Assembly: GCA_947484175.1 (NCBI GenBank)
Contig: CANKOI010000038.1
Location: 1 to 38,309 of the forward strand
Length of the DNA stretch: 38,309 nt
From: Deltaproteobacteria bacterium
GTDB lineage: Bacteria > Myxococcota_A > UBA796 > SXON01
Direction: 5' to 3'
The notes beneath the pieces were generated by a model. It searched no databases. It was given only the letters and a program-made list of their open reading frames with translations, and had not been told where the DNA came from. Positions 1 to 38,309 of this stretch are shown here, piece after piece. Every line of letters begins with the position of its first letter. Position 1 is the stretch's first letter. The translations under genes were made by a program, and so were the position numbers.

Positions 1-205
1 ATATTATAGGATATACAACGTTTCTATGGCGTTTTCATCCAAACCGACCCACCGGTCGGACTGGTGAAAAAGTAAGCCACTTCACGATTCGTCCGCCCGG
101 AGGGGTCGCGATGGGGAGCGGCGAGCGTTCGACGTGAGGACAGGCCCGCCCCATCGCCCACCCCAACCCCCACCCGGTTAGCCCCCGGGCCGACCGGAGC
201 TCCCG
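1..205. other. Upstream region without a gene
   Basis: The first 40 bases are strikingly AT-rich compared with the rest of the window. They are followed by a small stem-loop at 44-59 (CCGACC, loop CACC, GGTCGG) with no run of T on either side long enough to make a convincing terminator. No start codon with a ribosome binding site was found before 206. The AT-rich part may hold the promoter of the following gene, but no clear -35/-10 pair could be picked. Confidence 0.4.
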
Positions 206-1831
206 ATGCCCTATGTCCACGGTGGATTCCTCGTTGCCCAGGCCCTCCAGAAAGAAGGTGTGAGCCACGTCTTCACGCTGTGCGGAGGGCACATCCAGCA
301 CATCTACGACGGCTGCCTCGACCTCGGCATCCGGGTCGTCGATTTTCGGCATGAGCAGTCGGCCGGGCACGCCGCGGAGGGCTGGGCGCGGGCAACCGGC
401 AAGCCCGGGGTGGCCCTCGTCACGGCTGGTCCAGGAGTGACGGACGCCGTAACGGCCGCCGCCAACGCCATGCGCGGTGGGGTTCCGATGATCCTCATCG
501 GCGGGCAGGGGCCGCGATTCTTCTCCGGGATGGGCTCCCTTCAGGAGATGGACCACGTCACGCTCCTGCGCAGCATCACCAAGTGGTCGGCCACCGTGCC
601 GGAAACCCGCCGCCTGCCCGACTTCATGGCGATGGCCTTCCGCAAGGCCACCACCGGGGTTCCCGGTCCCGTGTTCCTCGAGATGCCGCTCGACGTCCTG
701 ATGGGCATGGAAAACACCGACGGACTGAACTTCCCGACGAACTACCGAACGGAGGCAGTGGCCGGGGGAGATCCCGCGGCCATCGCTGCCGCCGCCGCGA
801 TGCTCGAGGGCGCCGAGCGACCGGTAGCGCTGGTGGGCACGCAGTGGTGGTGGAGCCCGTACAAGGCGGCCATCCACGACTTCCTCCGCGCTTGGGACCT
901 GCCGGTGTTCCTCAACGGCGGCGCGAGGGGTGCGCTCCGGCCCGACGACCCCAGGTTTTTCCGCCTGTGCCGCAACAAGGCCCTCGCCAGCGCCGACGTG
1001 ATCGTGGTCTTCGGCACCCCGTGGGACTTCCGCCTGAACTACGGCAACGACGTTCCGGCGGGCACGAAGGTGATCCACGTCGACCTCGACCCCGACGTGA
1101 TCGGGCACAACCGGGGGGCGCACGTGGGGATCGTGGGCGACAGCGGCCTCGTGATGCAGCAACTCGCCAGCGCCGGGCGTCGCTCGGGTCCCGCGTGGGT
1201 TCAGCAGGTGCGCCACATGGAGACGGCCCGTTTCGCGAAGATGGAGCCGGAGCTGCACAGCGACAGCACGCCCATCAACCCCCTCCGTTTCTCTTGGGAG
1301 CTCGCGAAGGCGATGCCACAGAACGCTTCGGTCGTGTGCGACGGCGGCGACATCGTGGGTACGGCGGCCAAGGTGGTCGACGTGTACGAGCCCGGCCGCT
1401 GGATGGACCCGGGGCCGCTGGGAACCCTCGGCGTAGGCCCTGCGTTCGCGATGGCCGCAAGCCTCGCCCACCCCGCCGACCCCGTGTTTGTCATCTACGG
1501 CGACGGCAGCTTCGGCCTGAACGGCATGGAGTACGAAGCTGCAGCCCGCCAGAAGATTCCCTTCGTGGGGGTGATGGGCAACGATGCGGCGTGGACCCAG
1601 ATCCGACGCGGGCAGCAGCAACTCTTCGGCGCGGAACGCCTTCCTGCGACCGGCCTAGAGTTCACGCGCTACGACCGCGTGGTGGAGGCGCTCGGCGGCC
1701 ATGGCGAGTACGTCGAGAGGCCGGAGGAAATCCGGCCCGCGATCGACCGCGCACTCGAGAGCGGCAAACCCGCATTGGTGAACGTCAAGATCGGCTCCTC
1801 GGCCTTCCGCGAGGGCGCGATTTCGGTGTAG
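206..1831 (+). CDS. Thiamine-diphosphate enzyme, ILVBL/2-hydroxyacyl-CoA lyase-like (annotated broadly as acetolactate synthase-like)
   Basis: This 541-residue protein has the full three-domain layout of ThDP-dependent decarboxylases and lyases. The N-terminal PYR domain carries the activating glutamate in RHEQSAGHAAEG (about residue 50). A central domain follows, and the C-terminal PP domain has the ThDP/Mg motif GDGSFGLN (about 432) ending in GND (about 459). The GNDAAWTQIRR stretch and the ending LVNVKIGSSAFREGAISV resemble animal ILVBL (HACL2), which cleaves 2-hydroxyacyl-CoA, more than true biosynthetic acetolactate synthase, where NN is usual. No IlvN-type small subunit lies nearby, which also argues against branched-chain amino acid synthesis. 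The ATG at 206 has GGAG six bases upstream. The gene converges on the next one with 10 bp between them. The family is certain; the substrate is inferred. Confidence 0.85.
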   Translation: MPYVHGGFLVAQALQKEGVSHVFTLCGGHIQHIYDGCLDLGIRVVDFRHEQSAGHAAEGWARATGKPGVALVTAGPGVTDAVTAAANAMRGGVPMILIGGQGPRFFSGMGSLQEMDHVTLLRSITKWSATVPETRRLPDFMAMAFRKATTGVPGPVFLEMPLDVLMGMENTDGLNFPTNYRTEAVAGGDPAAIAAAAAMLEGAERPVALVGTQWWWSPYKAAIHDFLRAWDLPVFLNGGARGALRPDDPRFFRLCRNKALASADVIVVFGTPWDFRLNYGNDVPAGTKVIHVDLDPDVIGHNRGAHVGIVGDSGLVMQQLASAGRRSGPAWVQQVRHMETARFAKMEPELHSDSTPINPLRFSWELAKAMPQNASVVCDGGDIVGTAAKVVDVYEPGRWMDPGPLGTLGVGPAFAMAASLAHPADPVFVIYGDGSFGLNGMEYEAAARQKIPFVGVMGNDAAWTQIRRGQQQLFGAERLPATGLEFTRYDRVVEALGGHGEYVERPEEIRPAIDRALESGKPALVNVKIGSSAFREGAISV

Positions 1832-1841
1832 GCGAAACGAC

Positions 1842-2816
1842 CTACTCGACGCGGACCATCGCGCAGGCGGTACCGATCCGATCACGCTTGCCGTCGCAGG
1901 TCTTGTACCGGTCGAAGTAGACCACGTGCTTGCCGCGCTCGGCCAACGGGATGGTGGTGTCCCAACGGGGGCCGAACTTCTTATCGTCGGTGGTGGTCAA
2001 CTCGGACTGCGACTTCACCCAATCGGTGTACAGGTCGGCCGTGTACACACAGCCCTTGGCGCCCTTTTGGTCCTTCTGGAGGATGGCAGAAAACTTGATG
2101 GCGCCACCGGCCTGCACGGGAACATGCGCGTCGTCGGCGCCGGGCGACCAAGCCGAATCCGCATCCTTGCACGACTCCCACGTAAAGTCGGTCGTGACCT
2201 GCGCGAACTTCGCGGAGCCGAGGACGTTTTCGTACTCCAGAAGTTTGCCGTCCACCATCGTCTGGAACTTGTCCTGGAGGGTGATCTCGCAGGTGCCGGG
2301 GTCCACCGCAACGCGGAAGGTGCCACGCATCTTGTTGCGAGGGCTGTTGTCGAACTTCCGCTGGTCCGCGATTTCATCGCCCTTCAGCTTCTTCAGCTCC
2401 GCGTTCACGACCGCGGCCGCCTTGGTCGCCACGTCGAGCGGGATGCCCGCGGCCGCGCTCACGCCTGCGGGGTCGCACACTCCTTCGTGCACGGCAGCCC
2501 AAGCCTTGCAGAAGGCCTCCGCGTGGTACTCGGCCTCCAAGCAGGTGGCCACCTTGCCCTTCAGCGCACAATCGTACTGGAACACGTCGCTCGTAGAGCC
2601 GGCCGTGTAGTCAGCCTTCAAGGCGCCGCCCTCATCGCGAAACCGCACGCGCGCGGCCGGTTCGGGCTTCGACGGACCCACCGTCTGAGGGGCTTGGTAA
2701 ACCCAGACGGTTCCGGGCAGCTTGTTTGCGTCGACCTGACACTTTGGCGGCACAGGCTCGAGCTTGGCCTGCTGCGGGGTGGGCATGTCGCAGGCGAGGA
2801 CGAGGAGAGCAATCAT
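1842..2816 (-). CDS. Putative lipoprotein of unknown function
   Basis: A 324-residue secreted protein. The chosen ATG at 2816 has a good GGAG five bases upstream. It gives a very short leader, MIALLVLAC, in which LVLAC reads as a lipobox with the Cys at residue 9. Upstream in-frame TTG and GTG codons (first at 2852) would lengthen the leader but have weaker ribosome binding sites and add no positive charge. The mature part has several Cys residues and many Lys, Asp and Thr; no family was recognised. The frame WAAVHEGVCDPAGVSAAAG and the repeated Cys suggest a disulfide-stabilised periplasmic or outer-membrane domain. It is divergent from the TolQ operon across a 254-bp spacer. Confidence 0.75.
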   Translation of the reverse strand: MIALLVLACDMPTPQQAKLEPVPPKCQVDANKLPGTVWVYQAPQTVGPSKPEPAARVRFRDEGGALKADYTAGSTSDVFQYDCALKGKVATCLEAEYHAEAFCKAWAAVHEGVCDPAGVSAAAGIPLDVATKAAAVVNAELKKLKGDEIADQRKFDNSPRNKMRGTFRVAVDPGTCEITLQDKFQTMVDGKLLEYENVLGSAKFAQVTTDFTWESCKDADSAWSPGADDAHVPVQAGGAIKFSAILQKDQKGAKGCVYTADLYTDWVKSQSELTTTDDKKFGPRWDTTIPLAERGKHVVYFDRYKTCDGKRDRIGTACAMVRVE

Positions 2817-2900
2817 CAAGACTCCGTTGGGCACGGCGGGAATACCAACCAACGGGTTCCGCTGTCAAGGGCGCACACGATTCCTCTGTTGACGTCCTTT

Positions 2901-2912
2901 TTGCGATCGCAA
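2901..2912. promoter_or_regulatory. 12-bp perfect palindrome in a divergent promoter region
   Basis: TTGCGATCGCAA is a perfect palindrome in the 254-bp spacer between the minus-strand lipoprotein (start 2816) and the TolQ-like gene (start 3071). It lies just after a TTGACG hexamer at 2889-2894 that could be a -35 element, although no good -10 sits 17 bp downstream. The location suits an operator for a dimeric regulator, but GCGATCGC octamers also occur as dispersed genomic repeats or methylation sites. Function is inferred. Confidence 0.3.
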
Positions 2913-3070
2913 TTGTCACATCCGTGGTCCTATGCACCACACGCGACTTGGAGCAGGTTCGGGCAGGCTTGACGGTTCCCTTGCGAGGGCTTCTGGCACG
3001 GTTTGCAAGTTTCGGCTACAAGGGTCGGCGCTGCTAAACCCACATTCGGCGTCGCTGCCGAGGAGTCACT

Positions 3071-3727
3071 ATGGCCGGATTTTTCCAGTTCTACCGCGAA
3101 GGCGGCTGGGGCATGCACCTGATTACCGCATGCCTCCTTACGTCGATCGGCATCATCATCGAGCGCATCAAGGCCCTGTGGATCGACAGCTCGGAGAACA
3201 AGCACGCGCTGCTCACCGGCCTCAACCAACACATCATGCGCGGCGATGTGCAGGCCGCCATCCGTTGGCTCGCTTCGCAGAAGCAGGGGCCCATCAGCCG
3301 CATTCTGCGCGCCGGCCTCATGAAGGCGCACCGTCCCGACAAGGAGATTCAGGCTGCGCTTGACCAGTCCTCCCTGAGCGAAGTGCCGTACATCGAGGCC
3401 CGCACCGGGTACCTCGCCGTGCTCTCGAACACCGCCACGCTGTGCGCGCTGATCGGCACCATCTCGGGCCTGATCAAGACCTTCAGCTCGCTCTCCGGCG
3501 CCGACCCGGCCAAGAAGTCCGAACTGCTCTCCGCCGGCATCTCCGAGGCGATGCACTGCACGCTCTACGGTCTCGCCAGCGCGGCCTTCGTCATCGTGAT
3601 CTACGCGGTGATTCAGGCCAAGACCCAGCACACCATCGAAGGCATCAACGAGTCCGTCGTGGCCGAGTTGAACTTCGTGCTCTCCAACCGCGCCGCCAAG
3701 CAAGAAGGCGCGCAGGCGGTCGGGTAA
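3071..3727 (+). CDS. MotA/TolQ/ExbB-family proton channel subunit
   Basis: At 218 residues this is typical TolQ/ExbB size. Three membrane segments are visible at about residues 13-31, 117-140 and 157-180. The large cytoplasmic loop lies between the first two, as in the family. The segment SNTATLCALIGTISGLIKTF followed by GISEAMHCTLYGL matches the conserved core of MotA/TolQ/ExbB, which forms the inner-membrane pentamer through which protons drive torque or force. A strong ribosome binding site (GAGGAG, 3059-3064) precedes the ATG. Two TolR/ExbD genes follow directly, with 3 bp and a 4-nt overlap. There is no TolA, TolB, Pal or TonB here. The TolQ-TolR-TolR set resembles the AglRQS gliding motor of Myxococcus in composition; that link is inferred. 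Confidence 0.9.
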   Translation: MAGFFQFYREGGWGMHLITACLLTSIGIIIERIKALWIDSSENKHALLTGLNQHIMRGDVQAAIRWLASQKQGPISRILRAGLMKAHRPDKEIQAALDQSSLSEVPYIEARTGYLAVLSNTATLCALIGTISGLIKTFSSLSGADPAKKSELLSAGISEAMHCTLYGLASAAFVIVIYAVIQAKTQHTIEGINESVVAELNFVLSNRAAKQEGAQAVG

Positions 3728-3730
3728 GTC

Positions 3731-4264
3731 ATGAGCGTATCGGTTGAGGCAGGCAAAGGCCGCGGCAAGTCCATGGGCGTCGAGCTCAACCTCGTCCCGT
3801 TCATCGATTTTCTGTCCTGCCTCATCGCCTTCTTGATGATGACGGCAGTGATGACCGAGATCCACTCGCTGGAAGTGGAACAGAGCATCACTCCGCCGGA
3901 AGAAAATCCGCCGCCCCCTCCCGACCCCCCCCCTCCGCCTCCCTTGGTCGTGCACGTACGCGCCGACGGGATGTGGATCGCGCGGAAGGTAGAAGAGGGT
4001 GTGCAGATTCCCCGCGTCGGGGAAGAAAACGACTGGCTCAAGCTCGAGGAGCTGCTGGTGAAAGACCACGAGACCTACCCGACCGAGGAGATGATCGTCA
4101 TCAACACGGACGACGGTGTGGAGTACGACAACATGGCCAAGGTACTCGACATGAGTCGCCGCATTGGCTACCCGAAGACCGCCCTCGCAGGCGGGCCCTC
4201 GGCTGCCGTCGCCCCGTGGGACGCCGCGGCAAGCGCAGCCGCAGCCGCAGGAGCACCGCTATGA
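3731..4264 (+). CDS. ExbD/TolR-family protein with a poly-proline linker
   Basis: A 177-residue single-pass protein. The short cytoplasmic N-terminus is followed by a membrane segment starting LNLVPFIDFLSCLIAFLMM. Asp26 occupies the position of the proton-carrying Asp of ExbD/TolR/MotB. Directly after the membrane segment is a poly-proline stretch, residues 60-71 (11 Pro with one Asp), then the periplasmic TolR-like domain. Normal TolR proteins have a short flexible linker here, so a rigid polyproline rod is unusual and could set the reach of the domain across the periplasm. The tail is rich in Ala. The start lies 3 bp after the channel gene, and the stop overlaps the next start (ATGA). Confidence 0.88.
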   Translation: MSVSVEAGKGRGKSMGVELNLVPFIDFLSCLIAFLMMTAVMTEIHSLEVEQSITPPEENPPPPPDPPPPPPLVVHVRADGMWIARKVEEGVQIPRVGEENDWLKLEELLVKDHETYPTEEMIVINTDDGVEYDNMAKVLDMSRRIGYPKTALAGGPSAAVAPWDAAASAAAAAGAPL

Positions 4265-4824
4265 GTGTGGTCGCTCCCGGCCGTCGGGCAGCTTTCCCAC
4301 CGATCGGCCGGCTCCGCGTGAGCTCGCTGTCGGGCGGAAAGAAGAGTGGCTTCGTGTCGCTCAACCTCACGCCGATGGTGGACATGTTCACCATCCTCGT
4401 CGTCTTCCTGATCCAGCTCTTCAAGGCCTCGGGTGAGGTGGAGCTGTCGAGCCGAATCACGGTGCCCCGTTCGCTTGCGAGCCAGCCGCTCGAAGGCGAA
4501 ACGGGCACGGTGGTTCAGGTTTCGACTGAGCTGATGCTGCTCGACAGCCAGCCGTTCACCACCGAGGAGATGGGCTCCGAGCTCGACATCCCGATTCCCG
4601 GAATGGTCACGCGCCTCACGGTCATCCGCGAGCAGAACGAGAAGATCTTCGGGCGCGACCCCACCAAGCCCTACGACGGCGTGCTCATCATCCAGGCCGA
4701 CGTCAAGACCGACTTTCGCACGGTGCGTCGCATCATCGCATCGGCGAACGGGGCAGGCTGGGCCAAGATGAAGTTCGTCACCCAGCCCATGGCCAAGGCC
4801 GGGGCAGAGGCAGCGGCGGAGTAG
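4261..4824 (+). CDS. ExbD/TolR-family protein, second paralogue
   Basis: This is 187 residues from the ATG at 4261, which overlaps the stop of the previous gene by 4 nt, so translation is probably coupled. A basic cytoplasmic stretch leads into NLTPMVDMFTILVVFLIQ, with Asp41 as the candidate proton-relay residue, and a periplasmic domain follows. It lacks the poly-proline linker of its neighbour and has a longer cytoplasmic N-terminus, so the two TolR-type subunits are clearly specialised rather than a recent duplication. A strong terminator follows 17 bp after the stop and closes the three-gene operon. Confidence 0.9.
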   Translation: MSVVAPGRRAAFPPIGRLRVSSLSGGKKSGFVSLNLTPMVDMFTILVVFLIQLFKASGEVELSSRITVPRSLASQPLEGETGTVVQVSTELMLLDSQPFTTEEMGSELDIPIPGMVTRLTVIREQNEKIFGRDPTKPYDGVLIIQADVKTDFRTVRRIIASANGAGWAKMKFVTQPMAKAGAEAAAE

Positions 4825-4841
4825 CCAGCGCGCGGCGTTGC

Positions 4842-4875
4842 AAGGTGGCCGCCTTCGGGCGGCCACTTTCGTTTT
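4842..4875 (+). terminator. Rho-independent terminator with TTCG tetraloop
   Basis: The left arm 4842-4853 and right arm 4858-4869 form a 12-bp stem with one G-T wobble around a TTCG loop, followed by CGTTTT. It sits 17 bp after the second TolR stop and before the helicase start at 4915, so it separates these two transcription units. It is the best intrinsic terminator in the window. Confidence 0.85.
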
Positions 4876-4914
4876 CGAGGCACGAGGAGCGCCGCGTGTG
4901 CTAACAGGCCGCCC

Positions 4915-6642
4915 ATGGGACACCTCCACCACCTTCAGGCGGCACTCGACCGTGAGCGGAAGGCAGTCGAGGCCGAGCACGCGGAGCTACGCTCCTTGCC
5001 TCTCCCAGCGAGGCGGGCCCTCGGGTTCTCCCTGTTTCCCCTCACCCTCGACACCATCGAGCTCCGTAGCCGCGGGCGGGTGAACGTGGTCCTCCGCGGA
5101 GACGACCTCGGCGACACCTTCGAGCCCGGCGCTGCGGTAACGCTGGCTCCGCTTGGTAAACCCGACGTCGGCACGGCAGCACGGGTGGAGGGCGCCGACG
5201 AAACTGCGATCGAGCTGCGAGTAGGCGAAGTCCCCGACGGCCCCGGTCCGTGGTGCGTGAGTCGCCGGCTCGACGTCAGCTACCTTGACACGATGCAGGC
5301 GGCGCTCACCCGGGGCGAGCGGCTCACCTGCTCGATGGCGGGCCTGTTGCTCGGAACGGAACCACCGTGGCGTCCCGACCCGCTGGAGCACCCCGCCTTC
5401 CACCGGCTGAACGCCGCGCAGCGGAACGCCGCGGAGCTGGTGCTCGGCACCACGGAAATCGGGCTCCTGCACGGCCCCCCGGGAACCGGCAAGACCCAAA
5501 CGCTTGTGGCCGTGCTCAAAGCACTGCGCGACCTCGGCGAGCGCCCCTGGGCACTCGCCGACAGCAACGCCGCGGTCGATCAACTCGCGCTGCGCGCGAC
5601 CGAAGCCGGCCTCAACGTCGTCCGCCTCGGCGTAAGCGCCCGCATCGGCTCGGAAGTGCAGCCGCTCACGCTGGAGTGGCGCATCCTCAACGGCGCGCGC
5701 GCCGAAGTGATCCGGGGGCTCACGCGCCAGCTCACGCGCACCCCCGAGCGCGAGGGCTGGGAGCTCCATGACGCGATTCGTGCCGAATGGGCCGTAGCGA
5801 AGCGGGAGATCTTGGACTCGTGTGACGTGATCGCCATGACCCTCGGAACCCTCGCCACCAGGGGCACCACCCTCGCGGCCCCACGCACCGCTGTGGTGGA
5901 TGAAGCCTCCCAGATCATGGAACCGGCCCTGTGGCCGCTCGTGGGCCGAGTGAAGCGGATGATCCTCGCCGGCGACCCTCATCAGCTCGGCCCAGTCGTC
6001 AAATCGCTCGACCCCCTGCTCGAACGTTCGCTGCTGCGGCGCCTCGTGGACGAGGGCTACCACTTCCCGCTCCTCACCGAGCAGTACCGCATGAACGACG
6101 AACTTCTGGCGCTCAGCGCCCACACGTACGGAGGCCGCCTCGTTTCGCATGCCACCGTCGCCACAGCCCAGCGCGCGCCCGCCGCCGAGTGGATCGACAC
6201 CGCCGGGATGAGCTACGACGAAGAGGCCGACGGACTCCACTCGTACCACAACCCTGGGGAGATTGGGCTGTTGCGAAAGGTGTGGGCCGGTCTCCAAGAG
6301 GAAGGGTTCGGCACGGCCGACGTGGCTGTGGTGACCCCCTACCGCGCACAGCTCCAGCGGATCCGGGAGGCCCTGCCCCAGTTGGAGTGCGGCTCAGTGA
6401 ACGCCTTCCAGGGGCGGGAGAAGCGGGTGGTGCTCGCTTCCTTCGTGCGCAGCAACGGCGATCAGCGTCTCGGTTTCGCGGCTGATCCGCGCCGGCTCAA
6501 CGTGACGGTGACGCGAGCCCGCGAGCGGTTCATCGCAGTCGGCGACAGCGCCACGCTCGGCGTGAACCCTCACTACCAGCGCGTGATCGACGTGATCGCC
6601 GCGGCCGGCGGCTACCGCTCGGGGTGGGAGATGGCTGACTGA
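4915..6642 (+). CDS. Superfamily 1 DNA/RNA helicase, IGHMBP2/UPF1-like
   Basis: A 575-residue SF1B-type helicase. An N-terminal beta-rich region (about 40-140) resembles the 1B insertion of IGHMBP2-type enzymes. Walker A is GPPGTGKT (about 187-194). Walker B is VVDEASQ (about 328) and motif III is AGDPHQLGPVV. Motif IV/V elements include TEQYRM (about 387) and VTPYRAQ. The C-terminal part has NAFQGREKRVVLASFVRS (about 495) and the arginine motif NVTVTRARER (about 531). All nucleotide-binding and hydrolysis motifs are intact. Bacterial members act in nucleic-acid unwinding; the precise role is not known. The gene stands alone after a terminator and converges on the protease at 6822. The ATG at 4915 was chosen for the hydrophilic N-terminus and the AGG upstream. 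Confidence 0.88.
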   Translation: MGHLHHLQAALDRERKAVEAEHAELRSLPLPARRALGFSLFPLTLDTIELRSRGRVNVVLRGDDLGDTFEPGAAVTLAPLGKPDVGTAARVEGADETAIELRVGEVPDGPGPWCVSRRLDVSYLDTMQAALTRGERLTCSMAGLLLGTEPPWRPDPLEHPAFHRLNAAQRNAAELVLGTTEIGLLHGPPGTGKTQTLVAVLKALRDLGERPWALADSNAAVDQLALRATEAGLNVVRLGVSARIGSEVQPLTLEWRILNGARAEVIRGLTRQLTRTPEREGWELHDAIRAEWAVAKREILDSCDVIAMTLGTLATRGTTLAAPRTAVVDEASQIMEPALWPLVGRVKRMILAGDPHQLGPVVKSLDPLLERSLLRRLVDEGYHFPLLTEQYRMNDELLALSAHTYGGRLVSHATVATAQRAPAAEWIDTAGMSYDEEADGLHSYHNPGEIGLLRKVWAGLQEEGFGTADVAVVTPYRAQLQRIREALPQLECGSVNAFQGREKRVVLASFVRSNGDQRLGFAADPRRLNVTVTRARERFIAVGDSATLGVNPHYQRVIDVIAAAGGYRSGWEMAD

Positions 6643-6821
6643 TCTCGAGTGGCCTCACTGCGGTTCGCCGCGCAGGACGCGGCGCCGGTGGCGCGAAGGT
6701 GCCCTGGCCAGCCGACCCGGAGTGCCCAGGACCGACGAGCAAGACCCAGCGTTGGCGAAGGGTCCTGCCGCTGTAGGCTGCGGCTCCCCACGGCGGCGGT
6801 TCCGGAGTGCGCGCATCGACC

Positions 6822-7937
6822 TCAGTGGGACTGAAGCCGCGCTACCGCCGCCGCCAGCTGCGCATCCGCAGCCAGCCGCTCGACCAGCGGCGCCCGATCG
6901 TCGACTCGGGCCCCGGGGGGCAGCTCCACCAAAACGTCCGGCTGGAGGCCCACCCTCGCCGACAGGGAGCGCCCCGAGGGGAGCCGATAGCGGCCCACCG
7001 TAAGCTTCAGGGCCGAGCCGTCTTCGTATTGGAAGAAACGGAGCACCGAACCCTTGCCCCACGTGGGGGTGCCCACCAACTCCGCCCGTTTGAAATCTTG
7101 GAGCGCACCGGCCACGATCTCGGCGGCGCTCGCCGTTTCGCCGTTCACCAAGACCACCACGGGGAAGGCCCAATCCGAGGCATGCGCCGTGGCGTCGACC
7201 TTCTGGTCTGCCTCCCCCCTCACCTGCGTCGTTACGATGGTTCCCGACCGCACAAAACGATCCACCAGGCTGGCGGCTTCTTCAACCCTTCCGCCCGGAT
7301 TGTTCCGAAGGTCGATCACCAGGCCCTTCGGGGCGGGGCGCGCGGGCAGCGCCGCGGCCAAAGGCGCAGCCACCGCCTCGTTGAGCTGACGAACCCGGGC
7401 GTACCACAGGTCCTTGCCGAGCGGCGACACGGTCACCGCCGGCGGGGCGGAAAATCCGCGGAGCAGGACCATCTCGCGGCGCGCGTCACCGTGCACGAGG
7501 GTGAACGTCACGGTGGTGCTGAGCGGCCCGGGGAGCGAGGCGGCGTCAATGCCTTGGAGGCAATCGCCCGGCGCGATCCCGGCCCGCTCCGCGGGGCTCC
7601 ACGCCTCGACGGCTTGCACGCGGAGCCCGCAGGCCTCCGGCGCACCCGCCACTCCAATCCCAACGCTCAGGCCGGCGTCTTCGCGCCGGATGCGGCTCCA
7701 CTCCTCGGGCGGAAAATAATCGCTGTGCTCGTCGAGCACCGCCGGCACTCCGTCGAGCGCGGCGTGCACGAGCTGGAGGAGGGGAAGCTCCACCTCGTAG
7801 TGGGCGTCCACGTCACTGAGCACGCGCGCGAAGACGTCGAGGCCGGCGTAGGGATCGGAGGCGCCGAGCAGCACCGCTGCGCCCACCCCGGCGAGGAAGG
7901 CCACGCCGTACCCCACGGGCGGGCGTCGTGGACTCAC
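6822..7937 (-). CDS. S41-family carboxy-terminal processing protease
   Basis: A periplasmic serine protease of about 371 residues with an N-terminal membrane anchor or signal (about 8-26). A PDZ-like region (about 85-160) carries the sequence SPAERAGIAPGD. The S41 catalytic core has Ser270 in ETASAAEI and Lys295 in GTPTWGKGSVL. The 25-residue gap matches the Ser-Lys dyad of Tsp/CtpA. RNNPGGRVEEA is the usual substrate-cleft motif. The GTG at 7937 overlaps the stop of the upstream gene as GTGA and was preferred to the GTG at 7949. As the last gene of the ftsEX operon it probably trims envelope or wall-hydrolase proteins at the division site; that role is inferred from position. Confidence 0.88.
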   Translation of the reverse strand: MSPRRPPVGYGVAFLAGVGAAVLLGASDPYAGLDVFARVLSDVDAHYEVELPLLQLVHAALDGVPAVLDEHSDYFPPEEWSRIRREDAGLSVGIGVAGAPEACGLRVQAVEAWSPAERAGIAPGDCLQGIDAASLPGPLSTTVTFTLVHGDARREMVLLRGFSAPPAVTVSPLGKDLWYARVRQLNEAVAAPLAAALPARPAPKGLVIDLRNNPGGRVEEAASLVDRFVRSGTIVTTQVRGEADQKVDATAHASDWAFPVVVLVNGETASAAEIVAGALQDFKRAELVGTPTWGKGSVLRFFQYEDGSALKLTVGRYRLPSGRSLSARVGLQPDVLVELPPGARVDDRAPLVERLAADAQLAAAVARLQSH

Positions 7938-8986
7938 TTCGCCAGCCACTCCGTCGGGTCTTGCGGCGTGCCGTTGTACCGAACCTCAAAATGGAGCTGC
8001 GGCGCCCCTTCGGCGGCGAGGCCCGTCGTGCCTGCGGTGCCGAGAACGTCGCCCGCCTTCACGGCTTGGTCTACCACCACACGAATCCCGTTGGCGTGCG
8101 CGTAGAGGGTAGTGAAGCTTCCGTGCTGGAGCATCACCATCTGGCCGTAGCCGCGCACGTAGCCCGCGCGGGTCACCACGCCGGGAAACACGGCGTGGAA
8201 GGTGTCCCCCGGTTCGACAAGCCAGTCGAGGCCGTTGTTGCTGGTGCGGACCCCGCTGACTTCGTCGACTCGGGGGCCGAATCCGAGCACGAGACGTCCG
8301 CGGACTGGCCACGGCAGGCGCCCACGCGCGGCGCGGAAGTCGGAGGACGTCGGCGGGGCGACGGGCTCCTTCACCGTGGGTTCGGCGCTCACCACCGCCC
8401 CCTGGAACTGCTTCCGGGCCTCGGCGGTCTCGGTGGCGGCTCGCCCCACTAACGCCGGTTCACTGCGAACTTCGCGGACGAGGGTCTTCCGCCGTGTGCG
8501 TTCCGTCGCAAGACTCGCCCGCTGCACCAGCAACAAGTCGCGCAGCGAGGCCGTAGCCGCGTTCGCGGCCACCGCCCCGGCGGCGGCCTCCCGCCGCTGG
8601 GCTGCGAGCGCTGCAAAGTCGGTGGCGCGAGCTTTTTCGGCCCCCAGCACGGCGTGCAGGTACGCCGACCGCCGTCGCAGCTCCAAACTGTCCTCGGCGC
8701 CAAAAAGCGAGCGCAACACCCCGAAGCGCCGGAGCCGGTAGAGGCCCTGAAGCAGGGCGGAGGCGCCCTCCGTGCGCGCCTTGAGCTTCGCCTCGGCCGC
8801 GGCGGCCTCGGCTTCCAAGCGCACCCGCGAGGCCTCTGCTGCAACCAACGTAGACTCGAGCGTGGCCAGTTGGGCATCGAGCGAAGCAAGCTGCGTATCG
8901 AAGGCCTCGAACTCCGCGAGGAGCTCCCGAGGCGCCGCACCGGCGCTCCCGAGAGTCAGCGCCAGCGCGATGCCTACGGCGATCAC
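7934..8986 (-). CDS. EnvC-like murein hydrolase activator (coiled coil plus degenerate LytM/M23 domain)
   Basis: About 350 residues: a signal peptide (about 1-18), a long Ala/Glu/Leu-rich coiled coil (about 20-190) and a C-terminal LytM/M23 domain (about 220-350). The catalytic pattern of M23 endopeptidases is broken. The usual H-x-G-x-D reads NNGLD, so the first zinc His is Asn. The usual H-x-H near the end reads QLH. LYAH and the LHFEV His remain. Loss of zinc ligands is characteristic of EnvC, which activates cell-wall amidases rather than cutting wall itself. The start is the GTG at 8986, overlapping the ftsX stop as GTGA; ORF sequence upstream of this is ftsX in another frame. FtsEX is the known partner that controls EnvC across the membrane. 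Confidence 0.85.
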   Translation of the reverse strand: MIAVGIALALTLGSAGAAPRELLAEFEAFDTQLASLDAQLATLESTLVAAEASRVRLEAEAAAAEAKLKARTEGASALLQGLYRLRRFGVLRSLFGAEDSLELRRRSAYLHAVLGAEKARATDFAALAAQRREAAAGAVAANAATASLRDLLLVQRASLATERTRRKTLVREVRSEPALVGRAATETAEARKQFQGAVVSAEPTVKEPVAPPTSSDFRAARGRLPWPVRGRLVLGFGPRVDEVSGVRTSNNGLDWLVEPGDTFHAVFPGVVTRAGYVRGYGQMVMLQHGSFTTLYAHANGIRVVVDQAVKAGDVLGTAGTTGLAAEGAPQLHFEVRYNGTPQDPTEWLAK

Positions 8987-9873
8987 GCCAGCCTCGACAG
9001 AAAGCGCCGGACCGAAAACCCCGCTGCGGCCACGCCGATCGAGACCCCGAGGGCCGCGAGACCGACCGCGGCAACGGGCGACAGGAAAGCCAGCCCGCCT
9101 TCTCCTAATGCGAGCGGGACCCCTCCCAGCAGACGGGCCACCACCAGCGCGTGCACACCGTAAAGCAGGCTGAGCGCAGCCCCACCGCCTACCAGCCCTT
9201 GCAGCGCACCCTCCACCAGAAAGGGCGCGAGGATGTACCCGTCGGAGGCTCCCACGAGGCGGAGAATCTCGAGTTCGTCCCGCCGCGCGTAAACCACGAG
9301 GTTGATGGTGTTCCCGACCAGGAACAACGCCGCGAGGACCAGCATCCCTCCGAGCGCCACGCCCAAGATGGTGAGCGTGTGCAGGAAGGCCGACGAACGT
9401 TCCACCCACTCCCGCCCGTAGTCGATCTCCGCGAAATGGCCCCCCTCGCGCAGGCTCTCGGCGAACGCATCCAGCGCCACCGGCGAGGTGTAGGCCGCGC
9501 GCAGCGAAACTTCGAGCGAGGCCGGCAGCGCCCCCTCCCCCAACTCCTCGACGATCGGCTGAACCTCCGGCACCCGCTCAAGCATCCACACCTGGGCTTC
9601 GGCGCTCGTCACGAGCTCCACCAACTCCACCTCGGGGCGTAGAGCCAGCTCCGCCCGCGCAGCCTCCTGAGCCTCTGGTGATTGCCCCGGAACAAAGTAG
9701 GCGGAAACGTGTACATCCCGCTTCCACCCGCTCACCACGGCACCGAGGTTGGTCACGATCATCGCGTACCCACCGAGCAGAACGAGGGCCGCCGCAATCA
9801 CTCCCGTGCCCACGACGGCGAGGTAGGTGTGCTCCCGAAGCCCGCGAACCGCATGAAAAATCGAATTCTTCAT
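8983..9873 (-). CDS. ftsX: Cell division protein FtsX
   Basis: A 296-residue membrane protein with the FtsX plan: cytoplasmic N-terminus, first membrane segment (about 20-44), an extracytoplasmic domain (about 45-160), then three further segments at about 167-195, 215-245 and 262-290. The [16 protein letters not shown] stretch between segments two and three is the conserved cytoplasmic coupling loop of FtsX-type permeases. It lies directly after ftsE with an ATGA overlap and before the EnvC-like gene with a GTGA overlap. With FtsE it forms the ABC-type complex that relays cytoplasmic ATP hydrolysis to wall hydrolase activation at the septum. Confidence 0.93.
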
Positions 9874-10547
9874 CGGCGCCCGCCCGCCTGCGCGCCGCCG
9901 CCGAGGATTCGACCGTCCACGAACCGGAGCCGCCGGTAGGGGAAGCGGTCCATCAGCCCCACGTCGTGAGTAGCCACGACCACGGTGGTTCCTCGCAAGT
10001 TGATCGCCTGGAGAATCTCCATCACCTCTACGGCCATGGCGCCATCGAGGTTTCCGGTGGGTTCGTCGGCCAACAGGATGGCCGGGTCGGTCACGATGGC
10101 GCGGGCGATGGCCACCCGCTGCTTCTCGCCGCCGCTGAGCACGCCGGCCTTGTCGTCTTCGCGCCCCTTGAGCCCCACGATGTTGAGCACGGCCGGAACT
10201 CGCCGCCGAATGCTGTCGGGCGCGGCGCCGATCACCTCCAGCGCAATGCCGACGTTTTCGGCCACCGACCGATGGGGGAGCAACTTGAAGTCCTGGAACA
10301 CCACGCCGAGGTTGCGGCGCAAGGCCGGCAACTGCCCGCGCGACATCTTCGCCACGTCCACGCCGGCGATGAGCATCCTCCCCGAGGTGGGCCGTTCCGC
10401 GCCGTAAAGCAACTTGAGCATCGTGGACTTGCCGGCGCCCGACGGCCCCGTGACGTACACCAACTCCCCCTTCTCCACGTGCAACGACACATCCCGGAGA
10501 GCGTCGCGGTCGCCGTAGGACTTTACGATGTGGTAGAGGCGGATCAC
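9870..10547 (-). CDS. ftsE: Cell division ATP-binding protein FtsE
   Basis: A 225-residue ABC ATPase. Walker A is GPSGAGKST (34-42). The Q-loop sits in [18 protein letters not shown], a sequence typical of FtsE. The signature is LSGGEKQR, Walker B is [12 protein letters not shown], and the H-loop is VVATHD. It starts at GTG 10547 and its stop overlaps ftsX by 4 nt, so it leads a four-gene operon ftsE-ftsX-envC-protease. nadD is divergent, its start 55 bp away, so both promoters must lie within that short spacer or inside the genes. Confidence 0.95.
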
Positions 10548-10602
10548 GGGGCGCCTACGTTATCACGGAGGCGAGGGCGCTCAGGGCGCCGGGGAGCGCG
10601 GC

Positions 10603-11142
10603 GTGAGGGTGGCGGTGTTCGGAGGCAGCTTCAACCCCCCGCATGTGGGGCACGCGATGATCGCGGGCTGGCTGCGTTGGGCCGATCGCTGCGACGAAGT
10701 GTGGCTTACCCCCGCCCACGTCCACGCCCTCGGCAAGCCGCTTGCTCCCTTCGCGGCGCGGGTTCGTGCCTGCGAGCGCATGGCCGAGCTCGTGGGGGGG
10801 CACGTGCGGGTGTGCCCGATCGAGGCCACGCTCCCGTCACCGTCGTTCACGGTCGTGACGCTCGACGCCCTTTCGGCCGCACATCCCGACCACCAATTTC
10901 GGTTGATCGTGGGGGCCGACATCCTGCGGCAGGCGCACCAGTGGCGGGAGTGGCAGCGCATCGAACGCGACTACGCGCCCATCGTACTTGGGCGCGGCGC
11001 AGAGGCGGTGGCGGGGGCTCCGAGCTTCCCCGACGTGTCGAGCAGCGAGATTCGGGCTCGCCTCCAACGGGGCGAGCCGGTGGACCATCTGGTGCCGCGC
11101 TCGGTGCTCGCCGAGTGGTTGGGGAAAGCGGGCGCAGCGTGA
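10603..11142 (+). CDS. nadD: Nicotinate-nucleotide adenylyltransferase
   Basis: A 179-residue nucleotidyltransferase of the NadD family, which joins nicotinate mononucleotide to ATP to give deamido-NAD. The phosphate-binding motif [11 protein letters not shown] (residues 7-17) is complete, with the HxGH-type histidines. The C-terminal SSSEIRARL motif is also present. It is slightly shorter than many NadD proteins (about 190-215). The GTG at 10603 has GGGGAG upstream and puts the first beta strand MRVAVFGG at the very N-terminus, as expected. The gene converges on gmk, and no other NAD-synthesis gene is in the window. Confidence 0.92.
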
Positions 11143-11172
11143 GGGGCCGGGCCGCCGCGGCCTCCCGGCCGC

Positions 11173-11188
11173 CCGGGTCGGCACCCGG
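11173..11188. terminator. Possible bidirectional stem-loop between nadD and gmk
   Basis: CCGGGT, loop CGGC, ACCCGG forms a 6-bp GC-rich hairpin in the 67-bp gap between two converging genes. There is no T-run on either side, so it is at best a weak or Rho-assisted terminator. The gap is very GC-rich and other pairings are possible. Confidence 0.2.
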
Positions 11189-11209
11189 CCCGATGAGCCG
11201 AGAGCGCCG

Positions 11210-11851
11210 TCAGAGGCGCGCGGCGACCGTCCAGCTCTCGCGGCGGGAGCGGCGGAGGAGCTCGGCCACGAGCACCGCCTCAAACTGCGCGTGCGCGCTC
11301 TCAAGGTCGTCGTTCATCACGAGGTAGTCGTAACGACCGGCTTCGGCCAGCTGCTCGTCGGCCTCCCGAACCCGCCTCGCCACGATGCCGTCGTCGTCAA
11401 GGCCGCGGGCGCGCAGGCGAGACTCGATGGCTGCGAGGTTGGGCGGCAGTACGAAGACGCTCACCGCCTCCGGGTGGGCGGCCCGCACCTGCGCCGCGCC
11501 CTGCACATCGATGTCGAGCACGATGCTGCGGCCTTCGGCGAGAGCCGCTTCGACCGGGCGGCGCGGCGTTCCGTAAAAGTTTCCGTAGACCTCGGCGTGC
11601 TCCAGAAGCGCACCGTCGGCGAGGAGCGCAAGGAAGGCTTCCCGGGACACAAAGTGGTAGTCCACGCCGTCGCGCTCGCCAGCGCGCGCCGGCCGAGTCG
11701 TGGCCGACACGCTGAACTCGAGGCCCGGAACGGCGTGCAGCGCGGCTTGGAGGAGCGTGGTCTTGCCCGACCCGCTGGGCCCGCTCACGACAAAAAGTGC
11801 GCCCACGTCGGGCACCGTCCACCGCGCACGAATCGCTCCGGCCCCGCTCAT
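11210..11851 (-). CDS. gmk: Guanylate kinase
   Basis: A 213-residue guanylate kinase that phosphorylates GMP to GDP. It has the P-loop GPSGSGKT (24-31), the [19 protein letters not shown] substrate-binding stretch and [13 protein letters not shown], all diagnostic of the family. ILDVQGA appears as VLDIDVQGA. The N-terminus has about 17 extra residues before the first strand. It lies 3 bp after the YicC gene, an arrangement seen widely in bacteria (yicC-gmk, usually followed by rpoZ). rpoZ is absent here because nadD faces the other way. Confidence 0.95.
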
Positions 11852-11854
11852 CGC

Positions 11855-12727
11855 CTACTCCACGTTCGCGACCTGCTCGCGCATACGCTCGAGCACACTT
11901 TTCAGCTCCACCACGCGCGCGCTCACCGCCTGCTCGGCAGCTTTGCTGCCGAGCGTGTTCACTTCGCGGTGCATCTCCTGCAGCACAAAGTCGAGCTTTC
12001 GCCCCACCGCCTCGTCGGCGCGGAGAGCCTGATCGAACTGGTCGGCGTGGGAGGACAGCCGGGCCAACTCTTCGCTCACATCCGCCTTGTCGGCCAGCAT
12101 GGCCGCCTCCTGAGCCACGCGGAGGGGATCGATCCGGTCGCCGATGAGCCGGGTCACCCGATCGTGTACGCGCGCCTGAAGCCGCGCCACCACCCCCGAC
12201 ATCGCTGCCTCCACCTCGCTGCAATGGCGACGGAGCTCCACGAGGTGCCGGTCGAGGTCGCGGGCGAGGGCGTAGCCTTCCTGCTGACGCATTCCCGCGA
12301 GGTCGGCGAGGGCTCCTTGCACCGCGAGCTCCACCAACTCCCACTCGGCGAGCGCATCCGCGTCGTTGTCGGCCGTCACGAGGATGCCGGGCTGGCCGAG
12401 GATGAAGGCGAGGGGCACATCCCCCGGATCCCGCTGGAGCCGATGGGCCGCCTCGTTGATGGCGATGCGGTACTGCTCGACCAGCTTGAGGTCGGCCACC
12501 ACGCGGGTAGCGCCCTCCGTGCAGGTGCGCCGAACGCTCACTTCCATGCGACCGCGGCTGACCGCATCCTTCACGAGGGTGTTCACACGCGCGTCGAAGG
12601 CGTTGTACTCCCGCGGAACTCGCACCTGAACGTCGCGAAAGCGGTTGTTCAAACTCTTGATCTCCACCACCACCGTGGTGCCACCGCTGCTGGCTTCGCC
12701 GCGGCCGAAGCCGGTCATGCTGTTCAT
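11855..12727 (-). CDS. YicC-family protein (putative endoribonuclease)
   Basis: About 290 residues. The start MNSMTGFGRGEA is the conserved YicC N-terminus. The ATG at 12727 has GGGAGG a few bases upstream and was preferred to an earlier in-frame start at 12748. The central EYNAFDARVNTLVKDAVSRGRMEV and the C-terminal DFVLQEMHREVNTLGSKA are family signatures. The tail half is rich in helix-forming residues. E. coli YicC has been described as an endoribonuclease; that function is taken from the family. The start overlaps the stop of the upstream small gene (ATGA) and gmk follows 3 bp downstream. Confidence 0.9.
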   Translation of the reverse strand: MNSMTGFGRGEASSGGTTVVVEIKSLNNRFRDVQVRVPREYNAFDARVNTLVKDAVSRGRMEVSVRRTCTEGATRVVADLKLVEQYRIAINEAAHRLQRDPGDVPLAFILGQPGILVTADNDADALAEWELVELAVQGALADLAGMRQQEGYALARDLDRHLVELRRHCSEVEAAMSGVVARLQARVHDRVTRLIGDRIDPLRVAQEAAMLADKADVSEELARLSSHADQFDQALRADEAVGRKLDFVLQEMHREVNTLGSKAAEQAVSARVVELKSVLERMREQVANVE

Positions 12728-13035
12728 GCGCCGCCTCCCGCCACCCACGACACATCAGCGAGGCCGAAGCTGGCGGTACGTTCCGCGGCAGCGCTCGCAG
12801 CGCGGCCTCCGTCGGCCGACACGAACGTGACGGCCCCGCGCAGCGTGGCCCATTCTGCCTGCGGCACCACAGCAACGTCGATGACGCGCGCCCCCAACGG
12901 AGGCGACACCACCCGCCGGGGAATCCTCACCGCCGGCGGCGCAGGGGGCGAGGGGGACTCCCGGGGCGCCGGGCGCGGAACCTCGACCACCGCGGGGGGG
13001 CGAACGAGCAGTCGCAGGCGGTCACGCAGGCCCAT
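12724..13035 (-). CDS. Small protein with a degenerate rhodanese-like domain
   Basis: A protein of 103 residues from the ATG at 13035; a GTG at 13074 is an alternative start. The N-terminal third is a basic amphipathic stretch (MGLRDRLRLLVRPP) and a Pro-rich linker. The C-terminal half reads like a rhodanese fold: ARVIDVAVVPQAEW, then VTFVSADGGRAASAAAERTA, then LADVSWVAGG. In true rhodaneses the loop after the strand is CxxGxRS; here Cys is replaced by Ser (SADGGRA), so sulfur transfer is not expected. The match is by eye and moderate. Translation is coupled to YicC by a 4-nt overlap. Coding status is supported by position between two genes on the same strand. Confidence 0.6.
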   Translation of the reverse strand: MGLRDRLRLLVRPPAVVEVPRPAPRESPSPPAPPAVRIPRRVVSPPLGARVIDVAVVPQAEWATLRGAVTFVSADGGRAASAAAERTASFGLADVSWVAGGGA

Positions 13036-13075
13036 GGCGGGGTGGCTAACCGATCGCCGGGCGGGGGCGCGCACG

Positions 13076-13816
13076 CTAGCCGAGGCGCCTCAACGCATCC
13101 TGAACGAGCGCCGCCACATCGGTGGCCGACGACGCTGCCGCCGGAGACGCCGTGTTCATCGAGGTCGTAGCGCCACCCGGGCCGAGCCCGGCCTTGCGCC
13201 GCGCCTCCAGCAACTTGGCCACATGCTCGGCCGGCAACGGAAGGGGGCCGCCGAGCGGGCGGGCGAGCGCGGCGATCCGGGCGAGGTGCTCCACGAGCTC
13301 CATGCGCAACAGCGCCGTTTCAGCGTCGGGCCCCACCGTGAGAACGCCGTGGTTGCCGAGCAGCACAGCGTCGGCCCCGGCGATCGCCGCTTCGAGGCCG
13401 CCGGTGTCGGAGCCGGGGAGGCGGGTGGCGACCAGCGGAATCCGGTCACCCAGCGAAACGACCGCCTCGGCCAAGAAGGGCGACGCCCAGAACTCCTCTC
13501 CGGAGCACGCCCATGCCGTGGCGTAGGGAGGATGGGCGTGTACGACCCAGCGCACGTCGGGGCGCGCCCTCCACACGGCGCGGTGCAGCGCGATCTCGCT
13601 GAACACCCTACGGCTCCCCCCCACGACCTTCCCCTCACCGTCGACCGTCACCAACATCTCGGGCCGCACGTCGCGCTTGCTTACGGCGGTGGGCGACGCC
13701 AGCGCCGTTCCGTCGGCGAGGCGCACGCTCACATTGCCGTCGTGGTTCGCCACCCATCCGTTGCGGTGCAGGTCCTGGCAGAGGGCAACGAGCGAGCGGG
13801 CGGCCGATTCATCCAT
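13076..13816 (-). CDS. Class II aldolase/adducin-family protein
   Basis: A 246-residue protein with the metal site of the fuculose-phosphate aldolase superfamily. HAHPPYAT supplies His93 and His95, GNHGVL supplies His156, and Glu74 in FSE is the catalytic acid position. The N-terminal NHDGNVSVRL and SPTAVSKRDV are phosphate-binding motifs. Members act as sugar-phosphate aldolases, MtnB-type dehydratases or epimerases; the sequence does not decide which. The last 40 residues are Ala/Ser-rich and not part of the family fold. It heads the minus-strand group aldolase-rhodanese-yicC-gmk and is divergent from the lipoprotein at 13897 across 80 bp. Confidence 0.85.
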   Translation of the reverse strand: MDESAARSLVALCQDLHRNGWVANHDGNVSVRLADGTALASPTAVSKRDVRPEMLVTVDGEGKVVGGSRRVFSEIALHRAVWRARPDVRWVVHAHPPYATAWACSGEEFWASPFLAEAVVSLGDRIPLVATRLPGSDTGGLEAAIAGADAVLLGNHGVLTVGPDAETALLRMELVEHLARIAALARPLGGPLPLPAEHVAKLLEARRKAGLGPGGATTSMNTASPAAASSATDVAALVQDALRRLG

Positions 13817-13896
13817 GCCCCGGGCTTATCACCGCCACCAAGCCCACACCGAATTCTGACATCGCCTCCGCCGTCATCGGGTGTACTTCTGGCGCG

Positions 13897-15255
13897 ATGA
13901 TCTACCGTCGGCCCCACAGCCCTCCACACCTGCTCACCCTCACGGCCGGCGTGCTGCTCACGACCTCCTGCGTCGGCGAGGGGGCCGATATCGACCCGGC
14001 CGACGTTTGGCCGCAAGACGTGAGCATCACGCCCTCGGAGTTCGTCTCCAACGTGGTCACGGTGGCATGGCACACCGACGAACCCACGACGGGCGTCGTG
14101 AGCGCCACGGCCCCCGACGGCGAAACGTGGTCGGGAAGGAGCGACACCCCGGCGAAGGAGCACGAGGTGGCGCTGCTGGGCCTCCCCGAAGGCGCGGAGG
14201 TCGAAATTTCCGTCACCACCGAACGCGAGGGAGCGTCCGCCACCTCCGAGCCCGTGCCCACATCCATCCCCTGGAGCTGGTCGGGGCTCGCAGGCCTGAC
14301 GGTCGAGGAGGGCGCTCCCGGCTACCGCCTCACGACCGCGATTACTCCCCTGCCCGACCCCAACGTTCCCGACGTCGTGATCTTCGATGATCGCGGCCGC
14401 GCCGTTTGGGCCGTTGCGTTGCCTTCGGACCAGCCCGCCACGAGCGCCAAGCTCTCGAGCGACCGGAGCACCCTGTTCGTGATCACGGGTGCCGAGATCT
14501 GGGCCTACAGCTTGGCGGGCGACAGCGTCCGTCAGTCCATCCTCGGAGACCTGCACCACGACTGTGAGCCCATTCCGGGCGGAGGCGTGCTCGTCATCCA
14601 GCGCGTGTTGCGCAGCTTGGGGGAAGAGTCCGTCACAGCCGACCGCGTGCTGCTGCTTGAGCCCGATGAAACGAGTCGCGTGGTGTGGGATTCGATCGAG
14701 CACCTCGACGAGCTCCCCCCGCCCATCGGGGAGCCCGTCGACGGCGTGCGAGAGCTCACCCACGCAAACAGCATCCGGTTCGACGAGCCCACCGGCGACG
14801 TGCTCCTCAGCCTCGCGCGCATGGGCGCGATCCTCCGGTTCTCTCTCGAGACGGGTGAACACCGCTGGGTGATCAGTCCCTTCGGTGGCCCGTTACCGGC
14901 CACGCCTGAGCCGGTCCTGCTCTCCCACCAAGCCGTGTTCACCGAAACCGGCATCGCGGTCTTCGCGAACTACACCAAGGGCGAAAGCTGTTCGCGCGTT
15001 TTGGACTTCTCCACCGACGACGAGGCGATGACCTTCTCCACCTCCAACACCTATTCGGATCCGGACTGCCTCGAGAGTGTCGCCCTGGGCGGTCTCGCCG
15101 ACGCCGGCTTGGGCCGCCGCCTGATCTCGTGGTCCACGGCGGGCGTTCTCGACGTGATCGACGCCGATGATCAGCGCTTGGCGCGCATCGCCGCCCCGCT
15201 CGGCGTGGGCTTCGGCTACGCGGCCTGGCACGACTCGCTCTACCCGGTGGAGTGA
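13897..15255 (+). CDS. Arylsulfotransferase-like beta-propeller lipoprotein
   Basis: A 452-residue secreted protein with a signal peptide and a candidate lipobox (LLTTSC, Cys25). An N-terminal beta-sandwich region (about 40-125, fibronectin-like, with VTVAWHTDEPTTG) is followed by a WD/ASST-type beta-propeller. The stretch VVWDSIEHLDELPP, then ELTHANSIRFDE, then SLARMGAILRFSLETGEHRW matches the His-Asn-Ser motif and blades of the arylsulfotransferase family. Whether it transfers sulfate is unknown; many homologues in this group are uncharacterised surface lipoproteins. It begins a run of plus-strand genes reaching 21684. Its stop is 50 bp before the chosen start of the next gene. Confidence 0.7.
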   Translation: MIYRRPHSPPHLLTLTAGVLLTTSCVGEGADIDPADVWPQDVSITPSEFVSNVVTVAWHTDEPTTGVVSATAPDGETWSGRSDTPAKEHEVALLGLPEGAEVEISVTTEREGASATSEPVPTSIPWSWSGLAGLTVEEGAPGYRLTTAITPLPDPNVPDVVIFDDRGRAVWAVALPSDQPATSAKLSSDRSTLFVITGAEIWAYSLAGDSVRQSILGDLHHDCEPIPGGGVLVIQRVLRSLGEESVTADRVLLLEPDETSRVVWDSIEHLDELPPPIGEPVDGVRELTHANSIRFDEPTGDVLLSLARMGAILRFSLETGEHRWVISPFGGPLPATPEPVLLSHQAVFTETGIAVFANYTKGESCSRVLDFSTDDEAMTFSTSNTYSDPDCLESVALGGLADAGLGRRLISWSTAGVLDVIDADDQRLARIAAPLGVGFGYAAWHDSLYPVE

Positions 15256-15305
15256 GGGGCGCCACGTTAGGGCAAGCGTACGTGCTCCCTCCGCCCTCGC
15301 GTTCG

Positions 15306-16544
15306 ATGCTCTTTTCGCCGGTGCAGGTGGGGCCCCTCACGCTGCCGAACCGGGTGTGGCTGCCTGCGATGGTCACGTGGCTGAGCAACGACGAAGGCGA
15401 GGTCACGCCCGACATCACCGCCCGCTACGTCCGGTACGCCCGCGGCGGCGCGGGCGCGATCGTGCTCGAAGCGATGGGCATCCGCGACGTGCCCAGCGGC
15501 CCACTCATGCGGATCGGCCACGACCGCACGGTTTCCCCGCTCCGCGAGCTGGTCACCCGCATCAAAGGCGCAGGCCCCGGCCGCGTCTTTCCGCAGCTGA
15601 TCGACTTCCTGAAGATCTCCCGACGCGACCCTGCACGCGCCCTCCAGCGCCTCGAGCCGCGCTACCCGGGCTGCTCGGGATGGACCTCAGCCGAGTTGGA
15701 GGCCCGCCTCGCGCCGCGCGACTGGCGCGACTACGCGTGGGGTTGGCGCCAGCAGATCGAGGACCTCTCGGTCGCCGAGTTGCACCAGATCCCGGGCTGG
15801 TTCGCCCAAGCGGCCCGGCGCGCCCGCGAAGCGGGGTTTGATGGCGTGGAGCTGCACTTCGCGCACGCCTACACGATGGCCAGCTTCCTGAGCGCCACCA
15901 ACCGCCGCACCGACGACTACGGCGGCAGTCGCCCGAACCGCCTGCGCCTTGCGCTAGAGGTGGTCGCAGCGGTGCGCTCCGAGGTGGGCAACGACTACGC
16001 AGTGGGGTGCCGCCTGCTCGGGAGCGACGATGTTGCCGACGGCAGCACGATCGACGACAGCGCGTGGTTCTGCGCCCGCCTCGCGGAGGCCGGCCTCGAT
16101 TTCATCTCGGTGAGCCGCGGCGGGCGCTTCGAAGACGCCCGCCGCCCGCCGATTGGACAAGCCGCGTACCCCTACACCGGCCCCTCCGGCACGGTGTGCA
16201 TGCCCACCCGCGAGTACCCCGACGGCGCCAACCTCCACCTGCCCCAAGGGATTCGTGCGGCGATCCGCGCCGCCGGGCTCACCACCCCGGTGGTCGGCGC
16301 CGGCAAGATCAACCATTTCTCCGTGGCGGAGGGGGCCCTCCAAGCCGGCCAGCTCGACATCGTGGGCATGGCCCGCGGGCTCCTCGCCGACCCCGACTGG
16401 CCCAAGAAGGTGCTCGCGGGCGAAGAAAACACCGTGAACGCCTGCAAGTACACCAACGTGTGCGAGGCCCTCGACCGCAAGCACCTGCCGGTGCGCTGCC
16501 AGCTGTGGATGAAGCGCCCCGACGGCGGGATGCACCCGCCATGA
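15306..16544 (+). CDS. NADH:flavin oxidoreductase, Old Yellow Enzyme family
   Basis: A 412-residue FMN-dependent TIM-barrel enzyme. It opens with LFSPVQVGPLTLPNRVWLPA and has the substrate-site motif HFAHAYTMASFLS followed by NRRTDDYGGSRPNR. The FMN-phosphate site is at VVGAGKIN and DIVGMARGLLADPDW. The ATG at 15306 starts right at the conserved domain. An upstream GTG at 15252 overlaps the previous stop, but the added 18 residues are unlike the family and include a TTA codon, rare here. The C-terminal CKYTNVCEALDRKHLPVRC recalls the 4Fe-4S cysteines of 2,4-dienoyl-CoA reductase-type members. The spacing differs and the C-terminal FAD/NAD domain is absent. The stop overlaps galE by 4 nt. Confidence 0.87.
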   Translation: MLFSPVQVGPLTLPNRVWLPAMVTWLSNDEGEVTPDITARYVRYARGGAGAIVLEAMGIRDVPSGPLMRIGHDRTVSPLRELVTRIKGAGPGRVFPQLIDFLKISRRDPARALQRLEPRYPGCSGWTSAELEARLAPRDWRDYAWGWRQQIEDLSVAELHQIPGWFAQAARRAREAGFDGVELHFAHAYTMASFLSATNRRTDDYGGSRPNRLRLALEVVAAVRSEVGNDYAVGCRLLGSDDVADGSTIDDSAWFCARLAEAGLDFISVSRGGRFEDARRPPIGQAAYPYTGPSGTVCMPTREYPDGANLHLPQGIRAAIRAAGLTTPVVGAGKINHFSVAEGALQAGQLDIVGMARGLLADPDWPKKVLAGEENTVNACKYTNVCEALDRKHLPVRCQLWMKRPDGGMHPP

Positions 16545-17518
16545 ACGTGCTCGTGACCGGTGGAGCCGGCTACATCGGCAGCGCGGTGGCGCGGGTGCTC
16601 GTACAAGAGGGGCACTCGGTAGCCGTGTACGACAGCCTCGTGACGGGCCATCGTGCGGCGGTCGCCCGCGACATGCGGCTCTTTGAGGGAGACACGCGCG
16701 ACACCTCCGCGGTGCGCGCCGCCCTACAAGAGCATCGGGCCGAGGCCGTGGTGCACCTCGCTGCGATCTCGCAGGTGGGAACAAGCGTGCTGGAGCCGCG
16801 CGCGTACTTCGACAACAACGTGCGCGGGGCGCTCTCGCTGCTCGATGCGATGCTCGACCTCGGCGTGCGCGACCTCGTCTTCTCCTCCACCGCGGCCGTG
16901 TACGGCGAACCCGACCGGTGCCCGATCTTGGAGGATGCGCCCACTCGCCCGGTGTCTCCCTACGGCGAAACGAAGCGCATGATCGAACAGGTCCTGGCGC
17001 GCTACGGGCACGCCTACGGGCTCCGGCACACCAGTCTCCGGTACTTCAACGCAGCAGGCGCCCTTCCCGATGCCGGGGAGGACCACCGCCCCGAAACCCA
17101 CCTCATCCCGCGCCTCCTGTTGCTTGCCCAAGGTCGAGGCGAGCCCGTGACCGTCTTCGGCACGGACTACCCCACCCGCGACGGCACCTGCGTGCGCGAC
17201 TACATCCACGTGGCCGATCTGGCCCGGGCCCACACCCTCGCCCTTGGCGCGCTCAGCGCCGAAGGCCGCGTGTACAACCTCGGCTGTGGCGGCGGCTTCA
17301 CCGTGGGGGAAGTTCTGGCGGCAGCGCGCACGGTCACCGGGCAGCCGATCCCAGTGGCCTACGGCCCCCGCCGCGACGGCGACCCCGCCGAGCTCGTGGC
17401 GAGCAGCGAGCGCATCACCGCGGAGCTGGGATGGGTGCCCCGCCACCCCGGCATCGAGGACATCCTCGCGTCGGCCTGGGACTGGATGCAGCGCAATCCC
17501 CACGGCTGGCAGGGCTAG
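16541..17518 (+). CDS. galE: UDP-glucose 4-epimerase-like extended SDR
   Basis: A 325-residue extended short-chain dehydrogenase/epimerase. The NAD-binding motif is GGAGYIGS (7-14) and [10 protein letters not shown] supplies the active-site Ser/Thr. Tyr141 and Lys145 form the YxxxK pair in [38 protein letters not shown] and the C-terminal [12 protein letters not shown] are GalE hallmarks. The enzyme interconverts UDP-glucose and UDP-galactose and so feeds polysaccharide synthesis. The ATG at 16541 overlaps the upstream stop as ATGA. Activity on N-acetylated sugars cannot be excluded. Confidence 0.92.
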
Positions 17519-17555
17519 GGCACGCGGGCTAACTCCCGGCCGCCGGAGCACGAGC

Positions 17556-18278
17556 ATGGGACGCATCTTCGAAACCCGCAAGGCCACGATGTTCAAACGC
17601 TGGGACCGTATGTCCAAGGCGTTCACGCGGGTGGGGAAGGAGATCGCGATGGCCGTGAAGGCCGGCGGCGCCAACGTGGACAGCAATCCGTCGCTGCGCC
17701 GCGCGATCCAGAACGCACGAGCCGCCAACATGCCGAAGGACAGGGTGGAGAGCGCGATCAAGAAGGCGTCGGGCAACGACGCCGCCAACTACGAGGAAAT
17801 CCTCTACGAAGGCTACGCGCCGCACGGCGTGGCGGTGATGGTGGTCACCGCCACCGACAACCCCACCCGCACCGTGAGCAACGTGAGGATGGCGTTCAAC
17901 CACAACGGCGGCAACATGGGGAGCACCGGCTCGGTGGCGTTCCAGTTCAGCCGATTGGCCGTGTTTCGGCTCGCCCCCGGCGGCATCGACGGCGAGGCGC
18001 TGGAGCTCGACCTGATGGACCACGGGCTGGAGGAATTCGGGGAAGGCACCGGCGAGGAGGGCGAGCCCCAGCTGGTCGTGCGGTGCGCGTTTGAGAACTT
18101 CGGCACGATGGCGCGGGCGCTGGAGGAGCGGAGCCTCACGCCCCTCTCCTCCGGCACCGAGTACGTTCCGGCCTCGATGATCGAGCTCGACGAAGCTCAG
18201 GCCACGGAGGTGCTGAAGCTCATCGACAAGATGGAGCAGGACGACGACGTTCAGCACGTCTTCCACAACCTCGGCTGA
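17556..18278 (+). CDS. YebC/PmpR (TACO1)-family protein
   Basis: A 240-residue protein of the YebC family. Motifs are [38 protein letters not shown] and [14 protein letters not shown]-terminal [32 protein letters not shown] segment also fits. The N-terminus ([23 protein letters not shown]) differs from the common AGHSKWANIKHRK form and belongs to a sister subgroup. Members were long called transcriptional regulators; recent work on YebC/TACO1 points to translation of proline-rich or difficult sequences. The ATG at 17556 has GGAG upstream. It follows galE by 37 bp and precedes the repeat lipoprotein by 46 bp. Confidence 0.92.
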
Positions 18279-18298
18279 TCCGGCAGGAGCCCGCCGGA
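18279..18298 (+). terminator. Possible weak stem-loop after the YebC gene
   Basis: TCCGGC, loop AGGAGCCC, GCCGGA forms a 6-bp hairpin immediately after the stop codon. No T-run follows. A TACACT hexamer at 18304-18309 just downstream could be a -10 element for the next gene, but no matching -35 was found. Transcription may simply read through. Confidence 0.2.
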
Positions 18299-18324
18299 AC
18301 GGGTACACTCTGAGCGGCAAGGGG

Positions 18325-20844
18325 GTGCGCGTGCGCGGTTCCTGGGTTCTGGCCCTCCTGTTGGCCGGCTGTGGCAACGACGGTACGGGAAAAGCCGACG
18401 ATCACGACGGCGACGGCCTGACGGAGACCGACTGCGACGACTCGGACGCCGGAGTTGGCGAAGCGTCCGTTTGGTTCGCCGACGCGGATGGCGACGGGCA
18501 TGGCTCGTCCACGGCGGCGCTCTCCGCGTGCGAGCAACCCGACGGCTACGTCACCACCCACGACGATTGCGACGACACAGCGGGCGCGCGGTTTCCCGGC
18601 AACACCGAGGTCTGCGACGGCGTCGACAACGACTGCAACGACCTCGTGGACATCGACGACCCCGGCCTCGCAGTCAGCAGCGCGCTCACCCTGTACGCCG
18701 ACCTCGACGGCGATGGGTATGGCGACGACGACCTCGCCACTAGCGGCTGCGAGCTCAGCGCCACCACCAGTCTCGAGGGCGGCGATTGTGACGATCAGGA
18801 CCCCGCGGTGCACCCGGCCGCCGCCGAGGTGTGCAACGGCTTCGACGACGACTGCGACGGCTTGGTGGACGACGACGACGACGGTGCGGAGGGCACCGCG
18901 TGGTACCTCGACGACGACGGCGACGGCTACGGGGACGACGGCACGCGCACGACCTCGTGTACGCCGCCTGAAGGAGCCGTCTCCAGCTCCGGCGACTGCG
19001 ACGATGCCGATGCGGCACGCCACCCCGGCGCGGAGGAGGCGGACTGCGCCGACCGCACCGACTACAACTGCGACGGCAGCACCGGCTACGACGATGCCGA
19101 CCACGACGGCACCCCGGCGTGCGAGGACTGCAACGACGCCGAGGCGAGCGCCTGGCCCGGCGCAGACGAAACCTGCAACGGCGTCGATGACGACTGCGAC
19201 GGCGCCACCGACGAAGCCGATGCCATCGACGGCACCGTCTGGTACGCCGACTCCGACGCCGACGGCTACGGCGACGTGTCGGTGACGACCACCGGCTGCA
19301 CGGCCCCCGCCGGCACCGTCGCCGACAACTCCGACTGCGACGACACTTCGGCTACTGTGCACCCCGGCGCGTCGGAGACCTGCAATGGCGACGACGACGA
19401 CTGCGACGGGGTGGTAGACAACCCCGAGGCGGTCACCCCGGTGCTCTGGTACGCCGATGCGGACGGCGACGGCCACGGCGATGCGACGTCGTTCACCGAG
19501 GCCTGCACGGCACCCGCCGGGCATGTCACCGACTCCACCGACTGCGACGACACCGACCCCCTCGTCAACCCCGCCGCGACCGAGCTGTGCAACGGTGTCG
19601 ACGACGACTGCGACGGCACAACCGACGAGGCCGACGCGGCCGACGTCCTCACTTGGTACGCCGACCGCGATGGCGACGGCTACGGCGACTCCGCTTCCGC
19701 CACCACCGCCTGCGAGGCGCCCGCCGACTCCGTGGCCGACTCCACGGACTGCGACGACGCCGACACCGACATCAACCCCGGCGCCGCCGAGCTGTGCAAC
19801 GGCCTCGACGACGACTGCGATGGCAACACCGACGAAGCCGACGCCCTCGACGCGCTCGTCTGGTACGTCGACGCCGACGCCGATGGCTACGGCGATGCCT
19901 CCAGCCCCACCCCCGGCTGCTCCGCACCGCTCGGCGCCCTGGCCGACAGCACCGACTGCGACGACACCGAAGCCGCCGTGAACCCCGGCGCCTCCGAGCT
20001 CTGCAACACCGTCGACGACGACTGCGACGGCGACACCGACGAAGCCGACGCCCTCGACGCCACCGCTTGGTACTTCGACGCCGACGGCGACACCTACGGC
20101 GATCCAACGCGGCTGGAGCTCGCCTGCGACCCGCCCAGCCGCGCCGTCGCCGACGACCAGGACTGCGACGACACCGACCCCACCGTAAGCCCCGTGGGCA
20201 GCGAGGTGTGCAACGGCGCGGACGACGACTGCAACGGCACGGCCGACGACAACGCCTCCGACATGCTCGAGTGGTACGAAGACGCCGATAGCGACGGCTA
20301 CGGCGACGAGTCAGGCGCCCCCGTCGACGCCTGCGACGCCCCGGCCGGCTACGTCGAGGACCTCACCGACTGCGACGACGCCGACGTGGACGTGAACCCC
20401 GGCGAGAGCGAAAGCTGCGACACGCTCGACAACGACTGCGATGGCAGCCGCGACGAAACGGGCTGCACGTGCGCCATCGAGGAGTACAGCGGAACGCTCT
20501 ACCTGTTCTGCACCACAGCGGCTACCTGGACGGCGGCGCGCACGAACTGCCTCTCCTGGGGCTACGATCTCGTGGCCATCGGCAGTTCGGCAGAAAACAT
20601 CGGGGTGGTGGACGAAGCCGTGAGCCGATCCACCTCCATGTGGTGGATCGGGTACAACGACAGCACCGTGGAAGGCACCTTTGCGTGGAGCAACGGGGAG
20701 GCCGCCGTCTACTCCAACTGGGCGAGCGGAGAGCCGAATGACACGGGCAAGAAGGAGGACTGCGCGCAGCTCTACCGCTTCACCGACTACACGTGGAACG
20801 ACGCCGCCTGCAGCTCGTCGCTCCGCTACATCTGCGAAGAGTAG
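18325..20844 (+). CDS. Lipoprotein with MopE-type metal-binding repeats and a C-terminal C-type lectin domain
   Basis: An 839-residue exported protein. The leader ends in LLLAGC (Cys16), a clear lipobox. Residues about 25-713 consist of about ten modules of some 70 residues. Each has DCDD, a NPGA/HPGA segment, CNGVDDDCDG and WYADADGDGYGD, the pattern of the MopE/putative metal-binding motif family. One module (around residues 236-270) is shortened. The last 125 residues form a C-type lectin domain with WIG, EPND and WND motifs and paired Cys, the set that binds Ca and sugar. The start is GTG 18325; GTG 18331 is nearly as good. The protein is probably a metal-stabilised stalk presenting a carbohydrate-binding head on the cell surface. 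The stop directly abuts the next start. Confidence 0.88.
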   Translation: MRVRGSWVLALLLAGCGNDGTGKADDHDGDGLTETDCDDSDAGVGEASVWFADADGDGHGSSTAALSACEQPDGYVTTHDDCDDTAGARFPGNTEVCDGVDNDCNDLVDIDDPGLAVSSALTLYADLDGDGYGDDDLATSGCELSATTSLEGGDCDDQDPAVHPAAAEVCNGFDDDCDGLVDDDDDGAEGTAWYLDDDGDGYGDDGTRTTSCTPPEGAVSSSGDCDDADAARHPGAEEADCADRTDYNCDGSTGYDDADHDGTPACEDCNDAEASAWPGADETCNGVDDDCDGATDEADAIDGTVWYADSDADGYGDVSVTTTGCTAPAGTVADNSDCDDTSATVHPGASETCNGDDDDCDGVVDNPEAVTPVLWYADADGDGHGDATSFTEACTAPAGHVTDSTDCDDTDPLVNPAATELCNGVDDDCDGTTDEADAADVLTWYADRDGDGYGDSASATTACEAPADSVADSTDCDDADTDINPGAAELCNGLDDDCDGNTDEADALDALVWYVDADADGYGDASSPTPGCSAPLGALADSTDCDDTEAAVNPGASELCNTVDDDCDGDTDEADALDATAWYFDADGDTYGDPTRLELACDPPSRAVADDQDCDDTDPTVSPVGSEVCNGADDDCNGTADDNASDMLEWYEDADSDGYGDESGAPVDACDAPAGYVEDLTDCDDADVDVNPGESESCDTLDNDCDGSRDETGCTCAIEEYSGTLYLFCTTAATWTAARTNCLSWGYDLVAIGSSAENIGVVDEAVSRSTSMWWIGYNDSTVEGTFAWSNGEAAVYSNWASGEPNDTGKKEDCAQLYRFTDYTWNDAACSSSLRYICEE
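18397..20466 (+). repeat. About ten tandem MopE-type Asp/Cys modules
   Basis: The DNA here encodes nine full modules and one short module of about 70 codons (about 210 bp) each. Every full module has a D-x-D-x-D-G calcium-type loop next to an aromatic residue and a Cys-Asp-Asp segment. Because GAC dominates, the opposite strand and other frames stay open for long stretches and give false Arg-rich or Thr/Ala-rich ORFs. Confidence 0.85.
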
Positions 20845-21684
20845 GTGCGCGGCCCCTCTCCGGCCCGGCTGGTGCTCACCCACGCAGCACTCGTGCTGCT
20901 CACGGTGGCCACCCTCCTCCCGATCCTCTGGGTCGTACGGATGTCCCTCTCGCCGGCCCAAGGCTTCAGCCTCACCCTAGGCGGCGAGTGGAGCCTCGAG
21001 AACTTCCGCGCGGTCCTCTCCACCACCAGCGCCGATGGGAGCTGGCTTTTCGGCAAGCAGCTGTTCAATAGCCTCGTGGTGAGCGTGGCCACCGCACTCG
21101 TCGGGGTCTCGCTCGCGTGCACCGCCGGCTACGCACTCTCCCGCTGGGACTTCCCCGGCCGCGACCGCCTGATGGGCACCTTTCTGCTCACGCAGATGTT
21201 CCCCGGCGTGGTCATGGCGATCCCGCTCTACATCCTGCTCGACGCGCTGCGCCTGCTCGACTCGATGACCGGCCTCGTGCTCGTGTACAGCACCACCAGC
21301 GTGCCTTTCGCCACCTGGAACCTCAAGGGCTACTTCGACACCATCCCGCGCGAGTTGGAGGAGGCGGCAACGATGGACGGCGCCTCCCGCTTCACGACGT
21401 TCACCCTCATCATCCTCCCGCTCGCCCGCCCCGCCATCGCCGTAACCGCGCTGTTCGCGTTCATGACGGCCTGGAACGAGTTCATCCTCGCCGCCACCCT
21501 GATGGGCGACGAGCGGGCGTACACCCTGCCGGTGGTCCTGAACGGCTACGTGGGGGAATTCGGCGCAGAATGGGGCAAGTTCGCGGCCGGGGCGCTTCTG
21601 GTGAGCCTGCCGGTGACGGCCCTGTTCTTCGCGCTGCAAAAGCAGCTGGTGGAGGGGCTTACGGCGGGAGGGGTGAAGGGGTGA
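20845..21684 (+). CDS. ABC transporter permease, MalG/carbohydrate-uptake type
   Basis: A 279-residue inner-membrane permease with six predicted membrane segments. The cytoplasmic EAA loop, ELEEAATMDGASRFTTFTLIILPLARP (about 170-196), is where an ATPase would dock. The order and the motif NEFILAATLM are typical of MalG-type CUT1 permeases for sugars. The GTG at 20845 immediately follows the stop of the lectin lipoprotein, so translation is probably coupled. The usual partners (MalF-like permease, solute-binding protein, MalK ATPase) are not in the window. It must borrow them from elsewhere or be a relic that is still intact. Confidence 0.88.
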   Translation: MRGPSPARLVLTHAALVLLTVATLLPILWVVRMSLSPAQGFSLTLGGEWSLENFRAVLSTTSADGSWLFGKQLFNSLVVSVATALVGVSLACTAGYALSRWDFPGRDRLMGTFLLTQMFPGVVMAIPLYILLDALRLLDSMTGLVLVYSTTSVPFATWNLKGYFDTIPRELEEAATMDGASRFTTFTLIILPLARPAIAVTALFAFMTAWNEFILAATLMGDERAYTLPVVLNGYVGEFGAEWGKFAAGALLVSLPVTALFFALQKQLVEGLTAGGVKG

Positions 21685-21698
21685 GGGCAGAGCGCGGC

Positions 21699-22610
21699 TT
21701 AGCGGACCGGCCGCTGCGCCCCCTCCCACTCCACCGTCACGCCGATGTTGCGGTCCCAAGGCTGAACGACCACGACCCTGAGGGCCTTGCCGGTCCATAG
21801 GGCCACGACCTCCACCTCGCGTTCGGGGCTCCAGGCGCCGAGCGTGTTGTAGTCGAGCGAGTAGGTGCCGCAGGGCTCGAAGGGGCGGGGCTCCTTGCAG
21901 CTGTGCGTGAGCGTGTGGCCCACCGGCTCGAACCATTCGGCCGAGTAGCGTGGCGCGCTGAGCCACTCGGGCCGCACCGTCATCACGAACGCCTGCCCCA
22001 CCGCCGCCCGCTTGAGGTCATCGGAAGCCGGGATCGGCCGGAGCGTACGCCCCGCTTCGTGCTTCCGTCGACCGGTGTGAAAGCGGCGCAGGTTCCTCAC
22101 CCACTCTTCGGGGCGGGAGTAGATCGACGTCGTGAGCGGATCGACGTCACGGAGGAAGAAGTCGTCCACCCACAACTCGTGCCCGCTCCCCGTGCGAATC
22201 ACGCCCGGCGCCAGCAGCTCGTACGGTTCGCCCATCGTCAGGTACGCGGGCGACACCCAGTGGGGGTCGTCGAGGGGGATGCCGAGCGTCGGCTTCTCAC
22301 CCGCCTGAAAGGACCAGCCGGGCGCCTTCGTGGGCGCATTGCCCCACACGGGCTTGGGCGGCTGGGTGCTCAGCGTGTGCGTAGGCACGAGCCAGGCTTG
22401 CGACCGGGAGTGTCCGTAGCCGGGCACCTCGAAACGCACGAACCGCCAGTCGCTGCCGCACTCGGCGCTCGCGGCCTGGGCCTCACCGCGCAGGCCCCGG
22501 GGCAACAGAACGCCCTCGGCGGGCTTGGGCGCGCAGCCCGCCGAGAAACCCTCCGAGTACGCGGGCGTGTCCTCGACGATCCACATCATCTCGGCGGGAG
22601 GGGTGGGCAT
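21699..22610 (-). CDS. Hypothetical protein
   Basis: A 303-residue protein with no recognised family. There is no signal peptide or membrane segment. The composition is rich in Trp, Pro, Glu and Arg, with six Cys. A TMGEPYELLAPGVI stretch and DPHWVSPAYL suggest a beta-rich globular domain. The ATG at 22610 overlaps the stop of the upstream CsgG/FlgO-TPR gene (ATGA), so the two are very likely co-translated and functionally linked. It converges on the ABC permease with 14 bp between them. Confidence 0.7.
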   Translation of the reverse strand: MPTPPAEMMWIVEDTPAYSEGFSAGCAPKPAEGVLLPRGLRGEAQAASAECGSDWRFVRFEVPGYGHSRSQAWLVPTHTLSTQPPKPVWGNAPTKAPGWSFQAGEKPTLGIPLDDPHWVSPAYLTMGEPYELLAPGVIRTGSGHELWVDDFFLRDVDPLTTSIYSRPEEWVRNLRRFHTGRRKHEAGRTLRPIPASDDLKRAAVGQAFVMTVRPEWLSAPRYSAEWFEPVGHTLTHSCKEPRPFEPCGTYSLDYNTLGAWSPEREVEVVALWTGKALRVVVVQPWDRNIGVTVEWEGAQRPVR

Positions 22611-24241
22611 CAGCGAAAGCTCCGCGCCGCAAACTCATCCAGCTCCTTCACGCGCCGCGCGGTGTCTTCGTCGTCGCGCGCGGGCAGCGCAGCTTGGTAG
22701 TCCAGGAGCACGCTCAGCCGCTGCTCCGCGAACCACGCCTCGTGCCACACGCCGTCGGCCAAGGAGCGCCAGCGACCGGCGAGGTCGCGGTAGTCGGAAA
22801 CGCCGAGCACCTCGGCGTAGAAGCCGGCCCGCACCCGCGCGTGGAAGGCCGCGTAGCCGGCGAGAACGAGGGCGCGATCGTCGGCGGCGGCGCGCGACGC
22901 CCGATCCTCGTCACGCACGAAGGCAGCGTCGGCTCGCGCGAGGCCAGCAAACCGAGGCTGGAACGCCTCCCAGAGGGCGCGGGCCGCGCGGGCCTCCTGC
23001 GCGGCTTCCACGGCGTCGTCGACGGTGCTCAGGAGGCGGCGGGCGGCCTCGTCGTACCCGAGACGCTGGGCTTGCTGCAGCTCCTGCCGGCGGCCGAGCA
23101 CCGCGAGATCGTAGAAGCCGTGACGTGAGGCCCAGTCGGTGGGGTTTCGCGGCCCTGAGGTGGGCGAACCGATCGGACCGGGCACTTGAAACGTTCGCAA
23201 CACCAGCGTCCACGCTTCGTCGCGGCGCCCCAGCGAGAGGAGGAGGTCGGCGTTCTCCATCCGCACCTCCCACGGCCACTCCTTGATGTCACCGAGGAGG
23301 CGCCCCACGTAGCCTGCGCTCCCGTGCTCCCGGAGCGCCGTGTGGAACGCCCCCCCCCTTGACACGCTCTCAGCGGTTGCCGCTGCGCGCTCCTCTTCCA
23401 GTGCGATGGCCCCCGCCAGATCGCCCCGCGCTTGGCGCACCCTCGCCCGCACCGCGGCCCGGGCGAGGTCGGCCACCGTGGGATTCTGCGGAAGGCTCCC
23501 GGCCACGCGGGCTTCGAGGGCGTCAACCTGCGCCCGCGCCTCGGTGACCGCCGCGTGGGCGTACTCCTCGCGCGCCGCGGCCACCTCGGCCGACACCCGC
23601 GCGAGGGCCCCCTCCGCGAGCCGAAACCCTGGCTCGAGCGCCAAGGCCTCTTGCAGCGCCTTCTCGGCCCCCGCCCTGTCCCCACGGTCGAGCGCCGTCA
23701 CCGCCCGCCCGTACGCCGTCACCGCCCCCAGCCCCTTCACCGCTACCTGGCCCACCTCGATGCGGTCCTTGGCGCCGAGCTGCAACGAGAGCGCGGCGAT
23801 CAGCTGGGCCGTCGCTTCGTCCACGAGCACAAAAAACTCCTCCCCCCGCTCGCCCACCTCCCCGCGCACTTCGCTCGCGGCGAGCACCTTCCCCGTCTCC
23901 ACCTCCACCACCCGCAGCGACACCGACAACGACGGCAGCCGCGCGCTCACGAGGTCGCCGCTCACCATGTGGGTGGCACCGAGAAGCCTCCCGGCCTGGG
24001 CGGCGGTCGCCGGGTCCAGAACGCCGTCCTTGCCCAGCTTCAGCTCCCCCAAGACCGCCGACAGCCGCTCCCGCTCCACCACCTCCAGCCCGTCCACCAG
24101 CACCAGCTTCGACACCAGCACGCTCGCCAGACCCGCGCCCGCACCGTCCAGCGAGGCATCGCCGGTGTGATTGCGGAGGTCCAGCACCGCCACGCGCGGC
24201 CCCGCGAGCGCCAGAGACAGGCCGATCAGTAGCCCGAACAA
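22610..24241 (-). CDS. CsgG/FlgO-like domain protein with TPR-type helical tail
   Basis: A 543-residue exported protein. A short leader ends in ALAG. Residues about 15-130 match the CsgG/FlgO fold: VAVLDLRNHTGD, GLEVVERERLSAVLGELKLGKDGVLDP and AGRLLGATHMVSGDL, then VVEVETGKVLAA. The rest is Ala/Arg/Glu-rich helix, with a TPR-like unit at about 175-215 (AYGRAVTALDRGDRAGAEKALQEALALEPGF). Proteins with this plan are envelope-associated and often found with secretion or surface-assembly systems; the exact job is unknown. The start is TTG 24241 with GGAAGGG upstream; no better start lies near the leader. It follows the acidic lipoprotein by 7 bp. Confidence 0.78.
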   Translation of the reverse strand: MFGLLIGLSLALAGPRVAVLDLRNHTGDASLDGAGAGLASVLVSKLVLVDGLEVVERERLSAVLGELKLGKDGVLDPATAAQAGRLLGATHMVSGDLVSARLPSLSVSLRVVEVETGKVLAASEVRGEVGERGEEFFVLVDEATAQLIAALSLQLGAKDRIEVGQVAVKGLGAVTAYGRAVTALDRGDRAGAEKALQEALALEPGFRLAEGALARVSAEVAAAREEYAHAAVTEARAQVDALEARVAGSLPQNPTVADLARAAVRARVRQARGDLAGAIALEEERAAATAESVSRGGAFHTALREHGSAGYVGRLLGDIKEWPWEVRMENADLLLSLGRRDEAWTLVLRTFQVPGPIGSPTSGPRNPTDWASRHGFYDLAVLGRRQELQQAQRLGYDEAARRLLSTVDDAVEAAQEARAARALWEAFQPRFAGLARADAAFVRDEDRASRAAADDRALVLAGYAAFHARVRAGFYAEVLGVSDYRDLAGRWRSLADGVWHEAWFAEQRLSVLLDYQAALPARDDEDTARRVKELDEFAARSFR

Positions 24242-24248
24242 CGTCGCG

Positions 24249-24908
24249 CTACCCTTCCACGATCTCGACGCACAGGGCCTCGGGCGAAACCCAGGTGAGC
24301 GTACCGTGCCCGTTCACGTCCACCTCGGGCACGAACACCCCCTCGTTCACCCCGTGGTCGTGGTAGGTGCGGTTGCTGCTGTCGTCCTGGAAGAAGGTCC
24401 AGACGTTTACGTCGCCTTCGTCGCCCGAGAGCGGGTCGGTGTCGAGCATCAGCGCGAGCTCGTACTCCTCTTCTTCGATGCGATCCTGGTCGTCGTTGTC
24501 GAGCAGCGATTCGTAGCCATCCCAGGCGCAGGTCATCGAGTCGAGCACGTAGTCGACCGTGAAGTCGCGGTCACAGCTGTAGCAGGGGTCGTCGGGAACG
24601 GGGGTAGGCTCCTCCTCGCCGTCGAGCCGGAAGCTATCTACGCAGTCGGTGGCGTCGCCGTCGTCGGGGAAGAACCAGAACCAGCTCTCGGTGCCGCGCA
24701 GCTCGGCGTCGGTGGTGATCTCACCCTCGAAGTACAAGTAGGCGGTGGCGCCGGCGGGGCATCCGACGCTCTCCACGTCCCACCCCGCGGTGATGTCTTC
24801 GGGAATGGCTTCGAGGGCGCCCCCTGCGCCCGTGTCTTCCGAACCGCCGCTCTCCGACGCTTCGGTGCAAGCCCCAACGAAAGCCAGAGGGAGAAAGAGG
24901 GCGCGCAT
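24249..24908 (-). CDS. Acidic lipoprotein of unknown function
   Basis: A 219-residue lipoprotein: leader MRALFLPLAFVGAC with the Cys at residue 14. The mature N-terminus is Ser/Glu/Gly-rich and low in complexity. The remainder is strongly acidic, with several Cys including the pair in CYSC, and many Asp. It was not recognised as a known family, but the Asp-rich character matches other secreted proteins in this window. GGAG lies five bases before the ATG at 24908. It is first in a three-gene minus-strand operon and divergent from the SPFH gene across 114 bp. Confidence 0.75.
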   Translation of the reverse strand: MRALFLPLAFVGACTEASESGGSEDTGAGGALEAIPEDITAGWDVESVGCPAGATAYLYFEGEITTDAELRGTESWFWFFPDDGDATDCVDSFRLDGEEEPTPVPDDPCYSCDRDFTVDYVLDSMTCAWDGYESLLDNDDQDRIEEEEYELALMLDTDPLSGDEGDVNVWTFFQDDSSNRTYHDHGVNEGVFVPEVDVNGHGTLTWVSPEALCVEIVEG

Positions 24909-25022
24909 GAGGACTCCGTTCGACTCCTGCCTATCGCGGTGCCCCTCCCCTGCACGCCCTCATCGTTGTGCTTACACTCTCCACCCGCGCATGAACTTCC
25001 CGCGCGGTCAAGGGGAGGGTCC

Positions 25023-26138
25023 ATGGGTCTGTGGGACACGCTGAAGGAACACGCCGGCGCACAGTTTCTCGACGTCTTGGAGTGGGCCGACGACACGCGC
25101 GACAGCGTGGTGTACCGCTTCCCCATCTTCCAGAAAGCGATTCAGGACGGCGCCAAGCTCGTCGTGCGCGAAGGGCAGACCGCCGTATTCGTATCGGAGG
25201 GCAAGCTCAGCGACGTCTTCGCCGCCGGAACCCACGACATCAGCACCCGCAACGCCCCCATCATGGGGTTCTTCGAGAGCATCAAATACGGGCTGAACAT
25301 GCCCTACAAGGGCGATGTGTACTTCGTGAACACCCGCGTGTTCGCCGACCACAAGTGGGGCACGCCCAACCCCATCCCGATCCGCGACGCCGACCTCGGG
25401 GTGGTGCGCATGCGTGGCTTCGGCAGCTTCGCCTTCCGGGTGAGCGAGCCCGCCACGTTTCTTCGGGAGGTGGTCGGCACCACCGGCCTACTCACCACCG
25501 AGGACATCACCGGTCAACTGAAGCGCAAGCTGGTGAGTGCCTTGGCCGACACGATCGGGGAAGCCAAGATTCCGCTCCTCGACCTCGTCGCCCACTACAT
25601 GGACTTCGGCGACGCCCTGCGCGACCGGCTCAACCCTTGGTTCAAAGAGAACTACGGCATCACGCTCACCGACTTCGTGGTGGAGAACATCTCCGTGCCG
25701 CCCGAAGTCGAGAAGATGATGGACAAACGCAGCTCGATGGCGCTGGCCGGCGACATGAACACCTACATGCAGTTCCAGGCGGCCAACGCGATGGAGGAGG
25801 CGGCCAAAAACCCCGATGGCGGCGGGGGGTTCATGCAGGCAGGCCTTGGACTGGCGATGGGGCAGACGATGGCGGCGCAATTGGGTCAGGCCGGCCGCCC
25901 GGCCGCGGCGCCGCCCCCGCTCCCACCGCCGCTTCCTGCCCCAGCACTGTTCCACCATGCGGGCCCCGACGGAGTGCGCAGTCAGCTCGCCCCGGCCGAT
26001 GTCGTGGCCCGAGTGAAGGCGCAGCCTGGTCGCCATCTGGTGTGGAAGGAGGGCATGGCCGCCTGGGAAGAAGCCGCCGCCGTTCCCGAGATCGCCGCGC
26101 TCCTGCGCGCCGAGCCGCCGCCGCTGCCGCCGGGGTGA
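25023..26138 (+). CDS. SPFH-domain (virion core protein/YdjI-like) protein with C-terminal GYF-like domain
   Basis: A 371-residue cytoplasmic protein. Residues about 1-240 form the SPFH/band-7-like domain of the YdjI family: LVVREGQTAVFVSEGKLSDVF, AGTHDISTRNAPIMGFF, then DLGVVRMRGFGSFAFRV. A Gly/Ala/Pro-rich linker (about 265-305, poly-Pro) leads to a small C-terminal domain with LVWKEGMAAWEEA, resembling GYF_2/DUF4339 domains. Those domains bind proline-rich peptides. The SPFH part probably forms membrane-associated oligomers. A strong AGGGGAGGG site precedes the ATG at 25023; earlier in-frame sequence belongs to the divergent lipoprotein region. A TACACT hexamer at 24973-24978 is a possible -10. 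Confidence 0.85.
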   Translation: MGLWDTLKEHAGAQFLDVLEWADDTRDSVVYRFPIFQKAIQDGAKLVVREGQTAVFVSEGKLSDVFAAGTHDISTRNAPIMGFFESIKYGLNMPYKGDVYFVNTRVFADHKWGTPNPIPIRDADLGVVRMRGFGSFAFRVSEPATFLREVVGTTGLLTTEDITGQLKRKLVSALADTIGEAKIPLLDLVAHYMDFGDALRDRLNPWFKENYGITLTDFVVENISVPPEVEKMMDKRSSMALAGDMNTYMQFQAANAMEEAAKNPDGGGGFMQAGLGLAMGQTMAAQLGQAGRPAAAPPPLPPPLPAPALFHHAGPDGVRSQLAPADVVARVKAQPGRHLVWKEGMAAWEEAAAVPEIAALLRAEPPPLPPG

Positions 26139-26145
26139 ACGAGGT

Positions 26146-26250
26146 TCAATGAGCGAGCTCGCCGCCTGAATCCGGGCGCGGGCCCAGCGCGAAGGGCTTC
26201 CCGCCCAGCAGGATCACGCGTCGCACCGGCTTGCCGGGGACACGGTTCAT
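26146..26250 (-). CDS. Possible 34-residue small ORF
   Basis: MNRVPGKPVRRVILLGGKPF begins a basic 34-residue peptide ending in ELAH. It has an ATG preceded by an SD-like GGAGAACAGG, and is divergent from the DUF3592 gene. No homology was recognised. The evidence is a start, a ribosome binding site and plausible codon use over a very short length, so it may be chance or the tail of a decayed gene. Confidence 0.25.
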   Translation of the reverse strand: MNRVPGKPVRRVILLGGKPFALGPRPDSGGELAH

Positions 26251-26255
26251 GTTGC

Positions 26256-26326
26256 CTGTTCTCCGTTCCGGACCCAACGGTTGCGGGCAATGGCCAACCC
26301 CCATACTGCGTCCTTCCGGAGAACAG
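26256..26326. repeat. 10-bp inverted repeat between divergent start sites
   Basis: CTGTTCTCCG at 26256-26265 and CGGAGAACAG at 26317-26326 are perfect inverted copies separated by 51 bp. The right copy carries the GGAG ribosome binding site of the DUF3592 gene; the left copy places the same GGAG before the possible 34-residue ORF. It could be an operator pair, a duplicated leader or coincidence. Confidence 0.4.
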
Positions 26327-26328
26327 CG

Positions 26329-26784
26329 ATGGAAAGACGATGGTCCCCGGTGAATCTTGTGATCTTGACGCTTGCGCTTGTTTACGGCGGTTGGGTGGGA
26401 TTGAGCAACGCCAGACTCAAGTGGGCATCGTCGAATTGGATGAGCGTCCCCGGCCAGATCGAAAGCAGCGAAGTCGCGTCCCGTCGCCACAACACGCGCT
26501 ACGCCCAAGTTGAGTATACGTACAGCGTCGGCGGTTCCGCTTATCGCAATGACAGACTGTCGCTTGGTGACGGAGTGCCGTCCGGATTTGCCGATGCGGA
26601 TGATTTTGTGCAGCGCCATCCGCCGGGCACTCCAGTCGTCGTTTACTATGATCCTCGCGATCCGTCGAAGTCCTCAATATCGACCGCCGGTTCGCCAGGC
26701 GCTTACCTTTTTCTGACCTTACTATGCTGGGGCTTCGCGGGCGTTTCCCTGCGTTCGGCCTTGCGTTCGCGCCACGAGCCCTGA
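26329..26784 (+). CDS. DUF3592-domain membrane protein
   Basis: A 151-residue protein with a membrane segment at about 8-27 and another near the C-terminus (about 122-143). Between them lies the DUF3592 domain: WMSVPGQIESSEV, YAQVEYTYSVGGSAYRNDRL and HPPGTPVVVYYDPRDPSKSSI. The function of the family is unknown. The ATG at 26329 has GGAG eight bases before it and was preferred to a TTG at 26281. The codon use is visibly less GC-rich than the surroundings (AAT, GAA, TAT, TTT and GTT are common), which suggests recent acquisition. The sequence downstream is non-coding or decayed. Confidence 0.82.
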   Translation: MERRWSPVNLVILTLALVYGGWVGLSNARLKWASSNWMSVPGQIESSEVASRRHNTRYAQVEYTYSVGGSAYRNDRLSLGDGVPSGFADADDFVQRHPPGTPVVVYYDPRDPSKSSISTAGSPGAYLFLTLLCWGFAGVSLRSALRSRHEP

Positions 26785-27217
26785 AGCCATTCGTCCTGCG
26801 GCGAAGGATGGCGATTCGTGCACAGCGGAGTTCCCCGACGACCCGTTGTTGCTGGCACGCCGAATTTGCAATTCACGTCAGCAGCCGTCGAACGCGGACT
26901 GGGGACTGGACGGAAAAACCGCGCTCGTCACGGGAGCGCGCAGCCATACCCGTGGGCCGCCATGGAGCGCCCGGCCTTCGTCGCGTGAACCCGGGCAACG
27001 GCGGGCCAGTGGACCGGCCGGCCGTCGTCCACGATCGTGTCCCGGCCGTGCTTCGCGTCGCGCGCCACGGGAGGATTTGGCCGATGATTTCGCCGTCGCG
27101 GCTGGCCAATGGAGCCACCTGAAAGCAATCTCATGCCGTCCTCCAGTAGCACCCCTTCAACGATGCCCCCGGGGGGCCGCCAGGGCCCTCGCGGCGAACC
27201 GCCCCAACGTCACTCTG
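26785..27217. other. Gene-free 433-bp stretch with decayed sequence
   Basis: No ORF here has a convincing start, ribosome binding site or family match. Several overlapping frames on both strands stay open because of composition. One short in-frame segment at 26903-26944 resembles the start of a short-chain dehydrogenase (listed separately). No terminator with a T-run was found for the DUF3592 gene or for aspS, which ends at 27218 on the other strand. Confidence 0.5.
26903..26944 (+). pseudogene. Remnant of a short-chain dehydrogenase N-terminus
   Basis: In one frame the sequence reads GLDGKTALVTGARS, the strand and first glycines of the SDR nucleotide-binding motif. The expected GxGxG continuation is absent, and the frame runs into unrelated Arg/Pro-rich sequence. 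Fourteen residues is short, so chance is possible, but the match is to a well-conserved motif in an otherwise gene-free patch. Confidence 0.3.
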
Positions 27218-28987
<1,770 letters not shown>

Positions 28988-29033
28988 GGGTCACCTCGGG
29001 AGGGCGCGAGCTAACCCGGCGAGGCGTCGCGGA

Positions 29034-32000
29034 TCAGAACGCCTCAAGGTTGTCGAAGCCGGATCGGCAGCCGGGGTCTTCGGCGTCCGCAAACCCGTTG
29101 GTGTCGTTGTCCACGACGTCGTTGCACTGGTACGAAAGGTTGTACCCCGAGGTGTCGGCCGCGCAGTCCGAGATGCTCTGCTCGGTGTCCGACACCGGCG
29201 AGGCGCAGTCGGGGTCGAGCAGGTCCGACCAGCCGTCGCAGTCGGTGTCCACGCCGTCGTTGCAGGAGGTGGCGGGGTCGACCTCGTCGGTGTCGGCGCC
29301 TTCCGTGCAGCCCCAGTCGTCGGCGTCGAGGAGGCCGTCGCCATCGTCGTCGAGGCCGTTGTTGCACGCGGCGCCGGCGAAGCCGTCGGCTTCAAAGAGG
29401 TCGCTGCCCACGGTGCATGCGGGGTCGTCGAGGTCGCTCCAGCCGTCGCCGTCGTCGTCGAGACCGTTCTCGCACTCAGGAGTGTGCGTTTCGTCGGCGT
29501 CGAGGGCGGAATCGCAGCCGGGATCGGCCGCGTCTACGAGGCCGTCGGCGTCGTCGTCGGCAGCGTCGTTACAAACGAAGCCGCTGTCCGTCCCCGACTC
29601 CACGCCGAGCCAGGCGCAGTCGGGGTCATCCCCGTCCACCCAGCCATCGCCGTCGTCGTCCGTGCCATCCACACAACTGGAGCCGCCGGCCGACGAGGAG
29701 ACCTCGGCGTTGTCGAGCCCGGTCGTGCAGTCGGCGTCGGCAGCGTCCACACCGCCGTCGCCATCGTTGTCGAGCCCGTCGTGGCACTCCGACGGCCCGG
29801 GCGCGCCGGCCTCGGCGGTGGCGCTCACGCAGTCGGGGTCGTCTGCGTCTACCCAAGAGTCGGCGTCGTTGTCCAAGCCGTCTTCGCACACGGCGGAAAC
29901 GTCGGTCTCGGCGTCATCGCCGCCTTCGGTGCAGCCCGGGTCGTCGGCGTCGGCGAAGCCATCGCCGTCGTCGTCGAGGCCGTTGTTGCAGGCGGTGCCG
30001 GCGTAGCCTGCAACGTCGCAGTCCATGTCGAGGGCATCTGCCCAGCCGTCGGCGTCGTCGTCTTCGCCGTCGGCGCAGTCGGTGGAGAGGGTGTCTTCGG
30101 TGCTGCCGAGGCCACTCGGGCAGTCGGCGTCGTCCGCGTCGGCGAAGCCGTCGCCATCGTCGTCCACGCCGTTGCTGCATGCCGAAGACGCGTACCCGTC
30201 GCCCTCGGCGAAGCCGAGCGCGCAGTCGGCGTCGTCGTCGTCCACCCAGCCATCGGCGTCGCCATCGAGGCCATCTTCGCAGGTCGCGTCGATCGCCACC
30301 TCGGCGGCGTCAAAGGCGTCGAGGCAGTCGGCGTCGGCGGCATCCGCCGCGCCGTCGGCATCGTCGTCCACGCCGTCGTTGCAGTCTCCTGATCGGTACC
30401 CGACCTCATCCCCCTGAACGACACAATCGGGGTCGTCGGCGTCCAACCAGCCGTCGCCGTCGTCGTCGTCGCCGTTGTCGCAGTCGTCGGGCGTGACCGC
30501 CTCATCGTCGTCCCAGCCCGCCGCGCACTCGGCGTCGTCGGCGTCCACGAGGCCGTCGCCGTCGTCGTCGAGGCCGTTGTCGCAGGCGCGGCTGCCTAGG
30601 CCGAGCTCGTCGCCGGAGGCGGCGCAGTCGGCGTCCACGCTGTCGATCCACCCGTCCCCATCGCTGTCTGCGCCATCGGCGCAGTCGTCCGCCACTGCGT
30701 CTTCCACCGTGTCGAGCGCGCTGTCGCAGCCCGAGTCGGCGCTGTCGATCCGACGGTTTCCATCGTTGTCCACGCCGTCGTTGCACTCCGTGCTGCCCGC
30801 GCCCAGCTCGTCGTCCAGCGAGGCGCAATCGGGGTCGGCGGCGTCCACCCACCCGTCGCTGTCGCTATCGAGGCCGTCGTAGCAGGTGCCCGTGGGGTCG
30901 GTTTCGTCGTCGTCGCCGGCGCGGCCGCAGCCTGCGTCGTCGCCATCGGAGAGCCCATCCGCATCGTCGTCGATGCCGTTGTTGCACGCCGTCCACCCGG
31001 TGCCGGCCTCGGTGTCGCCTGTGTCACAATCGGGGTCGGCCGCGTCGGTCCAGCCGTCGCCGTCGCCGTCGCTGCCATCGGTACAGTCGCTCAGCGCGCT
31101 GTCTTCCAGCTCGTCGAAGCCGTCCGCACAGTCGGCATCGTCGCTGTCCACCGTCCGGTCGCCGTCGTTGTCCAGACCATCGTTGCAGCCTGTTGTCCCG
31201 TAGGCCACTTCCGTAGACCCCGAGGCGCAGTCCGGGTCTTCGCTGTCGAGCCACCCATCGCTGTCGTTGTCGAGGCCATCCGAGCACGCGGTGATGGCGT
31301 CGGTTTCGCTGTTGTCAGACCCGCTGGAGCAGCCCGGGTCGGCGCTGTCGGCAACCCCATCGGAGTCGTCGTCGGTGCCGTTGTTGCACGCGTACGAGCT
31401 TGACGCGGGGCCCTCGGTGGTTCCCGTGCTCGACGCACAAGCAGGGTCTTCGGTGTCGGTCCAGCCATCCCCGTCGTTGTCCACAGCGTCAGCGCAGGCG
31501 TAGTCCTCCTCGTAGTCGTCCTCCGCGCTCAGGCAGTCGGGGTCTGCGGCATCGACGAGGCCGTCGCGCGTGGTTTCGTTGTCGGCGCCGTCGTTGCACT
31601 CGGTGGCGCCGAAGCCGGCCTCGGCGGCACCCGTGGCACAGTCGGGGTCGGCGGAGTCCGCCCAGCCGTCCGCGTCGTCGTCGGCCCCGTTTTCGCAGGA
31701 CGTCGCTTCGGAGGCGCTGGAGGCGAAGAGGCAACGACTGTCGGCCCCGTCCACCGTGAAGTCGCCGTCGTTGTCGATTCCGTCATTGCACTCGCCCGCT
31801 CCGAAGCCGCTCTCCTCGATGGCGGCCGCGCAGTCGGGATCGTCCCCGTCCGTCCAGCCGTCTGCATCGCCGTCGAGCCCATCGGAGCACCCGTCGGTCT
31901 CGGTGTCGCCCTCCGCGTTCGCGCAGGCGGTGTCGGAGGCATCCTTCTGGCCGTCGCCGTCGTTGTCCACGTTGTCGTTGCAGGCCGACTCGCCGAAGCT

Positions 32001-33281
32001 CCGCTCGGTCCCCAAGAGCGCGCAGTCCGGATCTTCGTCGTCGTTCCAGCCATCGCCGTCGTTGTCAACACCGTCATCACAGTCGCCAGCTTCGCTGTCG
32101 TCCCACGCGTTCTCGCATCCGTCGTCGAAGGGATCGATCGCCCCGTCGGCGTCGTCGTCCACCCCGTTGCTGCACTCGCCTTCGTTGTCGATCCCGCCTT
32201 CCGAGTCGTCGGTCAGGTTGCTGCAACCGGGGTCGTCGAGGTCGGTCCACCCGTCGCCGTCGTCGTCCGTGCTGTTGGCACAGAGGTTCAGCTCGGAGTC
32301 GTCCGTGGCCGAGGTGCAGGCGGCGTCGTCTTTGTCGGTGTTGCCGTCAACGTCGTCGTCCTCCCCGTTGTTGCACAGGTAGTCGCTGAACCCGACCTCA
32401 TCGCTGCCCGTTAGGCAGTCAGGGTCGCGGGCATCCACCCAGCCGTCGGCGTCGTTGTCGACACCATCGTCGCAGGCGGGGCTGCCCTCGTCGTCGTCGT
32501 AGGCCGAGCCACAGTCGGGATCGGCGCCATCCGCGAGCTCGTCTTCGTCGTCGTCTTCGCCGTTGTTGCATTCCGCGTCGCCCAAACCCAGCTCGTCGCC
32601 GATGTCGTCGCAGTCGGGGTCGGCCCGGTCCGACCATCCGTCGCCGTCGTTGTCGAGCCCATCGCTGCACCGGTGGGCCTCCGCCTCCTGATAGGCGTCT
32701 TGGCAAAAGTCGTCGTCCGCGTCGATGCTCCCGTCGCCGTCGTTGTCCACGCCATCGTTGCACGCAGAGCGCCCGGGGCCCATCTCCGTCGTCCCGGCGG
32801 AGCAGTCGGGGTCGTCGAGGTCCGCCCACCCGTCGCCGTCGTTGTCGCGCCCGTCGTTGCACCCCGTGATCGGCGTCTCCAACGGGGCAAACGCGATCTC
32901 CACCTCGAAGACGGTGTCGGTCACGAACTCGAAGGGGCCGAAGGTGTCGGTGGTGACGGTCTGCGCGTCGTCGAGCCAACCGGCGCCGCTGAGCCGGAAG
33001 GGGCTGGTGTTCGCGCCCGGTTGCAGCTCAACGGTGGAGAACTCGCCGTCGCTGAACGGCACGCTCAGGCGACACTCGAACTCCGCGTCGTCGAGCACCC
33101 AGTCGGCGAGGCAGTCGTCTTCGCCCTCGTAGGGCGACTCGGGGTCGGCGAAGAGGGCAAAGCTGTCGGCTGCGGTGAGCGCCGACTCGCCAGTGACTCG
33201 CACCACGATCGCGGTGCGCCCATCGCTGGCACTCTCGCACGCGACAAGGGCCGCGAAAAACAGGAAGGAGGCTCGGCTCAT
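29034..33281 (-). CDS. Giant lipoprotein with 38 alternating Asp/Cys repeats
   Basis: A 1,415-residue exported protein. The leader MSRASFLFFAALVAC gives a lipobox with Cys15. Residues about 20-138 form a beta-rich domain of unknown family. From residue 141 to near the end run 38 units of the form C-x-D/N-G-x-D-N/D-D-x-D-G-x-x-D-x-x-D-P-x-C, linked by short acidic spacers. The odd units have Trp after the central DG (or DS/DA variants); none of the even ones do. The Asp pattern resembles thrombospondin type 3 and other calcium-binding repeats, and each unit has a Cys pair. Expected role: a long, metal-stiffened, disulfide-braced surface fibre. The ATG overlaps the stop of the PEGA gene (ATGA). 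The function of such proteins is not established. Confidence 0.88.
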   Translation of the reverse strand: MSRASFLFFAALVACESASDGRTAIVVRVTGESALTAADSFALFADPESPYEGEDDCLADWVLDDAEFECRLSVPFSDGEFSTVELQPGANTSPFRLSGAGWLDDAQTVTTDTFGPFEFVTDTVFEVEIAFAPLETPITGCNDGRDNDGDGWADLDDPDCSAGTTEMGPGRSACNDGVDNDGDGSIDADDDFCQDAYQEAEAHRCSDGLDNDGDGWSDRADPDCDDIGDELGLGDAECNNGEDDDEDELADGADPDCGSAYDDDEGSPACDDGVDNDADGWVDARDPDCLTGSDEVGFSDYLCNNGEDDDVDGNTDKDDAACTSATDDSELNLCANSTDDDGDGWTDLDDPGCSNLTDDSEGGIDNEGECSNGVDDDADGAIDPFDDGCENAWDDSEAGDCDDGVDNDGDGWNDDEDPDCALLGTERSFGESACNDNVDNDGDGQKDASDTACANAEGDTETDGCSDGLDGDADGWTDGDDPDCAAAIEESGFGAGECNDGIDNDGDFTVDGADSRCLFASSASEATSCENGADDDADGWADSADPDCATGAAEAGFGATECNDGADNETTRDGLVDAADPDCLSAEDDYEEDYACADAVDNDGDGWTDTEDPACASSTGTTEGPASSSYACNNGTDDDSDGVADSADPGCSSGSDNSETDAITACSDGLDNDSDGWLDSEDPDCASGSTEVAYGTTGCNDGLDNDGDRTVDSDDADCADGFDELEDSALSDCTDGSDGDGDGWTDAADPDCDTGDTEAGTGWTACNNGIDDDADGLSDGDDAGCGRAGDDDETDPTGTCYDGLDSDSDGWVDAADPDCASLDDELGAGSTECNDGVDNDGNRRIDSADSGCDSALDTVEDAVADDCADGADSDGDGWIDSVDADCAASGDELGLGSRACDNGLDDDGDGLVDADDAECAAGWDDDEAVTPDDCDNGDDDDGDGWLDADDPDCVVQGDEVGYRSGDCNDGVDDDADGAADAADADCLDAFDAAEVAIDATCEDGLDGDADGWVDDDDADCALGFAEGDGYASSACSNGVDDDGDGFADADDADCPSGLGSTEDTLSTDCADGEDDDADGWADALDMDCDVAGYAGTACNNGLDDDGDGFADADDPGCTEGGDDAETDVSAVCEDGLDNDADSWVDADDPDCVSATAEAGAPGPSECHDGLDNDGDGGVDAADADCTTGLDNAEVSSSAGGSSCVDGTDDDGDGWVDGDDPDCAWLGVESGTDSGFVCNDAADDDADGLVDAADPGCDSALDADETHTPECENGLDDDGDGWSDLDDPACTVGSDLFEADGFAGAACNNGLDDDGDGLLDADDWGCTEGADTDEVDPATSCNDGVDTDCDGWSDLLDPDCASPVSDTEQSISDCAADTSGYNLSYQCNDVVDNDTNGFADAEDPGCRSGFDNLEAF
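29040..32861 (-). repeat. 38 Asp/Cys units forming 19 two-unit superrepeats
   Basis: Each superrepeat is about 67 codons (about 200 bp): one Trp-type unit followed by one unit without Trp. The alternation holds over all 38 units. Unit 14 has a two-residue insertion (NETTRDGL), unit 37 has an extra Cys (TDCDGW), and units 37 and 38 are joined by a longer spacer. Cys to Cys distance inside a unit is 19 residues in almost every case. Identity between copies is moderate, so the array is old rather than freshly amplified. Confidence 0.85.
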
Positions 33282-34348
33282 GGGAGGGTCACCACGACGT
33301 CGCCTGCCGGCGCCGGTTCAGGTTGGTTGCTGGCAACGACGACCGCGGCCGTCGTTGCGGCAGCGGCGGTCCCGCCTCCCACCGCGGCCCAGAAGGCCCA
33401 CTGCTGCGTGATCGGCTTCTGCTCCGCCAGGGTGGCACCGGCGAGACGAATCGTGAGCGCACCGCTGCCTGGGACGGTGAACTTGCCGGTGACGCGCCGG
33501 TCCCCGTCGACCACCGTCACATCGAGGCGGCCTTTGGCAACGTTCGGCACCCGAGCCGGGCCCTTCGCCACCTCCACTTCGTTGAACAGCACGGCGGCGG
33601 CCACACCCACGCCCTTGACGACCACCTCCGCCCCGGCCTTGGCGAGCGTGATCTCCACGGCGCCGCGGCCGCCCTTGGTGGTGTCGACCGCACGGTAGGC
33701 GGTGGCATACCCATCCAACGAAACCTGCACGCCATGAACCCCGCGCGCCACGCCCCGGTTGCGGCTGGGGGTAGCGCCGACCTCGGCGCCGTCGAGCCGA
33801 ACGGCCGCACCGGGCGGCGTCGTGCCCACCACGATGACGCCCTCGCTCGACTCGAGCGTGAGGGCCACGACGTAGTTGCGCCCCTTCACGAGCGGGAGGG
33901 TGGCGTCGACCTGCTCAAAGCCCGGTGCCTGGGCCCGGTAGCTCAACGCCGCCGCGGTGGGCGCCGGGAGGCGAACGGGCAGCCCGTAGATCTGGTCGCC
34001 GATCACCACCTGCGCGCCCGCCGGGCCGCTGAACTCCACCGAGCCGGGACCGGGCGTGAGGACAGCCGACACGTCGAGCGTCTTGTCGACCTGAAGTTCA
34101 ACGAGGCGCACGTACGGCTCGAAGTTGTCAGCGACGACGCGCAGCGTATGCGAGCCCGCCGGCAGGTACTTGGTGAGCGGCGCAGCGCCGATGAGGGCCC
34201 CGTCGAGGTACACCTCCGCTCCCGGAACCGTGCTGCTGAGGCGCAGGACCCCCGTGGAGTCGGCCCCAAAGGCAGAGGACAGGAGCGCGAGGGCGACCAC
34301 GCCCAGTGAGACGGTCGGCATGGCGCGGAGGGTAGCACGACGGAGCAT
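33278..34348 (-). CDS. PEGA-domain protein
   Basis: A 356-residue exported protein. The leader MLRRATLRAMPTVSLGVVAL... has Arg residues followed by a hydrophobic core and an AFGA cleavage site, which favours the ATG at 34348 over that at 34321. Two or more PEGA-type repeats are visible: GVLRLSSTVPGAEVYLDGALIGAAPLTKYLPAGSHTLRV (about 33-71), and VIVVGTTPPGAAVRLDGAEVGATPSRNRGVARGVHGVQVSLDGY (about 170-215). A C-terminal hydrophobic stretch (AFWAAVGGGTAAAATTAAVVVA) could be a membrane anchor. PEGA domains are found in surface and S-layer-linked proteins. The stop overlaps the start of the giant repeat lipoprotein, so the two are probably made together. Confidence 0.85.
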   Translation of the reverse strand: MLRRATLRAMPTVSLGVVALALLSSAFGADSTGVLRLSSTVPGAEVYLDGALIGAAPLTKYLPAGSHTLRVVADNFEPYVRLVELQVDKTLDVSAVLTPGPGSVEFSGPAGAQVVIGDQIYGLPVRLPAPTAAALSYRAQAPGFEQVDATLPLVKGRNYVVALTLESSEGVIVVGTTPPGAAVRLDGAEVGATPSRNRGVARGVHGVQVSLDGYATAYRAVDTTKGGRGAVEITLAKAGAEVVVKGVGVAAAVLFNEVEVAKGPARVPNVAKGRLDVTVVDGDRRVTGKFTVPGSGALTIRLAGATLAEQKPITQQWAFWAAVGGGTAAAATTAAVVVASNQPEPAPAGDVVVTLP

Positions 34349-34387
34349 CCACCTGCATCCGAATGCGGGATCGGGCTAGGGGGCTGG

Positions 34388-35509
34388 GTGCTCTCCCTCC
34401 TGCTCGCCTGCGACCCCGACGCCGCAGAGGGAACCGCACCCACTTCCGTGTCGCTCACGTGGTACCGGAGCGACCCCGCGGAGTCCTGGGAGCTGGCGCT
34501 CACCGGGCTGGACTGGGCGCTCTCGCAAGTAGGGGCCACCCCCCCGAGCGACGGCACCGCCGTAGACGTTCAGGAGAGCCGCCCGGACCGGGTGCAGTTC
34601 ACCCTCCACCTCGACCGCCTCGCCCTCGCGCCCGCCGCGCAAACCTTGCTCGCCGAAGTGGCCGAGGAGATGGCCGCCGCGGAAGGCACAGGCGACGACG
34701 ATCTGGGCCGCTTCCTCATGCGGAGTCTGCACGAACCCTGGCGGTACTACGCGCTCACGGGAGCGTGCCCGACCCTCGCCGAGTGGGAGTCGAAGCGCCC
34801 TGCGCTCACGCTTGAGTACGCAGTCACCACTTCGCTGCTGCTCAGCGAAGAGCGCCTCGTCCTGCTCCCGCCCGCCCAGACCACGCTCGCCGACGTGGCC
34901 TTCCGCTCCTCCGAAGGCGCAGGCAGCCTCGCGGATGCCACCTTCGTAGCCTCCGCCTACGAAACGGTAGACCTGATGCCGAACGGCCAGTTCCGCTACG
35001 CCGTGTACGACGACGCCGGCAGGCTCCAGCCGGCGGGCGCCACCACGGAGACCGGCACCCCCGGCAAGTGTGCCTGGTGCCACGAAACGAGCATCCACGC
35101 CGGCACCGCCGAAAACGAGTCTGCTCCCGGCTACCTCGACTACGCCGGGTGGCTCGTTGAGCGGGATGCCGCGCAGGCGCAGGTGGAGGCGCTCCGAGCG
35201 TCCCTCTCCACCTCCGTCGCCTACGCCGGCCTCGCGGCCCATGTGGACGGGGAGCGACTCGTGGAAGGCTTCCTGCACCCCAGCGCCGCACGAGTGGCCG
35301 CGGAGTGGGGCACCACGGAAGCCGCGGTGATGCGCGAGCTGGGGGTGGGAGAGCACATGCAAGAGGAGTTCGGCTGGACCGAGAGGTACACCCGCACGCA
35401 GGTCGACCACGCCGCGCCGTTCCGGGGGGCGGTGGCCACCCAGCCGAGCGCGCGCGACCTGACGGATGAAGCCGGCCTCGCGGCGGCGCCCGAGCCGGAG
35501 TGCCGCTGA
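34388..35509 (+). CDS. Lipoprotein with a single haem-binding CxxCH motif
   Basis: A 373-residue protein from the GTG at 34388, the first usable start in this frame. The leader MLSLLLAC is only seven residues before the lipobox Cys, so a missed non-canonical start upstream is possible. The only recognisable motif is CAWCH (about residues 228-232), with a further Met-rich C-terminal region. That motif would bind one c-type haem. A periplasmic side is implied by the lipobox, where cytochrome c maturation occurs. The rest has no family match. It is divergent from the PEGA gene with about 40 bp between starts, and 10 bp before the methyltransferase start. Confidence 0.7.
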   Translation: MLSLLLACDPDAAEGTAPTSVSLTWYRSDPAESWELALTGLDWALSQVGATPPSDGTAVDVQESRPDRVQFTLHLDRLALAPAAQTLLAEVAEEMAAAEGTGDDDLGRFLMRSLHEPWRYYALTGACPTLAEWESKRPALTLEYAVTTSLLLSEERLVLLPPAQTTLADVAFRSSEGAGSLADATFVASAYETVDLMPNGQFRYAVYDDAGRLQPAGATTETGTPGKCAWCHETSIHAGTAENESAPGYLDYAGWLVERDAAQAQVEALRASLSTSVAYAGLAAHVDGERLVEGFLHPSAARVAAEWGTTEAAVMRELGVGEHMQEEFGWTERYTRTQVDHAAPFRGAVATQPSARDLTDEAGLAAAPEPECR

Positions 35510-35519
35510 AGGCTCGGCG

Positions 35520-36398
35520 ATGCGCCTCCACCCCCCACGCGGTTACCCCGGAGTACAGAGTTTGCCGTTGGCCATCGAGATCATCCACGCCGACAACGCC
35601 GTCGTGCTCCCCACCCTGCCCGCAGCCTCGTTCGACCTGATCTACATCGACCCGCCCTTCAACACCGGGCGAGTTCAGGCCCGCACCCAAGTGAAAACGG
35701 TGCGCGACGCCGAGGGGGATCGAACGGGCTTCCAAGGCCACCGGTACCGCACCGTGAAGCTCGGCACCCGCTCGTTCGGCGACTGTTTCGACGACTACCT
35801 ACTGTTCCTCGAACCTCGTCTGCTCGAAGCGCGTCGACTCCTGAACGCGAGCGGGAGCTTCTTCCTCCACCTCGACTCCCGCGAAGTTCACTACGCCAAA
35901 GTCCTCCTCGACCAGATCTTCGGCCGAGAGTGCTTCATGAACGAGATCATCTGGTCGTACGACTACGGCGCCCGGGCCACGAAGCGCTGGTCGCCCAAGC
36001 ACGACAACATCCTGTGGTACGCGATGGATTACGACCACTACACCTTCCACTACGAAGCCATCGACCGGATTCCCTACCTTGCCCCCGGTCTTGTGGGGGC
36101 GGAGAAGGCGGCGCGGGGCAAAACCCCCACCGACTGCTGGTGGAACACCATCGTGAGCCCGACCGGCAAGGAACGCACCGGCTACCCCACGCAGAAGCCG
36201 CTCTCCATTCTTGAGCGCGTGATCTGTGTGCACACCAACCCGGGAGACCGCGTTCTCGACTTCTTCGCAGGGAGCGGCACCTTGGGAGAAGCCGCCGCGC
36301 GGCACGGTCGCAACGCCGTTCTCGTGGACGAAAGCGCCGAGGCGGTGGCGGTGATGCGGCAACGACTGGCGCCTCACCTTGCCCCGTCGGACAGATAG
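35520..36398 (+). CDS. Solitary DNA methyltransferase, beta class (N6-adenine or N4-cytosine)
   Basis: A 292-residue amino-methyltransferase. Motif IV DPPF (44-47) precedes motif I FAGSGT (about 249-254), so the order is that of the beta class (N6_N4_Mtase). TQKPLSILERVI is motif X-like. FHLDSREVHYAKVLLD and SPKHDNILWY fit the family. The catalytic DPPF suggests adenine; some DPPF enzymes also act on cytosine N4. The ATG at 35520 has AAGG upstream; an ATG at 35466 lies within the preceding gene. No restriction endonuclease or specificity subunit was found nearby, so it is likely an orphan regulator of transcription or replication. It lies 16 bp before the flavoprotein gene. Confidence 0.88.
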   Translation: MRLHPPRGYPGVQSLPLAIEIIHADNAVVLPTLPAASFDLIYIDPPFNTGRVQARTQVKTVRDAEGDRTGFQGHRYRTVKLGTRSFGDCFDDYLLFLEPRLLEARRLLNASGSFFLHLDSREVHYAKVLLDQIFGRECFMNEIIWSYDYGARATKRWSPKHDNILWYAMDYDHYTFHYEAIDRIPYLAPGLVGAEKAARGKTPTDCWWNTIVSPTGKERTGYPTQKPLSILERVICVHTNPGDRVLDFFAGSGTLGEAAARHGRNAVLVDESAEAVAVMRQRLAPHLAPSDR

Positions 36399-36414
36399 AG
36401 GATCCCCGGCTTCC

Positions 36415-37707
36415 ATGCACTACGTCATCGTCGGCAACTCGATCGCAGGCGTAGAGGCGGCCCTCACGCTGCGCCGACGTGATGCGAGCGCGCAGATCAC
36501 GATGATCTCCAGCGAGTCAGCCCACCCCTTCGCCCGAACGGCGATGATGTATGTATTTTGCGGACAGTTGCGGCTGGAGGACACCGAGTTCGTGGAGCGC
36601 GGCACCTTGGAGCGGCTCCGCGTGACGACGCTGCACGACCGTGTGGTGGCCGTGGAAGCCGGCGCGCACCGAGTGATCCTCGAACGGGGAGGACCGATCA
36701 CGTACGACCGCCTGCTCTTGGCGGTGGGCAGCATGGCCCGCCGCCTCACCCTCCCCGGCGCCTACGAAACGGGCCGCGTGTTTCACTACGTGACGCTGGG
36801 GGACCACCAACGGCTCGATGCCGCCGCGAAGAAAGGGATGCGGGTCGCCGTGATCGGCGGAGGGCTCGTGGGCGTGGAGGTAGCGGAGGTGCTGCACGCG
36901 AGGGGCCTTCACACCCACTGGCTGGTGCGCGATGCGTGGACCTGGCCCGTGGCCCTCGACCGCGAGGAAGCCGGTGTGGTGGAGGCCCACGTGAGGGCGC
37001 AGGGCGTGGACGTGCGCACCGCGTTCGATGTCGAAGCGATTCGGGAAAAGCAGGGCAGCGTCGGCCTCGCCTGCGCAGGGGATGAGCTCGACGTAGACCT
37101 CATCGTAGGGGCGATCGGGGTCGTGCCCAATACGAAGTTCCTCGCGGGTGGCGACGTGCCGCTCGCCGAGGACGGCAGCATCCTGACCGGCGACGACCTC
37201 CAGTGCCCCACCGCCCGCGACGTGTTCGCCGCCGGCGACTGCGCCTGCGTGACCTGGGCCGACGGCTCCCGCCGACCCGAGACCCTCTGGTACACCGCCC
37301 GCGACCAAGGACGCGCCGCCGCCGCGGCGATGCTGGGCGACGCCGTGAGCTATCGGCGAAAAACATGGATCAACTCTGCCAAGTTTTTCGACATCGAGTA
37401 CACCACCGCCGGGTACGTGCCGCTGAGTGAACCGCTCCCCCGAGCCCCCACCCCCGGCCGCTGGCAAACGTGGTTCCAAAAACTACCTGACGAACCTGCC
37501 ACGTTACGCGTGGTGGTGAAGGACGACCGCGTGGTGGGGTTCAACGCGCTCGGCCGGCGCTGGAACACCGACGTGTGGCTGCGCTGGATTCAGGAGCGGC
37601 GCCCGCTGGCCTCGGTGCTGGCCCACCTGCGTGAATCCACCTTCGACGAAGAGTTCACGCCCCCCTTCCCCCTACTCCCCACCGCCACACTCACGGAGGG
37701 CGCCTGA
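36415..37707 (+). CDS. FAD/NAD(P)-dependent oxidoreductase (pyridine nucleotide-disulfide type)
   Basis: A 430-residue two-dinucleotide-binding flavoprotein. The N-terminal FAD motif is VIVGNSIAGVEAA (the GxGxxG appears as GNSIAG). The NAD(P)-binding motif is VAVIGGGLVGVEVAEVL (about 142-158). The second FAD motif is ARDVFAAGDC (about 265-274). No CxxxxC redox disulfide is visible, so it is closer to NADH:ferredoxin/rubredoxin reductases or NirB-like FAD domains than to disulfide reductases. A C-terminal domain of about 100 residues is unlike the standard dimer domain. The ATG at 36415 was chosen because the first strand begins at residue 2. The stop overlaps the next start (TGATG), suggesting it passes electrons to the 4Fe-4S membrane protein. 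Confidence 0.87.
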   Translation: MHYVIVGNSIAGVEAALTLRRRDASAQITMISSESAHPFARTAMMYVFCGQLRLEDTEFVERGTLERLRVTTLHDRVVAVEAGAHRVILERGGPITYDRLLLAVGSMARRLTLPGAYETGRVFHYVTLGDHQRLDAAAKKGMRVAVIGGGLVGVEVAEVLHARGLHTHWLVRDAWTWPVALDREEAGVVEAHVRAQGVDVRTAFDVEAIREKQGSVGLACAGDELDVDLIVGAIGVVPNTKFLAGGDVPLAEDGSILTGDDLQCPTARDVFAAGDCACVTWADGSRRPETLWYTARDQGRAAAAAMLGDAVSYRRKTWINSAKFFDIEYTTAGYVPLSEPLPRAPTPGRWQTWFQKLPDEPATLRVVVKDDRVVGFNALGRRWNTDVWLRWIQERRPLASVLAHLRESTFDEEFTPPFPLLPTATLTEGA

Positions 37708-38309
37708 TGCAAGCCGGCCTGCTAGACACCTGGAAACACCCCGCCCGGGCCCGCGGCCTCGCTGCGTGGGCCGCGTCGCTCGGCCTCGTCGGTTTCTACC
37801 TGCTGCTGTACCTGCCGGGGAGCACGTTCGTTCCCAACTTCCCCGACCTGATCACGCCTGTGTCCTCGCGGCTCCACCTGCCCTCGAAGTGGTTTTTGTA
37901 CGGGCTCCTGTACAGCGTGGCCATGCTGATCGGCGGCTGGTTCATGTTGAAGAAGCACGGAAACAGCCGGTACCACCGCATCCGCACGATCACGGTGGTG
38001 GGCGTGCAGATCGTCCTCGCGTTCAGCCTTCCCTTGGCCCTGAACCTTGCCGGCCAGCCGGAGCTCTACCTCACGTACGTGTGGCCGCTGAGCTACGACA
38101 AGCTCTTTCCCGGCACTCTCGCCGGGCTTCCCCTCGCCGCGGCCATCTGGTTCGTTTTCGCCTCGCTGGTGCTGTTCCCGGCGCTCGCGTGGCGGTACGG
38201 AAAACGCTTCTACTGCTCGTGGATTTGCGGCTGCGGCGGGCTCGCGGAGACCTTCGGCGAGCCCTGGCGCCACCTCTCCGACCGCAGCACGAAGGCCTGG
38301 CGCGTGGAG
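37707..38309 (+). CDS. 4Fe-4S membrane protein, NapH/NosR-like, partial (runs off the window end)
   Basis: The frame stays open from the ATG at 37707 to the last base (201 codons). Four hydrophobic segments lie at about 18-38, 63-81, 94-114 and 139-160. They are followed by RFYCSWICGCGGLAETFG, the Cys-rich entry to a polyferredoxin region as in NapH, NosR and CcoG-like proteins. Two 4Fe-4S clusters would be expected beyond the cut. The start overlaps the stop of the flavoprotein gene by one base. The pair would form a membrane electron-transfer module from NAD(P)H through FAD to iron-sulfur clusters. The final acceptor is outside the window. Confidence 0.75.
   Translation, partial: MQAGLLDTWKHPARARGLAAWAASLGLVGFYLLLYLPGSTFVPNFPDLITPVSSRLHLPSKWFLYGLLYSVAMLIGGWFMLKKHGNSRYHRIRTITVVGVQIVLAFSLPLALNLAGQPELYLTYVWPLSYDKLFPGTLAGLPLAAAIWFVFASLVLFPALAWRYGKRFYCSWICGCGGLAETFGEPWRHLSDRSTKAWRVE

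Follow-up and report, generated by a model that had tools for sequence, protein, structure and literature searches.

Two kinds of Asp/Cys-rich repeat unit alternate in a conserved array of a predicted bacterial lipoprotein

The window (the whole stretch of DNA that was analysed, 38,309 nucleotides) encodes a large acidic protein, here called the rod protein, in which an N-terminal domain is followed by a long array of Cys-bounded repeat units and a short C-terminal tail (Table 1). Asp accounts for 363 of its 1415 residues, and the mature protein of 1400 residues holds 446 Asp and Glu versus 21 Lys and Arg. Of its 81 Cys, 76 fall within units, the other five being residues 15, 57, 70, 1348 and 1373. 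By the criterion of a lipobox Cys, the rod protein is predicted to be a bacterial lipoprotein. A lipobox-like motif with a Cys at the matching place was recognized by eye in all 34 orthologous proteins from the order (see below), the window's included; a motif search alone matched 31 of these 34, its match in G010 lying upstream of the real motif. The tail measures 10 residues in most orthologues, 11 in G029 and 8 in G007 and G008, with outliers of 16 in the truncated G010 and 47 in G035.

The N-terminal domain of the window's protein has no Pfam match, and a Pfam scan of this domain across 28 rows returned weak, single-member matches only (best E 0.062). In an AlphaFold model of residues 16-561, it comprises nine strands and one short helix at fair confidence, with ten-residue blocks mostly at pLDDT 57-86 and one at 44. 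A Foldseek search of PDB folds with this first model yielded 0 of 1144 matches at E ≤ 0.001. We set aside a pilin-type likeness of the same model, as the top Foldseek rows had E ≥ 0.005 and were mixed with unrelated beta proteins.

Directly upstream, and overlapping the rod gene by 4 bases, lies a gene for a protein with PEGA domains. The same arrangement was seen in 32 of the 33 order-level orthologues other than the window's, the exception (G021) sitting at a contig end, and in 5/5 class-level relatives. A search for the PEGA gene at E ≤ 1e-20 returned one copy in each of 34 of the 63 genomes of the order; 33 of these 34 carry the rod gene, and in the remaining one, G051, the beginning of the rod's N-terminal domain is present where the contig ends. 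The PEGA protein terminates in a conserved Gly/Ala-rich hydrophobic segment, with a Leu-Pro end in 37 of 38 copies. On the other side, aspS follows the rod gene at a distance of 46 bases in the window. Elsewhere, aspS was found on this side of the rod gene in 11 of 33 loci at order level and in 3 of 5 at class level; some of these loci contain little DNA there. Its presence nearby in 11/33 order-level loci does not support the notion that the pairing of aspS with an Asp-rich protein reflects a coupled Asp supply.

Table 1. Features of the rod locus in the window.
Feature	Position	Strand	Basis or remark
Rod open reading frame, 1415 aa	29034-33281	minus	
Signal peptide and lipobox ending in Cys15 (L-V-A-C)	33237..33281	minus	Sequence pattern; predicted lipoprotein
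N-terminal domain, residues 16-140	32862..33236	minus	AlphaFold: predicted beta-sandwich; no Pfam family
Array of 38 C-x18-C units, residues 141-1405	29067..32861	minus	19 two-unit modules of ~67 residues; NF033662 matches
Unit 1, sample Trp-type core, residues 141-160	32802..32861	minus	Unit listing
C-terminal tail, 10 residues past the last core	29037..29066	minus	Sequence
PEGA partner gene, three PEGA domains	33278..34348	minus	PF08308, E 1.1e-36, 3 stretches
aspS-like class II tRNA synthetase gene	27218..28987	minus	PF00152 and GAD domain; context, outside the rod

A preliminary description of this DNA had claimed that units with and without Trp alternate strictly over the whole array. Aligning the units bore this out: core position 12 is Trp in 19/19 odd units and in 0/19 even units, and all 37 steps from one unit to the next change between Trp and non-Trp, an outcome reached by 0 of 200,000 shuffles. 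Seven further Trp lie outside this site (residues 61, 102, 393, 763, 923, 1224 and 1323), four of them within the core of even unit 36 or in linkers that follow units of either parity; the alternation is therefore true of core position 12 and not of every Trp. The array has two irregular spots, namely unit 14, which measures 22 residues, and the linker after unit 37, which measures 26.

The two-unit spacing, averaged from the unit starts, is ~67 residues, and the proposed period of this length is visible not only in Trp, but also in three further core positions (2, 18 and 19), in the length of the linkers and in where a strongly conserved linker Glu falls, both in the window and in the orthologues described below. 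Among the 20-residue cores of the window's protein, Pro18 is found in 16/19 odd versus 5/18 even units, Asp19 likewise in 16/19 versus 5/18, and Asn2 in 2/19 versus 14/18. Unit-to-unit similarity follows the same parity, with scores of 84-88 at even offsets against 64-68 at odd offsets. As had been anticipated, a repeat search can report the single unit instead: this is what the family model NF033662 (discussed below) finds, and Tandem Repeats Finder at its default score gave one row inside the rod gene, with a 21-base period and 2.4 copies.

To map the distribution of the protein, we searched with residues 1-138 and recovered a single-copy orthologue in 34 genomes out of the order's 63, the window included, spread over families f1, f2, f4, f5 and f6. 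The same search returned none in the other 29, i.e. the 21 genomes that make up family f3 and eight from elsewhere in the order; some of these eight are incomplete assemblies, while G022 is 97% complete. Judged by these gene contents, the rod gene is dispensable in part of the order. At class level, profile A6 matched in 42 of 71 genomes and in 0/21 of f3; among the 42 matches, a contig end truncates that in G051, and those in G033 and G043 are weak and partial. In a phylum-wide sample, 43 of 377 genomes matched when at most 11 candidates were scored per genome, and 42 of them belong to the class. The single match outside it, in G334, is to a lipoprotein whose N-terminal domain is similar, with no repeats in that frame.

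In other genomes, where the preliminary description had suggested looking for the two-unit profile, the alternation is kept over the 34 order-level proteins and in most class-level relatives. The odd site is aromatic in 607 of 607 units (W 575, Y 29, F 3); W occurs at 10 of 611 even sites, whose other residues include L, D, A, R, K and G, among others. Of these 1218 sites, 13 belong to units that the search pattern had skipped and were read by hand. Six proteins (G007, G008, G014, G015, G017 and G019) have one true phase slip each and were re-phased after it. Several orthologues had seemed out of phase under a narrow pattern; this traced to missed units of 20-28 residues, and only the six single slips are real. 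Among the class-level relatives, L218 (37 detected units), L220 (39) and L221 (27) alternate, with breaks confined to places where a missed unit is evident from the spacing; a phase slip at a missed unit is probable in L219 (18 detected units). In the f7 relative L222 (L141 is the same contig), Trp occupies the site in 30 of 45 detected units and the alternation is broken in places.

Comparing units across 26 orthologues revealed two unit types that differ beyond the Trp site. Both carry Asp at positions 6, 8, 10, 14 and 17, in 100% (rounded) of 491 odd and in 95-100% of 481 even units, figures that at positions 6, 8, 14 and 17 depend in part on the unit pattern, which had required D/N, D/N/E, D/N and D/N/E/S there. 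We therefore also cite the pattern-free alignment A2, where the five Asp columns of the unit 1 core (6, 8, 10, 14 and 17) do not vary across 21/21 rows. Position 11 is Gly in 95% of the 491 odd units. The parity marks seen in the window recur, with Asp19 in 81% of odd versus 35% of even units, Pro18 in 85% versus 49%, and Asn2 in 11% versus 85%.

The linkers differ as well. In 13-residue linkers after Trp units (n = 245), Glu occupies position +6 in 97%, Gly positions +8 and +10 in 85% and 71%, and F (36%), Y (18%) or L (18%; 72% together) position +9; in 14-residue linkers after Trp units (n = 93), Glu +6 drops to just 73%. Linkers after non-Trp units instead place Glu at +8 (99% of 117 linkers of 11 residues and 100% of 188 of 14 residues) and Asp at +5 (71% and 90%, respectively). 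Because core positions and linkers both alternate, the two-unit module is a property of core and linker, and not of Trp alone.

Unit number and order are largely retained too. The 34 proteins comprise 21 with 38 units, four with 46, four with 35, two with 21, and one each with 30, 19 and 5 units, the 5-unit protein ending at a contig end. Unit number is hence largely conserved and not invariant, given the six phase slips and the short forms. When nine f1 proteins were compared with six f4 proteins, units of the same index scored 101.1 on average, against 88.2 ± 1.1 (maximum 92.8) in 5000 within-parity permutations; in the averaged f1/f4 matrix, the best match of a unit had the same parity for 38/38 units and the same index for 18/38. 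The alternation is real and, to judge from its conservation across relatives, under selection. Together, the conserved pattern, count and partner gene point to a genuine two-part building block rather than chance. Copy number usually drifts in long tandem arrays, whereas the unit number, unit order and A/B alternation of the rod array are largely preserved in several families of the class. The rod is hence well suited as a model of how a fixed length may be encoded in a repeat protein.

The preliminary description knew of no described system with this pattern, which our searches of open-licence full text bear out for the array and not for its unit. The unit is already catalogued as NCBIfam NF033662 (acid_disulf_rpt, acidic double-disulfide repeat): 38 stretches of the rod protein match this model (E 2.6e-175; 567.7 bits for the whole protein versus a curated cut-off of 41 bits), as do 35 of 35 non-Trp units scanned singly, and a unit-by-unit scan across the window's genome gave 0 single matches reaching the cut-off. 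NF033662 describes one unit of 32 positions, without the A/B alternation, count or partner gene that mark the rod. Its name suggests two disulfides per repeat; the rod cores hold two Cys in 37/38 units and three in unit 37, and two Cys per core allow at most one disulfide within a unit. A search of open-licence full text found no paper on the rod protein and no description of a strictly alternating array of fixed length. What is known is therefore the repeat; what is new is the conserved alternating array, its mostly fixed number and its constant partner.

For clues to the fold of the unit, we compared profiles of both types with solved structures. The C-rich domain of teneurin-4 (7PLP) was matched at E 2e-4 with the Trp-type and 6e-4 with the non-Trp profile, over just 23 residues, and no other solved chain reached E ≤ 0.001; next came two teneurin-4 sequences at 0.023, besides one row at chance level. 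According to the structural study, the teneurin-4 domain binds three calcium ions, contains the disulfide C838-C857, and coordinates calcium I and II as thrombospondin type 3 repeats do (PMC9058538). Mapped by the alignment onto the rod core, ligands D840, D843, N844, D845, D847, D851, D854 and D856 fall on positions 3, 6, 7, 8, 10, 14, 17 and 19, the backbone carbonyl of L849 falls on position 12, i.e. the Trp site of the rod, and C838-C857 corresponds to C1-C20. The two systems also differ. Teneurin-4 has Leu where odd rod units have Trp, and its C-rich domain is a single domain of an animal adhesion protein, with six Cys, three disulfides (1-3, 2-5, 4-6) and no tandem array. The rod units retain only the equivalents of C838 and C857, the other four Cys and E835 not being conserved, and the position-19 ligand equivalent is often missing in even units. 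We infer calcium binding and a C1-C20 disulfide as the best reading for both unit types. Asp loops binding calcium, as originally envisaged, are thus well supported by this alignment, and the count of 76 unit Cys was accurate. Disulfide rungs between units are not indicated, since the template pairs C1 with C20 and each unit would be closed on itself.

Several other metal-binding repeats were considered. Thrombospondin type 3 repeats are built around a calcium core and have little regular secondary structure; to our knowledge, they show neither a Trp alternation nor a 33-residue spacing. The corresponding family (PF02412) gave no Pfam match to the whole rod protein (E ≤ 1) and none to 38 Trp units scanned singly. 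In EF-hand and dockerin loops, positions 1, 3, 5, 9 and 12 are acidic and position 6 is Gly, and odd rod units carry Asp at 6, 8, 10, 14 and 17 and Gly at 11 in the same register. If, as we assume, core position 6 is counted as EF-loop position 1, the Trp takes calcium-loop position 7. EF-hand Pfam models had no match to the whole protein (E ≤ 1), and 1 of 38 units matched at E 0.14. We rejected the MopE-type copper-binding motif PF11617 for the rod, with no match at E ≤ 1 and 2 of 38 single Trp units matching weakly (best E 0.3); Pfam thus gave nothing usable on the repeats, whether with the whole protein (E ≤ 1) or with single units. PF11617 repeats, likewise rich in Asp and Cys, do occur in another protein of the window (18325-20844; 10 stretches). 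Precedent for unequal units comes from thrombospondin type 3 repeats, which occur as two motif types, N and C (PMC10702128). Work on TraA/TraB of myxobacteria (PMC6372800) concerns repeats other than those of the rod.

Starting from the observed two unit types, their alternation, the largely conserved count and order, the lipobox motif and the partner gene, we propose with about even confidence that the rod protein is a lipoprotein of the outer membrane whose 19 two-unit calcium modules form a stalk of set length, and that it works with its PEGA partner. Each unit would form a loop of 20 residues, shut by a C1-C20 disulfide of its own and organized around calcium ions, with a fold resembling thrombospondin type 3 repeats and the C-rich domain of teneurin-4. 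Two unequal units would make up the working module. In unit A, Trp would stand at calcium-loop position 7, its backbone carbonyl ligating calcium, and the linker Glu would usually lie at +6. Unit B would bear a variable residue at the Trp site and Asp at +5 and Glu at +8 of its linker. The Trp would most likely pack within its own two-unit module, fixing the angle between the units, and 19 modules would stack into a stalk of defined length. This stalk, most likely located on the outer membrane, may then cooperate with the PEGA-domain protein, a membrane protein whose gene overlaps that of the rod, and its task might be display, spacing or adhesion. The structure models speak neither for an extended rod, be it the two-faced rod with Trp along one side of the preliminary description, nor for Trp packing, owing to their low confidence in the repeats: built from a six-row alignment, they reach pLDDT 39-65 in the repeat blocks of residues 16-561 and average 39.7 over the last 14 units. 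Were the proposal correct, the rod would offer a model for calcium-and-disulfide stalks of the teneurin and thrombospondin kind outside animals, and the paired PEGA gene opens a genetic route to a domain whose function is unclear.

The Trp might instead be exposed and functional, one in every second unit making up an aromatic ladder on the rod, for stacking against a polymer (a glycan, the sugars of lipid A or a peptide) or for zipping two rods together. Side chains at position 7 of canonical EF-type loops are directed away from the core of the loop. We regard an exposed ladder as rather improbable, even though the replacement of W by Y (29 sites) or F (3) would also suit a stacking surface, and the acceptance of L, D, A, R, K, G and others at the even site suggests that this place is probably solvent-exposed in unit B. 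Near-invariance over hundreds of units is, in our judgement, seen more often where residues pack than where they form a binding surface with redundancy, and the F, Y or L at +9 of the 13-residue linker after Trp units could be the packing partner. With all 607 odd sites aromatic and the Trp units followed by a linker kind of their own, we favour Trp as a packing keystone over a surface ladder. A further reading casts the protein as a single-copy ruler of the myxococcal cell envelope in much of one class, a calcium rod stapled by disulfides that sets length through 19 modules (23 in some lineages), displays an ordered aromatic ladder with one Trp-bearing metal site per module and is obligately coupled to the PEGA protein; we put it forward tentatively and consider it unlikely as a whole.

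Two further explanations appear improbable to us. One sees the value of the protein in its sheer mass of Asp rather than in a set architecture, as a buffer for calcium or another metal or as a mineral-nucleating surface. The 363 Asp, the 446 acidic against 21 basic residues and the Asp at all main ligand positions would fit such a role, yet bulk buffering would need neither conserved unit order and count, nor alternating linkers, nor 607 of 607 aromatic sites, which makes it a remote candidate. The other, to which we assign similarly little weight, holds that an ancestral Trp/non-Trp pair was amplified by two-unit duplications and that the pattern is a functionless by-product. Such amplification predicts that units of the same parity are more alike, as they are in the window (mean similarity 84.4 at offset 2 versus 67.3 at offset 1). 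However, the N-terminal domain and first 13 units have diverged to 46-63% identity to the window in rows other than G004, and drift to this extent would be expected to erase the pattern, yet the odd sites are aromatic in 607/607 and the even sites Trp in only 10/611.

The position of the Trp at the metal loop offers a direct spectroscopic test. As reported, a Trp at position 7 of a lanthanide-binding tag peptide transfers energy to Tb3+ (PMC12548334). The rod Trp falls on the same loop position as in these engineered tags, which are designed peptides; no homology is claimed. By virtue of this placement, each module would report its own metal occupancy optically if the ruler reading were true.

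Beyond the rod family, the same repeat occurs widely, mostly without alternation. Among the matches listed, 28 of 36 other arrays of at least 6 units have no Trp at the site; this set excludes five orthologues in the same loci, includes the distant homologue L141, and should if anything favour Trp, because one of the search patterns demanded Trp or Tyr there. Strict alternation was found in two short arrays among these matches, L135 (8 units) and L154 (6 units), and L133 (7 units) alternates with one break. Across the order loci examined, 15 distinct other arrays have at least 5 units, and only one of them, L064 in genome G041, alternates: it is a different protein, and it does so over 13 detected units.

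Trp alternation of the kind seen in the rod protein was also found across 13 detected units at L064/L223, an array locus of genome G041, in a 967-aa frame whose architecture is unlike that of the rod protein. In the 2120-aa relative L222, which shares its contig with L141, Trp is present in most units, and near the end a four-unit pattern appears, with three units containing Trp and one lacking it; by eye, its C-terminal region is IPT-like. Two class-level relatives, L218 and L220, carry ~180 further residues C-terminal to the array, which on visual inspection look like a lamin-tail-type domain. Outside the class, the lipoprotein L227 (genome G334) has an N-terminal domain matching the rod N-terminal profile, while its reading frame contains no repeats, suggesting that the rod N-terminal domain may represent a wider lipoprotein family.

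Within the rod's repeat array (29067-32861), the last module (units 37-38) contains two additional Cys, one in core 37 (residue 1348) and the other in the 26-residue long linker (residue 1373), which could form an additional disulfide.

Asp makes up 26% of the rod protein, whose gene is closely followed by an aspS-like gene, an adjacency found again in several families of the class. The CsgG domain encoded at 22610-24241 belongs to a curli-export-type family.

Selected genes of the window other than the rod gene.
Feature	Position	Strand	Remarks
MopE-type motif and C-type lectin protein, 839 aa	18325-20844	+	PF11617
CsgG-domain protein	22610-24241	-	PF03783, E 3.1e-16
SPFH/Band 7 protein	24171-26138	+	also weak GYF_2 match
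aspS-like gene	27218-28987	-	46 bases downstream of rod gene

Besides the rod protein, the window encodes another Asp/Cys-rich repeat protein, the 839-aa product, in which Pfam places 10 copies of PF11617 (putative metal-binding motif, MopE-type) together with a C-type lectin domain; its gene includes a 207/414-base tandem repeat.
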